Positions 1 through 64,000 of a DNA stretch of 64,000 nucleotides are shown piece after piece. The notes below the pieces were generated by a model. The model was not told where the DNA came from, searched no databases, and saw only the letters and a program-made list of their open reading frames with translations. A program made the translations under genes and the position numbers. Source of the DNA: Collinsella sp. 4_8_47FAA (lineage in GTDB: Bacteria; Actinomycetota; Coriobacteriia; Coriobacteriales; Coriobacteriaceae); contig NZ_KN214134.1 of NCBI RefSeq assembly GCF_000763055.1, positions 120,346-184,345 on the forward strand, in the 5' to 3' direction. Numbering within the stretch: the stretch's first letter is position 1; the number at the start of each line of letters is the position of its first letter.

Positions 1-146
1 CCTATCGCCTCCGCCAGCCTGTCGTAGCCCTCGGGGTCGGCCCTGAAGCTCCCGCTCCAGATCTTCCTCCCGAGGCCGTCGAGCAGGCACAGGACATGCA
101 CGTCCTTGTGCGTGTCGACGCCCGCGATGACCGTTTCGCCTTCCAT
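1..146 (-). CDS. IS110-family transposase, N-terminal part only
   Basis: Only the first 48 codons are inside the window. The ATG is at 146 on the complement, behind a GAGGGGAG ribosome binding site, and the gene continues past base 1. The visible N-terminus has GVDTHKDVHV and then ADPEGYDRLAEA, the usual opening of IS110-type DEDD recombinases; the Asp of GVDTH is the first catalytic acidic residue of that family. These enzymes insert circular element DNA and, in the IS110 group, are guided by a bridge RNA encoded in the noncoding end upstream of the gene, here the DNA to the right. Whether the element is complete cannot be judged from this fragment. The identification rests on about 48 residues, but the motif is distinctive. 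Confidence 0.8.
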   Translation of the reverse strand, partial: MEGETVIAGVDTHKDVHVLCLLDGLGRKIWSGSFRADPEGYDRLAEAI

Positions 147-631
147 TTTCGCTCCCCTCGGTCTGCCGCCTGCTCCGCGCCCGAGCCTCCCAGACATTGC
201 ACTGACGGGAGCGCTACAATCAAGTTGCCTTATCCGATTGTCCGCGCTCATGCTCCTATTAGGTCATGGCAGGACTCCGGGTCGCGGAAGCCGGGGCGAG
301 ACAGGTCGGATTTGAGGACGGCCGAAGAGGCGTCAGCAGGTCAGTGGGTCATCGTCCCGGCGTTCAGCATCAGGGTAGCGCTGCGACGCGGAAATCGCGC
401 GCTGTTGACGCGCCCCCGCAGTGCCCGCTTCCCCCAAGGACAATTATCAGTGCAGGTAGAACGCCTGCGGTTTTCTGGAAAACGGGGGTATGGTCAAGGG
501 TATCGAGTCAAACGTAGTAGATGGGCGGGTTTCGTGGCGAGCGGTTCCGGGTGATTCCTTGGGGACGGAGGAAAACGGATTATTTTGGTCCCGCGAGGCT
601 TGCGGAGGCGCTCGTGCAGAGCCGCTCGGAC
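147..631. other. noncoding stretch upstream of the IS110 transposase
   Basis: I see no convincing gene: the short open frames here lack ribosome sites and recognisable sequence. The part next to 146 is where an IS110-group element would carry its bridge RNA and left end, but I cannot place the element boundary. Bases 452-493 are a diverged copy, equal in length (42 nt), of 701-742 inside the palindrome to the right; both start GCAGGTAGA and end GGTATGG. Confidence 0.4.
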
Positions 632-783
632 AAAACTATGCCGGTTTACGGGGCTAAGTCACGCGCTCCCAACCATGCCGATATCCGTGAAAATAAAACC
701 GCAGGTAGACAAGCCGTCATTTTACGGAAAACGCGGGTATGGATGGGGGCCCTGAGCTTAGCCCCGTAAACCGGCATAGTTTT
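632..783. repeat. 152-bp palindrome with 27-bp perfect outer arms
   Basis: Bases 632-658 and 757-783 are perfect inverted copies (27 bp); the left arm begins AAAACTATGCCGG. Inside, a second imperfect pair of arms (about 670-696 against 715-744, CCCAaCCATgCC facing GGgtATGGaTGGG) continues the palindrome. It lies 60 bp beyond the stop of the response regulator gene. It could be a nonautonomous mobile element or a large transcript-end hairpin; there is no clear T-tract. Confidence 0.75.
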
Positions 784-844
784 GAAATGGTATTAAATCG
801 GTGGTAGCCATTTTGCTATGCCGGGGTGGTCGGTCGTTGGGTAA

Positions 845-1474
845 TTACCCTCGCAGGTAGGCGATGGCGATCTGCGTGCGGTTGCGCAGGCCCATCTTTG
901 CCAGGATCGAGCTGATGTGGTTGCGTACGGTGCCTTCGCCCATATAGGCTGTGGCGGCAATCTCCTTGTTGTCGAGGCCACGGGCGATGAGCTCGGCGAC
1001 TTCGAACTCGCGGTCGGTCAGGCCGGCAAAGGCCGCGGGCCGGCGGGACGTGTCTGCCTTGTTGCCCATCCCGTCAAAGTCAACATCTTCGATTGCCTTG
1101 CCCTCGAGCACGCGTTTGCCGTCCATGACCTGTGCCAACGCCGGCGGAATGGCGGCGACATCGGTCTTGATCAGGTAACCGCGGGCGCCCAGCTTGAGCG
1201 CCGACACAATGTACTCGTCATCCGAGAATGTCGTTAGAAACACCACGCGCGCCGAAGGGTCGCGCTCAAGGATCTCGCGTGCGGCCGAAAGGCCGTCGCG
1301 TCCCGGCATCTGGATGTCGAGCAGCGCGATATCGGGTGCGTGCTCGGCGTAGAGCGCCACCGCATCGTTGCCGTTGGCACCGGTGCCCACCACTTCGATC
1401 TGCGGCTGGGCGCCCAGGATAATCTTGAGCGAATCGACCACCAAGCGGTCGTCGTCGACAACGATGAGCCTCAT
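845..1474 (-). CDS. NarL/FixJ-family response regulator
   Basis: A 209-residue two-domain regulator. The receiver domain (about 1-120) shows the acidic pocket VVDDDR near the N-terminus, the phosphoacceptor Asp at residue 53 in LLDIQMPGRDG, and the conserved Lys in LIKTD. A LuxR-type helix-turn-helix fills the C-terminus (LTDREFEVAELIARG, then EGTVRNHISSILAKM). It should be phosphorylated by the kinase just upstream, whose last codon overlaps its ATG by 4 nt, and bind DNA as a dimer. The pair is divergent from an ABC-2 export operon, so regulation of that operon is the likely job; this is inferred from position. An 8-bp inverted repeat GGTCGCGT/ACGCGACC at 2695-2719 in the divergent spacer is a possible operator. 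Confidence 0.93.
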   Translation of the reverse strand: MRLIVVDDDRLVVDSLKIILGAQPQIEVVGTGANGNDAVALYAEHAPDIALLDIQMPGRDGLSAAREILERDPSARVVFLTTFSDDEYIVSALKLGARGYLIKTDVAAIPPALAQVMDGKRVLEGKAIEDVDFDGMGNKADTSRRPAAFAGLTDREFEVAELIARGLDNKEIAATAYMGEGTVRNHISSILAKMGLRNRTQIAIAYLRG

Positions 1475-2616
1475 CGGCCCTCATCTCCTTGCTGTTTGGG
1501 AACGGTGGCAAACACACGCCAGCCGCCGGTGCCGGCGCGCGGGCCGGCGGTGAAGGTGCCGCCAAGCGCCTCGACGCGCTCGCGCATGGAGGCGAGCCCC
1601 ATGCCCTCCGCAGCGCCGCGGCCGCTTGCTTGGACCTCACCCACGCCATCGTCGGTAACAATGAGCTGGTAAAACGACGGATGCTCCATGCACCGTACGG
1701 TGACGGTCTGGGCGCAAGCGTGGCGCATGGTATTGGAGAGCGCTTCGCGCAGGACCGCCGCAAAGCAGTTGGCGACGTTTGCGGGCGCATGTTCGGCCAT
1801 AACTTCAAGCTCAATCTGCGGGCCGCCGTCCGAGCGTGTGCCTTCGACAATGCGTTCGAGCTGCACGGAAAGGTCGACGGCGTTGTCGTTGAGCGCGTGG
1901 ACGCTGGTGCGCACAAGCTGGAGCGCCTCGTCAACCGTGCGTTTAACGTCGGCGAAATCGGCGGCGACGCCAGGCTCATCGGCGTGGACCACGCGTAGGG
2001 CTTCGGCCTGCAGTGAGGCGCGCGTGAGCTGGTGCCCGACGTTATCGTGGATCTCGCGCGCGATGCGGGCGCGTTCGGCGAGCGTCGCGAGCTCGACTTC
2101 GTAGTCCTGGCGATCGGCAAGATCGCGGTTGCGCGCCTCGAGCGCGAGGGCTCGTTCCTGCAGCTCGTCGCGGGTGCGGCGCATGCGCCGCTGCTCGCGC
2201 TCCAACTGGGCGGTGCGTAGCGATAGCAAGGTGGCGGCAACCGAAAGGATGGCGGTCAGCAGGAGCGTTCGTGCGGTAAGCGCATCGGCGCGAAGGTCCG
2301 CGACGAGCGCAAAGGCAAAGACGGAGCCAATGCCCAACGCGACCCAGGCGTGCTCGCGGCGCACGCGTCGCGCGATGTCATAGAGGGCGAGAGGCGCAAA
2401 CGGCACAAACGGCGGCACGAAGACAGCCGCGATGATGCAGGCGTAGCTCGCTGCCTCGCTTGCGCGTCGGGTGCGTTTCCCCTGTGTGACCTCGGCCAGC
2501 GAGGTGGCAATAATGCCAAGGCAAAACGCCACAACCAGACGAGCGTCCACGGCAAGACCCATGGCGGTCGCAATACAGCACGCCAGCACGATCGATTTGT
2601 CGAAAAGCCTGTTCAT
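1471..2616 (-). CDS. sensor histidine kinase, NarX/DesK type (HisKA_3)
   Basis: A 381-residue membrane kinase with four to five hydrophobic segments in the first 135 residues, a coiled-coil linker (135-180), the phosphoacceptor His190 in AREIHDNVGHQ, and a C-terminal HATPase_c domain (N-box REALSNTMRHA, then DDGVG and GMGLASMRERV). It probably senses a membrane signal and phosphorylates the regulator it overlaps by 4 nt. I chose ATG 2616 although no Shine-Dalgarno precedes it: a TACAAT box at 2628-2623 ends six bases before the ATG, which fits a leaderless transcript. Starts further upstream would add about 78 residues of non-conserved, arginine-rich sequence. Confidence 0.9.
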   Translation of the reverse strand: MNRLFDKSIVLACCIATAMGLAVDARLVVAFCLGIIATSLAEVTQGKRTRRASEAASYACIIAAVFVPPFVPFAPLALYDIARRVRREHAWVALGIGSVFAFALVADLRADALTARTLLLTAILSVAATLLSLRTAQLEREQRRMRRTRDELQERALALEARNRDLADRQDYEVELATLAERARIAREIHDNVGHQLTRASLQAEALRVVHADEPGVAADFADVKRTVDEALQLVRTSVHALNDNAVDLSVQLERIVEGTRSDGGPQIELEVMAEHAPANVANCFAAVLREALSNTMRHACAQTVTVRCMEHPSFYQLIVTDDGVGEVQASGRGAAEGMGLASMRERVEALGGTFTAGPRAGTGGWRVFATVPKQQGDEGR

Positions 2617-2815
2617 ACGGGTATTGTACGCGAAGCTGCGCGTGGTGGAGGGGCCGCCTAGCGCAACCGTGACATTCCTCCCGCACGGTGGGGCGGTCGC
2701 GTCAGCGGGCCACGCGACCGAGCCCCCGCACTCGTGACAAAGCTCACTGGTGCGCGCCGTCCGCTCCTGCGATGATGCAATCGTACCGGGCCGCAAGCAA
2801 CAGAAGGGCCGCCTC

Positions 2816-3754
2816 ATGACAGACATCGTCCACGTCGAAAACCTCGTCAAGCGCTACGACGATCTTATCGCGCTCGACCACTTTAACCTGAGCATCGCCC
2901 CCGGCGAGATCTTTGGCCTGCTGGGCCCCAACGGCTCGGGCAAGACCACGTCCATCAACTGTATTCTGCAGCTGCTCGCCTACGACAAAGGCACTATCGA
3001 GCTGTTCGGCGAGCCCATGACGCCCGCCCGCTACGACCTCAAGCGCCGCATCGGCGTGGTCCCGCAGCAAGTTGCGGTGTTTGACGAGCTTACCGTGCGC
3101 GAGAACATCGACTATTTCTGTAGCCTCTACGTTAACGACCGCAAGCGCCGCCGCGCGCTGGTGGACGAGGCGATCGACTTTGTGGGCTTGGGCGACTTTA
3201 CCAAGTTTCGCCCCGGCAAGCTCTCGGGCGGCCTGGCGCGTCGCCTCAACATTGCCTGCGGCATTGCGCACAAGCCCGAGCTCATCTTCTTTGACGAGCC
3301 TACGGTGGCAGTCGACCCGCAGAGTCGCAACGCCATCCTGGAGGGCATCTGCCGCTTGCGCGACGAGGGCGCCACGGTGGTGTATACCAGCCATTACATG
3401 GAGGAAGTCGAGCAGATTTGCAGCCGCATCATGATCATGGACGGCGGCCGCGTGCTGGCGCAGGGCACCAACGACGAGCTCAAGCGCATGATTCAGATGG
3501 GCGAGCGCGTGACGGTCGAGGTCGGCGCCGTCGAGTCGGCCACGGTCGAGCGGCTGCGCGCCCTCGAGCACGTGCTTTCAGTCGAGCTGTCCGGCGGCGA
3601 GCTCGTCTGCACCTGTGAAGCGAGCCCGCATAACCTGGTCGACATCCTCGACACGCTGCGCGCCGCCGACGTGGCGCTCGGCCGCGTGTGGAGCGAGCCG
3701 CCGACCCTCAACGACGTGTTCCTCGAGATCACCGGCCGCGAGCTGCGCGACTAG
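2816..3754 (+). CDS. ABC-2 transporter ATP-binding protein
   Basis: A 312-residue ATPase of the DrrA/NodI-like export class. It has Walker A GPNGSGKTTS near residue 40, signature LSGGLARRLN, Walker B LIFFDEPTVAVDP and a switch His in YTSHYMEEV, followed by an approximately 80-residue C-terminal domain typical of this class. It should energise the two membrane proteins encoded directly downstream. The start at 2816 is preceded by AGAAGGG; an earlier in-frame start would add a nonconserved 22-residue leader. The gene heads a five-gene run (2816-9625) of two export systems read divergently from a two-component system. The substrate is unknown; antibiotic, peptide or lipid export is typical of the family. 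Confidence 0.93.
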   Translation: MTDIVHVENLVKRYDDLIALDHFNLSIAPGEIFGLLGPNGSGKTTSINCILQLLAYDKGTIELFGEPMTPARYDLKRRIGVVPQQVAVFDELTVRENIDYFCSLYVNDRKRRRALVDEAIDFVGLGDFTKFRPGKLSGGLARRLNIACGIAHKPELIFFDEPTVAVDPQSRNAILEGICRLRDEGATVVYTSHYMEEVEQICSRIMIMDGGRVLAQGTNDELKRMIQMGERVTVEVGAVESATVERLRALEHVLSVELSGGELVCTCEASPHNLVDILDTLRAADVALGRVWSEPPTLNDVFLEITGRELRD

Positions 3755-3763
3755 GGGGCAGTC

Positions 3764-4951
3764 ATGTTCAACACCATCATCACCACGGTCAAGACGCTGC
3801 TGCGCCGGCCGAGCACGTGGGTTTGGGGCGCTCTCTTTCCCATCGCGCTTTCCACGATGTTCATGTTTATGTTTGCGAACCTCAGCTCCGACGGCACGGT
3901 CGATCCGGTGCCGGTTGCCATCGTGGCGGACGAGGCCTGGGATGCCTCGACCTTTAAGGACGTGGCGACGTCGCTTGCCAAGGAGGGCGACGACCAACTG
4001 CTCGAGATCCACGAGTGCGACGACGCAGCCGACGCGAGCCGTGCGCTTAAGGCCGGCGAGGTCGCGGGCATCTATACGGTCGACGACGCGGGCACGCCCA
4101 AACTCACGTTGCTTTCGAGCTACGACAGCTCGCGTGCCTCATCGGTGCTCACCGACCGCAGCATTCTGGAGACGGTGGCAAGCTCGTATACGCAAAACGC
4201 CGAGCTCATGTCCCAGATTGCCCAGGACAACCCGGCGGCGCTCGCCGACCCGGAGGCGGTTGCGCGCGCCCTGTCGCTCGAGGGCGGCACCCGTCGCGTG
4301 AGCCTGACGCGCACCACGCCCGATGGCACGGTCATCTACTACTACGCGCTCTTTGGTCTGGTGGCGATGATGTCTGCCGAGTTTGCCGCCTTGAGCGTCG
4401 TCGATTTGCAGCCCAATCTGTCGGGCCTTGGCGCGCGTCGCTGCGTGGGCGGTCTTTCCAAGACGGCGTCGCTGGCCGGCATCTTTGTCGGCTCGTGGCT
4501 GGTTTCCTTCGCCTCGATGGCGATCGCAATCGGCTACGTGCGCCTGGTCGTGGGTGTCGACTTTGGCGGGCGCGAGGGGCTGTGCCTCGTCGGCGCCGCC
4601 GCTTCCGCGCTTGCCGCCACGGGCTTGGGGCTCTTTGTGGGCACGTTTCCCGTTAAGGGCGGCAAGGCGTCCAAGTCGGGCATCCTCACGGGCTTTGCCA
4701 CCACGTGCGCCCTGTTCGCCGGCCTCTACGGCGAGCCGGCGATGGCGCTTGCCGACGACGTCGCCCGCGCCTGCCCGGCCGAGTGCTGGCTCAACCCCGT
4801 CAAGCTTATCTGCGACATGTTCAACCGCCTGTATTTCTTTGAGGACCTGGGTCCCTTTGTCATCCGTGCGGGCGCGCTGGTCCTCATGACGCTGGTGTTT
4901 GTTGCCGCCGCCACGCTGATTTTTGGAAGGAGCCGCTATGAGCACCTTTAA
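3764..4951 (+). CDS. ABC-2 type permease
   Basis: A 395-residue membrane protein with the ABC-2 layout: one N-terminal transmembrane segment (about 17-37), a roughly 170-residue hydrophilic domain, then five to six membrane segments in the C-terminal half beginning IYYYALFGLVAMMSAEF. It starts nine bases after the ATPase stop, behind a G-rich ribosome site, and its 3' end overlaps the next permease by 14 nt, so translation is probably coupled. The two permeases very likely form a heterodimeric channel with the ATPase of 2816-3754. The substrate cannot be read from the sequence. Confidence 0.9.
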   Translation: MFNTIITTVKTLLRRPSTWVWGALFPIALSTMFMFMFANLSSDGTVDPVPVAIVADEAWDASTFKDVATSLAKEGDDQLLEIHECDDAADASRALKAGEVAGIYTVDDAGTPKLTLLSSYDSSRASSVLTDRSILETVASSYTQNAELMSQIAQDNPAALADPEAVARALSLEGGTRRVSLTRTTPDGTVIYYYALFGLVAMMSAEFAALSVVDLQPNLSGLGARRCVGGLSKTASLAGIFVGSWLVSFASMAIAIGYVRLVVGVDFGGREGLCLVGAAASALAATGLGLFVGTFPVKGGKASKSGILTGFATTCALFAGLYGEPAMALADDVARACPAECWLNPVKLICDMFNRLYFFEDLGPFVIRAGALVLMTLVFVAAATLIFGRSRYEHL

Positions 4952-6143
4952 GACTGCGCTGCGCATGGCGCTCGCGCATCCGTTCTACCTGCTCATCTAT
5001 ACGGTGTTCATATCGCTGATGGGTGTGTTCATCGCGGCATCGGTGAGCTGGAACTCGTCGCAGCTCACCGAGTACAAGCCCTACGACGCCAATGTGATTG
5101 TGGTCGACCGCGACGACAGCGATCTTTCGCGTGCGCTTACCAAGCATCTGGGGTCGCGCTTTGACCTGGTCACGGGCGTCGGCGATGACACGTACGACCT
5201 CGCGGACGCGCTCTCCAAGAGCAACAGCGCCAAGGGCAGCGCCGACTGCGTATTCTTTATCCCGGAGGGGTTCGAGGACGACCTGGTCGCGGCTGCCCGC
5301 GCGGGGGAGTCCCTGCCCAAGCTCGATGTGACCTACGGCTCCGGCACCATGGCGGCGGCGCTCTCGTCTGCTGAGGCCTCGCGCTGGATCTCGCTCGCGG
5401 GTGCTGCGGCGGCACTTGAGCCCGCCGCTTCTAACGGCGACGTTGCCAAGGCCGCCGAGCATGCCGCTGCAAAGCGCGCCGAGGTTCAGATCGAGCAGGT
5501 CAAGGTTGGCTCGACTGCCGCCGCCATGCTCAAGTCGTATTTCAACTTTGGCGCGTACGCGATTATCTCGTCGGTCATCATATCGGTGGGGCTGGTGTTC
5601 TCGGGCATGAACGAGCCCGAGCGCGTGCGTCGTATGGATGCCGGCCCAATCTCCGAGCGCCGGCGTTCGCTCGCCGTGTTTGCGGCCGCCGCTGTGATCA
5701 CCGTCTGCATCTGGTTTGTGTCGAGCATGATGGGCGTCGTGGGCTTTGCCGGCGCGGTTGCCGAGGTCGGCGTGGGTCGTGTGTGCCTGGCGCTGGCGGC
5801 GACGTTTGCCCTGGCGTGCACGCCTCTGGCCGTTGGCTTTGCCCTTTCGAGCCTGGGTGCGCGTGAGGAGCTGCTCAACGGTGTGGGCAACCTGCTCGGC
5901 ATGCTCATGACGTTTTTGGGCGGCGCTTGGATGCCGCTGTCGCTCATGGGCTCGGCCGTGCAGACGGTGGCGCACTTTGTGCCGACGTATTGGGTGAACG
6001 ACGCGATTGGCAAGGCGCTCGCTTCGGACCTGACGTCTGCCGTGTTGGGCGACATCGCCTGCGACCTGGGCGTCACCGTGCTCTTCGCCGCCGCCATTGC
6101 CGCCGTAGGCCTGGCTCTCGCACGCGCCAAATCCCGCGCCTAG
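4938..6143 (+). CDS. ABC-2 type permease, second subunit
   Basis: A 401-residue protein with the same architecture as its upstream neighbour: an N-terminal membrane helix (about 15-37), an external domain of roughly 180 residues, then at least five membrane helices starting near FNFGAYAIISSVIISVG and a C-terminal pair ending VLFAAAIAAVGLAL. ATG 4938 sits behind GGAAGGAG and within the end of the preceding gene. It is the probable partner subunit of the 3764-4951 permease. It is followed by 93 bp without a gene before the next transporter. Confidence 0.9.
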   Translation: MSTFKTALRMALAHPFYLLIYTVFISLMGVFIAASVSWNSSQLTEYKPYDANVIVVDRDDSDLSRALTKHLGSRFDLVTGVGDDTYDLADALSKSNSAKGSADCVFFIPEGFEDDLVAAARAGESLPKLDVTYGSGTMAAALSSAEASRWISLAGAAAALEPAASNGDVAKAAEHAAAKRAEVQIEQVKVGSTAAAMLKSYFNFGAYAIISSVIISVGLVFSGMNEPERVRRMDAGPISERRRSLAVFAAAAVITVCIWFVSSMMGVVGFAGAVAEVGVGRVCLALAATFALACTPLAVGFALSSLGAREELLNGVGNLLGMLMTFLGGAWMPLSLMGSAVQTVAHFVPTYWVNDAIGKALASDLTSAVLGDIACDLGVTVLFAAAIAAVGLALARAKSRA

Positions 6144-6236
6144 TCTGAAATAAATCCTAGCCCTCGCCCCAAAATAGTTCGCCAAGGTTTACTATTACGT
6201 TCATAAAGTAGTACGAGGCTAACAATGGGGGATACC

Positions 6237-6950
6237 ATGGCAACGCAGGAAGCCTATGTCCAGGTCAAGGATCTCAAAAAGCACTACGGCGACGGTGATG
6301 CGCGCCTGACGGTACTCGATGGCATCGACACGTCCATCAATCGCGGCGAGATCTGCGTCATGCTGGGACCCTCGGGCTCGGGCAAGTCGACCTTTCTCAA
6401 CCTGATCGGCGGCCTGGAGGATGCCGACGGCGGCTCCATCATGGTGGACGGCTGCGACCTCACGGTGCTCAAGCCTGCCGACCTGGGCGAGTATCGCCGC
6501 CGTGAGCTGGGCTTTGTCTTCCAGTTCTACAACCTGGTGCCCGATCTCACCATCAAGGAGAACATCGAGGTTACGGCGCACCTGTCCAAAAACCCGCTCA
6601 ATGTCGACAACCTGCTGCGTTCGCTGGGCCTTTACGAGCACCGCAACAAGTTCCCGCGCCAGGTCTCGGGCGGCCAACAGCAGCGCTGCGCCATCGGCCG
6701 TGCGCTCGTCAAAAACCCGGGCCTGCTGCTGTGCGACGAGCCCACGGGCGCACTTGACTACAAGACGTCCAAGGAAATCTTGCAGCTCATGGAGGATGTC
6801 AACCGCACCTACGGCTGCACCATCATCATTGTCACCCACAATGCCGCCATCGCGCGCATGGCCAATCGCGTGCTGCGCCTGCGCGACGGGCGCATCGTCG
6901 AGGATGAGCTCAACGAGTCGCCCGTCGCAGCCGCCGAGCTCGATTGGTAG
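6237..6950 (+). CDS. ABC transporter ATP-binding protein, MacB/LolD type
   Basis: A 237-residue ATPase. The order of motifs is Walker [11 protein letters not shown]-loop [13 protein letters not shown], signature [15 protein letters not shown], Walker [13 protein letters not shown] and switch His in [13 protein letters not shown]. The sequence around YNLVPDLT and PTGALD is that of the MacB/LolD/FtsE class, which pairs with FtsX-fold permeases; that partner follows nine bases downstream. I prefer ATG 6237 because GGGGGAT lies six bases before it; ATG 6225 in the same frame lacks a comparable site. The pair likely exports peptides or works on the envelope by mechanotransmission. Confidence 0.94.
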
Positions 6951-6958
6951 GCGGCGCC

Positions 6959-9625
6959 ATGACACCTCTCGCAAAACGTCTCCCGCGCGAGCTGCGCCGC
7001 AATATCGGCAAGTACCTGGGCATCTTTTTGCTTATGTGCGGAAGCATCGCCCTTACCTCGGGCTTTTTGCTCGCAGCGCATTCCATCGGCTGCCTTATCG
7101 ACGACATGCGCGATGCGTACACGATTGAGGACGGCCGCGTGACCACCTCCTTCGAGGCTACCGACGATCAACTCAAGGCCGCCGAGGATGTTGTCAGTGA
7201 CGTCGGCGGCGTCACGCTCTATAAGAATTTCTCCATTGACGCCGTCATCAAAAAGACCGCCGGCGACGACGGCACCAAGCGCACGCTGCGCACCTATGCG
7301 CACCGCGCTAAGGTGGACATTGCGTCCTACTGTGAGGGCAAGGAGCCCAAAACGGACGATGAGGTGGCAATCGACCGTGTCTTCGCCACCAACAACGACC
7401 TCGCCGTGGGCGATAAGGTCGAGCTCGAGGGTCGTACCTACACCATCTGCGGCATCATGACCCAGCCCGATAGCCAGGCGCTGTTCCTCAACAATTCGGA
7501 CTTTACGGTGAACACCATCACCTATGGCGTGGCCGAGATCAGCGACGCCGGCTTTGCCGCGCTCGAGGACGCTGGCGGCGCGCCCGCCTACACCTATTCC
7601 TTTACCTTTACCGATCGCGATCTCTCCACTGCAGATCGCATCGATGCGGAGCAGGATATGGTCGAGGCGCTGACCGACGCCGATGCGCGCGTGGACGATC
7701 TGATCGATGCCGATTCCAACCAGGGCATTGGCTATGCGCGCGACGACGTAGACGGCGACTCCATGATGTGGATGACGCTGCTCGACATCATCATCGTGAT
7801 CATGGCGTTCGTCTTTGTGGTCCTTACCGACGCCACCATCGAGGAGGAGAGCGCCATCATCGGCACGCTGCTCGCCAGCGGCTATCGTCGACGCGAGATC
7901 GTCCTGCACTACCTTGCGCTTCCCGCTACCGTGGGCGTGATCGCGGCGCTTTTGGGCACTGCGCTCGGCGTTGTGTTCTTTACCGAGCCCATGCGCAGCC
8001 TCTATTACGGTTCGTACAGCCTGCCTCCCTTCCAGGTGTACTGGAGCTGGGGGATCTTTGTGAAGTGCGCCGTGGTTCCCGCCGCTGCGCTCATCCTCAT
8101 CACGCTGGCGGGTCTGCTTCGCAAGATGGGCAAGACGCCGTTGCAGTTTCTTCGCCACGAGGCGAGCGGCAAGTCTGGCACCAAGCGCGGCTTGCAGCTG
8201 CCGGAGCGCATGGGTTTTGTCTCGCGCTTCCGCCTGCGCATCTTCCTGCGCAACCTGGGCAACTTCGCCACGCTCTTCGTGGGCATTGCGTTTGCCTCGC
8301 TGCTGCTGCTCTTTGGCCTGGCGATTCTGCCCACGATGACGCACTACGCGGACAACTTGGAGACAAGCCTTGTCGCCGAGCACCAGTACACGCTCAAGGC
8401 TCCGCTGGAGCTTGAGGGCACCGCCGAGGAGCGTGAGCAGTGGGCGGCGCTCGAGCGTCTGCAGTCGGTGGACGGCGCGCTGCTTTCCGCCGCCCGGGAT
8501 GCCGATGATGAGCTTGACGACGCGGCCGATGCGGCGCAGGCGGCAGCCGATGCCGCGACCGCATCTCCGTCTGCCGAGAGCTTGGCTGCGGCGCAGGACG
8601 CGCTCGCCAAGGTCCAGGACAAGAAGGATGCGCTTTATGCGCGCCTCGATGATCTTGCCGATGCCCTCGGCTGCGACCGCGATGAGGCCATCGACCTGAT
8701 TGACAAGGCCTCTAAGATTGACACTGACAACGACGATATCCACCCGGTCAACACGATCGACAACGGTGCAGGCGCAATCGCGCAGGCCGAGAAATACGCC
8801 GTCTACCAGCTGCAATACGATCGCGGCGACGGAAATGGGCAGGAGACGATTTCCGTCTACGGCATCTCGCCCGATTCGCGCTATTGGAAAGACCTCAACG
8901 TCGGCGACGGACGCGTCGTCTTTGGCGGCGGTCTGCTCGATAAGTTTGGCTGGAGCGAGGGCCAGAAGGTCACGCTTCGCGACAAGTATGAGGGCGAGAA
9001 TTATTCCTTTGAGTACGCGGGCAAGGACTACGTTTGGGGCTCTAAGTCGGACATGAATATCTATATGAGTATCGACGACTTTAACGAGCTGTTCGACAAC
9101 GACGCCGCCTACTTTAACGGATATGTGAGCGACGAGAAGCTCGACCTCGATGCTCGTTACTTTGCCGGCGACACCACGCCCGACGACATGCGGGCCGTGG
9201 GCGACCAGTTCATCGGCATGATGAGCAAAATGATCGGAATGATGATCGGGCTCGCGGTGTTTATCTTCCTGCTGTTTATGTACCTGCTGACCAAGGCTGT
9301 GATCGACCACAGCGCCCGTTCGATCAGCTACATGAAAGTCTTTGGCTATCGCGATAGCGAGATCTCGCATCTGTACATCCGCTCGATCACGCTGTGCGTG
9401 GCGGCGTCGCTCGTGCTGAGCCTGCCGGTCATTATTGGCTCGCTCACGGCCATCTTCCGCTCGATGCTGCTCGCCTACAACGGCAATATCGAGATCTACG
9501 TGCCCGCTTGGTCCATGGTTGCATGCGTCGGCATTGGCTTTGCGACCTACCTGGTCGTGGCGTTGCTGCACATGCGTTCCATCAAACGTGTGGGCCTGGC
9601 CGAAGCTCTCAAGGTGCAGGAGTAG
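6959..9625 (+). CDS. FtsX-family ABC permease with large external coiled-coil domain
   Basis: An 888-residue protein with two FtsX-like halves. The first half has an N-terminal helix (YLGIFLLMCGSIALTSGFLL), an external domain of about 230 residues, then three helices beginning MWMTLLDIIIVIMAFVF. The second half repeats this after a helix near GNFATLFVGIAFASLLLLF and ends with three helices (MIGLAVFIFLLFMYLLTK onward). The second external domain contains an alanine/aspartate-rich helical stretch, roughly residues 500-590, that looks like a coiled-coil hairpin. TTG 6944 is an alternative start; ATG 6959 is chosen. It should work with the preceding ATPase. The length and the two-domain layout match Gram-positive antimicrobial-peptide-type transporters. 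Confidence 0.92.
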   Translation: MTPLAKRLPRELRRNIGKYLGIFLLMCGSIALTSGFLLAAHSIGCLIDDMRDAYTIEDGRVTTSFEATDDQLKAAEDVVSDVGGVTLYKNFSIDAVIKKTAGDDGTKRTLRTYAHRAKVDIASYCEGKEPKTDDEVAIDRVFATNNDLAVGDKVELEGRTYTICGIMTQPDSQALFLNNSDFTVNTITYGVAEISDAGFAALEDAGGAPAYTYSFTFTDRDLSTADRIDAEQDMVEALTDADARVDDLIDADSNQGIGYARDDVDGDSMMWMTLLDIIIVIMAFVFVVLTDATIEEESAIIGTLLASGYRRREIVLHYLALPATVGVIAALLGTALGVVFFTEPMRSLYYGSYSLPPFQVYWSWGIFVKCAVVPAAALILITLAGLLRKMGKTPLQFLRHEASGKSGTKRGLQLPERMGFVSRFRLRIFLRNLGNFATLFVGIAFASLLLLFGLAILPTMTHYADNLETSLVAEHQYTLKAPLELEGTAEEREQWAALERLQSVDGALLSAARDADDELDDAADAAQAAADAATASPSAESLAAAQDALAKVQDKKDALYARLDDLADALGCDRDEAIDLIDKASKIDTDNDDIHPVNTIDNGAGAIAQAEKYAVYQLQYDRGDGNGQETISVYGISPDSRYWKDLNVGDGRVVFGGGLLDKFGWSEGQKVTLRDKYEGENYSFEYAGKDYVWGSKSDMNIYMSIDDFNELFDNDAAYFNGYVSDEKLDLDARYFAGDTTPDDMRAVGDQFIGMMSKMIGMMIGLAVFIFLLFMYLLTKAVIDHSARSISYMKVFGYRDSEISHLYIRSITLCVAASLVLSLPVIIGSLTAIFRSMLLAYNGNIEIYVPAWSMVACVGIGFATYLVVALLHMRSIKRVGLAEALKVQE

Positions 9626-9630
9626 TCATC

Positions 9631-9687
9631 GGGGACAGTCTTTGCCGATTCGCCGGTTCGCCGGCCGTGCTGGCAAGGACTGTCCCC
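9631..9687. repeat. GGGGACAGTC inverted repeat
   Basis: Ten-base arms GGGGACAGTC (9631-9640) and GACTGTCCCC (9678-9687) enclose a 37-nt GC-rich spacer just after the FtsX permease stop. The arm carries the GGGGAC sequence that forms the core of the smaller hairpins to the right. It may end transcription of the export operon, although no T-tract follows. Confidence 0.6.
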
Positions 9688-9732
9688 AGCTGCCGGCAGG
9701 AAAGGAACGTCCCTAGCTGCCAGGTGGCGAGG

Positions 9733-9793
9733 CACTCATTTAAGTCCGTCCCCAATGAGTGGTTTCAGTCATTTAAGTCTGTCCCCAATGACT
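9733..9793. repeat. two tandem 13-nt-core hairpins (GGGGAC family)
   Basis: Copy 1 has arms CACTCATT/AATGAGTG (9733-9740, 9754-9761). Copy 2 has arms AGTCATT/AATGACT (9767-9773, 9787-9793). Each pair encloses exactly 13 nt, whose complement reads GGGGACGGACTTA and GGGGACAGACTTA. The arms differ between copies but stay complementary, so pairing rather than sequence is kept. The rest of 9794-9900 shows only the DUF362 ribosome site GAGGGGAT near 9885. Confidence 0.8.
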
Positions 9794-9900
9794 AGAAAGG
9801 AACGTCCTCAGCGACTAGGTGCCGTACTTGACTTTAACTCTGCTTTAACTGGTACCATCCTCTATGTCTGTAACGCCATATAGACCGAGGGGATATATCT

Positions 9901-11097
9901 ATGACCGCAACTGCACCCGCTAAGGTGTACTTCACCAACCTGCGCACGCATGCTCGCGAGAGTCAGCTCGACAAACTCAAGCGCCTCATCCGTCACGCCG
10001 GTATCGAGCAGATCGACTTTGAGAACAAGTTCGTCGCCATCAAGATTCACTTTGGCGAGTTGGGCAACCTGAGCTTTTTGCGCCCCAACTACGCCCGCGC
10101 CGTCGCGGATGTCGTGAAGGAGCTGGGCGGCAAGCCCTTCCTCACCGACTGCAATACGCTCTATGTGGGTAGCCGCAAAAACGCGCTCGAGCACATCGAT
10201 ACCGCCTACCAGAACGGCTTTACCCCGTATGCCACGGGCTGCCAGATCATCATCGCCGACGGCCTCAAGGGTACCGACGAGGCACTTGTCCCGGTCGAGG
10301 GCGGCGAGTACGTGCACGAGGCCAAGATCGGTCAGGCACTCATGGACGCCGATATCGTGATCAGCCTCACCCACTTTAAGGGCCATGAGCAGGCCGGTTT
10401 TGGCGGCGCCATGAAGAACCTGGGCATGGGAGGCGGCAGCCGTGCCGGCAAGATGGAGCAGCATGCCGCCGGCAAGCCGAACGTCTCGACCGAGCACTGC
10501 GTTGGCTGCCGTGCCTGCGAAAAGATCTGCGCGCACGACGCTGTCTCGTTCGACGGCACCCGCGAGCGCGAGCTTGCCAGCGGCGCTACTCGCACGGTGC
10601 ACGTGGCCGCTATCGACCACGATCGCTGCGTGGGCTGCGGACGCTGCATTGCGGCATGCAACCAGGACTGCATCAAGCCCGGCTATGACGCCGCGGCCGA
10701 CGTGCTCAACTGCAAGATCGCCGAGTATACAAAGGCCGTTGTCGACGGCCGCCCGAGCTTCCACATCTCGCTTGCCATGGACATCAGTCCCAACTGCGAC
10801 TGCCATCCCGAAAACGATACGCCTATCGTCAACGACATCGGCATGTTCGCGAGCTTCGACCCGGTCGCCATCGACCAGGCCTGCGCCGATGCCGTCATGG
10901 CATCCGAGCCGCTGCCCAACACCGAGCTCACCGATAGCGCGGCCAAGATGGAGCACAACCACGAGCATCTGGAGGGCGAGCAGGCCAAGGACCCCTTCTG
11001 CATCACGCATCCCGACACCGACTGGCGCGTGTGCATCGCGCACGCCGAGAAGATCGGCCTGGGCACGAGCAAGTACGAGCTTATCGAGGTCAAGTAA
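9901..11097 (+). CDS. DUF362 protein with two 4Fe-4S clusters
   Basis: A 398-residue cytoplasmic protein. Residues 1-190 form a DUF362 domain, with the family-typical KIHFGELGN and LTHFKGHEQAGFGGAMKNLGMG motifs. A dicluster ferredoxin segment follows (CVGCRACEKIC and CVGCGRCIAAC). The C-terminal part contains NCDCHPENDTPIVNDIG, also usual for this family. No signal peptide or membrane helix is visible. The biochemical role of DUF362 proteins is unsettled; an electron-transfer or iron-sulfur function is likely. ATG 9901 follows GAGGGGAT. The gene stands alone and ends at a strong terminator. Confidence 0.93.
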   Translation: MTATAPAKVYFTNLRTHARESQLDKLKRLIRHAGIEQIDFENKFVAIKIHFGELGNLSFLRPNYARAVADVVKELGGKPFLTDCNTLYVGSRKNALEHIDTAYQNGFTPYATGCQIIIADGLKGTDEALVPVEGGEYVHEAKIGQALMDADIVISLTHFKGHEQAGFGGAMKNLGMGGGSRAGKMEQHAAGKPNVSTEHCVGCRACEKICAHDAVSFDGTRERELASGATRTVHVAAIDHDRCVGCGRCIAACNQDCIKPGYDAAADVLNCKIAEYTKAVVDGRPSFHISLAMDISPNCDCHPENDTPIVNDIGMFASFDPVAIDQACADAVMASEPLPNTELTDSAAKMEHNHEHLEGEQAKDPFCITHPDTDWRVCIAHAEKIGLGTSKYELIEVK

Positions 11098-11144
11098 CAC
11101 CTGTCTATTGGACATATCAAGCGCTTTTGTATCGCAACGTTAGC

Positions 11145-11184
11145 AAAAGCCGCCCGTGAGCACAGTGCCCACGGGCGGCTTTTT
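11145..11184 (+). terminator. rho-independent terminator after the DUF362 gene
   Basis: The stem AAAAGCCGCCCGTG pairs with CACGGGCGGCTTTT around a short loop, and the T-run completes an intrinsic terminator. The A-run on the left makes it usable from the minus strand as well. Confidence 0.9.
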
Positions 11185-11228
11185 GGAAGTGCTAGGGGGT
11201 CAGATAGACCAGTAAACCGTCCTATTTC

Positions 11229-12194
11229 CTAAAAATACTCGTCGAGGAAGTTGTCGACCGTGTTCCAGTAGAGTTCGGGGTCGACCTGCGCGCTCTTGGC
11301 GTGGGTGGCGCCATGGATGGTGAGCTTTTGTTTGACTTTGCTGGCGCACGCGTCGTAGTTTTGGTCGAGCATGCTGTACGGTACAAAGGTGTCCTGGTCG
11401 CCGTGGATAAACAGCATGGGAACCGTCGCGTGTTTGAGTTGCTCCACACTGCTTGCCGTATGAAAGTCGTAGCCTGCGCGCACGTTGCACACTAAGTTTG
11501 CTACATCGAGCAAGGGAAAGCTGGGCAGGCCGAACACGTCCTTGAGCTGCAGAGAAAACTCGTCCCACACACTCGTATAACCGCAGTCCTCGATAATGCA
11601 TTTCACGTTTGCGGGCAGAGATTCCCCCGCGACGTTCATGGCGGTTGCCGCACCCATCGACTCGCCAAAGACCAAGATGCGCGCCTCGGGGTCAGCCTGA
11701 ACGATTCGCTCGATCCATGCGACGATGTCGAGGCGCTCGGGCCAGCCCATGCCGATATAGTCGCCGCCGGAGCGCTCGTGGGCGCGGGCGGCGGGTGCGA
11801 GTACGTTCATGCCGCGGTCGTGGAATCGCTTGACGTATCGGGCCATACCGATGGGCTCGTTGGTATATCCATGCAGGCAGACGGCGTAGTCGTGTGTGCT
11901 CTCCGACGCAGCAAAATACCAGGCGGCAAGTTCGGTCCCGTCGTCCGCGGTGAGGTTGCTGCTCTCGCGATTCTCTTTAAACCACGCCCGCGCCTCGGTT
12001 TCCTCGGCATCCGGCTGCTCACCTTTTTTGTCGTCTTTGCCATCCTGCATCATCTTCATGGTGTACGGCGCTTGGGGATTCAGGGCAAAGTCGAACAAGA
12101 AGTTGCCGGCAAACCCCAGCAGCGCGACAACGAGCACCAGTGCAACGATGCCGGCTATCTTGAGCTTTCGATGGGAACGTGCGTTTTGAGACAT
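11229..12194 (-). CDS. membrane-anchored alpha/beta hydrolase
   Basis: A 321-residue serine hydrolase. An N-terminal hydrophobic segment (about 12-34, IAGIVALVLVVALLGFAG) serves as signal anchor, so the catalytic domain is probably outside the membrane. The nucleophile elbow is VFGESMGAA; the acid is probably Asp in FIHGDQDTFVPY and the His lies in IHGATHAKSA. The family (BAAT/YqkD-like, DUF-free esterases) hydrolyses unidentified esters or amides. ATG 12194 follows TATAGGAAAG. It is divergent from trhA across 186 bp. Confidence 0.9.
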   Translation of the reverse strand: MSQNARSHRKLKIAGIVALVLVVALLGFAGNFLFDFALNPQAPYTMKMMQDGKDDKKGEQPDAEETEARAWFKENRESSNLTADDGTELAAWYFAASESTHDYAVCLHGYTNEPIGMARYVKRFHDRGMNVLAPAARAHERSGGDYIGMGWPERLDIVAWIERIVQADPEARILVFGESMGAATAMNVAGESLPANVKCIIEDCGYTSVWDEFSLQLKDVFGLPSFPLLDVANLVCNVRAGYDFHTASSVEQLKHATVPMLFIHGDQDTFVPYSMLDQNYDACASKVKQKLTIHGATHAKSAQVDPELYWNTVDNFLDEYF

Positions 12195-12339
12195 AAGAAG
12201 CTTTCCTATAAGATGTTAATACATCAACATTTAATGCAAGCGCATTATGGACGTTCGCCGTTGATGCGTCAACAGGCAAAGAATGGGTAAACAAAGGGTC
12301 ACGTATGGTGCAAATTTCGCACGTACCCAGACGCTTTGA

Positions 12340-12372
12340 TATAGTGTTGAGAACTCTTTACGTTGGAGGATG
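12340..12372 (+). promoter_or_regulatory. probable -10 box and ribosome site of trhA
   Basis: A TATAGT box at 12340-12345 is followed by GGAGGATG at 12365-12372, nine bases before ATG 12381. No convincing -35 hexamer is seen. Confidence 0.45.
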
Positions 12373-12380
12373 TAACCGGC

Positions 12381-13064
12381 ATGTCCGATTCGAGCGACAG
12401 TTCTAAGCCGCGACCCAAGACCGCGGCCGTTCCACATTACACGGTGGGTGAGGAGATCATGAACTCCGTCACCCATGGTGTCGGTTGCCTGCTGGGTATC
12501 GCGGGCCTGGTGCTCCTGATCGTATTCGCCGCCCTGCGCGGCGGAGGCCCGGCCCACATGGCCGCGGCGATTGTCTATGGCGTCAGCATTATCCTCGAAT
12601 ACCTAGCCTCCACGCTCTACCACGCGATTCAGCCCGCGCGCGCCAAGCGCGTGTTTCGCATCATCGACCACAGCTGCATCTACCTGCTCATTGCGGGCAG
12701 CTATACGCCGTTTTGCCTTATCACGCTCGCAAACGACGGCGGCCCTGCGCTGTTCTTTGCCGTATGGGCCATCGCCATTATCGGCATCGCCCTCGAGTGC
12801 TTTATGCGCGAGCGTCAACCGCACTGGGTAAGCGGCCTGGTTTACCTGCTGATGGGCTGGCTCGTTGTTTTTAAGCTGCCCGAACTTGTGGCGCTGCTCA
12901 ACCCCGTGGCACTTGCCCTGCTCGCCGTCGGCGGCGTGTGCTACACCGCGGGCGTGCCGTTCTATATCGCCAAAAACGTGCGCTACCTGCACAGCGTGTT
13001 TCACTTGTGGGTGCTCGCCGGCAGCATCTTCCAGTTCATGGCGGTGATCCTCTTCGTAATCTAG
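12381..13064 (+). CDS. trhA: PAQR-family membrane protein TrhA (hemolysin III)
   Basis: A 227-residue polytopic protein with seven hydrophobic segments. It carries the PAQR/hemolysin III signature: an early Ser-His pair in NSVTHGVGCLLG, YHAI after the second helix, FRIIDHSCIYLLIAGSYTPF, and a C-terminal SVFHLWVLAGSIFQFMAV, whose His residues together form the zinc site known in the family. Bacterial TrhA members have been linked to membrane energetics and fluidity rather than hemolysis. The ATG at 12381 is preferred over the in-frame TTG 12363 because GGAGGATG lies between them. Confidence 0.93.
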   Translation: MSDSSDSSKPRPKTAAVPHYTVGEEIMNSVTHGVGCLLGIAGLVLLIVFAALRGGGPAHMAAAIVYGVSIILEYLASTLYHAIQPARAKRVFRIIDHSCIYLLIAGSYTPFCLITLANDGGPALFFAVWAIAIIGIALECFMRERQPHWVSGLVYLLMGWLVVFKLPELVALLNPVALALLAVGGVCYTAGVPFYIAKNVRYLHSVFHLWVLAGSIFQFMAVILFVI

Positions 13065-13177
13065 CGATCGCGCCTGCGCCCGCGGGCCCGTCCGGGCGCC
13101 CGCCGGGTGCAACTGCCCTATCCGCCGTCAACGTTTTAATCCGACGTCCCGAATCTTGGAGGTTCGAGAAACTCCCG

Positions 13178-14551
13178 ATGGACATAACCATCTCCCTTAT
13201 CACCACCCTCGTTTTGACCCTCATCAACGGCTACTTCTCTATGTCCGAGATGGCGCTCACCACGGCCAAGCGCGCCGTGCTGGAGCACGAGGCCGAGGAA
13301 GGCGACAAGCGCGCCGAGCGTGCCATTAAGCTGGCTGCCGACTCCGACCAGCTGCTCGCCACCATCCAGGTTGCCATCACGCTCGTGGGCTTCGCCTCGT
13401 CCGCCGTCGCCTCGACGAGTCTGTCCGACCCGCTCGCCACGTGGCTCATGAGCTTTGGCATCGCGCCGCTCTCCGCCATCGCACGCGGCCTGGCGCCGGT
13501 CATCATCACCGTCGCGGTCGCCTTCGTGTCCATCGTGATTGGCGAGCTTGTGCCCAAGCGCATTGGTCTGGCCAATGCCGAGGGCGTATCCAAGCAGGTC
13601 GTGGGACCGTTGTCGTTTTTCCAGAAGATCGCCCGTCCGCTCGTGTGGCTGACTGGCGCTTGCTCCGATGGCCTGGCCCGCATTCTGCGCATCAAGAGCG
13701 CCGACGACCGTCAAAACGTCTCGGAGGAAGAGATCAAGTACATGGTCTCGGAGCAGGACGACCTGCTCGACGAGGAAAAGCGCATGATCCACGAGATCTT
13801 CGACCTGGGCGACACCGTTGCCCGCGAGGTCATGGTGCCGCGCGTGGACACCACTATGTGCGAGGACGACGAGACGGTCGCCGACGTGCTGTCCACCATG
13901 CGCCAGACCGGCTTTAGCCGCATCCCCGTCTATCACGAGGATCCCGACAACGTCGCCGGCATCGCGCACATCAAGGACCTGATCCAGCCCGCGCTCGACG
14001 GCAAGGGCGACCAGCCCATCGCCGGTTTTTTGCGCGACGCCACCTTTGTGCCCGACACCAAGGACATCCTGCCGTTGCTGTCCGAGATGCAGACCTCTCA
14101 CGACCAGATCGTGGTGGTCGTGGACGAGTACGGCGGCACGGCCGGCATTATCACCATCGAGGACATCGTCGAGGAGATCGTCGGCGAGATCGAGGACGAG
14201 TTCGACCCCGACAACAAGTATCTCACGCGCCTTTCGCGCCGCGAGTGGCTCGTTGATGGGCGTTTTTCGTGCGATGACGCGATTGAGCTTGGTTGGCCGC
14301 TCGAGGAAAGCGATGATTATGAGACCATCGCCGGCTGGATCTTGGAGCTTTGCGACTCGGTGCCCGACATCGGAGAGGTGTTTGAGGTCGCGGGGTACAA
14401 GTTTAAAGTGCAGTCGATGCGTGGCCAGCGCATCTCGCTCATTCGCGTGATCGCTCCGGCCGAAACCGATAAGAAGGATTCCGAGTCTTCGGTAGACGAG
14501 CCGACGACGTCGGGTGCGGGTTCTGTGGACCCGCACGACGGCGACGAGTAG
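13178..14551 (+). CDS. CNNM/HlyC-CorC family transporter-like protein
   Basis: A 457-residue protein. Residues 1-200 form the CNNM membrane domain (start [20 protein letters not shown], with [11 protein letters not shown] and the helix-breaking region near [17 protein letters not shown]). Two CBS domains follow, with the typical MVPRVDTTM and [25 protein letters not shown] stretches, and a C-terminal CorC_HlyC domain (about 345-430). Such proteins are implicated in Mg2+ or Co2+ efflux or sensing. ATG 13178 follows GGAGG at an unusually long distance (15 nt). The acidic tail after residue 430 looks disordered. Confidence 0.92.
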
Positions 14552-14575
14552 GACAAGGAAGAGTAGGGGAGAGTT

Positions 14576-15409
14576 ATGGCAGGCCTGTTCAACATCCTTA
14601 AGGTCACCGTCAGCGAGGACAAGATCTGCGCGCATGTGCTGGTGAACCCCGGCATGCCGCTCATGACCTCGGAGGATATCGAGGCCACGGCGCGCGTGTA
14701 TTACCTGGTGCCGGCGATTGCCAAGCACCTGTGCCTGGGCGATTCCGGTCGCGAGTTCCAGGACTGCATGGGCCAGACCGAGCTCTGCCATCTGCTTGAG
14801 CATGTGACGGTCGAGCTCATGAACGAGACCGGTCTTGCCGGCAGCATCTCGTGCGGCCGCACGCGCGTAAGCGAGCACGACGAGCGCGTCTTTGAGGTTG
14901 AGCTTTCGTGCCCCGACGACGCGCTGGCCATCGGCGCGCTGTCTTCGGCCACCTTTATGATGGACTGGGCGTACCTGCACGCCGACCAGCCTGCCCCCGA
15001 CGTGGGAGGCACGGTCGCGGGCCTGCGCAACCTGGTGCTGGGCATGCGCGCCGAGGCCGAGGGCAAGGATCCTCACGAGGCCGTCGCCGCTGCGAACGGT
15101 GAAGATGCTGCCGAGGACGAGGGCGCTGACGAGGGCGATGTGCCGGCCGACGCCGAGCCCGTTGCCGATGCGACCGCCGAGCCCGTTCCCACCGAGCCCC
15201 AGGGTGTCCCCAACTTTGACGACGAGCCCCAGGTGGCGATTGATACCGAGGGCGCGGTTGCCGAGAACCACGAGGCTTCCGCTGCCGTCTTTGGCGGTGC
15301 GGCGACGGTTCCGGCAGGACCTGCGCATGAGGGCGGCCTGCCGCTCGTGGACGGCGCCGGCGAGGACCCGGGTGCCACGGTGACCATGCCGGCTATGCCT
15401 CAGGAGTAG
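14576..15409 (+). CDS. stand-alone domain resembling the N-terminus of cyanophycin synthetase
   Basis: A 277-residue protein. The first approximately 160 residues contain HLLEHVTVELMNETGLAG followed by CGRTR and a later acidic segment with ALAIGALSSATFMMDW. This resembles the N-terminal domain of cyanophycin synthetase, where an EHVALELQ...G..FGRTR pattern is conserved. None of the ATP-grasp or Mur-ligase parts of that enzyme is present. Residues from about 160 are acidic, Ala/Pro-rich and probably disordered. It sits 24 bp after the CorC-like gene, behind GGGGAGAG. The similarity is from memory of the family pattern and would need a profile search; the function is unknown. Confidence 0.6.
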   Translation: MAGLFNILKVTVSEDKICAHVLVNPGMPLMTSEDIEATARVYYLVPAIAKHLCLGDSGREFQDCMGQTELCHLLEHVTVELMNETGLAGSISCGRTRVSEHDERVFEVELSCPDDALAIGALSSATFMMDWAYLHADQPAPDVGGTVAGLRNLVLGMRAEAEGKDPHEAVAAANGEDAAEDEGADEGDVPADAEPVADATAEPVPTEPQGVPNFDDEPQVAIDTEGAVAENHEASAAVFGGAATVPAGPAHEGGLPLVDGAGEDPGATVTMPAMPQE

Positions 15410-15488
15410 GCCTACGCGTTTATCACCATCACGTACCTGCGCCTTTGCCGTACGCAGATGAGCGGAGCGGCAAGTGATGCGCTGCGGG

Positions 15489-15538
15489 TATAATGGACAG
15501 CATTCAAACGGTGGGCACCGACGTGCCCGCAGGAGAGG
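15489..15538 (+). promoter_or_regulatory. TATAAT -10 box and strong ribosome site of the YtxH gene
   Basis: TATAAT lies at 15489-15494 and AGGAGAGG at 15531-15538, seven bases before ATG 15546. The -35 region is not recognisable. The 130 bp before it hold no gene. Confidence 0.55.
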
Positions 15539-15545
15539 AATGATC

Positions 15546-15935
15546 ATGGGTAAGACTTTCAGCTTTGTCTCCGGCGCACTTTTTGGTGCCGCTGCCGGCG
15601 CTATTGTCGGCGTTGCTCTGGCCCCGCGCTCGGGCGCCGAGACCCGCGCCATGGCTGCCGATATCGCCAACGACGCCTGGGACAATATGCGCGACACCTA
15701 CGAGCACAGCGCCGAGGAGGCCCGTGCTGCGGTGAATGACTTTGGCCCGATGGTCGACGCCAAGACCGACGACCTGCGCGCCAAGGTCGACCTTGCCCGC
15801 GAGCGCATGGACCAGCTGCGCGAGCAGCTCAACGACGCCATTTCGGGCGGCAACGTGACGCCTGCCGCCGACGTCGTGGTCGAGAACGCCGTCGAGGCTG
15901 ATACCGAGGCTGCGGAGCCCTCGACCGAGGCATAA
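15546..15935 (+). CDS. YtxH-domain protein
   Basis: A 129-residue protein. It opens with a glycine/alanine-rich membrane helix (FSFVSGALFGAAAGAIVGVALAP) followed by RSGAETR, the YtxH signature, then a long charged helix (about 35-100) and an acidic tail. YtxH-like proteins are small membrane-associated proteins linked to stress responses; the mechanism is unknown. I chose the second of two close ATGs because the ribosome site is too near the first (15540). Its stop overlaps the start of the PRC-barrel gene (TAATG), so the two are translationally coupled. Confidence 0.85.
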   Translation: MGKTFSFVSGALFGAAAGAIVGVALAPRSGAETRAMAADIANDAWDNMRDTYEHSAEEARAAVNDFGPMVDAKTDDLRAKVDLARERMDQLREQLNDAISGGNVTPAADVVVENAVEADTEAAEPSTEA

Positions 15936-16690
15936 TGCGCGCCGGGGATTTTGTCGGCGCCAAGATCTATCGCAAGCCTACCGAGGACAAGCGCACCAAA
16001 AAGGACGGCACACCGCGCAGCCCTAAAAAGCTCGGAAAGATTCACTTTCCGGTCTTTACCCCGGGCGGTACGCGCGTGGTCGGCTTTATGGTCCGCCAGT
16101 CCGATATCGCGGGCATGATCGAGCGTCCCGACCGATTCGTAGCGCTCGACGCCATTGGTGTCTACGAGGGCGCCATTGCGGTCGATGACGTCAAGGACAC
16201 GTACGATGCCGCCGCTGCCAAGCGCCTCAACATCAACCTGGACGATTGCATCATCTGGGTCGGTATGGATGTGCGCACGGAATCGGGCGACGTCGTGGGC
16301 TATTGCTCGGACGTTGAGTTCAAGCCACGCTCGGGCATCGTGCAGGCATTCTATGTGACCGCCGGTGCTGCTTCGAGTGTTTTGGTTGGTGACACGCAGG
16401 TGCCGCCGACGATGCTGCGCGGCTATGCGGACGGCGCGATGATTGTTTCGGACGAGGTCAAGTCGCTCGGGTATTCGGGCGGTGCGGCTGCCAAGGCCGC
16501 CGAGGCCAGCGTCGTGGTGGGCGACAAGGTCAAAAAGGGCGCCAAGGTGCTCGACGACAAGGGATCGGTTGCCGTGGACAAGGGCAGTCGCGCACTGGGC
16601 AAGCAGCTCGGCAAGACGCGCGGCATGTTCAAGGCCTTTAAGGACGAATACCAAAAGGCGAGCGGAGGCTCGTCAAAAGCTACAAAATAG
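15935..16690 (+). CDS. PRC-barrel domain protein
   Basis: A 251-residue, apparently cytoplasmic protein with two PRC-barrel-like beta segments, roughly 1-95 (GKIHFPVFTPGGTRVVGFMVRQ) and 96-165 (WVGMDVRTESGDVVGYCSDVEF). The C-terminal third is Lys/Ala-rich and helical. PRC barrels are small beta domains found in RimM, reaction-centre subunit H and storage or envelope-linked proteins. A PRC-like N-terminus is also present in the MgtE-like protein at 18498. The partner is presumably the membrane YtxH protein whose stop it overlaps. Confidence 0.8.
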   Translation: MRAGDFVGAKIYRKPTEDKRTKKDGTPRSPKKLGKIHFPVFTPGGTRVVGFMVRQSDIAGMIERPDRFVALDAIGVYEGAIAVDDVKDTYDAAAAKRLNINLDDCIIWVGMDVRTESGDVVGYCSDVEFKPRSGIVQAFYVTAGAASSVLVGDTQVPPTMLRGYADGAMIVSDEVKSLGYSGGAAAKAAEASVVVGDKVKKGAKVLDDKGSVAVDKGSRALGKQLGKTRGMFKAFKDEYQKASGGSSKATK

Positions 16691-16711
16691 CGACGTACCA
16701 AATGATGGGAG

Positions 16712-16748
16712 GCAAGCCGGAGACCTGTTGCTCCGGCTTGCTGTGTTT
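16712..16748 (+). terminator. hairpin after the PRC-barrel gene, probable weak terminator
   Basis: GCAAGCCGGAG (16712-16722) pairs with CTCCGGCTTGC (16731-16741) around an 8-nt loop and is followed by TGTGTTT. The T-tract is interrupted, so termination may be partial. Confidence 0.55.
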
Positions 16749-16762
16749 ATGGGGGAGGGCAC

Positions 16763-18169
16763 ATGCGCCAAAACGGATCCAACTTAAACGGGCGTTCGGG
16801 TGCGCGTCCGACGGCGCGCCGCGATCTGGGGCAGCTGCCCAGCGGTCAGCGCAAGCGTCACCGTAAGCCCGGCGCGATGTATCTCAACCATAGCCGCGGC
16901 TTTAGCGACCGCAGCGCTCGCATCGGCAACAACCGTACGCCCCGTCGTTCGTCTCGCCTGCCCTATGCGCTCATTGCCGTGGGCTGTGCGCTCGTGCTGT
17001 TTATTGCTGCCGTCGTGGGCTACGTCAACCGCAGTGTGGACGTGGAGCTCAACGGCCAGAAGACCGCGGTGCGTGTGGGCTCTACGCTGCAGAATCTCAT
17101 CGACGACCAGGAGTTGACTGACACCTACGACGCAGGCGACCTGCTGGCCGTCGATGACAGCGTGCTCAAGCGCCATGGGGGCGAAAAGCTGTCGGTGAAG
17201 GTCGACGGCAAGCGCGTGAAACAGGGCAAATGGGATAGCCGCGAACTTGAGGGCGGCGAGAAGGTGACGGTCAAGGATGGCCGTAACACCTACGAGAAGC
17301 ACGAGGTTCAGGCTACGGTTATCGAGCCCAAGCTCAAGGTCGAGGGTACGGGCGCTATCGAGTATGTGCAGACGTGGGGTGTCCAGGGCCGCTCCGAGGT
17401 GTGGGTTGGTGAGCAGTCGGGCAAGACGCAGGACCGCGGCGAGGTTGTGCCCGCCACCGATTGCGTCGTTGCGTGCGCCAGCGTGGCGCCCAAGGGTAAC
17501 GAAAAATACGTGGCGCTGACGTTTGACGAGGGTCCGAGCGGCGCCACCAAACAGATCTTGCAGGTGCTCAAGGAAAAGGGCGTCACCGCGACGTTCTTCC
17601 TTTCGGGCGATGCGGCCGAGGCCTCGCCTGCCACGGCCAAGGCGATTGTCGATGCCGGGTGCGAGATCGGATCCAACAGCTACAGCGACGATTTGCTCAA
17701 GGGTCAGGACCGTGAGGCGGTACGCGAACAGATCACGAAAGGCACCGATGCGATTAAGTCGGCGACCGGCGTGAAGACGATGCTGCTGCGTGCTCCCTAC
17801 GCTGCCTTTGACGAGCAAAACTGGATTGATGCGATGGACCTGGTCTCCGCCGTGGTCTCGTGGAATATCGACTCGGGCGACTGGCTGCTCAACGGTGCCG
17901 ACGAGCAGGTCTCGACGGTGCTCGATTCGGTGACGCCGGGCAATATCGTGCTGCTCACCGATAGAGACGAATGCGCCGAGCAGACGCTCGAGGCGCTACC
18001 GCAGATTATCGACGGCCTCATTGCCGACGGCTACAAGATCGTGACGCTCAGCGACCTGGTCAAGACGGACACGTCGCTGAGCAAAAAGCTCACCTCGCTG
18101 ACGAAGGCCACCATGCCCAAGGACGCCGTGTTCCCCCAACTTGCCGAGGACAACGACACCACAGAGTAG
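16763..18169 (+). CDS. deacetylase-fold (NodB-like) membrane protein lacking metal ligands
   Basis: A 468-residue protein: a basic cytoplasmic tail (1-66), one membrane helix (68-88), a DUF348/G5-like beta region (90-235), then a NodB-homology domain (248-455). In active NodB deacetylases motif 1 is TFDDGP and motif 2 is H(S/T)xxH. Here motif 1 is TFDEGP (253-258) and motif 2 reads EIGSNSYSDD (301-310), with both zinc His replaced by Asn and Ser/Asp. The usual His near the end is also gone (IVLLTDRDE, 395-403). WNIDSGDW is kept. It therefore probably binds glycan or peptidoglycan without hydrolysing it. ATG 16763 follows GGGGGAGGG. Confidence 0.85.
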   Translation: MRQNGSNLNGRSGARPTARRDLGQLPSGQRKRHRKPGAMYLNHSRGFSDRSARIGNNRTPRRSSRLPYALIAVGCALVLFIAAVVGYVNRSVDVELNGQKTAVRVGSTLQNLIDDQELTDTYDAGDLLAVDDSVLKRHGGEKLSVKVDGKRVKQGKWDSRELEGGEKVTVKDGRNTYEKHEVQATVIEPKLKVEGTGAIEYVQTWGVQGRSEVWVGEQSGKTQDRGEVVPATDCVVACASVAPKGNEKYVALTFDEGPSGATKQILQVLKEKGVTATFFLSGDAAEASPATAKAIVDAGCEIGSNSYSDDLLKGQDREAVREQITKGTDAIKSATGVKTMLLRAPYAAFDEQNWIDAMDLVSAVVSWNIDSGDWLLNGADEQVSTVLDSVTPGNIVLLTDRDECAEQTLEALPQIIDGLIADGYKIVTLSDLVKTDTSLSKKLTSLTKATMPKDAVFPQLAEDNDTTE

Positions 18170-18177
18170 TTATTGGG

Positions 18178-18206
18178 TAGTCATTTAAGAACGTCCCCAA
18201 TGACTA
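18178..18206. repeat. 13-nt-core hairpin (GGGGAC family)
   Basis: Arms TAGTCATT/AATGACTA (18178-18185, 18199-18206) flank the 13-nt core, complement GGGGACGTTCTTA. It begins nine bases after the stop of the deacetylase-fold gene. Confidence 0.85.
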
Positions 18207-18283
18207 TGTCACGGATGCGTCAGCGTTTGGTATGCCTGCAATGTGCAGCGCATAAATTCGATGCCGCAGGGCGATGCTGATGC

Positions 18284-18497
18284 TATAGTTACTGCGGTTA
18301 ATGAGGGTCAAGAGAAAGGTTACAGGTGAAATCCAAACCTCGACCATACAGTCGATGACCCCATGCAGGTGCTTTTTGCGCATGCACGGGGTGTAAGCGT
18401 CGAGCGGCGTGCCGCCCGCGCATGCGTATACATATCCAGAAGCCCCCGGACGCCGCACGCGCGGCCGCGTCCGGAGGAATAATGATGGGGAGCACCA
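18284..18497 (+). promoter_or_regulatory. structured leader of the MgtE-like/NRMT operon, possible ion-sensing RNA
   Basis: A TATAGT box at 18284-18289 would start a transcript near 18296. The next 65 nt can fold as a three-way junction: GGGTC/GACCC (18305-18309, 18357-18361) closes AGGTT/AACCT (18317-18321, 18336-18340) and TCGAC/GTCGA (18340-18344, 18351-18355). A further GC-rich hairpin CCGGACGC/GCGTCCGG (18446-18453, 18467-18474) abuts the ribosome site GGGGAG. Short pieces (GGGTCAAGAGAAA, CCATACAG) recall M-box Mg2+ riboswitches, but the 5' M-box core is not evident. I call it a candidate regulatory RNA only. Confidence 0.4.
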
Positions 18498-20342
18498 TTG
18501 AATTATCTGAGTGAGATGCTCAAATTGCCGGTCTTGGACGTCGACGGCGAAAAGCTCGGCGTGGTGAACGATTTTGGCATTGCTACCGGCGAAGTTTTTC
18601 CGCACGTGACGTCGCTCGCGTTCCGCGGACCCGGCAAGACGCCGTTTATGATCAGCTGGCGCAAATGGGTCGACCGTATCGACGAGACGGGTGTACACCT
18701 TAAGACGTCGGCCACCGAAATCCGTTTTTCGTACCTGCAGCCGACCGAACTCCTGCTCGCCCGCGACGTGCTCAACAAGCAGATTGTCGACACGCAGGGC
18801 ATGAAGGTCGTGCGCGTCAACGACATCAAGTTTTCCATGTCGGGCGAAAATCAGCTGCGCCTGCTGGGCGCCGAGGTCGGTGCCCGCGGTCTGCTACGCG
18901 CCATCAGCCCCGCGCTCGAGCATATCGTCGAAGGCTTTATGAAGCACCTGGGCAAGCCGCTCAGTGAGGACATCATCGCTTGGTCCTACATGGACCTGCT
19001 CGACCGCTCGACCAAGAACATTCAACTCTCGGTGTCGCACAAGACGCTCGGCGAGCTGCACCCTGCCGACATCGCCGACATTATCGAGCAGCTCGACCCG
19101 CGCCTGCGTGCGCAGGTGTTTGCGCAGCTCGATACTGCCCAGGCCGCCGAGGCCATCTCGGAGTTCGATGACGACGAGCTTATGACCGAGATGCTCGAGG
19201 GCCTGTCCGACACCGACGCATCGTCGATGCTGGCCATGATGGACCCGGACGACGCCGCCGATCTGATCGACGAGCTCGATTACGAGAAGGCCGAGAAGCT
19301 CCTGCGCCTGATGGGCGTCAAGGAAGAGAAAGCGATTCGTAACCTGCTGGGGTATGAGGACAACACCGCCGGCCGCATCATGACCTCGGAGTTTGTCTCG
19401 CTGCCCGCCACGGCGACGGTCGGCGATGCCATCGAGGCGATTCGCAAACTCGATGAGGACTTCGAGAGTGTCTATTACGTCTATACCGAGGATCCGAGCG
19501 GCATGCTCACCGGCGTGCTCTCGCTGCGCACGTTGATCGTGGCCGACCGCGATGCCACGCTGGGCCAGCTCGCCTATCGCGACCTGGTCTACGTGTCGCC
19601 CGACGAGGACCAGGAAGACGTGACGGACGAGATGACCAAGTACGACCTGGTTGCCATCCCTGTCTGCGACGAGAACCGTCATATCCTGGGCATCGTGACC
19701 TTCGACGACGCCATGGACGTTATCGCCGAGGAGCATCAGGAGGACCTGCAGATCGCCGGTGTCGGCTCGGGCGATAGCGCGTCGGACGACTCGACGAACG
19801 TGCTCAGCTGGTTCGTGCATCGCCAGTACTGGGTTGTCGTGTGGGGCATTGCCTCGTGCATCATGGCAACGGTGCTGGGGACGGCGCTCGGCTCCGCGCA
19901 TCTGGTGGTGTTCCCCATGTGCGCCATGCCGCTCGTGCTGCTTGCTGCCTCGCGCATGGTGTCGTTCGTCAAGAACTACTTCTTGGAGTATGACGGTCAC
20001 GACGACGAGCCCAAGCCATATCTGGGGTTCTTCTTCCAGAGCACGGGCATGGGCCTGATTCTGTCACTCGTGACCTATCTGTGCGCCCAGCTGGTGCGCA
20101 CCGCCGCGTTTCCCGATGCGCCCATGTTTGAGGAGCAACTCTTTACCGGCTGCTTTAATATCGCTGCCATCATTTGCCTGGTTGGCAACATGAGCGCCGT
20201 GATTTACCTGATGGTGCTGTTCTGGCGTGACGAGCATGACCTCAACACGTCGGGCACCGCCATGAACGTTATTGCCGTCATGATCTCGTGCATAGCGTAC
20301 TGCGCCGCTGCGGTGCTGCTCACCATGTCGGTCATGGGTTAG
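18498..20342 (+). CDS. MgtE-like protein: PRC barrels, MgtE_N, CBS pair, divergent membrane domain
   Basis: A 614-residue protein, longer than usual MgtE (about 450). Residues 1-150 look like two PRC-barrel-like modules. About 185-300 is the MgtE_N superhelix (LGELHPADIADIIEQLDP, then repeats ending in FDDDELM and MDPDDAADLIDEL). Two CBS motifs follow (RIMTSEFVSLPATATV, VAIPVCDENRHILGIVT). The last 180 residues hold five membrane helices but lack the glycine/asparagine motif (GNxGTQ) and the Asp-containing last helix of Mg2+-conducting MgtE. It may be a Mg2+ sensor for the transporter encoded eight bases downstream. The start is TTG 18498 behind GGGGAG; no ATG fits the frame before residue 7. 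Confidence 0.8.
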   Translation: MNYLSEMLKLPVLDVDGEKLGVVNDFGIATGEVFPHVTSLAFRGPGKTPFMISWRKWVDRIDETGVHLKTSATEIRFSYLQPTELLLARDVLNKQIVDTQGMKVVRVNDIKFSMSGENQLRLLGAEVGARGLLRAISPALEHIVEGFMKHLGKPLSEDIIAWSYMDLLDRSTKNIQLSVSHKTLGELHPADIADIIEQLDPRLRAQVFAQLDTAQAAEAISEFDDDELMTEMLEGLSDTDASSMLAMMDPDDAADLIDELDYEKAEKLLRLMGVKEEKAIRNLLGYEDNTAGRIMTSEFVSLPATATVGDAIEAIRKLDEDFESVYYVYTEDPSGMLTGVLSLRTLIVADRDATLGQLAYRDLVYVSPDEDQEDVTDEMTKYDLVAIPVCDENRHILGIVTFDDAMDVIAEEHQEDLQIAGVGSGDSASDDSTNVLSWFVHRQYWVVVWGIASCIMATVLGTALGSAHLVVFPMCAMPLVLLAASRMVSFVKNYFLEYDGHDDEPKPYLGFFFQSTGMGLILSLVTYLCAQLVRTAAFPDAPMFEEQLFTGCFNIAAIICLVGNMSAVIYLMVLFWRDEHDLNTSGTAMNVIAVMISCIAYCAAAVLLTMSVMG

Positions 20343-20350
20343 GTGGTCGC

Positions 20351-21613
20351 GTGCAAAATACCAAGCAAAAGTCGGGCACCAAGCAAAAGTTGACCATCGC
20401 GGCCATCTTTGGCGCTATGGGTCCCGGTCTGCTGGCGGCGCTTTCGGGCAATGACGCCGGCGGCATTGCAACGTATTCCAGCGCGGGCGCCAGCTATGGC
20501 TACAAGATGCTGTGGATGCTTCCTGTCATGACCGTGCTGCTCATCGTGACGCAGGAGACCGCGGCGCGCTGCGGCTGCGTCACGGGCAAGGGCCTGGCAT
20601 CGCTCATTCGCGAGCGCTTTGGCGTGCGCAAGAGTGTACTTGCTATGGCGGCGCTGTTGATCGCCAACACGGCTGTGACCATTTCGGAGTTTGCGGGCAT
20701 CGCCAGCGGCCTTGCTCTCTTTGGCGTGCCGGCGAGCATCTCGGTGCCGTTGGTGGCGCTGCTGGTGTGGATGCTTACCATGTCGGGTAGTTTCCAGCGC
20801 ATCGAGAAGATTCTGCTGCTGGTAAGCTGCGTCTTCGTGACCTATATTGTCGCCGCGTTTATGGCTGGCCCCAACTGGGGTGAGGTCGCGGTCGACCTGG
20901 TCGTGCCTAACATTCAAAATGACCCCAGCTACGTGTCGCTCGTGGTCGCAACGATCGGTACCACCATCGCGCCGTGGATGATTTTCTTGGCGCAGAACAA
21001 CGTGGTCGATAAGAACGCGGGCGAGGACGATATCGTGCTGCAGCGCATCGATACCGTGAGCGGCTCGCTTGCCGCCGATGTCATTGCCGGCTTTATTATC
21101 ATCACGACCGGTGCGGTGTTGTTCCCGGCGGGCATTCAGATTAGCGATGCTGCCGATGCTGCCCGTGCGCTGGAGCCTATTGCGGGTCAGTGGTCCACGG
21201 TACTGTTTGCCTCGGGCCTGGTCGCGGCGAGTTTCTTGGCTGCCTGCGTGCTGCCGGGCGTTACGTCGAGCGCTATCTGCGAGGCATTTGGCTGGGAGCG
21301 CGGTGCCGACCGCAGCTGGGACGAGGCCCCGGTCTATCGCGGCATCATTACGGCCATCATCGGTATCTCTGCCGTGCTGGTGCTTATGCCCGGCGTCGAT
21401 CTGTTCCAGATTATGATGACCTCACAGGTCATCAATGGTGTGCTGTTGCCCGTGGTTCTGGTGTTCCAGGTGGTTATCGCAGCCGACCGTCACATTATGG
21501 GTGCCAACCGCAATGGCCGCGTGTGGAACGTGCTCACTTGGGCGACTATCGCCGTGATTACGGTGCTGACAGTCGTCATGTTTGTGCTGCAAGCGATGGG
21601 CTACAGCGCGTAG
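20351..21613 (+). CDS. NRAMP-superfamily transporter of the Mg-selective (NRMT) type
   Basis: A 420-residue, eleven-helix SLC11/NRAMP protein. Canonical NRAMPs have DPGN in helix 1 and MPH in helix 6 for Mn2+/Fe2+. Here helix 1 has DAGG (residues 35-38, in LLAALSGNDAGGIATYSSAG) and helix 6 has APW (207-209, in GTTIAPWMIFLAQNN). Loss of the metal-binding Met and Asn is the hallmark of the NRMT subgroup, structurally characterised from Eggerthella lenta as a Mg2+/Mn2+ carrier, as I recall it. The start is GTG 20351 with AGGTGG upstream. It follows the MgtE-like gene by eight bases, supporting a magnesium role. Confidence 0.87.
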   Translation: MQNTKQKSGTKQKLTIAAIFGAMGPGLLAALSGNDAGGIATYSSAGASYGYKMLWMLPVMTVLLIVTQETAARCGCVTGKGLASLIRERFGVRKSVLAMAALLIANTAVTISEFAGIASGLALFGVPASISVPLVALLVWMLTMSGSFQRIEKILLLVSCVFVTYIVAAFMAGPNWGEVAVDLVVPNIQNDPSYVSLVVATIGTTIAPWMIFLAQNNVVDKNAGEDDIVLQRIDTVSGSLAADVIAGFIIITTGAVLFPAGIQISDAADAARALEPIAGQWSTVLFASGLVAASFLAACVLPGVTSSAICEAFGWERGADRSWDEAPVYRGIITAIIGISAVLVLMPGVDLFQIMMTSQVINGVLLPVVLVFQVVIAADRHIMGANRNGRVWNVLTWATIAVITVLTVVMFVLQAMGYSA

Positions 21614-21632
21614 CGCCCACTTTTGCTTCCGA

Positions 21633-21666
21633 ACAGGCCACAGCGATGGGCTGCGGCCTGTTTTTT
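21633..21666 (+). terminator. rho-independent terminator of the MgtE-like/NRMT operon
   Basis: ACAGGCC (21633-21639) pairs with GGCCTGT (21655-21661), and six T follow the stem. A smaller inner hairpin extends it. Confidence 0.85.
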
Positions 21667-21723
21667 GCCCGCGACCTCTTGGGGCCGGCTCGAAAAGAGT
21701 GATTTTGGGTTGTTTGCTGCGGG

Positions 21724-23940
21724 CTATTTGTCGGTGCCCAGCTTGTGTGGCTTGATAGCGAGAGCATTGACGAGCGCGTCGGTGGCGGACTTGACGGCTG
21801 CCGGTTGCGGATCGTTGACGTGATCCTCGGGGTGTACGGGCAGGTCCTTCTTGACAGCATCGTGGATCAAGTTGAGGTACTCAGTCACGCCAGTGGTCGA
21901 TAGGTGCGTGCCATCGCCATCGAACAGGTCGTTGCGGTTAGCACTGTATCCGTACCAATCGATAACGCGCACGTTCTTGTAGCGCGTAGCGGCGTTGGCG
22001 ATGGCCTGGTTGGTAGAGCCAACCCACGGCTGCGGGCTGCGCGTGTTCACAAACACCACAATACGCCTATCTCCTGCATCGGCCATGATGGCGTCGATCT
22101 GGTCGTCGGTTACCAAGCCGTTGGTGCCCAGGGCAAAGACCACGATCTTGCCGGCAAGGTTCTGCTGGATATAGCCCTCAAATGTCGCACGGCCCGCATC
22201 GAACTGGCGGCCCTTTTCGGCATCGATATGGCTGTGCGGGAACACGCCGTCAAAGGTGTCCACGGCACGCAGCGACACGGAGTCGCCGATCATAAGCAGA
22301 TCGTAGGAGCCATCGGGGAAGCCGTCGTTGTCCTTGTCGGTGTCGTCGGCCGCTTGCTGGTCGGTGGGCGCGGTGTTTTTGGCTTCTTTGTTCAGAACTT
22401 CGGCGCCCTCGCCGCTCAGCGCAGACGTCTCGGGCACAAAGATCAGGCCGCCCAGTGCAACGACCAACACGATAGCGCAGGCTGCGCAGACAGGGATGTG
22501 CGCGCGTGCCCAGTTGGCGGGCGTGGTGGTGCCATCGCGGAATTCGGCGACGGTGCGGCCGAAGGCACCCTTCCTAAACGGCGTTTCGATAAAGCGATAG
22601 GAGCACTCGGCTACGGCGACCACCACAAGTACCTGCAAGATGTACTGCCACCAGGGCGTATCGTTGATGTTGGCGACCGGGTTCATAAGCAGCAGCAGCG
22701 GATAGTGCCACAGGTAGATACTGTACGAGCGCTTGCCAACCCACACGAGCGGCTCGGCGGACAGCGCGCGGGCAACCATTCCCTGGGGCTGCACGCAGGC
22801 CGCGATGACCATGAGCGTGAGGATGGAGCATAGCAGTGTGCCGCCGCGATACTGGAACGCGGTGTAGCCGTTGGTGAGCGCGACCATGGCGGCAAGGCCA
22901 ACCAGACCCACGACGCCCAGTACATCGATGGATGCGGGCGAGGACCAAAAGCGCACGAGGGCGCTCGGCTGTGCCGGGGCGGTCTCGGCTGATTCGTCGG
23001 CCTTCTCGCCAGGCTTGCCCTCGGCGTTTTTGCCGTGCTTGGCGGCGCCAGCCAGGCGATTGAGCCCCAAACGATGTGCGAGACGCACCGGCGCCAGGTC
23101 GCAATCGGGGATAAAGGCCATCCAGGTACCCAGCAGCAGCGAGAACACGCGGGTGTCGGTGCCGTAGTACACGCGGCTGGGGTCGGCGGCAGGGTTGTAA
23201 AGCACCATCATGGCGAGGGCAGATATCGCGGCAAGGCCCAGAACCACGCGGCGCGTGTTGGGTTTGCTCACATGCATGGATACCATGGCAAACAGCAGTG
23301 GCGGCCAAATCAGGTAGAACTGTTCCTCGATGGCAAGCGACCAAAAGTGCGTGAGCGGCGAGGGGTCGCCCAGAGCATTGAAGTACGAGACGTTTTGGGC
23401 AATCTGCCACCAGTTGTTGAAGAACAGCAGCGACGGCAGGATGTCGGGGCGCATCTTGGTGAGCATCACGTGGTTGAAGACGGTGCACAGAGCACAGGTC
23501 ACCACCACGACGGTCACCACGGCGGGGACCAGGCGACGGATGCGGCGGATCCAGAAGCTCTTGAGGTCGATGCGGCCGGTCTTAGCGACTTCGTTGAGCA
23601 GCAAGCGCGTGATCAGATAGCCCGAAAGCACAAAGAAGATCGTGACGCCGAGCAGGCCGCCCTGAGCCCACGTGAGGTTAAGGTGATAGAGCACCACCGC
23701 GACGACGGCGAGCGTACGCAGGCCGTCGAGTGCAGGGATGTAGCGGGACTTGGGGCGAGCAGGCGTCTGCTCCGCGGCGGGAGTGTTGGCGCGGCCCGCG
23801 TTGTTGGCAGAAGCGCGATGGGGGCTCGTGGTGCGTCGCGGCTCGTTGGCACGGCGTTCGCTCTTCACGCGTTCGTGCGGCGCCGGCTCGTTGCCCGTGC
23901 GGCGTCGACCGCGCGAGCCCGATTGCGAGAATTGTTCCAT
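21724..23940 (-). CDS. acyltransferase-3/SGNH protein, OatA-like
   Basis: A 738-residue protein. A basic, disordered N-terminus (1-65) precedes an acyltransferase-3 membrane domain of ten to eleven helices (about 66-430), with YIPALDGLRTLAVVAVVLYHL containing the conserved Arg and His, and later HFWSLAIEEQFYLIWP. An external SGNH hydrolase-like domain follows (about 550-730) with all blocks: IGDSVSLR (Ser), ALGTNG (Asn) and GDGTHLS (Asp and His). This is the layout of OatA, which O-acetylates peptidoglycan and confers lysozyme resistance; other glycans are possible acceptors. It is monocistronic on the minus strand and faces the NRMT terminator. Confidence 0.92.
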   Translation of the reverse strand: MEQFSQSGSRGRRRTGNEPAPHERVKSERRANEPRRTTSPHRASANNAGRANTPAAEQTPARPKSRYIPALDGLRTLAVVAVVLYHLNLTWAQGGLLGVTIFFVLSGYLITRLLLNEVAKTGRIDLKSFWIRRIRRLVPAVVTVVVVTCALCTVFNHVMLTKMRPDILPSLLFFNNWWQIAQNVSYFNALGDPSPLTHFWSLAIEEQFYLIWPPLLFAMVSMHVSKPNTRRVVLGLAAISALAMMVLYNPAADPSRVYYGTDTRVFSLLLGTWMAFIPDCDLAPVRLAHRLGLNRLAGAAKHGKNAEGKPGEKADESAETAPAQPSALVRFWSSPASIDVLGVVGLVGLAAMVALTNGYTAFQYRGGTLLCSILTLMVIAACVQPQGMVARALSAEPLVWVGKRSYSIYLWHYPLLLLMNPVANINDTPWWQYILQVLVVVAVAECSYRFIETPFRKGAFGRTVAEFRDGTTTPANWARAHIPVCAACAIVLVVALGGLIFVPETSALSGEGAEVLNKEAKNTAPTDQQAADDTDKDNDGFPDGSYDLLMIGDSVSLRAVDTFDGVFPHSHIDAEKGRQFDAGRATFEGYIQQNLAGKIVVFALGTNGLVTDDQIDAIMADAGDRRIVVFVNTRSPQPWVGSTNQAIANAATRYKNVRVIDWYGYSANRNDLFDGDGTHLSTTGVTEYLNLIHDAVKKDLPVHPEDHVNDPQPAAVKSATDALVNALAIKPHKLGTDK

Positions 23941-24126
23941 AAAACATCATCCAATGACGAGAATAATCAGCACGTATTCATTGTAGCTGCCTGCTCCTGT
24001 GAATGCTTGCTGCTGGCGCAACCTCAAGGGTGCGTTCACATCAAAGTGAACTAAAGTTATAGAGGTGCGAAGGCGCGCAATCGACGGTCGACGGTGGGTG
24101 CAAAGCCCGCAGATGAGGAGGTTTCC

Positions 24127-25089
24127 ATGGCAGATCGCGGCATCGTTGCGGTGTTCGGCAGCATGAACATGGACCTTTCGGTGGCGTGCGAGCGCATACC
24201 GCGTGCGGGCGAGACCGTCGGCGGCAGCGGGTTTATCACCAACGCCGGCGGCAAGGGCGCCAATCAGGCCGTAGCTGCCGCGCGTATGGGCGCGTGCACG
24301 CACATGATCGGCGCGGTCGGTCGCGACGCGTTCGGCGCATCGCTCGTGGTGGGGCTCCAAGACGCCGGCGTGGACTGTGACTTTGTAGTGCATCGCGATG
24401 ACGTGGAGACGGGAACGGCGACCATCATTCGCTGCGAGGGCGACAACCGCATCGTACTGTCACCGGGCGCCAACCATGCGCTTGCGGGCGCGGACGTTGC
24501 CTGCGCGCTGAGGCGTCTGGTGGCCCATGAGCTCGACGGCGACGCCAGCGAGATTGCCCCGGCTGCCGGAAGCGTCTTTATCGCCCAGGGCGAATGTGAC
24601 CTTGCAGCGACGGCCGAGGCGCTTGTTTGCGCTCGCGAGCTGGGGTTCTATACGGTCTTTAATCCGGCGCCTGCCTGCGAGCTGCCTGCGGAGGTCTGGC
24701 CTGCGGTCGACCTGGTCTGTCCCAACGAGACCGAGTGCCAGGTTCTGACGGGCATTCTGCCCACGGATGATGTGAGTTGCGTCGCCGCGCTCAATGCGCT
24801 GCTCGACAAGGGCGCCGGCGCCGCGGTCATCACGTTGGGCGGTGCCGGCTCGGTTACGCTCGGCGATGGCGGTGAGCTGCTGCGCATGCCGGCACTTTCG
24901 AGTACGGTAGTCGATACCACGGCCGCCGGCGATACGTTTATCGGCGCGTTGGCGGCGGCTCGCCTAGAGGGCTTGCCGCTCTTTGAGTGCATGGCCGCGG
25001 GTGCTCGCGCCTCGGCAGTGACGGTGTCGCGCCTGGGCGCTCAGCAATCGATTCCCACGCGCGCCGAAGTTGAACATTGGTTTGGTTAA
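24127..25089 (+). CDS. rbsK: ribokinase
   Basis: A 320-residue PfkB-family sugar kinase that would phosphorylate D-ribose to ribose 5-phosphate with ATP. Visible signatures are the N-terminal GSMNMDLS, the ribose-binding GGKGANQAVAAARMG, and near the C-terminus DTTAAGDTFIGAL, whose Asp in GD is the catalytic base. ATG 24127 follows GAGGAGG. No ribose ABC transporter adjoins it. Its downstream neighbours are a nucleoside hydrolase and LuxS, which suggests salvage of ribose from nucleosides inside the cell. Confidence 0.93.
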   Translation: MADRGIVAVFGSMNMDLSVACERIPRAGETVGGSGFITNAGGKGANQAVAAARMGACTHMIGAVGRDAFGASLVVGLQDAGVDCDFVVHRDDVETGTATIIRCEGDNRIVLSPGANHALAGADVACALRRLVAHELDGDASEIAPAAGSVFIAQGECDLAATAEALVCARELGFYTVFNPAPACELPAEVWPAVDLVCPNETECQVLTGILPTDDVSCVAALNALLDKGAGAAVITLGGAGSVTLGDGGELLRMPALSSTVVDTTAAGDTFIGALAAARLEGLPLFECMAAGARASAVTVSRLGAQQSIPTRAEVEHWFG

Positions 25090-25119
25090 ACGATAAAGAC
25101 GGAGAAGCGGAGTAGAACA

Positions 25120-26094
25120 ATGGCAATCAAGAAGCTGATCCCTGATCTGGATATGGGTGTTGACGATGCGATGGCGCTGGCCTATGCCATCGCGAGCCCC
25201 GAGGTGGAGCTCGTGGGCATCACCACGTGCTTTGGTAACGTGCGCGTCGAGCAATCGGCGCACAATTGCCTGGCGGTGCTCGATCTGCTGGGTCGCCCCG
25301 AGGTTCCGGTGTACCTGGGTGCCGACCGTCCTCTGCAGGCGACTGAGCCCTATACGCCGCCGGCGTCCACCGCGCTCATTCACGGCAAGAACGGCATCGG
25401 CGGCGCGAGCGTGCCCGCGTCGCCCTACGAGCCGGTGGGGGCGACCTCGGCCGACGGCAACGCTGCGGTCGATTATCTGATCGATGCCGCGCGCACCTAT
25501 GGTCCCGATTTGGTCTACGTAGCGACTGGCCCGCTCTCCAACCTGGCGCTCGCCCTGGAGCGCGATGCGGCGGCGATGATGTCCATCGGCCGCGTGGTCG
25601 TGATGGGCGGCGCCCTTACCGTGCCCGGCAACGTGAGCGCGGGCGCCGAGGCCAATATGGCGAGCGACCCCGAGGCAGCCGACGCGGTGCTGCGCTCGGG
25701 CCGTAAGCTCACCATGGTGGGTCTGGACGTGACGCATCGCGTGGTGCTCACACGCCGCGACATTGCCGGCTGGACGGGCTCGGGCACCATGGCGGGCTGC
25801 GCATTTGCGAGCATGGTCGAGCACTACATTGGCTCGTACGAGATGAACGCACCCTACCTGGGTGGTTGTGCGCTGCACGATCCGCTGGCCGTTGCCGTGG
25901 CGATCGACCCCACGCTCGTAGGTGCGCTCGGCTGCAACCTGCGTGTTGATCTGCTGGGCGAGTATCGCGGCCGCACCATTTGCGACGAGCGCCGCCTATC
26001 CGATCCGGACAAGAGCGCGCTTGTGGCACTGACCGTGGATGCCCCGCGCTTCCTGTCCGAGTTCAAGACGCGCATGGCCCGTGTCCTGGGCTAA
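25120..26094 (+). CDS. inosine-uridine-type nucleoside hydrolase
   Basis: A 324-residue hydrolase of the IUNH family, cleaving nucleosides to base and ribose. The N-terminal Ca2+-binding motif, usually DTDPGxDDA, reads DLDMGVDDA (residues 9-17), keeping all four Asp. Later family motifs include YVATGPLSNLALAL, VVMGGALTVPGNVS and the C-terminal HDPLAVAVAIDP. The gene starts 30 bases after rbsK, so released ribose could be phosphorylated directly by the upstream enzyme. Base specificity cannot be read from the sequence. Confidence 0.92.
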   Translation: MAIKKLIPDLDMGVDDAMALAYAIASPEVELVGITTCFGNVRVEQSAHNCLAVLDLLGRPEVPVYLGADRPLQATEPYTPPASTALIHGKNGIGGASVPASPYEPVGATSADGNAAVDYLIDAARTYGPDLVYVATGPLSNLALALERDAAAMMSIGRVVVMGGALTVPGNVSAGAEANMASDPEAADAVLRSGRKLTMVGLDVTHRVVLTRRDIAGWTGSGTMAGCAFASMVEHYIGSYEMNAPYLGGCALHDPLAVAVAIDPTLVGALGCNLRVDLLGEYRGRTICDERRLSDPDKSALVALTVDAPRFLSEFKTRMARVLG

Positions 26095-26105
26095 GCTGTC
26101 TTTTT

Positions 26106-26172
26106 GGGACGGGGCTTTTTTGACTGGTATGATTGGTACGACCATTCGAACCGGCTAAAAGGGCCCCGTCCC
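26106..26172. repeat. GGGACGGGGC inverted repeat before luxS
   Basis: Arms GGGACGGGGC (26106-26115) and GCCCCGTCCC (26163-26172) enclose 47 nt with a TTTTTT run right after the first arm. It lies between the nucleoside hydrolase stop and luxS. It may be an attenuator or transcript end for the upstream genes, or another of the GGGAC-bearing repeats. Confidence 0.6.
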
Positions 26173-26197
26173 TAATTGACTAACGAGAGGATCTGCC

Positions 26198-26686
26198 ATG
26201 GAGCGCATCGCGAGTTTTTCCGTTGACCATCTGCTGCTCGAGCCCGGCGTGTATGTGAGCCGCATCGACCGCGATCCGGCGACCGGCGCTGCCGTCACCA
26301 CCTTTGACCTGCGCCTGACCACGCCCAATAAGGAGCCGGTCATGAACACGGCCGAGTGCCACACTATCGAGCACCTGGGCGCGACGTTCCTTCGTAACCA
26401 TGCCGAGTGGTCGAGCCGCATTGTCTACTTTGGGCCCATGGGCTGCCGCACGGGCTTTTACCTTGTCGTGTTTGGTGAGGTGACGAGCGAGGAGATTCTG
26501 CCGCTCGTGCGTGAGCTGTTCGAGTTCGTCGCCGGCTTTGAGGGCGATGTCCCCGGTGCCGCTCCCGAGGAGTGCGGTAACTACCTGGACCAGAACCTCC
26601 CCATGGCAAACTGGCTCGCGCGCCGCTACCTCGACCGCGACCTGGCCGATATCGATGAGAAGCACCTGCACTATCAGCGGGCGTAA
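26198..26686 (+). CDS. luxS: S-ribosylhomocysteine lyase LuxS
   Basis: A 162-residue enzyme, normal length for the family. It cleaves S-ribosylhomocysteine to homocysteine and 4,5-dihydroxy-2,3-pentanedione, the autoinducer-2 precursor. The metal site HTIEH (55-59) and Cys126 in EECGNYLDQ are present, as is catalytic Cys83 in GPMGCRTGFY. ATG 26198 follows GAGAGG. Its usual partner Pfs (SAH nucleosidase) is not in the window; the genes just upstream encode a nucleoside hydrolase and ribokinase. Confidence 0.97.
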   Translation: MERIASFSVDHLLLEPGVYVSRIDRDPATGAAVTTFDLRLTTPNKEPVMNTAECHTIEHLGATFLRNHAEWSSRIVYFGPMGCRTGFYLVVFGEVTSEEILPLVRELFEFVAGFEGDVPGAAPEECGNYLDQNLPMANWLARRYLDRDLADIDEKHLHYQRA

Positions 26687-26716
26687 GGCTGCTGGCAGGA
26701 ATAGCGTTTGCGCCAG

Positions 26717-26747
26717 AAGCGCTCCCGCTCTTTGTGGGGCGCTTTTT
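26717..26747 (+). terminator. rho-independent terminator of luxS
   Basis: AAGCGCTCCC (26717-26726) pairs with GGGGCGCTT around a short loop; five T follow. Confidence 0.88.
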
Positions 26748-26821
26748 CATGCTGGGCGCTCAAAACGGAACGAGATAGTTCTAGAATATTCATACTGTCA
26801 CATAAGCGAACAGGAGCGAGC

Positions 26822-27466
26822 ATGCATATCTACTCTGTATCAGATCCCGAGTTCAAATCTTATGGCCGCGTGTGGAACGACGTTCCGTCCAACCTGACCG
26901 CTCCGCTCGTCGAGGCGCTCTCCGCTACGCCCATCCCCGAGGGCAGCAAGTACGTAGCAAGCGCGCCGGAGCTCGAGGGCGTCAAGGATGCCGATAAACT
27001 GGGCTTTCTCATGTTTGGCGGTCGTCCCTTCCAGCTGGGCTGGTGCAACGGCCACAACACGCGTCTCAACTGCCTGGAGTACCACCGCGCGAGCGAATTC
27101 AACCTGGGTGCACGCGACTTTATCCTGCTCGTGGCGCATCGCTGGGAGATCGAGGACGGCAAGCTCGATACCGCGTGCGTCAAGGCGTTCCGCGTGCCGG
27201 CGGGTACGGCCGTCGAAGTCTTCAACACCACGCTCCACTACACGCCGTGCATGGTCGACGACGGTGGCTTCCAGGTGATGGTGGCGCTGCCCGCCGGCAC
27301 CAACGGCCCGCGCCCCGAGGTCGCGGCCGACATGCCCTCGGCCGGCGACAGCTACTGCTACTGGAAGGCCGACAAGTGGGTCCTCTGCCATGCTGACAGC
27401 CCCAAGGCAGCCGAAGGCGGCTACGTAGGCCTCATCGGCAAAAATCTCGACATCACCGTGGACTAG
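26822..27466 (+). CDS. DUF4867 family cupin-like protein
   Basis: A 214-residue protein that I recognise as DUF4867 from its N-terminus (MHIYSVSDPEFKSYGRV) and the segment LNCLEYHRASEFNLGARDFILLVAHRWEI. The central part has a cupin-like pattern: an E and H in LEYHRASE, then FRVPAGTAVEVFNTTLHYTPC. Members often sit in sugar-metabolism gene sets and may be isomerases; the role here is unknown. ATG 26822 follows CAGGAGCG. It lies downstream of luxS beyond a terminator. Confidence 0.8.
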   Translation: MHIYSVSDPEFKSYGRVWNDVPSNLTAPLVEALSATPIPEGSKYVASAPELEGVKDADKLGFLMFGGRPFQLGWCNGHNTRLNCLEYHRASEFNLGARDFILLVAHRWEIEDGKLDTACVKAFRVPAGTAVEVFNTTLHYTPCMVDDGGFQVMVALPAGTNGPRPEVAADMPSAGDSYCYWKADKWVLCHADSPKAAEGGYVGLIGKNLDITVD

Positions 27467-27472
27467 CGCATT

Positions 27473-27521
27473 GCCCCAAACCACCACAAAGGTGCCTGTC
27501 TCCTTTGCGGTGGTTTGGGGC
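27473..27521. repeat. 49-nt hairpin with 20-nt arms (GGAGACAGGCACC core)
   Basis: Arms GCCCCAAACCACCACAAAGG and its near-perfect complement (27502-27521, one mismatch) flank a 9-nt loop. Counting the innermost G-C pairs, the 13-nt core reads GGAGACAGGCACC on the complement, related to the cores of the other short hairpins. It begins seven bases after the DUF4867 stop. Confidence 0.8.
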
Positions 27522-27635
27522 GGGCGGATATCGGGAAGTGCCGGACGGGGGAGGCTGCCGGGCGCCTTGCCGTCTGCGGATTTTGGGACATGTGGCCCGC
27601 TTTTTGGGCCCGCCTGTCGGTACACTAAAAGCACT

Positions 27636-29519
27636 ATGGGTACCCGCGAGCGACATATCGGCCACGCGGCCGCCCGATCCGCACCCGTGGCGGATCCCAG
27701 GGGCGGCAGGCTCTTCGCCATGCCGCGATTCCTTGTTGGCATAACACATCAGGCGTATCGTCACCGCGTCTTTGCTATCGCCGGCGCCATCACCGCACTG
27801 TTCCTCATGCTTTTGGCAGTCTTGCCGGCGCTGTTCGCCTCCGACCCCAAACTTTCTAACGTCGTGCCCGCCTATAGCGAGGTGTCCGAAGAGGTCGTGG
27901 ATGCGCTCGTCCATTCGAGCTCTCTCCCGCTGCTTGTCGCCGCAATTGCATTTTCGATTTGGGGCGTATCGGTCTATCTGCGCTGTTTGGACTATGTGTT
28001 GCGCCGCCGCCTTGTTGCCGTCGCCACCATTTGCACCCTGTGGATGATCGAAGTCATTCTCAAGTACAAGTCGTTCACGCCGTTCTATGCCACCGTGCTG
28101 TGGTACCTGTACTACGTGCCCATGACGCTCATTCCACTGCTCTACCAGTTGTGTGGTCTGCGCCTTACGGGCCTGGAACAACACCGCGCGGGCCGCCGCT
28201 ACCGCAGCATCCTGTGGATCGTGGCCATCCTACTTATCGGTTTTGTGCTCACCAACGATTTCCATCGGCAGGTATTCCACTTTGACCGTGCAAGCGACAC
28301 CTGGAGCAACGATTACACGTACGGTTGGGGTTATTTCGCTGTCTTAGTGTGGACGGCCTTTAACTTTGTGGCCTTTTTTATCTTGGTTGGTCGGTCCTCA
28401 TCCTTTCGCATCCAGCGTTTCTCGGGCACGGCGGCGCTCGTACTGCTGGGTGGCGCATTCTTTGCCGTCTCGTATGCGTTGCGCGTGCCCTGGGCATGGA
28501 GGCTCAACTTTTCGCTCGTCTACTGCGTGCTGTGCGTGGTGACGCTCGAGATTTGTCTCGATTGCGGTGTCATTCCGTCGTATCACGACATCGCCGGCAT
28601 CTTCGACACCTTGCCGCTCGACCTCAAAGTTCTAACGCGCGATCTGCAGGAAGTCTATGCCACGCCGGTGTCAAAGCCAATGCCGGTAGGTGTGCGCGAG
28701 GAGTTGCGGACCCAGGAGCTCGGCCGCGCCCATGCCTTTGCCGTGGCGTCCGATCCCAATGTGATGTACCGCGCCTTTCCGCTACTGGGCGGATCGGCCC
28801 TGCTTGCCCAAGACGTGTCGGAGCTCAACGAGCTTAACCGTGAACTGGCACATCGTCGCATGGAGCTGCAGCGTCAAAACGAGCTGCTCGCCGCCGACTA
28901 CGACCTTAAGACGCATTTGGCAGATCAAGAAGCCGAGACCTTGCTGGTCCAAGACGTGGACCAAGCGCTTGCCCGCGCGCTCGAAGGGATGTACGACCTG
29001 CTGAGCTCGCTGCCTCCGTTGACCGATGAAGCGTCTTTGCACGAGCGTTACCGTATGCTGCAGCGCGCCAAGATGCTCGTCGCCTATTGCAAGCGCAAGG
29101 GATCGCTCACGTTGGCACAGCACGGGGAGAGCGGTTTTGACCGCGACCGCATTCAGCTCATTGCCAACGAGCTCGCAAGCGACCTGCGCACGATCGATAT
29201 CGATTGCGCCTCGATTATCGCCATACGGCGCCCGATGCACGCCAGTACGGTAAGTGCCCTGTACGACTGCGTGTATGACTTTGCGTTTTTTGCCTACGCC
29301 ACCGACCATCCGGCGCTCATGTATCACCTGAGCGACCACGATTCGTGCAGTGTGGAGCTGCGCGCCACGCTTTTCTCTAACGACGAGGAAGACCTGTCGC
29401 AGGCGTCCGCCGCGCGTGAACTCGAGAACGAGCTGCAGGGACGCAACGTGGCGTATCGTCTTGAGGGCGAGTCCGGCCAGTTGCGCCTGATCGTGTTGAT
29501 GCCGCGAGCAGGTGAGTGA
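27636..29519 (+). CDS. multi-pass sensor protein with degenerate kinase region
   Basis: A 627-residue protein with about eight membrane helices in residues 45-310, arranged like the 7TM sensor region of some histidine kinases (LTNDFHRQVFHFD lies between helices as in that family). The cytoplasmic half has a coiled coil (about 400-450) and a region resembling a DHp/ATPase core, but no clear phosphoacceptor HD/HE motif, no N-box and no glycine box. It probably senses and signals to the next protein rather than phosphorylating. ATG 27636 lies nine bases after a TACACT box (27621-27626) without a ribosome site, so the mRNA may be leaderless. Confidence 0.7.
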   Translation: MGTRERHIGHAAARSAPVADPRGGRLFAMPRFLVGITHQAYRHRVFAIAGAITALFLMLLAVLPALFASDPKLSNVVPAYSEVSEEVVDALVHSSSLPLLVAAIAFSIWGVSVYLRCLDYVLRRRLVAVATICTLWMIEVILKYKSFTPFYATVLWYLYYVPMTLIPLLYQLCGLRLTGLEQHRAGRRYRSILWIVAILLIGFVLTNDFHRQVFHFDRASDTWSNDYTYGWGYFAVLVWTAFNFVAFFILVGRSSSFRIQRFSGTAALVLLGGAFFAVSYALRVPWAWRLNFSLVYCVLCVVTLEICLDCGVIPSYHDIAGIFDTLPLDLKVLTRDLQEVYATPVSKPMPVGVREELRTQELGRAHAFAVASDPNVMYRAFPLLGGSALLAQDVSELNELNRELAHRRMELQRQNELLAADYDLKTHLADQEAETLLVQDVDQALARALEGMYDLLSSLPPLTDEASLHERYRMLQRAKMLVAYCKRKGSLTLAQHGESGFDRDRIQLIANELASDLRTIDIDCASIIAIRRPMHASTVSALYDCVYDFAFFAYATDHPALMYHLSDHDSCSVELRATLFSNDEEDLSQASAARELENELQGRNVAYRLEGESGQLRLIVLMPRAGE

Positions 29520-29521
29520 CG

Positions 29522-31015
29522 ATGCAGATCCCGCTCATTCTTCCCCAGATTGTCGCGCTCGACGTGGCCTTTGCCCTGGCGGCGTGCTTGCAGACCATTC
29601 ACGTTCCGCTTATCGCGTCGCGTCGTTCGTCCTATAACCGCAAAGTAATCTGCACCTATGAAGCGAGCCTGGTTGTACACCTGGTTATCTCTGCCGTCAT
29701 TATGTTCGCAGCGAGCGGTTCGCATCTGGTGGCACCACTCCCTGTCATTGCCGAGACAGCGGGCGGGCTGCTGTGGGCCAACGCCGCGATTACCGCCTAT
29801 GGCGCGGTCCTTATGGTGCATTATCGCCGCCCCGTCATGCTGGTTGAACTGCTGCTCGTTGCTGCCGCGACGCCGCCGGCGGTTTACGTCATGGGCCCGG
29901 TGTGGACTGCGGTTCCTATCGCGGATGCCGCGTTCTTCCTGTTCCGCTCCATCGCCGCGCTCTTGATGGACGTCCGTAACCGCCAGGAGGATATCACCGC
30001 ATTCTCGACGATTGAAACCATCAACGTGATTCCCGTGGGCATCCTGTATCTAGACCCGAGGGGCCGTCCGCTGCTCATGAACCGCTGCATGCGTAAAAAC
30101 CTGGTGGAGCTTCATATGCCAACCGATCTACGCGACATGAGCGGCACATGGAACGACCTGCGCAAACTTAGCATGCAAATGCCCGAAAGCAGCAGGAACC
30201 GTGTGCGGATTAATCTGGACCGCTTTGGTGAGGCGCGGGCGGTGGTCGAGGTCTCTCCCGCCGAGATTCGCCTGTTTGTGTGCGATCGTGTTATGGTTTC
30301 GGGCCGTTCGTTCGAGCGCATTATCGGTCTTGATGTGACAGAGTACGCGCATGCTCATGATCGCTTGGCGCAAGCCAACCACCTGCTTGAGGTCGCGGGC
30401 CAAGAGCTCCAGTCCCAGATCGAAGAAGTTAAAAAGGTTGCCGACAATGCGGCCTACCTGCGCATGCGCGCCCGCGTGCACGACGTGATCGGTCAGCGCC
30501 TGTCCATCCTCCATCGCTATTTGGAGGAGGGGCGTCTGGACGACGAGTCGCTCGAGCAGATTGACCCGTTGCTGCGCTCAATCGCCGCCGATTTGCGCAG
30601 TGGCGGTGCCAGCGAGCCTGCAGAGCAGCTGGGTGATATCGTCCATGCTTTTGGCCTGGTGAGTGTGCAGATCGATGTTGAGGGTGCGCTTCCCGAGGAC
30701 ACGCGTGTCGCGGCGGCCTTTTTGCAGATTATCCGCGAGGCCTCGACCAACGCCACCAAGCACGCGCAGGCCCACCAGGTCCATGTGCACCTGTGGCAGG
30801 AGGAGTCGAACGGATGCGACATCGCGCGCATGACCATCTCTAATGACGGCGCGCCGGCCCCCGTATCGTATCGCGAGGGAACGGGTATCCCAGGCATGAG
30901 GCATGTCGCACAGAATCTGGGCGGCAGCCTAGGGGTCCACGCCGCCCCGCCCTTTACGCTTGCGGTATCCATTCCGCTTAAAGCCAACGACACGTTCCAA
31001 AGGAGAAGCTCATGA
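29522..31015 (+). CDS. sensor histidine kinase, NarX-like (HisKA_3)
   Basis: A 497-residue kinase with about five N-terminal membrane helices (residues 5-150), a PAS-like segment (about 160-270, AFSTIETINVIPVGILYLD), a coiled coil, then HisKA_3 with His in RARVHDVIGQRLSILHRYLEEG. The HATPase_c domain has an intact N-box (IREASTNATKHAQAH) and glycine box (GTGIPGMRHVAQNLGGSL). It starts two bases after the upstream sensor gene; an overlapping GTG at 29516 is an alternative start. Its end overlaps the response regulator ATG by 4 nt. Confidence 0.9.
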   Translation: MQIPLILPQIVALDVAFALAACLQTIHVPLIASRRSSYNRKVICTYEASLVVHLVISAVIMFAASGSHLVAPLPVIAETAGGLLWANAAITAYGAVLMVHYRRPVMLVELLLVAAATPPAVYVMGPVWTAVPIADAAFFLFRSIAALLMDVRNRQEDITAFSTIETINVIPVGILYLDPRGRPLLMNRCMRKNLVELHMPTDLRDMSGTWNDLRKLSMQMPESSRNRVRINLDRFGEARAVVEVSPAEIRLFVCDRVMVSGRSFERIIGLDVTEYAHAHDRLAQANHLLEVAGQELQSQIEEVKKVADNAAYLRMRARVHDVIGQRLSILHRYLEEGRLDDESLEQIDPLLRSIAADLRSGGASEPAEQLGDIVHAFGLVSVQIDVEGALPEDTRVAAAFLQIIREASTNATKHAQAHQVHVHLWQEESNGCDIARMTISNDGAPAPVSYREGTGIPGMRHVAQNLGGSLGVHAAPPFTLAVSIPLKANDTFQRRSS

Positions 31016-31632
31016 TCCGCGTGTTGATCGTCGAAGACCAGGCCATCCTGCGCGAGAGCCTGGCGCGCTCCGTTGGCGACCAGCCCGATATGGCCGTTGT
31101 TTCCGCAATCGCCGATGCCTCCGAGGCCTTGGGTGTCGCGCTCAGGGAGCGCCCGGACATGATACTGATGGACGTATGCACCGAGCATGATTCCAACGGC
31201 ATCGTGGCGGCGGCGCGCATCAAGGAGCAGCTGCCCGAGTGCCGCATCATTATCATGACCGGCATGCCCGAGATCACCTTTGTCGATCAGGCCCGCGAGG
31301 CGGGCGTCGATAGCTTTGTGTACAAGAACGTCGGTATCGACGAGCTGTTCGCCGTGATGCGCTCCACGCTGGCGGGCTATTGCACGTTTCCCAAGCCGCC
31401 CGAGAGCATTTTTTCGGGCACGGCAGCTCTCGACGATGTCGAGCTGTCGATTTTGCGCCTTGCCTGCGAGGGCAAGAGCCGCCGCGAGATCGCGGCCGAG
31501 CTGTTTATGAGCGAGGGCACCATCAAGCGTCGCATCTCGGAGATCCTAAGCAAGACCGGCTACGACAACATCATGCGCCTGGCCGTGCATGCGGTGACCG
31601 AGGGCAGCATCGTTCCTAACATGGAGCGCTAA
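31012..31632 (+). CDS. NarL/FixJ-family response regulator
   Basis: A 206-residue regulator. The receiver domain has VEDQ at the acidic pocket and the phosphoacceptor Asp54 in ILMDVCTEHDSNG; the switch Lys is in FVYKNVG. The LuxR-type HTH at the C-terminus reads LSILRLACEGKSRREIAAELFMSEGTIKRRISEIL. It overlaps the kinase gene by 4 nt and completes a three-gene signalling operon. Target genes are not evident; the next genes are convergent. Confidence 0.93.
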   Translation: MIRVLIVEDQAILRESLARSVGDQPDMAVVSAIADASEALGVALRERPDMILMDVCTEHDSNGIVAAARIKEQLPECRIIIMTGMPEITFVDQAREAGVDSFVYKNVGIDELFAVMRSTLAGYCTFPKPPESIFSGTAALDDVELSILRLACEGKSRREIAAELFMSEGTIKRRISEILSKTGYDNIMRLAVHAVTEGSIVPNMER

Positions 31633-31652
31633 CGCTCGTTGCGTATCGGCAT

Positions 31653-31693
31653 AAAAACGGCGGGGCCGCAGGATCATTTCCTGCGGCCCCGCC
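31653..31693 (-). terminator. rho-independent terminator of the zinc-ribbon/SPFH cluster
   Basis: A 15-bp perfect stem, GGCGGGGCCGCAGGA (31659-31673) with its complement (31679-31693) around a 5-nt loop. Read on the minus strand it is followed by TTTTT (31657-31653), so it ends transcription coming from the lipoprotein gene. It could also slow plus-strand transcription from the regulator. Confidence 0.88.
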
Positions 31694-31741
31694 TGGTGCG
31701 CGCGGATGTGTCCGCCAATCCGCGGCTGATGTTACGTGCCG

Positions 31742-32584
31742 CTACGCGATGGTTGCGCTGTAGGAGGCGACGTCCTCGTAGGAATCGGTCAGGTAGGCGT
31801 CGATGCCGATGGTCGTGTTGACCAGGTCGTCAAGGCTGTCAAGCTCGCCGCTCGAGAACGTGAATTCCTCGGTGGCGTTGGTGCCGGGCATCAGGTGAGC
31901 CGAGAACCAGGGGTCCTTCATGGTGCCGTTGACATTGGTCTTGCCGGAGGGAGCGTAGAAGGTCAGGTCCTTGTCGCTCTTGTTGGTGATGTTGACGACA
32001 AAGCCGATGTCGCCCCAGTCGTCCTTGAACTTCTCGGTGATGGTGATGGTGCACAGGTCGTCATCGGCGACGGTGACGGCGGGGGAGATTTCGACGCTCT
32101 GGACGTCGTCGTCTTCGACGGCCTCATCGATCTCTTCTTCCTTCTCGGCCGCCTCGCGATCCTTCTTCACCGTGCCGGACAGGTCCTTGTCGGACTTGGT
32201 AAAGATGAGCTTGTCGCCGTCCACCTCGAGGATGAGCTTGTCGTCCTTGAGCTTCAGGTCGTGCGACTCATCTTCGGCGGTAATCGTTACGGTGGTGGCG
32301 TCCTTGGCCTCCCATTTCAGGTCGGCGACCTCAAGGAACATGTCGAGGACGCCCGTACCGTCTTCGTCGAGGATCAGGATACAGTTGAGGCCCCACTCCT
32401 TGAGCATATCCATGTACTCATCGGTGAGCTCTTCGCCGTCCAAGGTTCCACCCGAGTACTGCCAGCTGCCGACGAAGTTGGCCTTGGGGTCTTTGCCGCC
32501 GCCGCTGCAGCCCGTCAGGGCAAAGGCGAGCGCCAGAACGCATGTCAGAAATGCGAGTACGGACTTTTTGAACGTTGTCTTCAT
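31742..32584 (-). CDS. lipoprotein of unknown function
   Basis: A 280-residue protein with an N-terminal signal sequence (KKSVLAFLTCVLALAFA) ending in the lipobox LTGC; the mature protein starts at Cys and would be lipid-anchored outside the membrane. The rest is acidic, with a repeated beta-rich character: a lipocalin-like first part (VGSWQYSGGTLDGEEL, then KLILEVDGDKLIFTK), an acidic linker, and a C-terminal domain of the type found in DUF4352-like lipoproteins (FVVNITNKSDKDLTFYA). ATG 32584 follows AAAGGAGG. It is last in the minus-strand cluster of zinc-ribbon and SPFH genes. I do not recognise a specific family. Confidence 0.8.
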   Translation of the reverse strand: MKTTFKKSVLAFLTCVLALAFALTGCSGGGKDPKANFVGSWQYSGGTLDGEELTDEYMDMLKEWGLNCILILDEDGTGVLDMFLEVADLKWEAKDATTVTITAEDESHDLKLKDDKLILEVDGDKLIFTKSDKDLSGTVKKDREAAEKEEEIDEAVEDDDVQSVEISPAVTVADDDLCTITITEKFKDDWGDIGFVVNITNKSDKDLTFYAPSGKTNVNGTMKDPWFSAHLMPGTNATEEFTFSSGELDSLDDLVNTTIGIDAYLTDSYEDVASYSATIA

Positions 32585-32664
32585 GGTGTCCTCCTTTATC
32601 GAACGAAACCCATAGAAGCAAATGCGGGGGTGGCGGATCCCCCGCCAATTACCAGATAGAGGGG

Positions 32665-33906
32665 CTAGGGCCTGGGCGTTCCGCAGTTGCTGCAGAACTT
32701 GCCGCCGTTTTCGCTGCCGCAGTTGGGGCAGAACCACTTGGCCGGTGCCGGGGCGGGCGCGGGACTGCCGCACTCGGGGCAGAACTTGCCGGTGTTGGTG
32801 GCACCGCAACTGCAGGTCCACGTGCCGGCCGCAGGGGCAGCGGCAGGAGCTGGTGCGGGGGCGGGAGCCGGAGCCGGCTGCGGGGCAGCCTGCTGCTGTG
32901 CCTGGCCGGCGGCGAACAGCTGGCTGGCATTCATGCCGCCCATGCCACCTGCCATGCCCATGCCCATAAAGCCTGCCATCGCGCCGTTGGGGTTGGCCGC
33001 TGCCGCGCGCATCGCATCGCTCTGGGCGCTGGCGATGTTGGCGGCTGCCATGGTGGGATCGCGCATGACCGCGGCCTTCTGCAGGTCCTTGATCATCTGC
33101 TCGTCTTCTTGCGAGGCGGCGATGGAGTTGACGCCAAAGCTCACGATCTCGACACCACGCAGGTCGCGCCAGTCGGCCGAGAGGACCTCGTTGAGCGCGC
33201 GGGCGAGCTCGGTGGTGTGACCGGGGATGGCGCTGTAGCGAATGCCCATCTCCGAGATCTTGGCAAAGGCGGGCTGCAGAGCGGTGAGCAGCTCGGACTT
33301 AAGCTGACTGTCGATCTTGTCGCGCGTGTAGCTATCGGTCACGTTGCCGCACACGTTGGTGTAGAACAGCAGCGGGTTGGTGATGCGGTACGAATACTCG
33401 CCGTTGCAGCGCACGGAGATGTCGACGTCCAAGCCAATGTTGTTATCGACCACGCGGAAGGGCACGGGCGAGGCGGTGCCGTACTTGTTGCCGATGATCT
33501 CCTTGGTGTTGATGAAGTAGACACGTTGGTCTTTGCCCGCGTCGCCGCCAAAAGTAAAGCGGCTGCCGATATTGGCGAACGTCTCCTTGATGGAGTCGCC
33601 CAGGTTGCCGCTAAAGACACTCGGCTCGCTGCCGGTGTCAAAGACAAATTCGCCAGGCTCCAGCGCGACCTCGATGATCTTGCCGTTTTGCACCACGAGC
33701 ATGCCCTGGCCGTCGTTGACGGCGATGACCGAGCCGTTGGAGATGACGTTGTCCTCGCCGCGCGTGTTGGAGCTGCGGCCGCCGGTGCGCTTGCTGCCCT
33801 TGCAGGCCAAGACGTCAGCGGGCATCGATTCGCAATAGATAAATTCCTTCCACTGGTCGGCCATGACGCCGCCGGCAGCACCCAATCCAGCTTTCAAGAG
33901 TCCCAT
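32665..33906 (-). CDS. SPFH-domain protein with C-terminal zinc ribbons (YdjI-like)
   Basis: A 413-residue protein. It opens with MGLLKAGLGAAGGVMADQWKEFIYCESMP, typical of the YdjI/virion-core-like SPFH group. The SPFH domain spans about 20-300 (LVVQNGKIIEVALEPGEFVFDTGS, then LLFYTNVCGN and GVEIVSFGVNSIA). A Met/Gly/Ala-rich stretch and a Pro-Ala linker lead to two zinc ribbons at the end (CSCGATNTGKFCPECGS, CPNCGSENGGKFCSNCG). In Bacillus subtilis the YdjI relative helps place PspA at the membrane. Here no pspA is adjacent. It is 48 bp from the next gene in the cluster. Confidence 0.88.
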   Translation of the reverse strand: MGLLKAGLGAAGGVMADQWKEFIYCESMPADVLACKGSKRTGGRSSNTRGEDNVISNGSVIAVNDGQGMLVVQNGKIIEVALEPGEFVFDTGSEPSVFSGNLGDSIKETFANIGSRFTFGGDAGKDQRVYFINTKEIIGNKYGTASPVPFRVVDNNIGLDVDISVRCNGEYSYRITNPLLFYTNVCGNVTDSYTRDKIDSQLKSELLTALQPAFAKISEMGIRYSAIPGHTTELARALNEVLSADWRDLRGVEIVSFGVNSIAASQEDEQMIKDLQKAAVMRDPTMAAANIASAQSDAMRAAAANPNGAMAGFMGMGMAGGMGGMNASQLFAAGQAQQQAAPQPAPAPAPAPAPAAAPAAGTWTCSCGATNTGKFCPECGSPAPAPAPAKWFCPNCGSENGGKFCSNCGTPRP

Positions 33907-33954
33907 GGTGATCTTCCTTTCTCGTCAAAGGCCGGGTGGTATTGGTCAGAATGG

Positions 33955-35277
33955 TTAATCGTCCTTGTTGTCCTTCATGACAACGGTGGTCTCGGTGTGG
34001 CTGAAGGTGTCGTGCTTCTCGGTCAGGTCGAGCTCGCCACAGTAGCAATCGGCGTGGGTGGCCTCGTTGGCCGTCTTGAGCTGGCCCACCAGCAGCATGT
34101 CTGCGATGATTACGATGATCAGCGGTGCAACGATGTTGATGAGGACGCCCTCGATATCAAAGGTGAGGTAGTCCGGATTGAAGGCGTTCTCGCCCATAAA
34201 GAGAATCTGGGAGAGGACAAACCCGATCACAAAGAACAGCACCGAGGCGATGGCGAGCTTGGGCTTGGAGCAGGGGAGCTCGCCGACCATGCGACCGGTC
34301 TGGCCGTTCATGGCAAACAGATAACTCTTGCCGTTCCACGAGGTGGAAAGCATCCACACGGGAAACAGGGCGTAGTCGCTGTCTTCCCAGGTGTAGTCGA
34401 GCTGCTTGCTTTCGACCGTGGCGTCGTCATACTCGTCGACGACGGTCTCGCGCAGGGCCGAGATCGTACTTTCTTCCATGCGGCGCTCGGCGCGCGCCTT
34501 GCAGGTTTCGCAATCCTCGTCGTAGCGGTTGGCGATGTAGCCGGGCATATACGCGACCGAAAACGGGCGCAGCGCATCGTAGTCAAACGGCTCGATGGCG
34601 TCCATGTGGCCGTCGGGCATCTTGGACGATCCGTCGACGGGCACGCGCTCAAACGAGATATTGCCTTTACGGTAGGCGTCGTAGTGGTCGGTGGTCGTGA
34701 CGGTGCGATCGGATTCCTCAGTCACGGTCTCGTTGGTCGCATCAAAGCACACTTCGCCGTCTACGCGGGCGCCGTAAAGCCAAAACGGCACGTAAACGCC
34801 TTGGACTTCGTCGATATGGTTGCCGGTGACAAAGCTCTTGGGCAGCAGGATCTTGCCCTTGTAGTGTTCCTTGAGTGCGGCCGTGACGTCATCGCGCCCG
34901 AGCTTAAACGGAATCACCAGGTCGGGTGAGAAGTCGCCAGAGAGCTGGCCGGGTGCCACGGCGGAGTTACCGCAGTACGGGCAGGTGGTGACGGCGACGG
35001 TGCCGTCGGACACGAGCTCGGCGCCGCACGACGAGCAGATGTAGCCGGCGTTTTGGGCCAGCTCCTGCACGGCATCGTCGACAGCAGGCTTGGGGGCCGC
35101 GGCTGCGGCATCGGCTTTGGCATCTGCCTTGTCCTGGCGCTCGCGATAGAGGGCCTCGACTTCTTCGACTTCAAAGCGCGAGTCACAGTAGTCGCAGACG
35201 AGCTTTTGCTCGGCGCTGGCAAAATGCAAGGGGCCACCGCAGGCAGGGCACTGATAGTTAACGCTCTCGAAGGCCAT
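33955..35277 (-). CDS. zinc-ribbon membrane protein (YdjG-like)
   Basis: A 440-residue protein with two TFIIB-like zinc ribbons at the N-terminus (CPACGGPLHFASAEQKLVCDYC, 9-31, and CSSCGAELVSDGTVAVTTCPYC, 80-101). A soluble domain with repeated WLYG/FPVWML-type segments follows, then two membrane helices near 355-415 (ASVLFFVIGFVLSQILFM and NIVAPLIIVIIADMLLV). It resembles Bacillus YdjG, which forms a membrane complex with the SPFH protein YdjI. Its order next to the SPFH gene supports that pairing. ATG 35277 follows GAAAGGA. Confidence 0.83.
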   Translation of the reverse strand: MAFESVNYQCPACGGPLHFASAEQKLVCDYCDSRFEVEEVEALYRERQDKADAKADAAAAAPKPAVDDAVQELAQNAGYICSSCGAELVSDGTVAVTTCPYCGNSAVAPGQLSGDFSPDLVIPFKLGRDDVTAALKEHYKGKILLPKSFVTGNHIDEVQGVYVPFWLYGARVDGEVCFDATNETVTEESDRTVTTTDHYDAYRKGNISFERVPVDGSSKMPDGHMDAIEPFDYDALRPFSVAYMPGYIANRYDEDCETCKARAERRMEESTISALRETVVDEYDDATVESKQLDYTWEDSDYALFPVWMLSTSWNGKSYLFAMNGQTGRMVGELPCSKPKLAIASVLFFVIGFVLSQILFMGENAFNPDYLTFDIEGVLINIVAPLIIVIIADMLLVGQLKTANEATHADCYCGELDLTEKHDTFSHTETTVVMKDNKDD

Positions 35278-35301
35278 GATCGGTCCTTTCGCTGCCGGAG
35301 G

Positions 35302-36039
35302 CTATGCGCCGATGGCGCCGCCGCAGTATTCGCAGCGCCCACTGGCATCGGGAATGGTGGTGGCTCCGCAGAAGGGGCAGGTCACCGCGGTCTTGGGGGC
35401 CTTGGCGGCCACGACGCTGTCGCGCGTCTCCTGGCGCAGCTGCACCAGCGCGTCGCGGACCTCGGTTGCCTGGCGCTTGGCCTCGCGGTATTCGATGGAG
35501 CCGCGCTGATCGATGGTGGAGTCGTTCACGCGCAGGTTGATTTCGGTAAAGTACGGCGTGTTGACGTGGATGGTCAGATTAAAGTCGTAATCCAGGTCGT
35601 AGCGCGGCGGGTTGTAGCTCTCGCGCTCGCCGTCCTTGGTCTCGCGATAGATCTCGGTGCGATGCTCGTCGATATCCATATCGCAGCCGAGTACCTGCGA
35701 GAACTCGATGATGTCGGGATTGGCGTCGCGCCAGCGGCTCTGCGAAGTGATGATCAGCAGGCCCGCGTCCTCATCGAGCATGATATTGGTGCGCCCGGCA
35801 GAAAGCGTGCGCGTGGGGTTGAACGAAGACAGGCGCTCGGCGTTGGCCTCGCGGTAGGCGAGTTGCTCACGGATGTCGTCCGCGGTGCTGGAGCGATAGC
35901 CGTGAAAGTAGGGGGAGAGCTTGCCGGCGCACTCTTTGCACAGGTAGCCTTCATTGATTTTTGTCTTACCTAGAAGTCCCAGCTCGGTACCGCAAATCGC
36001 GCACTCTTTCTTCTCGAACATCTTGTCAAAGAAACCCAT
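35302..36039 (-). CDS. DUF4428/zinc-ribbon protein
   Basis: A 245-residue, apparently cytoplasmic protein. A DUF4428 zinc finger lies at the N-terminus (CAICGTELGLLGKTKINEGYLCKEC, 17-41). The middle is a beta-rich domain (about 85-180, with DEDAGLLIITSQSRW and FNLTIHVNTPYFTEINLRV), and a zinc ribbon closes the C-terminus (CPFCGATTIPDASGRCEYCG). It is the first gene of the minus-strand cluster, 24 bp before the YdjG-like gene, with a good GGGAGGCAG ribosome site. Its role is unknown; it may be a chaperone-like or adaptor member of the complex. Confidence 0.85.
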   Translation of the reverse strand: MGFFDKMFEKKECAICGTELGLLGKTKINEGYLCKECAGKLSPYFHGYRSSTADDIREQLAYREANAERLSSFNPTRTLSAGRTNIMLDEDAGLLIITSQSRWRDANPDIIEFSQVLGCDMDIDEHRTEIYRETKDGERESYNPPRYDLDYDFNLTIHVNTPYFTEINLRVNDSTIDQRGSIEYREAKRQATEVRDALVQLRQETRDSVVAAKAPKTAVTCPFCGATTIPDASGRCEYCGGAIGA

Positions 36040-36157
36040 GGCTGCCTCCCATCAACTGGTAGCGTGTGTCACTTTTGATGATGGGGGAGTGCGCGATCCT
36101 TCGCGATACCCAGACGGCTCAAGGAGTCTCCACAGCTGGGACACATGGCCCATTTTT

Positions 36158-36231
36158 GACTAGTCGCCGGGGACGTTCTTAAACGACTAGTCGCTGGGCG
36201 CCACTCATTGGGGACGTACTTAAATGAGTGG
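36158..36231. repeat. two tandem 13-nt-core hairpins (GGGGAC family)
   Basis: Copy 1 has arms GACTAGTCG/CGACTAGTC (36158-36166, 36184-36192) around a 17-nt interval containing GGGGACGTTCTTA. Copy 2 has arms CCACTCATT/AATGAGTGG (36201-36209, 36223-36231) around GGGGACGTACTTA. They lie upstream of the DUF4428 gene. The remainder of 36040-36416 shows no gene. Confidence 0.85.
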
Positions 36232-36416
36232 TAGTTGGAGACACTCCCTGCCGAGCTTGAGGCCGCGCGTGTCCCTTCTGGTCCATGAGGCTCAAAACCG
36301 CGGCGTGATGTGGACGGCTGGGGTCAAATTTGCAGCATTTCGAGCTCGGCTTCGATATTGAGACTGGTTCTTTATTAAAATAGATTTCCAGACAATTGAG
36401 CGGCTGGGGGTTAACC

Positions 36417-37961
36417 ATGAGGGACATGGGAGACACAACCGCATATTTGCGTCGAGGCATTCGGGAGATTATATGCCTGGCGCTGTTCTTCTTCACGTTT
36501 TTGGCGTGCGAGTATCTTTTTGATGTGCGCATGGCCGAGTTCGTGTCTCCGAACGAGGTCGTTATTTATGAGAGCCTTGTCATCGGCGCGAGCGTGATTG
36601 GCTTCTTTGTGCGTCCCATTCTGTACTATCGCCGTCCCCATGCCATTGAAGCAACGAGTGACGTCACGGGCGTTTTGCTGGTGGCGGCATTGCTGCTGTT
36701 GATTATGGCGGTTCAGGTTGAGGTGGTAATTGCCGGCGGTTTGGTGGCGTGCTGCGCGCTGGGCTACTGCGGATCGACTGCCCACGCAAACTTTGCGCGG
36801 CGCTTTGCACGGACGCCCTGCTTGGCGCGTGCGGCTGCACTTTCCTACGCCATGGGCGTTCTGGTGCAGGTGCTCAACCACATGGTGATGCCTGCCGGCA
36901 TTCCTCAGCAGGCTGTTCTGGTCGTCTGCGCGATCGCGCAGGTGGCGTCGCTCCACGGTGCCCGACGCGCCAAGCTGCGCGACGAGTCCGATCCCAGCTT
37001 TGAACCCAGTGTTGCCGGGCTTTCGGTAGATGCTCTGGAATATGGCGCCAAGTGGCATGACGATCCCGAGGCAAAGGCGGCATTCCGCCGCACTGCAGCT
37101 CGCTTGACCGTGGCGACAGCGTATCTTTCCGGCGTATTCGCCGCTCTCAACGCGGGCCTCGCGACCCTGCATGCTACCGGAGCCGTTGATTTGGGTGACT
37201 GGCCGCGCCTGCTGCTTGTCGTGAGCTCGTTGGCCGCCGGCGTCCTATTTGACCTGCGCGGCCGTTCGTATATGAATATCGGCATGACATGCGCCGCCAT
37301 GTTGTCTACGCTTTCGTTCTTTGTGCTCATCGTCGATGGCAATGGCGGCAACGAGCTTGCTGCCACGATCATCTTTTATCTGGGCTCGGGCTTTTTCGTG
37401 GTGTTCTTTACCACAAAATATGCCGCCGTCTCGCTCTATGCGCGCTGGTCATATTTTTGGCCGTGCATGGGTCGCGTCGTCAACAACGTGTGCTCGATGT
37501 TCGTGACGGCGCCGGCAGTGGCGATTATCTCGAGTCAAAACGTGCTGGCTGCGGTCGGTGCGGCGCTCGTGATGTTTGTGGGCATTGCGATTACGCTGCT
37601 GGGGCAGTTGGGGCAACGAGCCGATGATGCCGCGATGCGGGACGGACTGCCGCTTGCCACCGACGATCTTGGTGGGGATCTTGCGCCCACATGCTCCGAC
37701 CCCGAGCCCGTGGAGGCAGCGGAGCTCACGTCCGATGAACGCCTTGATGCCTTCGTCGCCACCTTTGGGCTTACAGAGCGCGAGCGCGATATTCTTGAGG
37801 TCTTGGTCGTTTCGGACCAGAGCGTTCAGGACATCGCCACAACGCTCTTTCTTTCGCGCTCCACGCTCTATCGCCACATTTCCTCGATCAACAAAAAGGC
37901 CGGTACCGCCTCGCGTGTGGCCCTTATCAACTTCTTCTGGTCCTGGACACCCAAGGACTAG
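36417..37961 (+). CDS. membrane-embedded LuxR-family transcriptional regulator
   Basis: A 514-residue protein with about twelve hydrophobic helices in residues 15-415 and a LuxR-type HTH at the end (FGLTERERDILEVLVVSDQSVQDIATTLFLSRSTLYRHISSINKKAG, about 445-500). This one-component membrane-sensor architecture is expanded in Coriobacteriia such as Eggerthella and Gordonibacter. It probably senses a compound in or through the membrane and controls nearby genes. ATG 36417 follows GGGGG; ATG 36426 is also possible. The upstream region is A+T-rich (TTATTAAAATAG near 36372-36383), fitting a promoter. No target is obvious; the Mg ATPase gene is convergent. Confidence 0.88.
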   Translation: MRDMGDTTAYLRRGIREIICLALFFFTFLACEYLFDVRMAEFVSPNEVVIYESLVIGASVIGFFVRPILYYRRPHAIEATSDVTGVLLVAALLLLIMAVQVEVVIAGGLVACCALGYCGSTAHANFARRFARTPCLARAAALSYAMGVLVQVLNHMVMPAGIPQQAVLVVCAIAQVASLHGARRAKLRDESDPSFEPSVAGLSVDALEYGAKWHDDPEAKAAFRRTAARLTVATAYLSGVFAALNAGLATLHATGAVDLGDWPRLLLVVSSLAAGVLFDLRGRSYMNIGMTCAAMLSTLSFFVLIVDGNGGNELAATIIFYLGSGFFVVFFTTKYAAVSLYARWSYFWPCMGRVVNNVCSMFVTAPAVAIISSQNVLAAVGAALVMFVGIAITLLGQLGQRADDAAMRDGLPLATDDLGGDLAPTCSDPEPVEAAELTSDERLDAFVATFGLTERERDILEVLVVSDQSVQDIATTLFLSRSTLYRHISSINKKAGTASRVALINFFWSWTPKD

Positions 37962-37977
37962 CTAATCTCCCAATAAG

Positions 37978-38040
37978 TTGCGGTGGAATAGTCCCTAAAT
38001 TAAAGTCACGGGGCTTTAAACAGGAACTATTTCACCGCAA
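37978..38040. repeat. 63-nt hairpin, copy 1
   Basis: Arms of 19 nt, starting TTGCGGTGGAATAGT and ending ACTATTTCACCGCAA, flank a 25-nt loop with AAA...TTTAAAC at its edges. It starts 16 bases after the LuxR-regulator stop. A second 63-nt copy lies at 60158-60220, 19 bases after the niaR stop. Bases 38041-38143, up to the mgtA stop, are a low-complexity GGC/GGCAAC-rich stretch with no gene. Confidence 0.85.
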
Positions 38041-38143
38041 TTGCTGGGGGGGATAGACTGCGGCGGCGGCAGAGGCAACGGCAGCGGCGTTGGCAGCTGT
38101 GGTAGTGGCAACGGCAGCTGGCAGGGTGTTTTCCGTCTACTTG

Positions 38144-40912
38144 CTACAGCAGCTCGCCGTGGCGGGCAATGTAGCGGCGCTTTGCCAGCTGGGTGAGCGC
38201 GATATAGGCGGTAACGATGCCAATGAGCAGCCCAAAAAAGCTCGCGGGCAGCGGCATGAGGCCGAGCGCATCGGCGATGGGGCTTGCCGGCAGCCAGGTG
38301 ACGAGCGCCAGGCCCAGCACGGTAAGAACGCACAATGCGGGCGCGGCGTGGTCGCGCGGGCTCGGCAGATGCGGGGAGCGCAACATGTGGACCACGAGTG
38401 TCTGCGACCACATGGACTCGACAAACCAGCCGCTCTGGAAGAGCGCAGCAAAGGTCGCCATACCCGCGACGTCGCCCGCGGCGGCAAGCTCGGACCAGCT
38501 TGCGTCCACGGCGGCGGGGCACACGACAAAGAAGAGCGCGGCGAAGGTCACGATGTCAAACAGCAAGCTCACGGGGCCCAGCTCGAGCATAAAGCCCTTG
38601 ATGGATGCGGCGTCCCAGGCACGCGGGCGGGCAGTCCAGGCGTCATCGACGGTGTCCCACGGCAGTGCGATGCACACGATCTCGTAGACCAGCGACAGCA
38701 GTACCAGCTGCAGGGCGCTCATGGGCAAAAACGGCAAGAACAGGCTCGCGACGGTCACGGACAGCACATTGCCAAAGTTGGAGCTCACCGTGGTCTTGAG
38801 GTACTTGAGCAGGTTGCCGTAAGTGCGGCGGCCTTCGATGATGCCGCGCTCGAGCACGCCCAGGTCCTTCTGAAGCAAGATGATATCGGCGGATTCCTTG
38901 GCAATATCGACGGCCGAATCGACCGAGATGCCGCAATCGCTCGCACGCATGGCGGCGGCGTCGTTGATGCCGTCGCCCATAAAGCCCACGGTGTGGCCGA
39001 GCATCTCGCGCATGACACGTACCAGGCGCGCCTTCTGCAGCGGCGAGAGCTTGGCGAAGAGGTGGGTTTTCTCGGTGCGCTCGGCAAGTTCGGCGTCATC
39101 GAGCGCATCGATCTCGGAGCCGAGCAAGACGTTGCTCGCATCGATACCAATCTGCTCGCAGACGGTGGCGGCGACGCGGTCGTTGTCGCCGGTTAGGACC
39201 TTGACCGCCACGCCCTTGGCCTCGAGGGTGGCGACGGCGCCCGCGGCACTTGCTTTGGGCGGATCGAGGAAGGCCAAAAAGCCCATCAGCACCATGTCGC
39301 ACTCGTCAGCGATGCCAAACTCGCCCACGCAGCGCGGATTGGTCTTCTGCGCCACGGCAATTACGCGTAGGCCCTCAGCGTTAAGTCCGACGATCTGCTT
39401 GCGAATCTGGGCGAGCTTCTCGTCGGTGAGCGGCTGAGCGATGCCATCGATCTCGACAAAGGAGCAGATCTCGAGCATTTCCTCGGCAGCGCCCTTGGTA
39501 ACCATCTGGGTTTTGCCTTGGGCGTCGGCGACAACTACGCTCAGGCGACGGCGCGAGAAATCGAAGGGAACCTCGTCGACCTTGGTATAGCGGTCGCGCA
39601 GACTCTGGCCCAGTATAGAATCGGGCACGACGGTCGAGGGCGTCACATCGGCACGGTCGATTACGGCCAGGTCGATAAGGTTTTTGAGGCCGGTTTGGAA
39701 GAAGCTATTCAAAAATGCATGGCGCAGCACGCGTGCGTCTTCGTTGCCGTCGGTGCTGAGATAGCGCTCGAGCACGATGCAGTCTTCGGTGAGGGTGCCG
39801 GTCTTGTCGCAGCACAGGACGTCCATCGCGCCGAGGTTTTGAATCGCCGGCAGCTCCTTGACGATAACCTGGCGACGGGCGAGGTCCTTGGCGCCCTGCG
39901 ATAGGCTCGTGGTCACGATGACGGGAAGCATCTGCGGCGTGATGCCCACGGCCACGCTCGTGGCGAACAGCAGCGCGTCGATGACGTTGCCCTTGGTGGC
40001 GGCGTTGATGGCAAAGACGGCCGGCGCCATAACGAGCATCAGGCGCACCAGCAGCATGGAGACGCTCGAGACGCCGCGGTCAAACGCGCTCTTTTCGCCG
40101 CGCCCGTTGAGCATCTTGGCGATGCCGCCCAGGTAGGTGTCCGAGCCGGTGGCAACGACAAGCGCCATGGCGGCGCCGTTTTGCACGGAGGTGCCGGTAA
40201 AGACGATATTCTTGCAGGCAGAGAGTGGCAGTGCGGAGCCGTCGGCGCCCTCGACGACGGTGACGGCGGTGGTCTTCTCGACGGCCTCGCTCTCGCCGGT
40301 GAGTGCGGACTCGATCACAAACAGGTCGCGCGCGGTGATGATGCGGGCATCTGCCGGCACCATATCGCCGGCAGAGAGACGGATTACATCGCCGGGGACG
40401 AGCTCGTCGAAGGGGATCTCGATGCGCTCGCCGTCGCGCAGGGCGGTGCAAGTGTTGGAGACCAGGTCCTTGAGGGCCTCGGCCGCATTGCCGCTGCGGG
40501 CTTCCTGGATAAACTTCATGCCGCCCGATACCAGCAGCATGGTGCCGATGACGATGACCGTGGAGGGGTCGCGCTGCGGTTCGGGCACGGCGAGCACGTC
40601 GATGTAGAGCGAGACCAGTGCGAGCGCGGCGAGGATGCCGGCGAAGGGATCGATGAACGCGTCGGCGATGCGGCGGGCGAGCGTTTTGGTCGTTGCCTCG
40701 ATGGTGTTGGGGCCGACGGCGTTCAGGCGTTCAGTTGCCTGCTCGACGGTGAGGCCGTTTGCCGTGGCGTCAAGCAGTACGAGGGCGTCCTCGGCACTAT
40801 GGGTGGCGGCGAATATGGTGTTCTTGGACAGGCCGGTATGAGCGGCAGGGCGCGCCGTGCGGCGGCGCTTGGAGATGGCTTCGAGTACCGTGACGGTTTT
40901 GAGCATCAGCAT
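38144..40912 (-). CDS. mgtA: magnesium-translocating P-type ATPase
   Basis: A 922-residue P3B-type ATPase that would import Mg2+ using ATP. Visible landmarks are the actuator motif LTGESEAVEK, the ion-site helix VGITPQMLPVIVTTSLSQGA, phosphorylation motif CCDKTGTLTEDC, KGAAEEML in the nucleotide domain, LTGDNDRVA and the hinge GFMGDGINDAAAMRASDCG. The C-terminal helices include VSSNFGNVLSVTVASLFLPFLPMSALQLVLLSLVYEI, which is characteristic of MgtA/MgtB. ATG 40912 is preceded by AAGGAGGA. The gene is preceded by a roughly 270-nt leader with a short upstream ORF and hairpins. Confidence 0.95.
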   Translation of the reverse strand: MLMLKTVTVLEAISKRRRTARPAAHTGLSKNTIFAATHSAEDALVLLDATANGLTVEQATERLNAVGPNTIEATTKTLARRIADAFIDPFAGILAALALVSLYIDVLAVPEPQRDPSTVIVIGTMLLVSGGMKFIQEARSGNAAEALKDLVSNTCTALRDGERIEIPFDELVPGDVIRLSAGDMVPADARIITARDLFVIESALTGESEAVEKTTAVTVVEGADGSALPLSACKNIVFTGTSVQNGAAMALVVATGSDTYLGGIAKMLNGRGEKSAFDRGVSSVSMLLVRLMLVMAPAVFAINAATKGNVIDALLFATSVAVGITPQMLPVIVTTSLSQGAKDLARRQVIVKELPAIQNLGAMDVLCCDKTGTLTEDCIVLERYLSTDGNEDARVLRHAFLNSFFQTGLKNLIDLAVIDRADVTPSTVVPDSILGQSLRDRYTKVDEVPFDFSRRRLSVVVADAQGKTQMVTKGAAEEMLEICSFVEIDGIAQPLTDEKLAQIRKQIVGLNAEGLRVIAVAQKTNPRCVGEFGIADECDMVLMGFLAFLDPPKASAAGAVATLEAKGVAVKVLTGDNDRVAATVCEQIGIDASNVLLGSEIDALDDAELAERTEKTHLFAKLSPLQKARLVRVMREMLGHTVGFMGDGINDAAAMRASDCGISVDSAVDIAKESADIILLQKDLGVLERGIIEGRRTYGNLLKYLKTTVSSNFGNVLSVTVASLFLPFLPMSALQLVLLSLVYEIVCIALPWDTVDDAWTARPRAWDAASIKGFMLELGPVSLLFDIVTFAALFFVVCPAAVDASWSELAAAGDVAGMATFAALFQSGWFVESMWSQTLVVHMLRSPHLPSPRDHAAPALCVLTVLGLALVTWLPASPIADALGLMPLPASFFGLLIGIVTAYIALTQLAKRRYIARHGELL

Positions 40913-40960
40913 AGGGTCCTCCTTGTTGAGGGGAGTTAGCGTACGTGTCGTATTTGCTTC

Positions 40961-41028
40961 AAAAAACCTAGATGTCGCTCACGTCAAGCTCTTGAGCCCA
41001 CAAAGGGTGCAGCGCGCCTTTGCGGTGG
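40961..41028 (-). promoter_or_regulatory. hairpins in the mgtA leader, possible attenuator
   Basis: Read on the minus strand between the leader ORF and mgtA: CCACCGCAAAGG (41028-41017) pairs with CCCTTTGTGG (41007-40998), then GCTCA/TGAGC (40997-40993, 40981-40977), then a T6 run at 40966-40961. The first hairpin shares its arms with the 49-nt repeat at 27473-27521. The arrangement fits transcription attenuation or translation-coupled control, but the T-run is ten bases from the stem. Confidence 0.4.
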
Positions 41029-41051
41029 TTTTGGCGATCTGCCGGTGGCGT

Positions 41052-41123
41052 TTATGCGTGTGCGGAGTCCTCGCGGCGTGCCGAGGGCGACATGCAGGTT
41101 TTTCGACTAGGACTGCCTTCCAT
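41052..41123 (-). CDS. putative 23-residue mgtA leader peptide
   Basis: A short ORF, MEGSPSRKTCMSPSARREDS plus three residues, lies about 140 nt upstream of mgtA on the same strand. Its ATG (41123) follows a near-ideal TTTAGGAGGTGTGCC ribosome site, better than most genes here. It encodes two prolines and several serine/arginine codons. In enterobacteria a short Pro-rich leader ORF (mgtL) controls mgtA by ribosome stalling when Mg2+ is low; a similar role is inferred from position, not from sequence similarity. Nothing else suggests it is a structural gene. Confidence 0.5.
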   Translation of the reverse strand: MEGSPSRKTCMSPSARREDSAHA

Positions 41124-41190
41124 GGCACACCTCCTAAAGGCTGAGCGCAGCGCGCTTTGGGTATCTCGTACCCCTTTTTAATCCGCCCGT

Positions 41191-41219
41191 ATTCTTGATG
41201 AGGGGGTTTGACATGTCAA
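41191..41219 (-). promoter_or_regulatory. mgtA promoter with palindromic TTGACATGTCAA
   Basis: A perfect 12-bp palindrome TTGACATGTCAA (41208-41219) provides a consensus -35 on the minus strand; AAGAAT (41196-41191) lies 17 bp downstream as -10. GGGG/CCCC flank the palindrome, so it may also be an operator. It sits between mgtA and pyrE; the remaining bases to 41349 show only the pyrE ribosome site GAGAGGAG. Confidence 0.55.
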
Positions 41220-41349
41220 CCCCATTGTTCGGAAAACCATTCCCCCTGACAAAGCCTTTACAGAATGCCGTGGCCCCAAAGCGCGCCCGCATCGACGCTT
41301 CGCCTGCGCTAAACTGGAAGGCACGTACGCGATTACGAGAGGAGCCCGC

Positions 41350-42030
41350 ATGGAGGCTTACAAGCAAGAGTTCATCAAGTTTATGGTCGAGTCCGACGTC
41401 CTTAAGTTCGGCAGCTTTACGCTCAAGAGCGGCCGTCAGTCCCCGTTCTTTATGAACGCCGGCGCTTACGTGACGGGCTATCAGCTCAAGAAGCTGGGCG
41501 AGTATTACGCCCAGGCCATCCACGATAACTTTGGCGACGACTTTGATGTGCTGTTTGGACCGGCCTACAAGGGTATTCCGCTGGCCGTCGTGACCGCAAT
41601 TGCCTACCACGAGCTGTACGGCAAGGAGGTCAAGTACTGCTGCGACCGCAAGGAGGCCAAGGACCACGGTGCCGATAAGGGCAACCTGTTGGGTTATGAG
41701 CCCAAGGACGGCGACCGTGTGGTCATGGTCGAGGACGTTACCACCAGCGGCAAGTCCATCGACGAGACCTATCCCAAGGTCAAGGCTGCTGCCGATGTCG
41801 AGATCAAGGGCCTGATCGTGTCCCTCAACCGCATGGAGGTCGGCAAGGGCGGTGTGACCACCGCGCAGAAGGAGATCGAGGCCAAGTACGGTTTCCCCGT
41901 CGCGAGCATCGTCTCCATTGCCGAGGTCGTCGAGACCCTCTACAACCACGAGATCGACGGCAAGGTTGTCATCGACGACGAGCTCAAGACCGCCATCGAC
42001 GCCTACTACGAGCAGTACGGAGCACGTTAG
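41350..42030 (+). CDS. pyrE: orotate phosphoribosyltransferase
   Basis: A 226-residue type I phosphoribosyltransferase converting orotate and PRPP to orotidine 5'-phosphate in pyrimidine synthesis. The substrate-binding segment FTLKSGRQSPFFMNAGAY, FGPAYKGIPLA and the PRPP motif VVMVEDVTTSGKS are intact. ATG 41350 follows GAGAGGAG. The gene stands apart from other pyr genes, and a multi-stem palindromic element starts at its very stop codon. Confidence 0.95.
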   Translation: MEAYKQEFIKFMVESDVLKFGSFTLKSGRQSPFFMNAGAYVTGYQLKKLGEYYAQAIHDNFGDDFDVLFGPAYKGIPLAVVTAIAYHELYGKEVKYCCDRKEAKDHGADKGNLLGYEPKDGDRVVMVEDVTTSGKSIDETYPKVKAAADVEIKGLIVSLNRMEVGKGGVTTAQKEIEAKYGFPVASIVSIAEVVETLYNHEIDGKVVIDDELKTAIDAYYEQYGAR

Positions 42031-42192
42031 TTACGGCGTTTTACCAAACGCCGTAACTGCTCGACGCTGCGCGGGCCGCATTTGGACAATCTGACGTTCA
42101 ACTTCAAGGGCGCGACCAGAAGGTCAGCGCCCTTTCGTTTCACGTCACCTTGTCTCAAATGCGACCCGCTCGCTGTCCGTTCTCTACCTGCG
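42030..42192 (+). ncRNA. multi-stem structured element, copy A (after pyrE)
   Basis: P1 is GTTACGGCGTTT/AAACGCCGTAAC (42030-42041, 42046-42057), overlapping the pyrE stop. Then constant GACGCTGCGCG (42063-42073). P2 pairs CGCATTTG..ACAA (42077-42089) with TTGT..CAAATGCG (42150-42163), extended by GCGGG/CCCGC. P3 is AAGGGCGC/GCGCCCTT (42106-42113, 42127-42134), capped by GACC-AGAA-GGTC (42114-42125). GCTCGCTGTCC and CTCTACCTGCG follow. Copy B at 45471-45634 keeps the plan with different stem sequences. Transcription is not shown; it could be an RNA or a DNA palindromic element. Confidence 0.6.
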
Positions 42193-42255
42193 GCGTCGTC
42201 TTGCTCCGAATGCGGCCCGTTCGCTGCCGTTGCCAAGGCATCGGCGTTGCCGGAC

Positions 42256-42284
42256 TAGTCATTGGGGACGTTCATAAATGACTA
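42256..42284. repeat. 13-nt-core hairpin (GGGGAC family)
   Basis: Arms TAGTCATT/AATGACTA (42256-42263, 42277-42284) flank GGGGACGTTCATA. It closes the region that starts with structured element A, as the 45658 copy closes element B. Confidence 0.85.
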
Positions 42285-42293
42285 CTCAGGAAT

Positions 42294-42357
42294 GAGCGTG
42301 GATAATCTCCCGTTTTTGGCCTGTGTGCGGGCTCAAAGTGGGAGATTATCCACGCTC
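42294..42357. repeat. fic-flanking hairpin, copy 1 (18-bp perfect arms)
   Basis: GAGCGTGGATAATCTCCC (42294-42311) and its exact complement (42340-42357) flank a 28-nt loop that begins GTTTTTGGC and ends CTCAAAGT. A second copy in the same orientation lies at 43741-43792 on the other side of fic. Confidence 0.9.
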
Positions 42358-42383
42358 GCTTTAATTTGCCTGGGCTGCGGTGC

Positions 42384-43556
42384 CTATCTAATCGGCTCGG
42401 CGTCTTCCCTGAGAATCGAAAGATACTCTTCATACCCGTACTGCCGGTATCTCTGTCTTGACTCGTCGAGCGGACGGAGGATACCCAATTCTTCAAATGA
42501 TTTGACGAGCGAGCTCGCGGTACTCCTGCCGATATCGAGTTGGGCAGCGATGAATGCGGTGTCGACGATGGGGTGCTCTTCAAGAATGCCCAACAGCCTT
42601 TGCCCGTTTGCAGCAGTCCTTCCGAGATTTTCGGTAATGGTTGCTGTGGAACGGTTATGGAGGTCAACAAGGTTTTTTAAAGACCCTACCGAGTCCTTCG
42701 CACTCTCGAGAAGACTGTTGCAGAAAAACTCTATCCATTCCTCGTAAGTGCCTCTCTCCCTTACGGATGTGAGTTGCCGGTAGTACTCGCTTCGGTTTTT
42801 CTTGAACTGGAACGATGGATAGAACAAGCAAGAATGAAGAACGCCATCATTGATGAGCATAAGTGTAATGAGAAGCCTGCCCAGGCGACCGTTTCCATCT
42901 AGGAATGGATGGGCAGTTTCAAATTGGTAATGGACGAGCGCCGCCCGCACAATCGGATCCATTTCGACTTGAGGCTCATTGATAAAGCGTTCGAGGTCCT
43001 GGAGCGTGTTACTCAAATCTTCAATGTTTGGAGGGACAAACGATGCGGTTGCAATGGTGCAGCCTGAGGGGCCAATCCAGTTTTGTGAGGAGCGCAGCTC
43101 GCCTGGATTCTTCTCCGTTCCGCGCACTCCGTCCAGCAGGACCGCATGAACTTGCCTAAGAAGTCTCGTGCACAAGGGCATCTTTTTGAGCAGTTCTACG
43201 CCGCGGTCGACAGCACGGACGTAATTCACGACGTCTGCGACATCTTTATGATGGAGTTGTGTTTGCGATGGACTAAGTAGGTCGTCAAACGTGCACTGGG
43301 TTCCCTCAATTTGCGAAGAAAGGAGTGCTTCTTTGCGCACGTACATTGTCAGATACATATCGGCGTTGGGAACAAAGTAGAGCATGCCTTCAAGCTCTCC
43401 AAGCTTTCGTGAGCATGCGGAAAGCGTGCGATAGGTTTCCTCGGTGAGGTTTAGCTGTCTCAATGATTGCAAGGGCGTTGGAAAAAACGAATAGTAAGCC
43501 AATTTCCCCGATAGATTATTGCGGAGCGTTCCCTGGCCGTTCTCCTCGATTTGCAT
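42384..43556 (-). CDS. Fic-domain protein (class II, with inhibitory motif)
   Basis: A 390-residue Fido protein that would transfer AMP or another nucleotide phosphate to a target. The catalytic motif HPFLDGNGRLGR (216-227) is intact. The inhibitory helix motif SSQIEG (80-85), fitting [S/T]xxxE[G/N], lies N-terminal to it, so activity is normally self-restrained. The C-terminus (about 300-390) holds a winged-helix-like segment (EEHPIVDTAFIAAQLDIGRSTASSLVKSFEELGIL), often used for autoregulation. ATG 43556 is chosen because GGAGGG lies just before it; ATG 43568 is in frame. The gene is visibly richer in A+T than its neighbours and is flanked by two related hairpins, suggesting recent acquisition. 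Confidence 0.92.
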   Translation of the reverse strand: MQIEENGQGTLRNNLSGKLAYYSFFPTPLQSLRQLNLTEETYRTLSACSRKLGELEGMLYFVPNADMYLTMYVRKEALLSSQIEGTQCTFDDLLSPSQTQLHHKDVADVVNYVRAVDRGVELLKKMPLCTRLLRQVHAVLLDGVRGTEKNPGELRSSQNWIGPSGCTIATASFVPPNIEDLSNTLQDLERFINEPQVEMDPIVRAALVHYQFETAHPFLDGNGRLGRLLITLMLINDGVLHSCLFYPSFQFKKNRSEYYRQLTSVRERGTYEEWIEFFCNSLLESAKDSVGSLKNLVDLHNRSTATITENLGRTAANGQRLLGILEEHPIVDTAFIAAQLDIGRSTASSLVKSFEELGILRPLDESRQRYRQYGYEEYLSILREDAEPIR

Positions 43557-43605
43557 CGCGCCCTCCATATCTTTAGTGCCGGAAACTCGTTATTAGGCCA
43601 ATCAT

Positions 43606-43653
43606 ATCAATTCTAATAACGAGTTTAAGGATTAAATAGTTATTAGAATTGAT
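43606..43653. promoter_or_regulatory. palindromic probable operator upstream of fic
   Basis: ATCAATTCTAATAAC (43606-43620) and GTTATTAGAATTGAT (43639-43653) are perfect 15-bp inverted copies separated by 18 nt. Two further GTTATTA motifs flank it (43590 and 43679 areas). The DNA is strongly A+T-rich. Autoregulation by the winged-helix part of the Fic protein is a reasonable guess. A run of ten G lies at 43714-43723. Confidence 0.55.
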
Positions 43654-43740
43654 GTAAACAATCTAATGATGAGAAGTCGTTATTACTTGACCATGGAGCT
43701 CGGCTTGGTACAAGGGGGGGGGGTTATCCAAAATGAGAGC

Positions 43741-43792
43741 GGATAATCTCCCGTTTTTGGCTCGGTGACGGCCTCAAAGTGGGAGATTATCC
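43741..43792. repeat. fic-flanking hairpin, copy 2
   Basis: GGATAATCTCCC (43741-43752) pairs with GGGAGATTATCC (43781-43792). The 28-nt loop again begins GTTTTTGGC and ends CTCAAAGT. The outer part of the arm is shortened by two bases on the left compared with copy 1. Confidence 0.88.
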
Positions 43793-43837
43793 ACGCTCGT
43801 TAGTTAAGCGTCCGAAAATCCACACTCGCCAAACCTA

Positions 43838-43862
43838 CCAAAAAGGGACAGGTTTATTTTGG
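43838..43862. repeat. 13-nt-core hairpin (AGGGACAGGTTTA subfamily)
   Basis: Arms CCAAAA/TTTTGG flank AGGGACAGGTTTA. The outer bases no longer pair, so this copy seems decayed compared with those at 51838-51913. Confidence 0.7.
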
Positions 43863-44130
43863 CACGTTTCGGTCGGTATCAGGAAGTGTCAGGGACGGGG
43901 CGGCGGCAGGACTCGAGAGCGAAAAGAAGTATCGGGTTTGGCGTGCCCGCTTCTGCCCGTCCCGCGCGTGGGCGATACTCGGCTTATCGAACCGCGATGC
44001 AAAGGAGATGCTCATCCCACGAGCACTACCGAGAAGGGCTTGCGATTCGAGTCCCCACCTTAGCATTTGAACCATTTGGCACTATAATTACCGTAGGCAT
44101 GCGCACAACGTTGCGCTTAATCAAGAGGAG
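43863..44130 (+). promoter_or_regulatory. crr upstream region with promoter
   Basis: No gene is visible. GGGACGGG (43892-43899) and CCCGTCCC (43956-43963) form an inverted repeat. A promoter TTAGCA (44060-44065), 17-nt spacer, TATAAT (44083-44088) fits transcription of the EIIA gene, whose ribosome site AAGAGGAG ends at 44130. Confidence 0.6.
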
Positions 44131-44137
44131 AAAACGT

Positions 44138-44674
44138 ATGGGTCTGTTTGATATGTTCAAGAAGAAGGCTGAGCCCGCGGCTGCCGCTGCTCCGGCCTCC
44201 ATCTCTGCTTCTGCCGGCGCCGACGTGCTGTGCTCGCCCGTCAAGGGCAAGGTCATCAAGATGGCCGACGTGCCCGATCCCGTCTTTGGTGGCGAGGTTC
44301 TGGGCAAGGGCTGTGCCGTGTGGCCCGAGGACGATCTGGTCTACGCTCCCTGCGACGGTAAGGTGACCGTCACCATGGGTCACGCCGTGGGTCTGCAGTC
44401 CGATAGCGGCATCGAGGTTCTGGTGCACGTTGGCGTCGATACCGTCAACATGAACGGCGATGGCTTCGAGGGCTTCGTCAAGGCCGACGACGTTGTGAAG
44501 GCCGGCCAGCCCATACTCAAGATCGACCGCGCCAAGATCGCCGCTGCCGGTTACAAGGACTGCGTCGTGGTGGCCGTGTCCAACACCGCCGAGTTTGCCG
44601 ACGTCGAGCTCACCGTTGAGGCAGAATCCGCCGTCGCCGCCGGTGACGCCATCGTTAAGGTCGTTCGCAAGTAA
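44138..44674 (+). CDS. crr: PTS glucose-type EIIA component
   Basis: A 178-residue cytoplasmic phosphocarrier. After a Lys/Ala-rich N-terminus, the EIIA-Glc fold runs from about 28 (VLCSPVKGKVIKMADVPDPVFGG). The active His lies in IEVLVHVGVDTVNMNG, and the second conserved His in TMGHAVGLQS. It would accept phosphate from HPr and pass it to an EIIB, and may regulate uptake of other sugars. No EIIB/EIIC is adjacent, so it probably serves PTS permeases encoded elsewhere. ATG 44138 follows AAGAGGAG. Confidence 0.93.
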   Translation: MGLFDMFKKKAEPAAAAAPASISASAGADVLCSPVKGKVIKMADVPDPVFGGEVLGKGCAVWPEDDLVYAPCDGKVTVTMGHAVGLQSDSGIEVLVHVGVDTVNMNGDGFEGFVKADDVVKAGQPILKIDRAKIAAAGYKDCVVVAVSNTAEFADVELTVEAESAVAAGDAIVKVVRK

Positions 44675-44700
44675 ACTGCGGCGTTCAAAGGATGTGCAAG

Positions 44701-44730
44701 GGTGGTCGGGTTTTCCGGCCACCTTTTTTA
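44701..44730 (+). terminator. rho-independent terminator of the EIIA gene
   Basis: GGTGGTCGG pairs with CCGGCCACC (one G-T) around TTTT-rich loop bases, followed by six T. Confidence 0.88.
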
Positions 44731-44910
44731 TTGCACCGTGGGGAAGCGTTTTATTGCGCGTTGGGCGGGCTTGCAAACCGTTCGGACGCTAAAACGAACC
44801 GACCGCGCCTTCGCGTTGCCGAGGGTGTTCATAAGTGGATAGTATGGGCTTACTTATTACAACGTGCGCCGCGTCTGGGAAGCGCAGTGCCGCTCATTGG
44901 GAGGAACAAC

Positions 44911-45468
44911 ATGAAAAAGAAGCTGCTGCTTGCGCCCCTCATGGCCGTCTTGGTTGCATGTGTGGTCGTGCTTTCCGGCTGTGGAGGTCCTTCGGTTGAG
45001 GAGCTCATCACCGAGGATCTTACGACGCAGTTTGACGAGGTCAAGAACGGTGGCGACGACTTCCTTTCTGGTCTGGAGGAGGCTTCAGGCGACGAGTTCG
45101 AGCAGCTGGGTATCGATCCCAAGGAGTATGCCAAGACCTATCTCGAGGGCTTTGACTACAAGATCGGCGACGTGACGGTCGACGAGGACAAGGGTGTCGC
45201 GACCGCCGAGGTCTCTATCACCTGCAAGTCTATGAACAAGATCGTTGAGGACTTCTCCACCCAGTATCAGGAGAAGGTCGCCGCGCTTGATACGGTTCCT
45301 TCCGATGACGAGCTGTACAAGATGGCCGGTCAGGTTATGGTCGATGTGACCAAGGCCACCGAGCCCAGGAAGACCACGGTTATCTTCAAGTACACCTGCA
45401 ACGACGACGGCGAGTGGTCTGCCGACGACTCCGTCAACTCCGAGATGATGGATGCAATGCTGAGCTAG
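44911..45468 (+). CDS. small lipoprotein of unknown function
   Basis: A 185-residue protein. The N-terminus MKKKLLLAPLMAVLVACVVV ends in the lipobox LSGC, giving a lipid-anchored external protein. The mature part is acidic (DDELYKMAGQVMVDVTKATE) with alternating helix and strand, similar in style to the DUF5105-type lipoproteins of Actinobacteria and Firmicutes; I do not assign it firmly. ATG 44911 follows GGGAGGA. The structured element B begins two bases after its stop. Confidence 0.83.
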   Translation: MKKKLLLAPLMAVLVACVVVLSGCGGPSVEELITEDLTTQFDEVKNGGDDFLSGLEEASGDEFEQLGIDPKEYAKTYLEGFDYKIGDVTVDEDKGVATAEVSITCKSMNKIVEDFSTQYQEKVAALDTVPSDDELYKMAGQVMVDVTKATEPRKTTVIFKYTCNDDGEWSADDSVNSEMMDAMLS

Positions 45469-45470
45469 GG

Positions 45471-45634
45471 GGTTACGCGGTTCTACGAACCGCGTAACCA
45501 GTTGACGCTGCGCGCCGCCCAGGACGACAATTTGTCATTCAAAAGGCAAGGCATGACCAGAAGGTCTATGTCTTGCCTTTTTCATGCCAACTTGTTCGTC
45601 CTGGACGTCGCTCGCTGTCCATCCTCTACCTGCG
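45471..45634 (+). ncRNA. multi-stem structured element, copy B (after the lipoprotein gene)
   Basis: P1 is GGTTACGCGGTT/AACCGCGTAACC (45471-45482, 45488-45499). Then constant GACGCTGCGCG (45504-45514). P2 pairs CCAGGACGACAA (45519-45530) with TTGTTCGTCCTGG (45592-45604). P3 is AAAAGGCAAGGCAT/ATGTCTTGCCTTTT (45541-45554, 45568-45581), capped by GACC-AGAA-GGTC (45555-45566). GCTCGCTGTCC and CTCTACCTGCG follow. Relative to copy A, the P1-P3 sequences are replaced by other pairing sequences while tip and flanks are unchanged. The P3 arm ends in T5, so it may also terminate transcription. Confidence 0.6.
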
Positions 45635-45657
45635 TCGTTGCCATGGTGCGGCACTTG

Positions 45658-45686
45658 TAGTCATTGGGGACGTTCTTAAATGACCA
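45658..45686. repeat. 13-nt-core hairpin (GGGGAC family)
   Basis: Arms TAGTCATT (45658-45665) and AATGACCA (45679-45686, one mismatch) flank GGGGACGTTCTTA. It follows element B as the 42256 copy follows element A. Confidence 0.8.
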
Positions 45687-45734
45687 GGCGGCAGTTGGGG
45701 ACATTCCTTGTGCCAGCGTTGCATCGAGTGCTTG

Positions 45735-45905
45735 GGAAACCGCGACCCGGTTTTTGGCCGAATAGTGGGTCGCGGTTTCCGGATGGGGTGGGTTGCGGAA
45801 AGTGCGACCCGGAATATTGTTCTGAAACGGGATGCGGTTTCCCTGATGTGCCTCAAACGGAAAGCGCATCCCATTCCGGAGCTTCAAAACGGGATGCGCT
45901 TTCCG
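45735..45905. repeat. triplet of 46-nt hairpins, 62-nt period, array 1
   Basis: Three hairpins, cores 45735-45780, 45797-45842 and 45859-45904, each have 14-nt arms of the form GGAAAnnGCRnCCC/GGGnnGCGnTTTCC and an 18-nt loop; spacers are 16 nt, so the period is exactly 62. The first and third have perfect arms, the middle one has mismatches. It occupies the gap between element B and the convergent HAD phosphatase gene. A matching array lies at 60750-60919. Confidence 0.9.
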
Positions 45906-45946
45906 CGCGGAAGAATTGTCGCAGCTGCGTTAAGCAGTGTCGCTCG

Positions 45947-46615
45947 TTACTCGCCCAGGATTAGCGCTGCGAGCTCGCCCTGGGTGTCCACCACGTAGTC
46001 GGCGCCGGCGGCTTCCAGCTCTGCGCGGCCGCGGAAACCCCAGCTGACGCCCGCACTCTTAAGGCCGGCGTTGTGGCCGGTCAGGATATCGACATTGGAA
46101 TCGCCTACGTAGAGCGTGGTCGCCGGGTCGGCGCCTAGCTCTTCCATCACATGCAGCGTGACGGGTGCTTCGGGCTTGGGCGGAAACGCATCGACACGGC
46201 CCTGCACCAGCGCAAAGCGCTCGGAACCAAAATACTTTTCGATAAGCGGAGCCGCCGAGACGTGGTCCTTGTTAGTGAGCACGGCAAGCTGAACGCCCGC
46301 GGCGCGCAAGCGGTCGAGCATCTCGGTCGTGCCGGCATAGGGAGCGGTGTGGTCTTCCTTGTGCTCGCCGTAGTAAGCCCTAAACTCGGCAAGCGTCTGC
46401 TCAAACATGCGGCCGCCGCCTGCGTACTCGGCGGGCATAAAGCGCTCAACCAGCTTGAGCATGCCGTTTCCCACCTTGTAGCGGTACTCGTCGACGGCAA
46501 ACGTAGGCCAGCCGTGCGTCTCGCAGGTATGGTTGCCGGCGGCCGCCAGGTCCTCGAGCGTGTTGAGAATGGTGCCGTCCAGGTCAAAGATCACATGGGA
46601 AAAAGCTGCTGCCAT
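45947..46615 (-). CDS. HAD-family phosphatase, phosphoglycolate phosphatase-like
   Basis: A 222-residue HAD hydrolase. Motif I is VIFDLDGTILNT with nucleophile and acid Asp; a helical cap (about 20-90) marks subclass I; motif II Thr is in LAVLTNKDH, motif III Lys in FPPKPEAP, and motif IV is YVGDSNVDILTG. It probably dephosphorylates a small sugar phosphate such as 2-phosphoglycolate. ATG 46615 follows CAGGAGCACCC. It is 105 bp from hypE on the same strand and may be co-transcribed, though a role in hydrogenase maturation is not expected. Confidence 0.9.
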   Translation of the reverse strand: MAAAFSHVIFDLDGTILNTLEDLAAAGNHTCETHGWPTFAVDEYRYKVGNGMLKLVERFMPAEYAGGGRMFEQTLAEFRAYYGEHKEDHTAPYAGTTEMLDRLRAAGVQLAVLTNKDHVSAAPLIEKYFGSERFALVQGRVDAFPPKPEAPVTLHVMEELGADPATTLYVGDSNVDILTGHNAGLKSAGVSWGFRGRAELEAAGADYVVDTQGELAALILGE

Positions 46616-46720
46616 GGGTGCTCCTGCCGCTTGAGTTGTAAAACGCACCCCATGATACTGGGCATGCGTGCCGGGCATGTTTGGAATCTGAATATCTTTA
46701 ATAGCCCTGAGCCTTTGTCG

Positions 46721-47755
46721 TTAGCAAATTCTCGGCAGCTGCTCTCCTACGAGCATGTCGAGGATGCGGGTCGAGCCCCAGCCGGTGCGCACGCGCACGG
46801 CGGGATGGGCGCCCTCGGCAAGTGGCAGCACGCGGCCGATGATGGCGGCATTCTCGCCGTAGCGGGCGGCGCGCATGGCGCTCAGCGCGGCATCGGCTTG
46901 CTCGGCCGGCACGACGGCAACCATCTTGCCCTCGTTTGCCACCTGCAGCACATCGTAGCCGAGCATCTCGCAGGCGGCCTGCACGTCGGGACGCACGGGC
47001 ACGGCATCCTCGTCGATCTCCATGGCAACGCCGCTGGCCTGCGCAAACTCGTTGAGCGTCGAGGCCAGGCCACCGCGCGTGGGGTCGCGGAAGCAGCGTG
47101 TGTCGGGTGCTGCGGAAAGCACATCGGCAATCAGGTGGTTGAGCGGCGCGGCGTCGCTTTCGATGGTGCTCGAAAACGCCAGACCCTCGCGTTGGCTCAT
47201 GATAGCGATGCCGTGGTCGCCCAGTGTACCCGAGACCAGGATGACATCGCCGGGCTGGCAGTTTGCGCCGCTGAGCGCCACGCCCGCAGGCACCTCGCCC
47301 ACGCCGGCGGTATTGATATAGACGCCGTCGGCCCCGCCGCGCTCGACCACCTTGGTGTCGCCCGTGATTATGGACACGCCCGCCTCGTGCGCCGTCTCGG
47401 CCATCGTCTGCACAATCTGGCGGAGCCTATCCATGGGATAGCCCTCTTCGAGGATAAAGCCGCACGACAGGTAGCGCACGTTGGCGCCCGAGGTCGCGAC
47501 GTCGTTGACGGTTCCGCACACGGCGAGGCGGCCGATGTTGCCACCGGGGAAGAACTGCGGCGAGACTACAAAGCTGTCGGTCGACATGGCGATGCGCCCG
47601 CTCGCGGGCAGCGCGGCGACGCCGGCATCGTTGCCTTCGAGCAGCTCGGGCGACCCAAAGGCATCCAAAAAGACCTCATCGATGATGCGCTTCATCATCT
47701 GTCCGCCGGAGCCGTGGCCCAGCAGGACGGTGCTATCGGTAACGCTATGGGACAT
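46721..47755 (-). CDS. hypE: hydrogenase maturation protein HypE
   Basis: A 344-residue PurM-like ATPase. It dehydrates the thiocarbamate on its C-terminal Cys to thiocyanate, supplying the CN ligands of NiFe hydrogenase. It starts with LLGHGSGGQMMKRIIDEVF and ends in the essential PRIC. DVATSGANVRYLSCGFILEEGYPM and RDPTRGGLASTLNE are family motifs. It follows hypD by 84 bp. The order hypF-hypC-hypD-hypE on one strand indicates an operon. Confidence 0.97.
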   Translation of the reverse strand: MSHSVTDSTVLLGHGSGGQMMKRIIDEVFLDAFGSPELLEGNDAGVAALPASGRIAMSTDSFVVSPQFFPGGNIGRLAVCGTVNDVATSGANVRYLSCGFILEEGYPMDRLRQIVQTMAETAHEAGVSIITGDTKVVERGGADGVYINTAGVGEVPAGVALSGANCQPGDVILVSGTLGDHGIAIMSQREGLAFSSTIESDAAPLNHLIADVLSAAPDTRCFRDPTRGGLASTLNEFAQASGVAMEIDEDAVPVRPDVQAACEMLGYDVLQVANEGKMVAVVPAEQADAALSAMRAARYGENAAIIGRVLPLAEGAHPAVRVRTGWGSTRILDMLVGEQLPRIC

Positions 47756-47839
47756 ATCGAAAACTCCAATCGTGGGTGGAATTATATGGGTGAGGCGCAG
47801 CGTCGACTGGTCCGCCGTTCGTTAGAACGGCGGAACCTA

Positions 47840-48952
47840 TTAGCCTCGGTAGCGGAAATATGCTGCGCAGCTGCCCTCGGAGCTCACCATGCAGGGGCCG
47901 ACGGGATGCTCGGGCGTACAAGCGTGGCCGAACAGGGGGCAGTCGCTCGGCGCAATGGCCCCGCGCAGCACGTCGCCGCAGCGGCACCCGCGTGGCTCGA
48001 CCGTCGGCTCGATGGACACGTCAAAGCGCATGCTGGCATCAAAGTGCGAAAACTCGGGACGAATGGCGAGTCCCGAAGCCGCAATCGATCCCAGCCCGCG
48101 CCACGTGGTATCGCACGGCTCAAATACCTGCTCGACCAGCTGGCGCGCCACAGGATTGCCGTCGGCATTGACGCCGCGACGGTAGGCGTTGTCGATCGCG
48201 GGTTGCCCCTCAACAACCATCTGGACCAGCATGCAGATACCCTGCAAGATGTCGACCGGCTCAAATCCCGTTACCACGCCTGGAGTCTTAAACTCGTCGA
48301 CCAAAAAGCTAAAGGGCGCCAAGCCCGTGATGGTGGCGACGTGGCCCGGCAGGATAAAGCCGTCGATGGTGGTCTCGGGGTCGTTGGCGATGACGCGCAA
48401 CGCCGGCGGCGTGGTCTTGTGGGCGCAATAGACCGAGAAGTTCAAAAGCCCGCGCGCCTCGGCCTCCAAGATGGCGGCGGCGATGGTGGGCGTCGTAGTC
48501 TCAAAGCCCACGCCCATAAAAATGACCGGGCGATCAGGGTTTTGCTCGGCAATGTCGAGCGCGTCGAGCGGGGAATAGACGATGCGGATATCGCGCCCCG
48601 CCGCCTTTTGCGCAGCGAGCGAGGTGGATGATCCGGGCACGCGCATCATGTCGCCAAAGGTGGTGATGATGGCGCCGTCTATGTTGGCGAGCGCGATTGC
48701 GTGGTCGATGTCGCGGTTGGCGGTGACGCAGACGGGGCAGCCCGGGCCGCTCAGCAGCTTGAGCCCGGCCGGCATAATGGAGCGAAAGCCATAGCGCCCG
48801 ATGCTCACGGTATGCGTGCCGCAGACTTCCATAAGGTTGATGGTGCGGTCGCCGACAAGCTCATGAATGCGCTCGATGAGCTCGCGAGCCAGCTTGGGAT
48901 CGCGGAATGCCGAGAAATCGATACCGGAGCGAGCCGGCTGCTCGGGCGCCAC
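47840..48952 (-). CDS. hypD: hydrogenase maturation protein HypD
   Basis: A 370-residue 4Fe-4S scaffold protein on which, together with HypC, the Fe(CN)2CO unit of NiFe hydrogenase is assembled. The conserved Cys lie in MEVCGTHTVSIGRYG and GPGCPVCVT, and cluster Cys near the C-terminus in RGCRCGDVL, CPLFGHACTPEHPVGPCMVSSEGSCAAYF. The start is GTG 48952, overlapping the hypC stop (TAGTG), which indicates translational coupling. Confidence 0.97.
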   Translation of the reverse strand: MAPEQPARSGIDFSAFRDPKLARELIERIHELVGDRTINLMEVCGTHTVSIGRYGFRSIMPAGLKLLSGPGCPVCVTANRDIDHAIALANIDGAIITTFGDMMRVPGSSTSLAAQKAAGRDIRIVYSPLDALDIAEQNPDRPVIFMGVGFETTTPTIAAAILEAEARGLLNFSVYCAHKTTPPALRVIANDPETTIDGFILPGHVATITGLAPFSFLVDEFKTPGVVTGFEPVDILQGICMLVQMVVEGQPAIDNAYRRGVNADGNPVARQLVEQVFEPCDTTWRGLGSIAASGLAIRPEFSHFDASMRFDVSIEPTVEPRGCRCGDVLRGAIAPSDCPLFGHACTPEHPVGPCMVSSEGSCAAYFRYRG

Positions 48953-49212
48953 TAGTAAGCCTCCGCCGGGTTGGTGGCCAGCTGGTCTTCTTCGACCAGC
49001 TCGGACATGGCATTAACAAGCTCGAGCGTTTCCTGTGCTTCCTGCTCGTCGACAATCTGGATGCCAAAGCCGGCGTGTACGAGAATATAGTCGCCAACCT
49101 GCGCCGTCGGCACGAGCCGCAGCGACACGGGGCGCTCGATGCCCATCATGTCGACGGTGGCCTTGAGGTCGTCGTCGCGTTTGACTACTTTGCCGGGAAC
49201 GGCAAGGCACAT
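48952..49212 (-). CDS. hypC: hydrogenase maturation chaperone HypC
   Basis: An 86-residue protein with the essential N-terminal MCLAVPGKVV, whose Cys2 binds the iron centre, and the family segment VGDYILVHAGFGIQIVDEQEAQETLEL. It works with HypD. It is 131 bp downstream of hypF; that spacer holds no gene. Confidence 0.97.
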   Translation of the reverse strand: MCLAVPGKVVKRDDDLKATVDMMGIERPVSLRLVPTAQVGDYILVHAGFGIQIVDEQEAQETLELVNAMSELVEEDQLATNPAEAY

Positions 49213-49343
49213 ATTGTTCCCCTTTTATACGCTTTGCGCTGGATGGGCGCTTAATAATCCATCAGTTGATGGTAGCGCTCGCGGGCGCTGCGGGCAAACG
49301 CGCTACACCTGTGAGACGGCGGCTTGCGGGCTGGCCGAACAGC

Positions 49344-51815
49344 CTACTGCGATGCAATCTGCGCAAGACGAGCGCTTGCGACTGCCGCCTGACCGTAGGC
49401 GATGCAGCCGTCGTTAACGGGCACGGTTTGGGGAATCAAGACAGTGAGACCCATGCTTTTGAGCTCGCGGGTGAGGAGCTGGAGCAAAAGTCGGTTCATG
49501 AACACGCCGCCCGAGAGCGCGACGGTATCGATGCCTTCGCGCGCGCAGATTTCGCGTGCGATTCGTGCCGAAGAGCGCGCGATGGCGATATGGAAGTCGA
49601 GCGCGAGCCTGTAGGCGGGCGCTCCGGCTTCAATTCCTCCCAAAAGTGCCTCAAAGAGTGCTTTCTGGTCCAGAACATAGGGGCCGTCCAGCCACGATGG
49701 GCCAGATGCGAAATAGCCGGCGTTGTCGTCGGGAAAATGGGCGATTTCGTTGTCGAGCGCGCGCCAGGCGGCAGCCTCAAGCTCGATGGCGGGTTCGCCC
49801 TCGTAGGTTGCCTTGTCGCAGATGCCCAGAATTGCTGCCGCGGCATCAAAGAGACGCCCCATGCTGCTGGTACGCGGGCTGTTGATGCCGCGCTCGATCA
49901 TGGTGGCTGTCACGCTGCGCGTTTGTTCGTCGAGGCCGTCCAAAAGCCGAGCGGCACCTGGGTGCTCGAGCAGGCCGAGCTCACTGAGCAGGGCGAAGGC
50001 GTTGCGGCGGGCGTCGCGCACGGAGGCCGCCCCACCGGGGAGCGCCCAGGTGCGCAAATGCGCGGCGCGCTCAAAGCCGCCAAGGCTGGCAACAAGAAAC
50101 TCGCCGCCCCAAATGGTCCCATCGGTGCCGGCGCCGGTGCCGTCAAAGGCGATGCCAAGGACGCGCGCGTCGGTTGTAAGCTGGCCCGCGGCGATGGCTT
50201 CGGCCATTACGCTCGCGATATGCGCATGATGGTGCTGCACCTCGACGAGCGGCAGATTGCATTTTCGTGCCTGCTCGCGCGCCCACTGGCCCGATAGATA
50301 GCTGGGGTGTACATCGCAGGCCAAGGCGGCGGGCGCCAAGTCAAAGAGATCTTCCAAGCGCGTGCGCGCGGCGTTCCAGGCATCGAAGGTCCCGCCGTTT
50401 TCAACATCGCCGATATGCTGCGACACAAAACAGGTTGCCTCGCCGTTCGTCCCTTCACGCGTGAGCGCAATCGTGGCCTTTTGTTGTGGCCCGCAGGCTA
50501 GCACGCAGGACGGAGCGCCGTCGAGCGCCGGCAACGGTAGCGGCTGGGGTGCATATCCGCGAGCGCGGCGAACGGGCATAATGGCGCCGTCGACCACGCG
50601 CACTACAGAGTCGTCGTAGCGCGAGAGGATCGCGCGGTCGTTACCGAGCAACGCGTCGGCGATGCCGGCAGCAACGAGGTGTTCCCAGGCAAGGTCGTCG
50701 TCGGTCTCGATGGGTTCTTCGCTCAGGTTTCCGCTGGTCATGACGAGCGCGTGCATACCGCAGACTTCTGCCGCGGCAAGCAACAGATGTTGAAGCGGCG
50801 TATAGGGGAGCATGACGCCGAGCTCGGGCAGGTCGTGCGCGACAGATGGCGCGAGGGCGAGGATGTCGGGGGAACCGTCGTTGTCCTCGCTAACAGTGCG
50901 CCGGCGCAGCAGCACGATGGGGCGGATACTGCCAGCGAGCAGATCGCGTTCAGCATCGTCGATATGACACAGGCGCTCGGTATCAGCAAGACTGCGTACC
51001 ATGACGGCAAGTGGTTTGTTGCTGCGGCGTTTGCGACGGCGCAACTCGGCCACCGCCTGCTCGTTGGCAGCGTCACAGGCTAGATGGAATCCGCCCAGGC
51101 CCTTGATGGCGACGATGCCACCGCTGGCCAGCAGCTCAACGCAGCGCTCGATGATAGCGTCGCTGGCCTCGCGTGTGGTGCCGACGGTCGGTGTCGCGGA
51201 CGAATTCCCGCACGCATTGCCGTTTACAGCCTCGCGCCACGTAATATGCGGCCCGCAATCAAAGCAGGCATCGGGTTGCGCGTGAAAACGCCGGTCGAGT
51301 GGGTCGGCATACTCCGCGGCGCACTTGGGACACATGGGAAAACAATCCATCGAGGTGGCCGCTCGATCGTAAGGCAGCGAGCGGATGATGGTAAAGCGTG
51401 GGCCGCAGTTAGTGCAGTTGATAAAGGGGTAGTGATAGCGTCGGTCGGCGGGATCGAACAATTCGCGCAAGCAATCGTTGCAGGTGGCGATATCGGGCGA
51501 GACGAGCGTCGTGTGCGCGGTCTGGTCCTGCGATGCTACGATGCGAAAGCCCTGTTCGTTGGCGGCATCCCAACCGTTGGCTGCCAAGTCCACAACCTCG
51601 ACATGCTCTACGCGGGCTGCCGCAGGCGCATGCTCAGAAAGCGCGGCAACAAAAGCATCGAGCGCATCGGCCGGAGCGTGCGCCTCGATATGCACGCCGT
51701 CGCCCGCATTGAGCACCCATCCACAAATGCCATGTGCCATGGCCTCGCGATACACAAACGGTCGCATGCCAACGCCCTGCACAATGCCCGTCACATGAAT
51801 ATGCGCATGCCGCAT
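49344..51815 (-). CDS. hypF: carbamoyltransferase HypF
   Basis: An 823-residue enzyme that makes the carbamoyl group for HypE from carbamoyl phosphate. Domains in order: acylphosphatase-like (1-90, VTGIVQGVGMRPFVYREA), double zinc finger (about 105-185, CNDCLRELFDP, CTNCGPRFT, CPKCAAEYADP, CFDCGPH), YrdC-like (about 205-390) and Kae1-like carbamoyl transferase (about 395-820, with HHHAHIASVMAE and AFDGTGAGTDGTIWGGEF). ATG 51815 follows GAGGGG. It is the first gene of the hyp run. No hypA, hypB or hydrogenase structural genes are in the window. Confidence 0.96.
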   Translation of the reverse strand: MRHAHIHVTGIVQGVGMRPFVYREAMAHGICGWVLNAGDGVHIEAHAPADALDAFVAALSEHAPAAARVEHVEVVDLAANGWDAANEQGFRIVASQDQTAHTTLVSPDIATCNDCLRELFDPADRRYHYPFINCTNCGPRFTIIRSLPYDRAATSMDCFPMCPKCAAEYADPLDRRFHAQPDACFDCGPHITWREAVNGNACGNSSATPTVGTTREASDAIIERCVELLASGGIVAIKGLGGFHLACDAANEQAVAELRRRKRRSNKPLAVMVRSLADTERLCHIDDAERDLLAGSIRPIVLLRRRTVSEDNDGSPDILALAPSVAHDLPELGVMLPYTPLQHLLLAAAEVCGMHALVMTSGNLSEEPIETDDDLAWEHLVAAGIADALLGNDRAILSRYDDSVVRVVDGAIMPVRRARGYAPQPLPLPALDGAPSCVLACGPQQKATIALTREGTNGEATCFVSQHIGDVENGGTFDAWNAARTRLEDLFDLAPAALACDVHPSYLSGQWAREQARKCNLPLVEVQHHHAHIASVMAEAIAAGQLTTDARVLGIAFDGTGAGTDGTIWGGEFLVASLGGFERAAHLRTWALPGGAASVRDARRNAFALLSELGLLEHPGAARLLDGLDEQTRSVTATMIERGINSPRTSSMGRLFDAAAAILGICDKATYEGEPAIELEAAAWRALDNEIAHFPDDNAGYFASGPSWLDGPYVLDQKALFEALLGGIEAGAPAYRLALDFHIAIARSSARIAREICAREGIDTVALSGGVFMNRLLLQLLTRELKSMGLTVLIPQTVPVNDGCIAYGQAAVASARLAQIASQ

Positions 51816-51837
51816 GCGACACCCCTCATCAAAACCG

Positions 51838-51913
51838 ACCAAAAAGGGACAGGTTTATTTTGGTAGGTAAAACTTCTAAACCTGCCAAAACAAACCTGTC
51901 CCTTTTTGGCAGG
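51838..51913. repeat. two facing 13-nt-core hairpins (AGGGACAGGTTT subfamily)
   Basis: Copy 1: arms ACCAAAA/TTTTGGT (51838-51844, 51858-51864) around AGGGACAGGTTTA. Copy 2, inverted: arms CCTGCCAAAA/TTTTGGCAGG (51881-51890, 51904-51913) around the complement AGGGACAGGTTTG. Together they form a larger palindrome between nikR and hypF. Arm outer sequences differ between copies but pair. Confidence 0.88.
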
Positions 51914-51932
51914 TGCGCTGCGGGAAATCCCG

Positions 51933-52445
51933 CTATAGCCCCAGGCTCTGCTTGGTGGCGGCGCAGGTGAGCTCGCCGTGCTTAACGCCGCGCAGGCCCA
52001 GCAGGCGGTCGGCTAGTTCGTAGACGCGCTCGCCACGACCCTTGAGCGCCAGAATCTCCAAACAGTTGTGGTGATCCAGATGCACGTGCATGGTCGATAC
52101 GATCTCGTCGGTGTAGTCGTGCTGCACTTCGTCCAGGCGGCGCGTCAGATCGCCGGTGTGATGGTCGTAGATCATGGTGAGCGACCCGATAACGTGCTCA
52201 TCGGGCGTGCGCATCTGCTCTTTGGCGATCGAGGCGCGAATCAAATCGCGCACGGCCTCGGAGCGGTTGGCCACGTCGCCGCGGCGCGCGATCTGCTCGT
52301 CAAAACGGCGCAGCAGGTCGTCGGGTGCGGTAACCGAAAAACGGACCAGCTCGGAGCCGGAGCCACTACAGTGGCAGCCCGCGTCACCGTCCGCCCCGTG
52401 CGGATGCTCGTGCTCGTACCCGCAGCAGTGCTCGTGTTCGGCCAC
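51933..52445 (-). CDS. nikR: nickel-responsive regulator NikR with His/Cys-rich N-terminus
   Basis: A 170-residue regulator. Residues 33-75 form a ribbon-helix-helix DNA-binding domain (VRFSVTAPDDLLRRFDEQI, NRSEAVRDLIR). The C-terminal ACT-like domain keeps the square-planar Ni2+ ligands His109, His120, His122 and Cys128 in QHDYTDE and MHVHLDHHNC. Unusually, the first 30 residues are HEHCCGYEHEHPHG..CHC, a likely extra metal-binding tail. It should repress nickel uptake or hydrogenase genes when nickel is plentiful; it sits beside hypF. It starts one base after the stop of the small helical gene. Confidence 0.93.
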   Translation of the reverse strand: MAEHEHCCGYEHEHPHGADGDAGCHCSGSGSELVRFSVTAPDDLLRRFDEQIARRGDVANRSEAVRDLIRASIAKEQMRTPDEHVIGSLTMIYDHHTGDLTRRLDEVQHDYTDEIVSTMHVHLDHHNCLEILALKGRGERVYELADRLLGLRGVKHGELTCAATKQSLGL

Positions 52446-52446
52446 C

Positions 52447-52695
52447 TTACACCAGCTTCACGGAGCCGACGGAGTTGTGGTCGGCCTCGATGGCTTCCTC
52501 GTAGCCCTCGAGTGCGTCGTGGGCCTCGTGGAGCGCGGCCATGGCGGCCTCGAGCTTGGCGCCGATGCGCTCCATGTCAAAATTCTCGGTCGCATGCAGC
52601 AGCTGATGGCTCCACTCGTGAGCGAGCTCGATGGTGTCGTCGACCTGCTTGACGCTCATGGCAAGCTGGCTCATGTTCATTCCGACGTCATGCAT
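52447..52695 (-). CDS. small helical protein upstream of nikR
   Basis: An 82-residue, mostly alpha-helical protein, rich in Glu, Ala, His and Met (MHDVGMNMSQLAM at the start). It has no membrane segment or recognised domain. ATG 52695 follows a strong AAAAGGAGA ribosome site, and nikR begins one base past its stop, so it is surely translated with nikR. A metal-handling or NikR-partner role is possible but only from context. Confidence 0.75.
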   Translation of the reverse strand: MHDVGMNMSQLAMSVKQVDDTIELAHEWSHQLLHATENFDMERIGAKLEAAMAALHEAHDALEGYEEAIEADHNSVGSVKLV

Positions 52696-52767
52696 GGAAA
52701 ATCTCCTTTTGTATGGGGCAGTTCAGTGGTTCAGATTTTACTACGCCCGCTCTGTGCGCAGCTGCAT

Positions 52768-52805
52768 AAGAAAACGGGTGCGAGTCTGTGCGACCCGCAC
52801 CCGTT
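52768..52805 (-). terminator. rho-independent terminator facing trxA
   Basis: AACGGGTGCG (52773-52782) pairs with CGCACCCGTT (52796-52805). On the minus strand the stem is followed by TTTTCTTAT, so it would stop transcription coming from trxA. The 120 bases between it and trxA show no gene. Confidence 0.7.
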
Positions 52806-52926
52806 CACTGGGGGCTGTTTGTGACTACCATACTATCCGTGGTTGCACTCGGTGCATCCAGAAGTCCGGCGAGCGGTGCAAAAGCGCTCATGGACGGCAG
52901 GCAGACGGCAACATGTAACAAGCGTA

Positions 52927-53247
52927 TTACAGATGCTTCTCCAGCAGCGCCTGCAGCCTCGCCTTGGGTAGAGCGCCAACCGATCGGTCAATCTCCTCGC
53001 CGTTCTTAAACACAACCAGCGTGGGGATGCTCATGACGCCATACTTCATGGCCAGGTCCTGGTTGTCGTCGACGTTGCATTTGGCAACGGCAAGCTTGCC
53101 CGCCAGCTCATCGGCAACCTCGTCAACGATGGGCGAGAGGGATCGACAGGGCCCGCACCACGGTGCCCAAAAATCGACCAGCACGGGCAGACTGTCGTTA
53201 ACGATGGAATCGAAGTTCTCGGGGGTAATCTGATTAATGTCAGCCAT
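52927..53247 (-). CDS. trxA: thioredoxin
   Basis: A 106-residue thioredoxin with active site WCGPC (30-34) and the cis-Pro segment MSIPTLVVFKNGE. It reduces protein disulfides with electrons from thioredoxin reductase. ATG 53247 follows GGAGG; an upstream in-frame start would add a non-thioredoxin leader. It is divergent from the UDG-fold gene. Confidence 0.95.
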   Translation of the reverse strand: MADINQITPENFDSIVNDSLPVLVDFWAPWCGPCRSLSPIVDEVADELAGKLAVAKCNVDDNQDLAMKYGVMSIPTLVVFKNGEEIDRSVGALPKARLQALLEKHL

Positions 53248-53383
53248 GGTGACCTCCATAATGCGACGCGGCTCGGCCGCGTAAAACTCAGTACGACCGT
53301 GCTTATACCCAGCCGCCCGCAAAGCAACCACTCGCGGGCAGCTCTTTTATATAATGGTGGGCACGCAAACGATTGGAGAGCGC

Positions 53384-53959
53384 ATGTCCACGTCACAAAG
53401 CCAGAAAAAAGAAGCCATCGCCCAGGCGGCCGAGCAGGAGCTCGCATCGCTCGCGGGTCGCGGCGTGCGTATCGCGGGCAACGCGTGCTCGCCGATCGTG
53501 CTGGTCAAAGGCGATTTGGACGAGGCCGAGCGTTCGGGTGGCGAGCTTGCCGCCGGCCCGGATGGCGCGGCGTTGCGCAAGGCGCTTGGGGCCATCGGCT
53601 ACGCGCCCGAGGATTTTTGCGTGCTGTCAAGCGTCGCCGGCGTGGGTGACGGGGCGGTCGCGACAGGCGAGGGCCTACCGTGCGAGCTGTTCCGCGAGGC
53701 GCTCGAGGCCTTGGACCCCGAGGCGGTCTTGCTGCTGGACGATCGCGCGGCCGATACCATGCGCGAGACCTATGCCGACATGCTTGTGGCAATCGACGAC
53801 TTCGATACCGCTATGCTCAAGCCCGGCTTGGTCGCCCATGTGCAGGGCCGCCGCGTGCTCGCGCTCGACGGCTTTGAGGCGGCACTCACTGACAAAGCCG
53901 CCAAGCAGCGCATGTGGGCATACATCAAGCAGCTGACCCCGGCAGCCGCTCCGCTGTAG
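53384..53959 (+). CDS. uracil-DNA glycosylase-fold remnant, probably inactive
   Basis: A 191-residue protein. The pattern SGGELAAGPDGAALRKALGAIGYAPEDFCVLSS, then LFREALEALDPEAVLLLDDRAADTM, follows the order of family 4/5 uracil-DNA glycosylases (G..GaaL...L..iG......l, then l..l.P..vl.LG..A). The N-terminal catalytic GExPG-type motif and the iron-sulfur cysteines are absent. It is therefore a likely fold relative without base-excision activity; I have no exact family. A TATAAT box lies at 53350-53355, and ATG 53384 follows GGAGAG. Confidence 0.6.
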   Translation: MSTSQSQKKEAIAQAAEQELASLAGRGVRIAGNACSPIVLVKGDLDEAERSGGELAAGPDGAALRKALGAIGYAPEDFCVLSSVAGVGDGAVATGEGLPCELFREALEALDPEAVLLLDDRAADTMRETYADMLVAIDDFDTAMLKPGLVAHVQGRRVLALDGFEAALTDKAAKQRMWAYIKQLTPAAAPL

Positions 53960-53977
53960 CGAGGCTGGCGGCAGCCC

Positions 53978-55255
53978 CTACATCACGGCGCGCAGCTCAA
54001 ACCGATCGCCGTTAATGCGGAACTGGCAGTTGCCGTTCATGCGCTCCACGGCAAGTTTGATGCTCCTGGTGCCAAAGCCGTGGCCCGCATGCCGGGTCAC
54101 GGGCATGCCGTCGACCATGCGCGGCGCGCGGTCAAACGTGTTGGAAACTAACAGCAGCAGCTGGCCGTCCTCTAATCGCAGGTCAAAGTCGACGAATCGC
54201 TTTCCTTGGGGTGCGGCGCTTGCGGCGGTGATAGCGTTTTCCAAGGCATTTGAGAGCACGCTAAACAGGTCGGCGTCACCTACGTGGATGGTTTCGGGTA
54301 CGGCGGCGCGCAGGTTGGCGGTAATGCCGTTTCTATTGATATCCGAGTTAAATGACGAAAGCGCGATGTTTACGGTCTCGTTGGCGCAGAAGCGGCGTAC
54401 GGCGGTGCGATCGCCGGCTTCGCAGAGTTCATCGATGCGTTTGAGCGCCTCGTCGGTGTGGCCCTCCTCAATTAAAGCGGCCAGGCCGCGTAGGAAGTGG
54501 CGCATATCGTGGCGAAGAATCGACAGCTCGCGCCCAGATTGACGCCAAGCCTCGAGCTCTTTGATGGCGACGCTGTCGCGGGTTTCGAGCATCCAGCGCT
54601 CTCTCTCGGCGGTTTCCTTTTCTTCGTATTCACGCAGGTAGACGGCGAGGAACATAAGGTAGAACGCGCAGAGCGCAAAGGCCAAAAACTCAACCGTCAC
54701 CACCGAGCCCGAGTGGAACAGCGTGGTGTAGACGTTGGTGGCATAGTCAAAGACGTAATAGACGAGCGGCAGGATTAAAAGGATGCCCAGCTCGGTGGTG
54801 CTTTTAATCGCCAAGCGCGGACCGATGTCGCCGGCCCAATGCAGCAGGACGGCAAAGACGGCGAGTGTGGTCGCGATGCGCGCCAGATAGTACGCGATCT
54901 GAGAATCGGTTGCGGCAAATGCGGCGATGCCCATCCAATTGCTGAACTGGCAGCTCAGATAGGCACTCGTAATGCCGAGCACGGCAAGCAGCGGGCTCAG
55001 ACGGTAGCGCGCGCACAAATAGATGACGAGCGGCAGATGCACGACGAGCGGATATACCTGGCGGGCGAAAAGCTCACCGCCGACGGCATTGGCGATCGAA
55101 AAGGCAGCGCCGGTCACGACGCCGACCAGCACCAGTTCAAGCGCATGACGCCGGTTGATCTCGACACCGCACAACGCCGCCGAGGCAAAGACGCCAAAGA
55201 GCAGCGTCGTGGCGTGGTGGATTGCCCAAAGGACCATTTCGACCGAGGAGACCAT
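53978..55255 (-). CDS. GHKL sensor histidine kinase (AgrC-like)
   Basis: A 425-residue kinase with six to seven membrane helices in residues 8-210, a coiled coil, then the phosphoacceptor His in ELSILRHDMRHFLRGLAALI. The C-terminal GHKL ATPase domain shows SVLSNALENAITAAS (N-box) and HGFGTRSIKLAVERMNG (G-box). Such kinases pair with LytTR regulators in peptide or quorum sensing. ATG 55255 overlaps the regulator's stop by one base. No candidate pheromone gene is seen next to it. Confidence 0.92.
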   Translation of the reverse strand: MVSSVEMVLWAIHHATTLLFGVFASAALCGVEINRRHALELVLVGVVTGAAFSIANAVGGELFARQVYPLVVHLPLVIYLCARYRLSPLLAVLGITSAYLSCQFSNWMGIAAFAATDSQIAYYLARIATTLAVFAVLLHWAGDIGPRLAIKSTTELGILLILPLVYYVFDYATNVYTTLFHSGSVVTVEFLAFALCAFYLMFLAVYLREYEEKETAERERWMLETRDSVAIKELEAWRQSGRELSILRHDMRHFLRGLAALIEEGHTDEALKRIDELCEAGDRTAVRRFCANETVNIALSSFNSDINRNGITANLRAAVPETIHVGDADLFSVLSNALENAITAASAAPQGKRFVDFDLRLEDGQLLLLVSNTFDRAPRMVDGMPVTRHAGHGFGTRSIKLAVERMNGNCQFRINGDRFELRAVM

Positions 55256-55977
55256 CAGTGTCTCCCACCCTCAAAGCGCGCCGCAAAGTAGGCGTCTTGG
55301 AATCCCTGCTTGCAGCTGCGCGAAAGCGGGATGCACGCGCCCGAGCGCATGACGATGTCCGTGCGGTCAAAGTGATCGATATTGCGCAGGTTGACCTGGT
55401 AGCTGCGGTGGCATTTAAAGAAGACCGCGTTTTGCTCCAAGCGGTCCTCGACGCTGCGGAACGACTCGAGTGCCTCGATATCGCGTCCGTCGCGCAAGTG
55501 GAAGACCACGTGCTTGTTGCGCGCCTCGGCATATTCGATGTCGGACAGGCGCAGGGCGTGGTAGCCAAAGGAAGTTTTGATCACGAGCTCGTCGGTTGCC
55601 GCCGGGCGCATGCTCGAAAGCTCGTCGAGTAACTGCGCCAGGCGTTCGTAAGTCATAGGCTTGAGCAGATAGTCGAAGGCACGGACCTCGTAGGATTCCA
55701 GCGCGAACTCGGGCGACGAGGTGAGGAACACCAGGCGCACGGCGGTGTCGGCCTGGCGCAATTCGCGTGCGGTGTCCATGCCGTTGACGAGCGGCATGAT
55801 CATGTCGAGCAGAATGATGTCGGCGCGCGATGCGGCATGGCGGGCCAGCAGATCCTCGCCGCGCGTGACGAGCGCAACATCGACCGCCGTGCCCGTCTCG
55901 GTCGACCAACGGTCGATCATCCGGTGCAGTCTATCTAGAAAAGCGACATCATCGTCGCAGGCAATAATCTTGAGCAT
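55255..55977 (-). CDS. LytTR-family response regulator (AgrA-like)
   Basis: A 240-residue regulator. The receiver domain has ACDDD near the start, phosphoacceptor Asp58 in IILLDMIMPLVNG, and Lys in LLKPMTYERL. The LytTR DNA-binding domain occupies about 135-235 (IKTSFGYHALRLSDIEYAEARNKHVVFHL and FFKCHRSYQVNLRNIDHF). It is the first gene of the kinase operon, translationally coupled (TGATG) to it. Bases 55978-56160 hold its promoter region, with no gene. Confidence 0.94.
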   Translation of the reverse strand: MLKIIACDDDVAFLDRLHRMIDRWSTETGTAVDVALVTRGEDLLARHAASRADIILLDMIMPLVNGMDTARELRQADTAVRLVFLTSSPEFALESYEVRAFDYLLKPMTYERLAQLLDELSSMRPAATDELVIKTSFGYHALRLSDIEYAEARNKHVVFHLRDGRDIEALESFRSVEDRLEQNAVFFKCHRSYQVNLRNIDHFDRTDIVMRSGACIPLSRSCKQGFQDAYFAARFEGGRH

Positions 55978-56184
55978 TCGGCCCCCTTAAGTAGTTCGAT
56001 TTTGCCACATCGGGCACGCGCCGCTTGCGGGGGTGCGGACCGTTTGCGCCCCACGGCGTGCAACTCGCGCCGAGCGGTATTGCGGTGGCGAAAGATGCTT
56101 CCTGCGCTATCGAGAGCTCGGCTATCCTCAGCTTGCCAGTTCGAAAATGGACCTGCCATATGATTGAATCTTTATTTCAACTTT

Positions 56185-56234
56185 ACACCTAGGTTTACAG
56201 CTGTCTTGTCAGCTGTAAACCTAGGTGTCATACT
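56185..56234 (+). promoter_or_regulatory. NiaR-type operator overlapping the nad promoter
   Basis: ACACCTAGGTTTACAGCTG (56185-56203) and its exact inverted copy (56210-56228) are 19-bp arms with a 6-nt centre, TCTTGT. A -35 box TTGTCA (56206-56211) lies inside it, and CATACT (56229-56234) is a -10 box 17 bp further. A bound repressor would block the polymerase. The last gene of this operon encodes NiaR, the niacin-responsive repressor, so autoregulated control by NiaR is the natural reading. Confidence 0.8.
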
Positions 56235-56269
56235 AAAGCCCCAAGATTCGCCAAAAGAGAGGGGCCTTG

Positions 56270-57295
56270 ATGGCACAGAGCGCGAACATGGATGCGTCGG
56301 AGCTTGCACGCGATATCGCGGCCGGCCTAGCATCGGCAACGACGGCAACGGAGCGCGCGGCACTGGTGCCCGCAGAGCTCGTCGAGGCCATTCAGCAACT
56401 AAAAACCCAACGTGACGCGGTAATCCTGGCGCACTATTACGTGGCGCCCGAGGTGCAGGCCGTGGCTGATTACGTCGGCGACAGCTTCTACCTGGCAAAG
56501 CTCGCCAAGAGCCTGCCGCAGCAGACCATCGTGCTGTGCGGCGTGGAGTTTATGGGCGAGAGCGCCAAGCTGCTCAATCCCACTAAGACCGTGCTGCTGC
56601 CCGAGCCGGGCGCGGACTGTCCCATGGCGCACATGGTCAAGCGCGAGACGGTCGACGCGGCGCGCGCCGAGTACGGCGACGACCTGGCTGTCGTCTGCTA
56701 CGTCAACTCCACGGTCGAGATCAAGAGCTGGAGCGACGTGTGCGTCACCAGCTCCAACGCCGTTAAGATCGTGTCCGAGCTGCCGCAGCAGCATATTCTG
56801 TTCATTCCCGACCAAAACCTGGGCCGCTTCGTAGCCGAGCAGGTGCCGCAAAAGCACGTCATCCTCAACAACGGCTACTGTCCGCGTCATCACATCATCA
56901 CCGTCGAGCAGATCGTCGACGCGCAGGAGGCGCACCCCGACGCGCTCGTGCTGGCGCACCCCGAGTGCAAGGCCGACGTCCTGGCCGAGGCCGACTACAT
57001 CGGCTCTACTGCCGGCATCATCAAGTATGCCGAGGAGTCCGATGCGAGCGAGTTCATTATCGTGACGGTTCGCGGCGTGCTCTACGAGCTCGAGCGCCGC
57101 TGCCAGGGCACCGGCAAGAAGTTCTACTTCCCCGCGGTGCAGCCCACCTGCGTCAACATGGATCTCATCACGCTCGAAAAGCTCGTGCGCTGCCTGGAGA
57201 CGGGCGAGGGCGAGGTGCAGATCGGCGTGTCGGACGAGGCTGCCGACCAGGCCAAACTTACGCTCGACCGTATGCTCGAGTGCGCAGCACGCTAA
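56270..57295 (+). CDS. nadA: quinolinate synthase NadA
   Basis: A 341-residue 4Fe-4S enzyme condensing iminoaspartate with dihydroxyacetone phosphate to quinolinate in de novo NAD synthesis. It has LAHYYVAPEVQAVADYVGDS and the three cluster Cys in IVLCGVEFMGESAK, CYVNSTVEIK with NNGYCPRHH nearby, and VQPTCVNMD. I take ATG 56270 rather than the TTG just before it; GAGAGGGG lies upstream. It is first in the nadABC-niaR operon. Confidence 0.96.
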   Translation: MAQSANMDASELARDIAAGLASATTATERAALVPAELVEAIQQLKTQRDAVILAHYYVAPEVQAVADYVGDSFYLAKLAKSLPQQTIVLCGVEFMGESAKLLNPTKTVLLPEPGADCPMAHMVKRETVDAARAEYGDDLAVVCYVNSTVEIKSWSDVCVTSSNAVKIVSELPQQHILFIPDQNLGRFVAEQVPQKHVILNNGYCPRHHIITVEQIVDAQEAHPDALVLAHPECKADVLAEADYIGSTAGIIKYAEESDASEFIIVTVRGVLYELERRCQGTGKKFYFPAVQPTCVNMDLITLEKLVRCLETGEGEVQIGVSDEAADQAKLTLDRMLECAAR

Positions 57296-57352
57296 GCCAG
57301 ATGTGACATGAGGGACCATCCCTTATGCCATATTACAAGGGAGAGGATTCCT

Positions 57353-58729
57353 GTGGAAACCAAGCAATACCCCGATATGGAGTGCGACGTCGTCATTGCC
57401 GGCTGCGGCGTGGCGGGCCTGTACGCAGCTCTCAACCTGCCGACGAGCACACGCGTGATCATGCTTTCCAAGGGCGCCGTCGACGAGTGCGATTCGATGC
57501 TTGCGCAGGGCGGCATCTGCGTGCTGCCCGAGGGCTCGGACTACGATGCCTTCTTTGAGGACACCATGCACGCCGGCCACTACGAAAACCGCCGCGAGAG
57601 CGTCGACATCATGATTCGCTCGAGCCGCTCGGTCATCAACGACCTGCTGGCCATGGGCGTGGATTTTGAGCGCAAGGCCGACGGCAGCCTCAACTTTACC
57701 CGCGAGGGCGCGCACAGCCGTCCGCGCATTGCCTTCCATGCCGACATTACGGGCAAGGAGATTACGACCAAGCTGCTCCAGGCCGTTCGCAAGCTGGATA
57801 ACGTGCAGATTTTGGAGCACGTGGCCATGACCGACATCCTGACGGGTGAGCGTGACGGCGCCACGGTGTGCACCGGCGTCGTCGCCGTTCCCGTGGACGA
57901 GAACAACTCGGTTCGTCCCGCCGACGAGCTGGTAAATACCGCCGAGGGCGCGCATGCCGGCGAGCCGTTTAAGATCCATGCCCGCCACACGCTGTGGGCA
58001 ACGGGCGGCATCGGCGGCGTATACGACCATTCGACCAACTACCCGCAGCTCACGGGCGATGCCTGCTACATCGCTCAGGAGCATGGCATTAAGATGGAGC
58101 ATCTGGACTACGTGCAGATTCACCCCACGGGACTGTTCTCGCCGCAGCCGGGTCGCACCTTCCTGATCAGCGAGAGTTGCCGCGGCGAGGGCGCGATTTT
58201 GCTCAACGCCGCCGGCGAGCGCTTTACCGATGAGCTTCAGCCGCGCGATGTGGTCGCCGCCGCTATTCGCGAGCAGATGAAGCAGGACGGTGCCGAGCAC
58301 GAGTGGCTGAGTTTTGCCCCCGTCGAGCGCGATGTGGTGACCGGGCACTTCGCCAACATTCGCGCGCGCTGCCTGGAGGACGGTCGCGACATCTTGGACG
58401 AGCCCATCCCCGTTACGCCCACGCAGCACTACTTTATGGGCGGCGTATGGGTCGATAAGGACGGCCGCACTTCGATGCCAGAGCTCTACGCCGCGGGCGA
58501 GACGGCTTGCAATGGCGTTCACGGCAAGAATCGCCTTGCATCAAACAGCCTGCTCGAGGCGCTGGTCTGGGGTCGTCGCGCCGCGTGGCGCATGCGTACC
58601 GGCGAGTCGCTGGCCGTGGAGCAGGCGGGCGATCCCGCGCTCGATGGCCGTCATCGCGCCCTGAGCGCCGACACCCTGGCAATCGATGATTTGGCCCGTG
58701 CTGCCGGCACGCAGGCCGTGGAGGAGTAG
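57353..58729 (+). CDS. nadB: L-aspartate oxidase NadB
   Basis: A 458-residue flavoprotein that oxidises L-aspartate to iminoaspartate for NadA. The FAD-binding motif AGCGVAGLYAAL is at the N-terminus; SKGAVDECDSMLAQGGICV, GAHSRPRIAFHADITGKEI and HPTGLFSP are shared with NadB and fumarate reductase-type enzymes. Near the C-terminus is ETACNGVHGKNRLASNSLLEALVWG. The start is GTG 57353 behind AAGGGAGAGG. The protein is shorter than E. coli NadB because its C-terminal helical domain is reduced. Confidence 0.94.
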   Translation: METKQYPDMECDVVIAGCGVAGLYAALNLPTSTRVIMLSKGAVDECDSMLAQGGICVLPEGSDYDAFFEDTMHAGHYENRRESVDIMIRSSRSVINDLLAMGVDFERKADGSLNFTREGAHSRPRIAFHADITGKEITTKLLQAVRKLDNVQILEHVAMTDILTGERDGATVCTGVVAVPVDENNSVRPADELVNTAEGAHAGEPFKIHARHTLWATGGIGGVYDHSTNYPQLTGDACYIAQEHGIKMEHLDYVQIHPTGLFSPQPGRTFLISESCRGEGAILLNAAGERFTDELQPRDVVAAAIREQMKQDGAEHEWLSFAPVERDVVTGHFANIRARCLEDGRDILDEPIPVTPTQHYFMGGVWVDKDGRTSMPELYAAGETACNGVHGKNRLASNSLLEALVWGRRAAWRMRTGESLAVEQAGDPALDGRHRALSADTLAIDDLARAAGTQAVEE

Positions 58730-58732
58730 ACC

Positions 58733-59593
58733 ATGAATCCCATTACCATGAAGCTCGTCGTCGATGATCTGATTCTGCAGGCTCTGCGCGAGGACATTAC
58801 CTTTGAGGACGTGAGCACGGCGAGCGTGTGCCCCACGGCGCGTCCCGCCACGGTGGAGCTTATCGCCAAGGCCGACGGCATCATCGCCGGCTTGGATGTG
58901 TTTGCCCGCACCTTTGAGCTGCTGGATTCGCAGAGCTCGGTGCTGTTTGATGTTGCCGACGGTGACGAGGTGCATGCCGGCGACCACGTGGGTCAGGTGC
59001 GCGGCGATGCGCGTGTGCTGCTTTCGGGCGAGCGCGTGGCGCTCAACTACCTGCAGCGCATGAGCGGCATCGCTACCTATACGCACAGCATGGCCGCGGC
59101 GCTCGAGGGAACCAAGACCGTGCTCGTCGACACGCGCAAGACCACACCGGGCATGCGCGTGTTTGAGAAGGCGGCGGTTGAGATTGGCGGCGGCAGCAAC
59201 CACCGTTACAACCTGTCGACGGCCGTCATGCTCAAGGACAACCACATCGATGCCGCCGGTGGCGTGACGCGCGCGATCGAGATGGCGCGCGCCCATGCAT
59301 CGTTTACCACGACGGTCGAGATCGAGTGCGAGAACCTGGACATGGTGCGCGAGGCCGTGGAGGCCGGCGCCGACATCATCATGTTCGACAACATGACCCA
59401 TGACGACATGGCCGCCGCTATTGAACTTATCGCCGGCCGCGCCAAGACCGAGTGCTCGGGCAACGTGGATGCCAGCAATATCCGCGCGCTTGCCGACCTG
59501 GGCGTTGACTTTATTAGCTCGGGCGCCCTGACGCACTCCGCGCCGATCCTCGACCTCTCGCTTAAGCACCTGCGTCTGCTGGACGGTAAATAA
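58733..59593 (+). CDS. nadC: nicotinate-nucleotide pyrophosphorylase NadC
   Basis: A 286-residue enzyme converting quinolinate and PRPP to nicotinate mononucleotide. The family segments ALREDITFEDVSTA, LNYLQRMSGIATYT, DTRKTTPGMRVFEKAAV, GGGSNHRYNLS and LKDNHI are all present. It starts four bases after nadB, and its stop overlaps niaR (TAATG). Confidence 0.97.
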   Translation: MNPITMKLVVDDLILQALREDITFEDVSTASVCPTARPATVELIAKADGIIAGLDVFARTFELLDSQSSVLFDVADGDEVHAGDHVGQVRGDARVLLSGERVALNYLQRMSGIATYTHSMAAALEGTKTVLVDTRKTTPGMRVFEKAAVEIGGGSNHRYNLSTAVMLKDNHIDAAGGVTRAIEMARAHASFTTTVEIECENLDMVREAVEAGADIIMFDNMTHDDMAAAIELIAGRAKTECSGNVDASNIRALADLGVDFISSGALTHSAPILDLSLKHLRLLDGK

Positions 59594-60138
59594 TGAACGC
59601 CCGCGAGCGTCGCCGTGCCATCATGGCCGTGCTCGAGGGGGCCAAGGGGCCCGTATCGGGCAGCGCGCTTGCCCGCGAGGTGGGTGTGAGCCGCCAGATC
59701 GTGGTGCAGGACATCGCCCTGCTGCGCGCCGATGGGCACGATATCGTGGCGACCAACCGCGGCTACGTGCTGCAGGAGGCCCCCAGCAGCCCCGCCGTGC
59801 CTACGCGCTTGGTCAAGGTTCGCCACAGCGTGGAGCAGGCAGGCGATGAGCTCACGAGTATCGTCGACGCCGGCGGCGCCGTGCTCAACGTGATTGTCAA
59901 TCACCGCGTGTACGGTAAGATTACGGCCGACCTGGACATCCGCAATCGTCGCGATGTCGAGCGCTATCTGCGCGATATCGAGAGCGGCAAGAGCTTTCCG
60001 CTGCTGACGGTGACCAGCGGCTACCACTTCCATCGCATTGCGGCGGAGGACGAACAGACCCTCGACGAGATCGAGGCGATGCTCAAGGAAAAAGGCTACC
60101 TAGCAGACCTGATGCCCTACGAAGACGATTTGTCCTAG
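59593..60138 (+). CDS. niaR: NiaR transcriptional repressor of NAD synthesis
   Basis: A 181-residue repressor. The N-terminal HTH_11 domain (about 5-60, GSALAREVGVSRQIVVQDIALLRADG) is followed by a 3H domain carrying the three His that bind metal: KVRHSVEQAGDELTSI, VNHRVYGKITADLDIRNRRDV and TSGYHFHRI. With niacin as co-repressor, NiaR shuts off NAD synthesis and niacin uptake genes. It is last in the operon it probably controls through the palindrome at 56185. Confidence 0.93.
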   Translation: MNARERRRAIMAVLEGAKGPVSGSALAREVGVSRQIVVQDIALLRADGHDIVATNRGYVLQEAPSSPAVPTRLVKVRHSVEQAGDELTSIVDAGGAVLNVIVNHRVYGKITADLDIRNRRDVERYLRDIESGKSFPLLTVTSGYHFHRIAAEDEQTLDEIEAMLKEKGYLADLMPYEDDLS

Positions 60139-60157
60139 TCGACGCCGCATCTATAAG

Positions 60158-60220
60158 TTGCGGTGAAATAGTTCCTAAAATCGGCATCCAAGACATAAAA
60201 CAGGAACTATTCCACCGCAA
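60158..60220. repeat. 63-nt hairpin, copy 2
   Basis: Arms of 19 nt, starting TTGCGGTGAAATAGTTCCT, pair with AGGAACTATTCCACCGCAA around a 25-nt loop. Same length, arm sequence and placement after a stop codon as 37978-38040; loop centres differ. Confidence 0.88.
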
Positions 60221-60260
60221 CTGCCAAGGGTCCCGCTCCAAATTAGCTGCCCACATATGC

Positions 60261-60300
60261 AAAAGGAGGCCTCCGCGGCGATGCGGAAGCCTCCTTTTTT
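60261..60300. terminator. bidirectional terminator between niaR and ferredoxin
   Basis: AAAAGGAGGCCTCCGC and GCGGAAGCCTCCTTTTTT form a stem with T-runs on both strands. It can end the nad operon from the left and the ferredoxin gene from the right. Confidence 0.88.
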
Positions 60301-60339
60301 GTGCACGGTGTACTTTTGAGTGTGCAAGTGGGGGAGTTG

Positions 60340-60525
60340 TTACTCCTCGACGATCTCGGTGATCGCGCCAGCGGGGCAAGCGTCCTGGCAAGCGCCACAG
60401 GCGACGCAGGAGTCCTCGTCAGCGACGGTAGCGACGTCCTGGAGCTCCAGAACGCCAGCGGGGCAGGAGTCGACGCAAACGCCACAAGCGATGCACTCGT
60501 CGGCATCAATTACGGGATGAGCCAT
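60340..60525 (-). CDS. 2[4Fe-4S] ferredoxin
   Basis: A 61-residue bacterial-type ferredoxin with two cluster motifs, CIACGVCVDSCP and CVACGACQDACP, in a symmetrical fold. It carries low-potential electrons in anaerobic metabolism. ATG 60525 follows GAGAGGAAA; a longer reading frame upstream lacks ferredoxin character. It faces niaR across a shared terminator. Confidence 0.95.
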   Translation of the reverse strand: MAHPVIDADECIACGVCVDSCPAGVLELQDVATVADEDSCVACGACQDACPAGAITEIVEE

Positions 60526-60749
60526 GGTAGTTTCCTCTCTGTTGACCGACGCTACAGGCGATGCGCGCCGGTTTGATTCGGGCAAAAACATACCACGGGA
60601 GCGACCGTTTGCAATACCCTCTGGCCGGCATCTTCATACCGTTCGCCGAGTATGCCAAGGTTTACTAAAAAACGCGCAGGTGGGGCCGTTGAGCTGCATA
60701 AATGTTAGCTAAAGGTGACTTGAAATATAGGGCGATTGAGCGTGCTTGC

Positions 60750-60919
60750 GGAAACCGCATCCCATTATTTTGTCGAAAAACGGGTTGCAGTTTCCGGTTA
60801 GGCCCGCTAGCGGAAAATGCGAGCCGGTATCAGCTCTCAAAACGGGATACGGTTTCCGGTTGAGCCTTCAGACGGAAACTGCGACCCGGAATCCACGCTC
60901 AAACCGGGATGAGCTTTCC
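60750..60919. repeat. triplet of 46-nt hairpins, 62-nt period, array 2
   Basis: Hairpins at 60750-60795, 60812-60857 and 60874-60919, each with 14-nt arms beginning GGAAA and ending TTTCC and an 18-nt loop; spacers are 16 nt, so the period is again exactly 62. Loops mostly end CAAAAC or similar. Arms contain more mismatches than in array 1. It lies between ferredoxin and dnaK; 60526-60749 shows no gene. Confidence 0.9.
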
Positions 60920-61183
60920 GCAAGACGGCCCCCAGGCACCCCCGGACGCAAACCTCAGCCATCTCTACATAGATCTCGATAGATTTGCCGAGAACTCAAA
61001 CAGTGCGTCTACCTGCGCATTTAAGAACCTAAACTCTCAGCAATAAGAAATCTTATATGAATTGACTTAGATTTTGTATATTCCGGCCCATAAGGGGATA
61101 CACTACATCCTGAAAGACAAGCCGAAGCGCCGCGCGACAGATCGTCGAGGCGGCGCGAACGCAAAAGAGAGAGGGAATTTCTA
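60920..61183 (+). promoter_or_regulatory. dnaK upstream region
   Basis: No gene here. A palindrome ATAAGAAATCTTAT (about 61043-61056) precedes A+T-rich sequence with TTGACT (61062-61067) and a TACACT box (61099-61104), but hexamer spacing does not give one clear promoter. Neither a CIRCE (HrcA) nor a HAIR (HspR) heat-shock operator is visible. The ribosome site AGAGAGAGGGA precedes ATG 61184. Confidence 0.4.
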
Positions 61184-63076
61184 ATGAGTAAGATTCTTGG
61201 TATCGACCTTGGTACTACTAACTCCGCTATGGCCGTCCTCGAGGGCGGTTCTCCGACCATTATCGTGAACGCCGAGGGCGACCGCACCACCCCGTCCGTC
61301 GTGGGCTTCCGTGCCGACGGCGACCGCGTCGTGGGTAAGGCCGCTAAGAACCAGGCTGTCACCAACCCCAAGAACACCGTGTTCTCCATCAAGCGCTTCA
61401 TGGGCCGCAAGTACTCCGAGTGCACCTCCGAGATCAAGACCGTGCCGTATGAGGTCAAGGAGGGCCAGGGTGGCCGTGCCGTCGTCGACATCGAGGGCAA
61501 GGATTACACCGCCGAGCAGGTGAGCGCCATGACGCTCGCGAAGATGAAGGCCGACGCCGAGAAGTATCTGGGCGAGACCGTCACCGACGCCGTCATCACC
61601 GTCCCGGCCTACTTCAACGACGCCCAGCGTCAGGCCACCAAGGACGCCGGCAAGATCGCTGGCCTCAACGTCAAGCGTATCGTCAACGAGCCGACCGCTG
61701 CTGCTCTTGCCTATGGCCTGGACAAGCAGGGCACCGACCAGCGCATCCTGGTCTTCGACCTGGGCGGCGGCACCTTCGACGTCTCCATCCTCGACCTCGC
61801 CGACGGCGTGTTTGAGGTTCTGTCCACCTCGGGCGATAACCACCTGGGCGGCGACGACTGGGATCAGCGCGTCATCGATTGGATGGCCGATAAGTTCCAG
61901 CAGGAGAACGGTGCCGACCTGCGTCAGGACCCCATGGCCCTGCAGCGTCTGAAGGAGGCCGCCGAGAACGCCAAGAAGGAGCTCTCCGCCGCCCAGCAGA
62001 CCACCATCAACCTGCCGTTCATTACCATGAACCAGTCCGGCCCGCTGCACCTCAACTACACGCTGACCCGCGCCGAGTTCGAGAAGATCACCCGCGACCT
62101 GCTCGAGCGCTGCAAGCAGCCTGTCACCAACGCCCTGCGCGACGCTAAGCTCAAGCTCTCCGATTTGACCGAGGTCATCCTCGTCGGCGGCTCCACCCGT
62201 ATGCCCGCTGTCCAGGAGCTCGTCAAGACCATGACCGGCAAGCAGCCCAACATGTCCGTGAACCCCGACGAGGTCGTTGCCGACGGTGCTGCCGTCCAGG
62301 GCGGCGTGCTCACCGGCGACGTCGAGGGCATCCTGCTGCTCGACGTTACCCCGCTGTCGCTGGGCGTCGAGACCATGGGCGGCATCATGACCAAGATGAT
62401 CGACCGCAACACCACGATCCCGACCTCCAAGACCGAGGTCTACTCCACCGCTGCCGACAACCAGACCAGCGTCGAGATTAACGTGCTCCAGGGCGAGCGC
62501 GAGCTTGCCCGCGACAACAAGTCGCTCGGTAAGTTCCAGCTGACCGGTATCCCGGCTGCCCGCCGCGGCGTGCCGCAGATCGAGGTCACCTTCGACATCG
62601 ACGCCAACGGTATCGTCAAGGTCTCCGCTAAGGACAAGGGCACCGGCAAGGAGCAGCAGATCACCATTTCCGGCTCCACTGCTCTGTCCGACGACGAAGT
62701 CGATCGTATGGTCAAGGACGCCGAGGCTCATGCCGAGGAGGACAAGAAGCAGAAGGAAGAGGTCGAGGTCCGCAACCAGACCGACAGTCTGTGCTACTCC
62801 ACCGAGCAGACCCTCAACGAGCTGGGCGACAAGGTTTCCGCCGACGTGAAGTCCAAGGCCGAGGCCGCTATCGCCGACGCCAAGAAGGCGCTCGAGGGCT
62901 CTGACGTCGAGGCCATCAAGGCCGCCGGCGAGTCCCTGCAGTCCGTGGCCTACGAGCTGGCCCAGGTTGTCTATGCCGACGCTCAGCAGCAGACCGACGG
63001 TGCCGCTGGCGCCCAGCCTGCCGACGATGACGTTGTCGACGCCGACTACGAGGTTGTGGACGACGAGGACAAATAA
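61184..63076 (+). CDS. dnaK: chaperone DnaK (Hsp70)
   Basis: A 630-residue Hsp70. The ATPase domain begins [15 protein letters not shown] and includes [33 protein letters not shown] and [14 protein letters not shown]. The linker [11 protein letters not shown] leads to the substrate-binding domain and a helical lid; the acidic C-terminal tail ends [17 protein letters not shown]. It folds proteins with GrpE, encoded two bases downstream, and DnaJ, not in the window. Confidence 0.98.
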
Positions 63077-63078
63077 TC

Positions 63079-63921
63079 ATGTCCGCCCGTAAAGCTCGCA
63101 CGGAGGCGGCCGCCGTTGGTGCCGCCCCCGTTGACTCTGAGGAGAAGGACGTGAAGATTCCCGTAGAGGCCGCAGACGTTACCGAGGCCAACGAGGCCCC
63201 GGCCGCCGAGGCTGCCGAGAACCAAGTAGAGGATTCCAACAAGGAGGCGACGATGACCGAGGACGAGATGGTGGAAGCCGCTATCCGCGCCGGTGAGGAA
63301 GCCGCCGACAACGACTTTAAGCTCAAGTTCGAGCAGGCTCAGAAAGAGCTTGCCGACGTGCGCAATGAGCTCGATGCTGCGGAAGAGGCTCAGAAGGCCG
63401 CCGAGGACAAGGCAAAGGACGCCACCGAGCGTACCGCCCGTCTGCAGGCCGACTGGGAGAACTTCCGTCGCCGCACCGCCAATGAGCGTATCGCCGAGCG
63501 CGAGCGCGCGACCGAGAAGCTCGTCACCGCGCTGCTGCCGGTGATCGACGATATCGAGCGCGCGATCGACCATGCCCGCAGTCAAGAGCTTTCCGACGAC
63601 TTTAAGCAGTTCGTCGATGGCGTTGACGCGGTACATGCCAAGCTGCTCGATGTGTTTGCGCACGAGGGCGTTGAGCCCATCGACCCCAAGGGCGAGGCGT
63701 TCGATCCGCTCGAGCATCAGGCCGTGGGTCGCGTCGAGGACGCATCGCAGTACGACGAGACCGTCAACGACGTGTACCAGAAGGGCTACCGCATGGCGGA
63801 CCGCATCCTGCGCTCCGCGATGGTGACGGTGACCTACGGTGGCGAGAAGCGCCCCGCACCGGAGCCCGAAGCGGCGCCCGAGGATGCTGCGGCCGATACG
63901 GCCGAGAGCACCGAGGAGTAA
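63079..63921 (+). CDS. grpE: nucleotide exchange factor GrpE
   Basis: A 280-residue protein; the family is usually about 200. The first 75 residues are an acidic, Ala/Glu-rich extension (EEKDVKIPVEAADVTEANEA). A long coiled coil follows (about 78-150, LQADWENFRRRTANER at its end), then the GrpE head (LLPVIDDIERAIDHA, VEPIDPKGEAFDPLEHQAV, VYQKGYRMADRILRSAMVTV). It releases ADP from DnaK. The acidic tail at the C-terminus is also long. It starts two bases after dnaK. Confidence 0.96.
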   Translation: MSARKARTEAAAVGAAPVDSEEKDVKIPVEAADVTEANEAPAAEAAENQVEDSNKEATMTEDEMVEAAIRAGEEAADNDFKLKFEQAQKELADVRNELDAAEEAQKAAEDKAKDATERTARLQADWENFRRRTANERIAERERATEKLVTALLPVIDDIERAIDHARSQELSDDFKQFVDGVDAVHAKLLDVFAHEGVEPIDPKGEAFDPLEHQAVGRVEDASQYDETVNDVYQKGYRMADRILRSAMVTVTYGGEKRPAPEPEAAPEDAAADTAESTEE

Positions 63922-63926
63922 TTGAG

Positions 63927-63957
63927 AAGGGCCCCGGGGCAACACCCGGGGCCCTTT
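63927..63957 (+). terminator. rho-independent terminator or processing hairpin after grpE
   Basis: AAGGGCCCCGGG (63927-63938) pairs perfectly with CCCGGGGCCCTT (63945-63956); TTTC follows. If dnaJ lies further right, this would reduce its expression relative to dnaK-grpE. The last 40 bases of the window show no gene. Confidence 0.75.
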
Positions 63958-64000
63958 CTGGCCTAGTGCCATATGAAAGCATGAGCCGCCGCCCGCTGGG

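Follow-up and report, generated by a model that had tools for sequence, protein, structure and literature searches.

Known systems and the layout of the locus

The pairing of an NRMT gene with an MgtE-derived gene was described by Shin et al. in 2014 (PLoS Genet, PMC4072509); in the available part of that paper NrmT genes lie beside homologues of the cytoplasmic domain of MgtE and feedback by cytoplasmic Mg2+ is proposed, so the core idea pursued here, pairing with Mg2+ feedback, is not new. The partner in those operons is described as a small cytoplasmic-domain protein, and a link to MgtA is not mentioned in that part of the text. EleNRMT of Eggerthella lenta (PDB 7QIA/7QIC; Ramanadane et al. 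2022, PMC8806188) carries, like the carrier studied here, the DxxG-TxxA signature; the available part of its description does not mention an MgtE-like partner, and the partners that we examined in its host family, the Eggerthellaceae, are proteins of ~450 aa without a membrane domain. The MgtE channel of Thermus thermophilus (TtMgtE; PDB 2ZY9, 4U9L, 5X9H) is built of MgtE_N, a CBS pair, a plug helix and a TM fold, with Mg-site residues in its cytosolic part, the selectivity filter GTGGNTGNQ and the pore residue Asp432. The MgtA-type P-type ATPase (TIGR01524), an alternative partner found below, has a transporter fold unrelated to NRMT. To our knowledge there is no established account of how excessive Mg2+ import through NRMT and MgtA is prevented.

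The window, i.e. the whole stretch of 64,000 nucleotides of Collinsella sp. 4_8_47FAA that was analysed, carries an MgtE-like gene (hereafter the putative sensor) followed by an NRAMP gene, and the coordinates and the 8-base spacing that the first-pass annotation had given for the two proved exact. The features are:

18498..20342, + strand: MgtE-like putative sensor gene, 614 aa (ORF with TTG start; TIGR00400, 219 bits; AF2 model, pLDDT 87.1)
18501..18680, + strand: PRC-barrel domain, aa 2-61 (Pfam PF05239, 32.3 bits)
19056..19364, + strand: MgtE_N domain, aa 187-289 (Pfam PF03448, 86.2 bits; residue mapping)
19365..19742, + strand: CBS pair, aa 290-415 (Pfam PF00571, two CBS stretches; residue mapping)
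19701..19757, + strand: helix matching the MgtE plug helix, aa 402-420 (model; residue mapping)
19806..20339, + strand: membrane domain, aa 437-614, MgtE fold with five TM helices, pore residues lost (TMD-only model)
19929..19970, + strand: position of the MgtE selectivity-filter motif, here PLVLLAASRMVSFV (alignment to TtMgtE)
20343..20350, + strand: intergenic gap of 8 bases, sensor stop to NRAMP start
20351..21613, + strand: NRMT-type NRAMP, predicted Mg2+ carrier, 420 aa, GTG start (Pfam PF01566, 297 bits)
20453..20464, + strand: D35-A-G-G38, TM1 half of the NRMT signature, DxxG (alignment; signature from PMC8806188)
20960..20971, + strand: T204-T-I-A207, TM6 half of the signature, TxxA/T (alignment; signature from PMC8806188)

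The host of this pair is a gut bacterium.

Like the NrmT partners, the window protein is a homologue of the MgtE cytosolic domains adjoining an NRMT gene; unlike them it adds a full MgtE-type membrane domain, putatively pore-dead, in the order PRC, MgtE_N, CBS pair, plug helix, membrane domain. It shares the domains and cytosolic Mg-site residues of TtMgtE, whereas the filter and the pore Asp of the channel are lost and an N-terminal PRC domain and a separate carrier are gained. New here are an MgtE-derived but seemingly pore-dead membrane domain with sensing residues retained, counts of the pairing across Coriobacteriia, and a sensor beside or fused to an MgtA-type pump in two side lineages. 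We propose, with a probability of roughly 0.58, that the MgtE-like protein senses Mg2+ and serves the adjoining NRMT as a regulatory subunit, with the predicted pore-dead domain acting as a coupler, and that the sensor is portable.

The carrier and its pairing across genomes

The window NRAMP is 57% identical (234/407 residues) to EleNRMT (7qia), a member with measured Mg2+ transport, and has DAGG at 35-38 and TTIA at 204-207, matching the signature DxxG-TxxA/T given in the available part of PMC8806188; its assignment to the NRMTs in the first-pass annotation thus stands. According to the available part of PMC4072509, the NRMTs Ca_c0685 and Ca_c3329 each complemented alone, i.e. the sensor was not needed for transport.

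Exploring Coriobacteriia, we found an MgtE-like gene directly upstream and on the same strand for 150/150 listed NRMT matches (143 neighbours scored by script and 7 read from tables; one partner, G049, is split in two frames), which argues against chance. Among 197 genomes of the class, 156 carried both genes, 3 the NRMT only, 8 the sensor only and 30 neither, as sorted by hand at an E cut of 1e-50 with unlisted genomes taken as negative and a fragment (G137) as neither; co-occurrence gave a Fisher p of 9e-25 without phylogenetic correction. Co-occurrence and gene order, the check put forward with the original suggestion of one system, therefore agree with a single conserved gene pair throughout this class. 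The observation named as contrary to it, NRMTs generally lacking this neighbour, does not hold in Coriobacteriia and holds in part elsewhere: of 48 strong NRMTs outside the class, 24 are sensor-adjacent, 21 have a sensor elsewhere in the genome and 3 have none among the matches listed. Three long frames (G184, G079 and G182) were judged by coordinates as candidates for a natural sensor-NRMT fusion; none was established as such, and the candidate was set aside.

In the genome of the window species, 99.95% complete, we found neither CorA nor a canonical MgtE membrane domain; it carries an MgtA, at 38144-40912 of the window, ~18 kb from the sensor. The sensor-NRMT pair may thus be a main Mg2+ route in this species, the MgtA notwithstanding.

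The membrane domain resembles MgtE and has lost pore residues

The membrane domain of the window sensor had no match to PF01769 in Pfam at E<=1, and the whole protein falls short of the TIGR00400 mgtE family cut-off (219 against 232.75 bits), reaching profile position 322/450. The MgtE fold was recognised by structure and through intermediate relatives. The TMD-only model (pLDDT 93.7, pTM 0.87) retrieved MgtE as all of its top 6 Foldseek matches (prob 0.99-1.00, TM 0.51-0.56, E 0.006-0.21), and VIA-align of the TMD alone with 4u9n gave Z 13.0 over 168 residues at rmsd 4.7, a score of little weight because designed helical proteins reach 12.4. The relatives L282, L283 and L267 score 61.7, 61.3 and 35.1 bits against PF01769 (cut-off 27.6). 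The clade of membrane-bound sensors had a FastTree support of 0.51 with the sequence L204 and 0.999 without it, and an IQ-TREE support of 96/91 on 76/128 rows, the 52 omitted rows being hand-chosen, mostly near relatives and long branches.

The filter region reads PLVLLAASRMVSFV in the window sensor and PVLLGTGGNTGNQS in TtMgtE, and the TM5 position of D432, required for MgtE conduction according to the available part of PMC5882242, is non-acidic, bearing out the claim that the residues needed for conduction are gone. D432 was found in 0/89 sensors and 12/12 canonical MgtE rows, which contain duplicates (~7 distinct) and were chosen by the pattern GG[NS].G.Q, three also by the Asp, so that the filter columns offer no independent contrast. 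GGN is intact in no membrane-bound sensor and Q333 is rare, while a replaced filter with Arg at G325 and Asp or Glu at N329 is common to many of them and present in most families outside Coriobacteriaceae; the two residues may pair in a salt bridge and so lock the former pore shut. The dN/dS of the TMD is 0.032 across 14 close sequences (0.005 in its first half); such purifying selection (~0.03) indicates that the domain is in use and rules out loss of function by decay. Mean pairwise identity between families is 26% in the TMD against 62% in the cytosolic part, whereas canonical MgtE is similar in both parts in the same comparison (30% against 35%). With such rapid divergence of the TMD from family to family, a conserved surface for docking cannot be made out. 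Together, fold and residues argue that the membrane part is a descendant of MgtE, predicted to be pore-dead across the whole clade.

These data bear on one alternative, that the protein is a channel for Mg2+ or another cation with altered pore chemistry and the NRMT an independent second importer of the same operon. The retained fold, purifying selection and the recurrent replaced filter are in keeping with it, as are the TIGR00400 scores of L282 and L267, which lie above cut-off as magnesium transporter, and six of the 197 class genomes (G171 and five f6 genomes) that retain a membrane-bound sensor while lacking both an NRMT and an MgtA next to the sensor. We nevertheless consider a channel unlikely: the conduction Asp and the GGN are missing throughout, the TMD has diverged far beyond the cytosolic part in a way canonical MgtE has not, the Eggerthellaceae dropped the membrane domain and kept the pair, and of the six genomes the five checked for MgtA all carry one (5/5).

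The cytosolic half retains the sensing residues

MgtE_N and the CBS pair of the window sensor score above the Pfam cut-offs, confirming what had been read from the sequence at first, and all TtMgtE cytosolic Mg-site residues tested (positions from the available part of PMC5882242) have the identical letter (8/8). Residue mapping places D251, D255 and E218 at D91, D95 and E59 of TtMgtE in MgtE_N, D383, D404 and D407 at D226, D247 and D250 in the CBS pair, and E415 and D416 at E258 and D259 in the plug helix, where E and D are each present in 56/56 NRMT-adjacent membrane-bound sensors. As for the extra PRC modules that had been claimed, one is recognised by Pfam (aa 2-61) and a second is only suggested, by beta strands at ~84-167 in the model.

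The PRC-bearing N-terminal region is 60-68% identical to that of the window across other NRMT-adjacent Coriobacteriia families, more than the CBS pair, as one might expect of a factor that assembles, stabilises or localises the carrier (or MgtA) and does not report Mg2+. The MgtA fusion and neighbour data given below would suit any physical partner, and in the one pair tested, that of A. capsulatum, co-expression of the MgtE-like gene did not improve rescue, according to the available part of PMC4072509. A plain scaffold, however, would not need the Mg-site and plug-helix acids, and some soluble versions of the sensor are preceded by Mg2+ riboswitches: an M-box was found before the sensor in 3/13 loci searched (L205, L208 and L217), all Firmicutes. 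We regard this explanation, too, as improbable. An M-box cannot be required of an NrmT-associated partner, as only this subset has one; in the window, Rfam gave no match at gathering and, in 17900-18700, none at E<=1 and no M-box, and riboswitch control was rejected there.

CBS pairs frequently bind nucleotides, and the ATP-site residues Y170 and R187 of MgtE are retained here as Y327 and R344. It is nonetheless quite improbable that the sensor uses its CBS pair to detect ATP/ADP or another nucleotide instead of Mg2+, because the adenine contacts N203 and F227 are replaced by Y360 and L384, Leu at the second position being the rule among relatives; ATP sensing was set aside as the main signal. 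Equally improbable is the variant that the sensor reads Mn2+, which would fit the finding, reported in the available part of PMC4072509, that A. capsulatum NrmT rescued Mn2+ rather than Mg2+.

Link to MgtA

In Ca. Geothermincola (L202) and in a second genome (L265) a single 1317-aa protein joins the sensor to a Mg-translocating P-type ATPase, at 1099 and 1077 bits against TIGR01524 (cut-off 610.75). In 2/2 genomes of another lineage, f7, MgtA is followed at a distance of 23-24 bases by the sensor; neither genome has an NRMT match. The sensors of both side lineages have no dead membrane domain. The tree of sensors requires two switches from NRMT to MgtA; a single switch was not rejected by the AU test (p 0.145), so we claim one or two. 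Neither an MgtE-sensor/MgtA fusion nor a pore-dead MgtE partner was found in the titles and abstracts retrieved by searches of the open-licence PMC literature, nor, among the papers retrieved, DUF1003 together with magnesium. Co-transcription of two Mg2+-related genes with no physical or regulatory contact, which would suit f36-type genomes, where sensor and NRMT are both present and unlinked in 15/15 surveyed, is very improbable since it hardly explains the fusion of sensor and Mg2+ pump in one polypeptide in two genomes.

A regulatory subunit derived from a channel

The proposal that the MgtE-like protein regulates the NRMT builds on the architecture, the kept Mg-site and lost pore residues, purifying selection, the pairing and the MgtA neighbour and fusion, all read from sequences. 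On this basis MgtE_N and the CBS domains would bind Mg2+ of the cytoplasm at those sites whose occupancy closes MgtE, the plug helix would relay the Mg2+-driven change to the non-conducting, MgtE-derived membrane domain, and this domain would link the sensor to the carrier within the membrane. We infer that the sensor contacts and gates the NRMT and that high Mg2+ inhibits, i.e. slows NRMT import. Counting against this reading are the NRMTs that transport alone, the co-expression test without effect, the six class genomes whose membrane-bound sensor has neither an NRMT nor a neighbouring MgtA, the f36-type genomes in which the two genes lie apart, the want of a visible docking surface and the absence of an M-box from the window. 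The sensor would be portable, being soluble with NRMT in other lineages and joined to MgtA in two, once by fusion; its junction with a different Mg2+ pump points to a magnesium gauge that can be plugged into importers to regulate them. More tentatively, and at somewhat less than even odds, a channel would have lost its pore to become a membrane-embedded, interchangeable regulatory subunit, with the PRC-MgtE_N-CBS sensor acting on an NRAMP carrier, a P-type ATPase and its own dead channel, and Mg2+ feedback would be a module separate from the transporter fold.

The standard annotation model TIGR00400 labels such putatively pore-dead proteins 'magnesium transporter'. The locus would serve as a detailed example of a channel that became a regulator, and Mg2+ feedback could be tested on a single polypeptide, the natural fusion of sensor and MgtA. 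If the sensor gates both NRMT and MgtA, feedback on these importers, unrelated as they are, would be explained by a single module.

The sensor-NRMT pair and its precedent

The first-pass annotation had described an MgtE-like protein lacking the channel motif next to an NRMT and had suggested that the two may form one system, the MgtE-like protein gating or stabilising the carrier according to cytoplasmic Mg2+. The pair was found as described, with both open reading frames, their domains, the 8-base gap and the NRMT signature:

18498-20342, plus strand: MgtE-like sensor, 614 aa, with PRC-barrel, MgtE_N, CBS pair and membrane part
GTG start 8 bases past the sensor stop, end 21613, plus strand: NRAMP protein of NRMT type, 420 aa

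The NRAMP protein is 57% identical to EleNRMT (234/407), and its DAGG and TTIA correspond to DxxG-TxxA/T, given as the NRMT signature in a passage of PMC8806188. The one-system reading held in part, and its core is not new, since pairing and feedback suggestion were both published in 2014. Passages of Shin et al. 2014 (PMC4072509) state that a homologue of the MgtE cytoplasmic domain adjoins most NrmT genes and propose cytoplasmic Mg2+ feedback for these pairs. They also report that NrmT is functional without the MgtE-like partner and that rescue was no better when the Acidobacterium capsulatum partner was co-expressed, a negative test that cuts the other way, against the sensor acting on NrmT.

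No Mg2+ riboswitch was seen in the window; an M-box lies 5' of the sensor in three Firmicutes loci. A PRC-barrel gene upstream of the pair, a second recurring companion, is homologous (31%, 6e-27) to the PRC gene adjoining the MgtA-sensor pair of locus L135. The window's genome, of the family Coriobacteriaceae, is placed near Collinsella by its named relatives. Neither CorA nor a canonical MgtE membrane domain was found in it, leaving the NRMT and an MgtA as its visible Mg2+ importers:

15935-16690, plus strand: PRC-barrel gene
38144-40912, minus strand: MgtA-type Mg2+ P-type ATPase, TIGR01524 983 bits (genome search)

Distribution of the pair

Among 197 Coriobacteriia genomes, 162 were matched by the NRMT search and 183 by the sensor search. 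At an E cut of 1e-50, used to exclude MntH-like and canonical MgtE matches, 156 genomes carried both genes, 3 NRMT only, 8 sensor only and 30 neither (hand count; Fisher p 9e-25, uncorrected for common descent). In the NRMT-only genomes (G101, G115, G133) either the matches are fragmentary or part of a sensor lies at the edge of a contig. The expected co-occurrence and gene order were borne out within the class, where the sensor lies directly upstream on the same strand for 150/150 NRMTs among the matches listed (143 by script, 7 from inspection of match tables), and in part outside it. There, a phylum survey took in 48 NRMTs scoring at least 298 bits. Among the matches listed, the sensor was adjacent in 24 (membrane-bound in 10, soluble in 14) and at another place in the genome in 21, which include every one of the 15 genomes in group f36; for the remaining 3 no sensor was listed. 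A sensor-side search outside Coriobacteriia placed an NRMT beside the sensor in 18 of 27 loci (L204-L230); in one of the other nine, L206, the sequence ends less than 90 bases from the sensor.

A putatively pore-dead MgtE domain under constraint

The window's membrane domain has no PF01769 match, nor have those of Coriobacteriaceae and Atopobiaceae; other Coriobacteriia families score 20-33 bits, and the relatives L282, L283 and L267 reach 61.7, 61.3 and 35.1 bits (cut-off 27.6). In a model of this domain alone (pLDDT 93.7, pTM 0.87), the six best Foldseek matches were MgtE chains, with weak E-values (0.006-0.21), and only MgtE chains exceeded probability 0.5 among the best 50 rows. VIA-align gave Z 13.0 against 4u9n (168 residues, rmsd 4.7), with designed helical proteins reaching 12.4. 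Because the E-values are weak and the Z of designed proteins is close, the sequence ladder outweighs the structure matches as evidence for MgtE descent.

The TM5 pore Asp site (D432 in Thermus thermophilus MgtE, TtMgtE) is acidic in 0/89 membrane-bound sensors and Asp in 12/12 canonical rows (about 7 distinct); mutation at this site abolished TtMgtE conduction, according to a passage of PMC5882242. No intact GGN was found in the 89. G325 is replaced by Arg in 22/31 other Coriobacteriia and 18/19 outside rows; N329 by Asp/Glu in 28/31, 16/19 and, in Atopobiaceae, 14/17 rows, and by Arg in 17/18 Coriobacteriaceae rows. Judged by these residues, the membrane domain is a putatively pore-dead MgtE.

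L282 and L267 exceed the TIGR00400 equivalog cut-off (366 and 290 bits) and are labelled 'magnesium transporter' despite the putatively dead pore, likely a database over-annotation. The Ktedonobacterales sensor L204, the earliest-branching membrane-bound form in our tree, carries an MgtE membrane domain (32.2 bits) that lacks the pore Asp, and an NRMT is not among its neighbours. L141 (G029) encodes a sensor of 781 aa that carries a long additional C-terminal stretch covered by no Pfam family.

In 14 close sequences, dN/dS was 0.032 for the membrane domain (first half 0.005, second half 0.060), 0.011 for MgtE_N, 0.015 for CBS and 0.039 for the PRC region; NRMT gave 0.029 (10 sequences). Mean pairwise identity within Coriobacteriia was 26% for the membrane domain versus 62% for MgtE_N+CBS (861 pairs, the membrane domain higher in none), 30% versus 59% outside the class (153 pairs), and 30% versus 35% in canonical MgtE (15 pairs). 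These rates indicate a domain that is in use, though presumably not as a conserved channel; low dN/dS with fast between-family change is easier to reconcile with coupling or anchoring specific to each lineage than with an ion pore.

The window's sensor matches TtMgtE at 8/8 mapped cytosolic Mg-site residues (E59, D91, D95, D226, D247, D250, E258, D259). Over the 128 sensors compared, the columns of D91 and D247 show almost no variation; those of E59 and D226 vary. Plug-helix E258/D259 are Glu/Asp in 56/56 NRMT-adjacent membrane-bound sensors and in 14/14 ungapped ones without NRMT (16 in all); soluble sensors, which end near there, do not keep them as a rule. Among the MgtE ATP-site residues, taken from a passage of PMC5529423, Y170 and R187 are retained and D188, N203 and F227 are not.

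Sensors with other partners

Six of the 197 class genomes (G171 and five of group f6) carry a membrane-bound sensor but neither an NRMT nor a neighbouring MgtA; MgtA was present elsewhere in 5/5 of those searched. At L102 (G171, Coriobacteriaceae) the next genes resemble, by eye, prmC and a YrdC-type gene. In f36 the membrane-bound sensor sits among FHA, MerR, Mut7-C-like, D-Ala carboxypeptidase-like and phosphoribosyltransferase genes (names by eye) with no transporter, and the NRMT lies elsewhere in the genome. A recurring transporter-free order around the membrane-bound sensor was seen at L267, L268, L270, L271, L272, L273, L279 and L284, the NRMT being encoded at another place in these genomes. 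With NRMT missing from the six genomes and unlinked to the sensor in f36, 'NRMT subunit' is not a strict description of the sensor.

In two f7 genomes (G026, G032), which have no NRMT match, the gene for a soluble sensor of 412 aa begins 23-24 bases after that of an MgtA-type ATPase (G026 MgtA, 1151 bits to TIGR01524). Two further genomes encode natural 1317-aa sensor-ATPase fusions:

L202:5001-8954, Candidatus Geothermincola secundus: single ORF joining the sensor (PRC, MgtE_N, CBS) to a complete Mg-translocating P-type ATPase, TIGR01524 1099 bits
L265:3090-7043 (G378): sensor 90% identical to that of L202, TIGR01524 1077 bits

In an IQ-TREE phylogeny covering 76 of the 128 sensors, these MgtA-linked forms nest in the membrane-bound clade yet lack the dead membrane domain. 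The MgtA link took two changes, a single switch not being rejected by the AU test (p 0.145). With the root placed among soluble forms, the four changes that the membrane domain required agree with a single gain and three losses, in Eggerthellaceae, f7 and the fusion. In four actinomycete loci (L296-L299) a soluble sensor adjoins a DUF1003 membrane protein (PF06210 110.9 bits in L297), possibly a further membrane partner.

The MgtE-like partner is most likely a channel turned regulator. What is new relative to prior work is this probable channel-to-regulator partner and the fusion of the same Mg2+ sensor to a Mg2+ pump of unrelated type, so that the feedback hypothesis can be tested directly in a single polypeptide.

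Follow-up and report, generated by a model that had tools for sequence, protein, structure and literature searches.

Two copies of a two-hairpin element in the window

The window, a 64,000-nt stretch of contig NZ_KN214134.1 of Collinsella sp. 4_8_47FAA, contains two full copies of a palindromic non-coding element, one adjoining the stop codon of pyrE and one just behind a lipoprotein gene (Table 1). Both copies had been reported in a first-pass annotation, which placed them at the stops of unrelated genes on the same strand. Folding bears them out, with z-scores of -9.5 (copy 1) and -8.4 (copy 2) and none of 200 shuffles equally good, and the placement is correct. A third, partial copy behind hypD can be added.

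The core of the element has a fixed length of 147–150 nt in the matches of this genome and of the Eggerthellaceae, typically about 148 nt followed by a short tail (CTCTACCTGCG in the window copies). It begins with P1, a 12-bp hairpin whose stem starts with GTT and whose loop has 3 or 4 nt, and continues through a linker (typically TCGACGCTGC; TTGACGCTGC in copy 2) into a long, imperfectly paired hairpin based on TCGCTGAC. In the latter, the outer arm pair is variable; it is followed inwards by a middle part containing two 2x2 mismatch loops, both conserved, and by an inner stem, again variable, that carries the tip. Mismatches, tip and base are conserved, the base motif being TCGCTG(A/T)C. Besides the tip of the window copies, the variants GGCC..GGCC and GTAC-CGAA-GTAC are found elsewhere. 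The tip sequence GACCAGAAGGTC occurs exactly twice in the window (three matches if one mismatch is allowed, 0.16 expected). In the whole genome it is found 18 times, 17 of them inside element copies; the reversed control has 0 occurrences.

The shared plan and the constant tip described in the first-pass annotation hold, the plan for a whole family in the genome. Its statement that P1, P2 and P3 differ almost entirely between the copies is right for P2 and P3, which are strongly different, but P1 differs at a few positions only. The terminal hairpin with a 13-nt core, which it had counted as a constant part, has to be given up: the tail has at least three variants and the hairpin is not conserved. 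Script-based typing left 35 of 53 copies without an assigned tail type. P1 was also considered as an independent repeat and rejected, as solo P1 occurs only in truncated or nested copies and in the hypD remnant.

Table 1 Genes and element parts in the window
Feature	Position in window	Strand	Remarks	Basis
pyrE (orotate phosphoribosyltransferase)	41350..42030	+	TAG stop 42028-42030; its G is the first base of P1	ORF list, sequence, slot comparison
Copy 1, P1 hairpin	42030..42057	+	12-bp stem, loop TACC (GGTA on other strand)	sequence, fold
Copy 1, linker motif and main hairpin	42063..42177	+	linker motif GACGCTGC at 42063-42070; main hairpin down to TCGCTGTC	CM match, folds
Copy 1, core	42030-42177 (C1:162375-162522)	+	E 2.4e-33	CM match
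Copy 1, tip	42114..42125	+	GACC-AGAA-GGTC	motif count
Copy 1, tail variant	42178..42192	+	CGTTCTCTACCTGCG	sequence, alignment
Lipoprotein gene	44692..45468	+	true start probably 3' of first in-frame start	ORF list
Lipoprotein gene, TAG stop	45466-45468	+	three bases upstream of copy 2	
Copy 2, P1 hairpin	45472..45498	+	12-bp stem, 3-nt loop TAC (GTA on other strand)	sequence, fold
Copy 2, linker and main hairpin	45504..45619	+	linker GACGCTGC at 45504-45511; inner stem bordered by AAAA/TTTTT, terminator-like	CM, folds
Copy 2, core	45472-45619 (C1:165817-165964)	+	E 1.2e-27	CM match
Copy 2, tip	45555..45566	+	GACC-AGAA-GGTC	motif count
Copy 2, tail variant	45620..45634	+	CATCCTCTACCTGCG	sequence, alignment
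Partial copy	47786..47836 (C1:168131-168181)	-	P1 and linker TCGACGCTGCGCC only; E 0.0015	CM
hypD	47840-48952	-	partial copy 3 nt behind its stop	

A multicopy family in Coriobacteriaceae and Eggerthellaceae

A covariance model (CM) built from 16 copies of this genome finds about 36 copies in it (50 matches including those to the second strand), and the closed relative G002 carries about 28. Among 45 Collinsella genomes, about 24 have 27–42 matches, some of them to the second strand, and the remainder 0–11. The model detects the element in 118 of 398 Coriobacteriia genomes at E <= 1e-5, and all 19 positives among 396 genomes of the phylum are Coriobacteriaceae or Eggerthellaceae, the family names of the searched genomes being inferred from the pattern of relatives. 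Each of the Eggerthellaceae genomes tested contains 4–42 matches of the same architecture. Zero copies or weak traces only are seen in Atopobiaceae and in several Collinsella, and neither genome set gave a convincing match beyond the two families.

Homologs with different yet paired arms, the finding that the first-pass annotation had made decisive, number in the hundreds, with E-values down to 4e-34. The existence of the element family and its fold is near certain, and its restriction to Coriobacteriaceae and Eggerthellaceae is stated with high confidence. Chance palindromes or a recent duplication of two copies, the alternative named at the outset, are refuted by these homologs and by the copy number in the genome; nothing speaks in their favour and their probability is practically negligible.

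The element is apparently among the commonest dispersed elements of two major families of gut bacteria, those of Collinsella, Eggerthella and their relatives. Despite this abundance, Rfam 15 contains no covariance model that matches the window or the copies at its gathering score, in agreement with the earlier remark that no described RNA family has this plan; the best match at E<=1 reaches 16.5 bits against a cut-off of 60 and is due to chance. Literature searches, with incomplete coverage, found no description of the element in Collinsella or Eggerthella.

Position behind stop codons and relation to terminators

The placement was analysed in G002, with gene positions from a simple codon-usage gene finder. 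P1 faces the end of a same-strand gene in 29 of 31 copies (p = 5e-7), and 23 of these 29 have their start at -1 to 5 nt from the stop, against an expectation of 3.5 (p < 1e-5). Among distant copies from Eggerthellaceae, 18 of 30 begin within -5 to +1 of a stop. The spacing between element and stop is not constant but has a spread of about 6 nt, in contrast to site-specific insertion.

The neighbouring genes are codirectional at 19 of the 31 copies, convergent at 11 and divergent at 1. The convergent cases would suit bidirectional terminators in which both RNA strands are selected, a constraint that alone would yield equal numbers of G.T and A.C pairs. The codirectional majority, in which no transcript of the second strand is evident, argues against this explanation, as do the orientation, which is fixed relative to the gene on the P1 side, and the U-tract, which is not conserved class-wide. 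We consider it very improbable.

Most Collinsella types carry a T-rich tail behind the inner stem. It is strong in types like AAAAGGCAAGGCAT..ATGCCTTGCCTTTTT, several Eggerthellaceae copies have a weak one or none, and it is not conserved across the class. A simple pattern-based scan detected no terminator in either window copy; the terminator claim thus rests on the T-rich tails of the inner stems and on terminator loss. An intact native terminator is seen at L040 in 14/14 genomes with an empty slot vs 2/7 with a filled one (Fisher p = 0.001; the counts were taken by eye and the p-value ignores relatedness). At the L047 and L024 slots, the element is located where relatives have another hairpin. 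These observations support the view, though short of proof, that the element is able to assume the 3'-end role and replace the native terminator. Our confidence that it serves as a gene 3' end is moderate.

The same observations are compatible with a structured RNA of the 3'-UTR. P1 would then block 3'-5' exonucleases or act on the terminating ribosome, while the long hairpin would end transcription or be cut by RNase III; the copies would be selected for their RNA function and spread by duplication and gene conversion. The sense orientation with a fixed position behind the stop, the very stable folds, the class-wide conservation of structure, the T-rich tails of most Collinsella types and the lost native terminator at L040 all favour such an RNA. 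The T-rich tail, not conserved in Eggerthellaceae, speaks against it, and further evidence against it comes from the slots and from the pairing pattern below. A terminating inner stem would leave the downstream arm mostly untranscribed, and yet this arm covaries.

Filled slots, empty slots and exchange of types

G002, which shares 96% identity at pyrE, was compared as a whole genome. Of 30 copies from the genome under study, about 8 have a copy of the same type in the same place. At about 11 the slot is occupied by another type, with an identity of 0.69-0.84 compared with mostly 0.9-0.96 for a paralog elsewhere; at about 10, the orthologous slot lacks a full element. The pyrE slot harbours several element types among close relatives, and plain terminator-like hairpins or a short derivative (G025) in more distant species.

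Filled and empty states are seen most clearly at the L043 slot, which separates two convergent genes. In 10 relatives it is empty and reads GTGCTAGGACAG, within ..GTGTGCTAGGACAG.. or near variants, and the two stop codons overlap in a CTAG or TTAA-type sequence. The filled slot of about 12 relatives reads GTGCTA, element, CTANGACAG (at greater length, ..GTGTGCTA, element with its tail, CTANGACAG..). Both genes thereby retain their own stops, and CTA(G) stands on both sides. The arrangement may represent a 3-4-bp target duplication; the reverse event, an exact deletion between the CTA repeats, would explain it equally well. Of the features of MITEs, this flanking CTA(G) is seen at the one slot; terminal inverted repeats were not observed, and the right boundary is not sharp.

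Nested copies in the same orientation are occasionally found in G002 and G035. The type of P1 is independent of the type of the main hairpin (p = 0.06, 0.28), while the types of outer and inner arm are associated (p = 0.002); copies therefore recombine in the linker. Insertion or loss, and exchange within slots, are held with high confidence. Filled and empty sites together with type switching favour the palindromic mobile element, one of the options left by the first-pass annotation, and frequent changes of presence and type at orthologous genes count against an RNA function of the 3'-UTR.

Pairing at the level of DNA or RNA

In a structure-blind MAFFT alignment of 50 sequences (A3), RNAalifold predicts 44 pairs, 40 of which show double changes. 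In the model-fitted alignment 94.4% of cells pair, vs 35-39% with slid partners. The fold is therefore certain, and the covarying helices first noticed in two copies are real. Their use as proof of a selected RNA does not stand.

An RNA whose structure is selected on one strand should tolerate G.U pairs, in excess of A.C. This excess was not found across the pair cells, where G.T (2.0%) equals A.C (2.2%), counts that are clumped in related copies and not phylogenetically independent; P1 alone leans the opposite way, with 18 G.T vs 2 A.C. Individual folds of Collinsella copies contain 1.7-2.5% G.U on either strand, compared with 10.1% in 59 tRNAs of a relative and 5.6% on the wrong strand of these tRNAs. 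Near-identical copies already differ mainly by double changes: pairs differing at 1-8 positions show 19 double Watson-Crick changes vs 13 one-sided ones. Among one-sided changes, G.T and A.C are about symmetric (3:6, 38:39, 57:84).

Folding is more favourable for the strand opposite to the mRNA, with a gain of about 9 kcal/mol for RNA and 3-8 for DNA. Folds of single-stranded DNA reach z-scores of -10 to -13.5, again better for the non-coding strand. On this strand the P1 loop is GNNA or GNA and the internal loops read as tandem G-A mismatches, both of which are stabilising motifs in DNA hairpins. Some copies (L039, L050 and the one at 152549 in G002) have arms that match perfectly or a tip that is inverted, and look like products of arm copying.

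The equality of G.T and A.C, the low G.U content and the double changes in the closest copies point to pairing or arm correction at the DNA level. Such a pattern is better matched by DNA pairing or arm-to-arm copying than by RNA selected on one strand, and our confidence that DNA-level pairing is the main constraint on the element is moderate. The depleted G.U and the better fold of the opposite strand make the 3'-UTR RNA, as the primary explanation, rather unlikely. Massive covariation need not imply RNA. A comparison of G.U with A.C separates DNA- from RNA-level pairing and could be extended to other ncRNA candidates based on covariation.

Candidate mobilising proteins

The findings point to an enzyme handling a folded DNA strand of 150 nt. 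This genome encodes two Y1-type proteins, one of them REP-type with 341 aa; no transposase for the element was found when these Y1-type candidates were considered. An IS200-type TnpA (L019) was seen, and no element copy was noticed nearby.

The 341-aa protein would suit a REP family mobilised by a REP-associated tyrosine transposase (RAYT), as would the palindromic, intergenic position behind stops and the ability to give a TAG stop, as in GTAG REPs (PMC3733652). The distribution of the protein argues otherwise. Its gene has no flanking element copies. It is common in Atopobiaceae, a group almost devoid of the element, and eight element-rich genomes (G108, G155, G177, G202, G226, G260, G306 and G376) gave no match to this RAYT at E 1e-10. 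The only Y1/RAYT-like candidate does not track the element across genomes and was rejected as a partner on this phyletic profile. For this RAYT the explanation is mostly refuted, and with the differences in size and tags given below we regard it as quite improbable.

Proposed explanation

The element is multicopy with a fixed architecture, occurs class-wide in two families, is polymorphic in presence, switches type and lies in sense orientation behind stops. We consider it fairly probable that it represents lineage-specific dispersed palindromic non-coding DNA elements, REP/MITE-like, which spread to and are exchanged at gene 3' ends. A folded single DNA strand, probably the one opposite to the mRNA, would be recognised by a putative trans-acting enzyme, and its arms would be kept complementary by this recognition and by arm-to-arm copying during replication. 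After its arrival behind a stop codon the element would be transcribed, and the inner stem, often followed by a T-rich sequence, may end or protect the mRNA. The native terminator would thereby become dispensable and could be lost. Possibly the element also has a secondary RNA role at the 3' end. Several points count against the mobile-element reading: the Y1-type candidates yielded no transposase for it, a target duplication is visible at one slot only, the spacing to the stop is variable, the T-rich tails are not conserved across the class, the G.T and A.C counts are clumped in related copies with P1 leaning towards G.T, and the strict sense orientation fits an mRNA function equally.

A more specific proposal can be put forward only tentatively: the element may be a stop-codon-directed mobile module, ancient in Coriobacteriaceae and Eggerthellaceae, whose folded single-stranded DNA is recognised and which is inserted in sense at stop codons and takes over the formation of mRNA 3' ends. 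If true, the terminators of this lineage would be partly of mobile origin and exchanged between genes. The location behind stop codons raises a testable question: are terminators replaced by a mobile element, gene by gene?

Comparison with known systems

REPs of the GTAG and CGTC classes are palindromic, intergenic units of 20-40 bp in many copies (PMC3733652, PMC2817692). They lie mostly within 20 bp of ORF 3' ends, and GTAG REPs can supply a TAG stop (PMC3733652). A terminal tag adjoins the stem and head-to-head pairs are formed; CGTC REPs have 8-9-bp stems starting with AT and no known transposase (PMC3733652, PMC2817692). The element likewise is palindromic, intergenic and multicopy, lies next to ORF 3' ends, is able to give a TAG stop and, like the CGTC class, has no known transposase. 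It differs in its length of about 148 bp, in its two unlike hairpins of fixed plan, and in its sense orientation to the gene. While BIMEs are arrays of alternating orientation, the copies in G002 are single and sense, and the rare nested pairs share one orientation. A GTAG tag is not consistent. CGTC, the reverse complement of GACG, is nearly invariant, but lies inside the linker and main-hairpin base, about 5 nt from P1, and the P1 stem matches that of CGTC REPs neither in length nor in its first bases. No Coriobacteria term was found in the REP source paper (PMC3733652 / PMC2817692). In size, tags, arrangement and RAYT partner the element departs from REPs and is therefore not classed as one.

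Intrinsic (Rho-independent) terminators share with the element the position at the gene 3' end and a GC-rich inner stem, often followed by T-rich sequence, and the native terminator can be missing where the element sits. The element differs by the 12-bp hairpin at the stop, the long outer arm pair around the inner stem and a T-tract that is not conserved.

Integron attC sites and the end hairpins of IS200/IS605 are single-strand hairpins of variable sequence and conserved structure with conserved unpaired bases, features that the element shares. By eye, the core boxes of attC were not noticed in it; its copies are single at gene ends, with no adjacent integrase or tnpA noticed.

bcr1 of Bacillus cereus, MIRU of mycobacteria and BOX/ERIC are dispersed non-coding intergenic repeats of 50-160 bp with a conserved fold and strain-variable presence, and MIRUs overlap stop codons. 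The likeness, set side by side by description only, lies in the dispersed intergenic placement and the conserved fold; sequences and lineages are unrelated. Strict sense polarity, the two-hairpin plan and the depth across two bacterial families distinguish the element. In this broad sense the element belongs with bcr1, MIRU and BOX among the structured repeats dispersed between genes, as a new, unusually deep and polar family.

Element copies exist in which the arms of the palindrome are matched throughout or the tip is inverted (loci L014/L039 and L016/L050, and position 152549 of G002, the closed genome of a relative). These copies suggest template switching from one arm to the other within the palindrome. 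In three genomes of Eggerthellaceae, the element lies downstream of, and in frame with, an apparent C-terminus of CarA, the small subunit of carbamoyl-phosphate synthase, and the stop codon is absent. The peptide predicted from P1 and the linker is DSAVLxNGGxxDAA, and the reading frame continues beyond it.

In the window, TAGTCATTGGGGACGTTCTTAAATGACTA and its variants form a second family of dispersed palindromes, which is often positioned 3' of the element. A third palindromic repeat is also present at gene-end slots in relatives, for example in the genome G032. Hairpins of another family in G002 fill gene-end slots that are occupied by the element in other genomes.

Coordinates of further repeats and of the CarA-linked element copies
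Feature	Location	Strand	Source
TAGTCATTGGGGACGTTCTTAAATGACTA-family copies	42256-42283, 45658-45684, 36161-36234, 18179-18206, 9734-9794		window
Third palindromic repeat, GTGGATAATCTCCCGTTTTTGGCC..GGGAGATTATCCAC	42291-42358, 43732-43799		window
Further repeat with AAAAAGGGACAGGTTTATTTTGG	43831-43867, 51832-51914	both orientations	window
Other hairpin family, AACTTGCGGTGAAATAGTTCC..GGAACTATTCCACCGCAACTT	1224382, 2030355		G002
Element behind CarA-like C-terminus (L234, L235, L240)	1501-1648	minus	three Eggerthellaceae genomes
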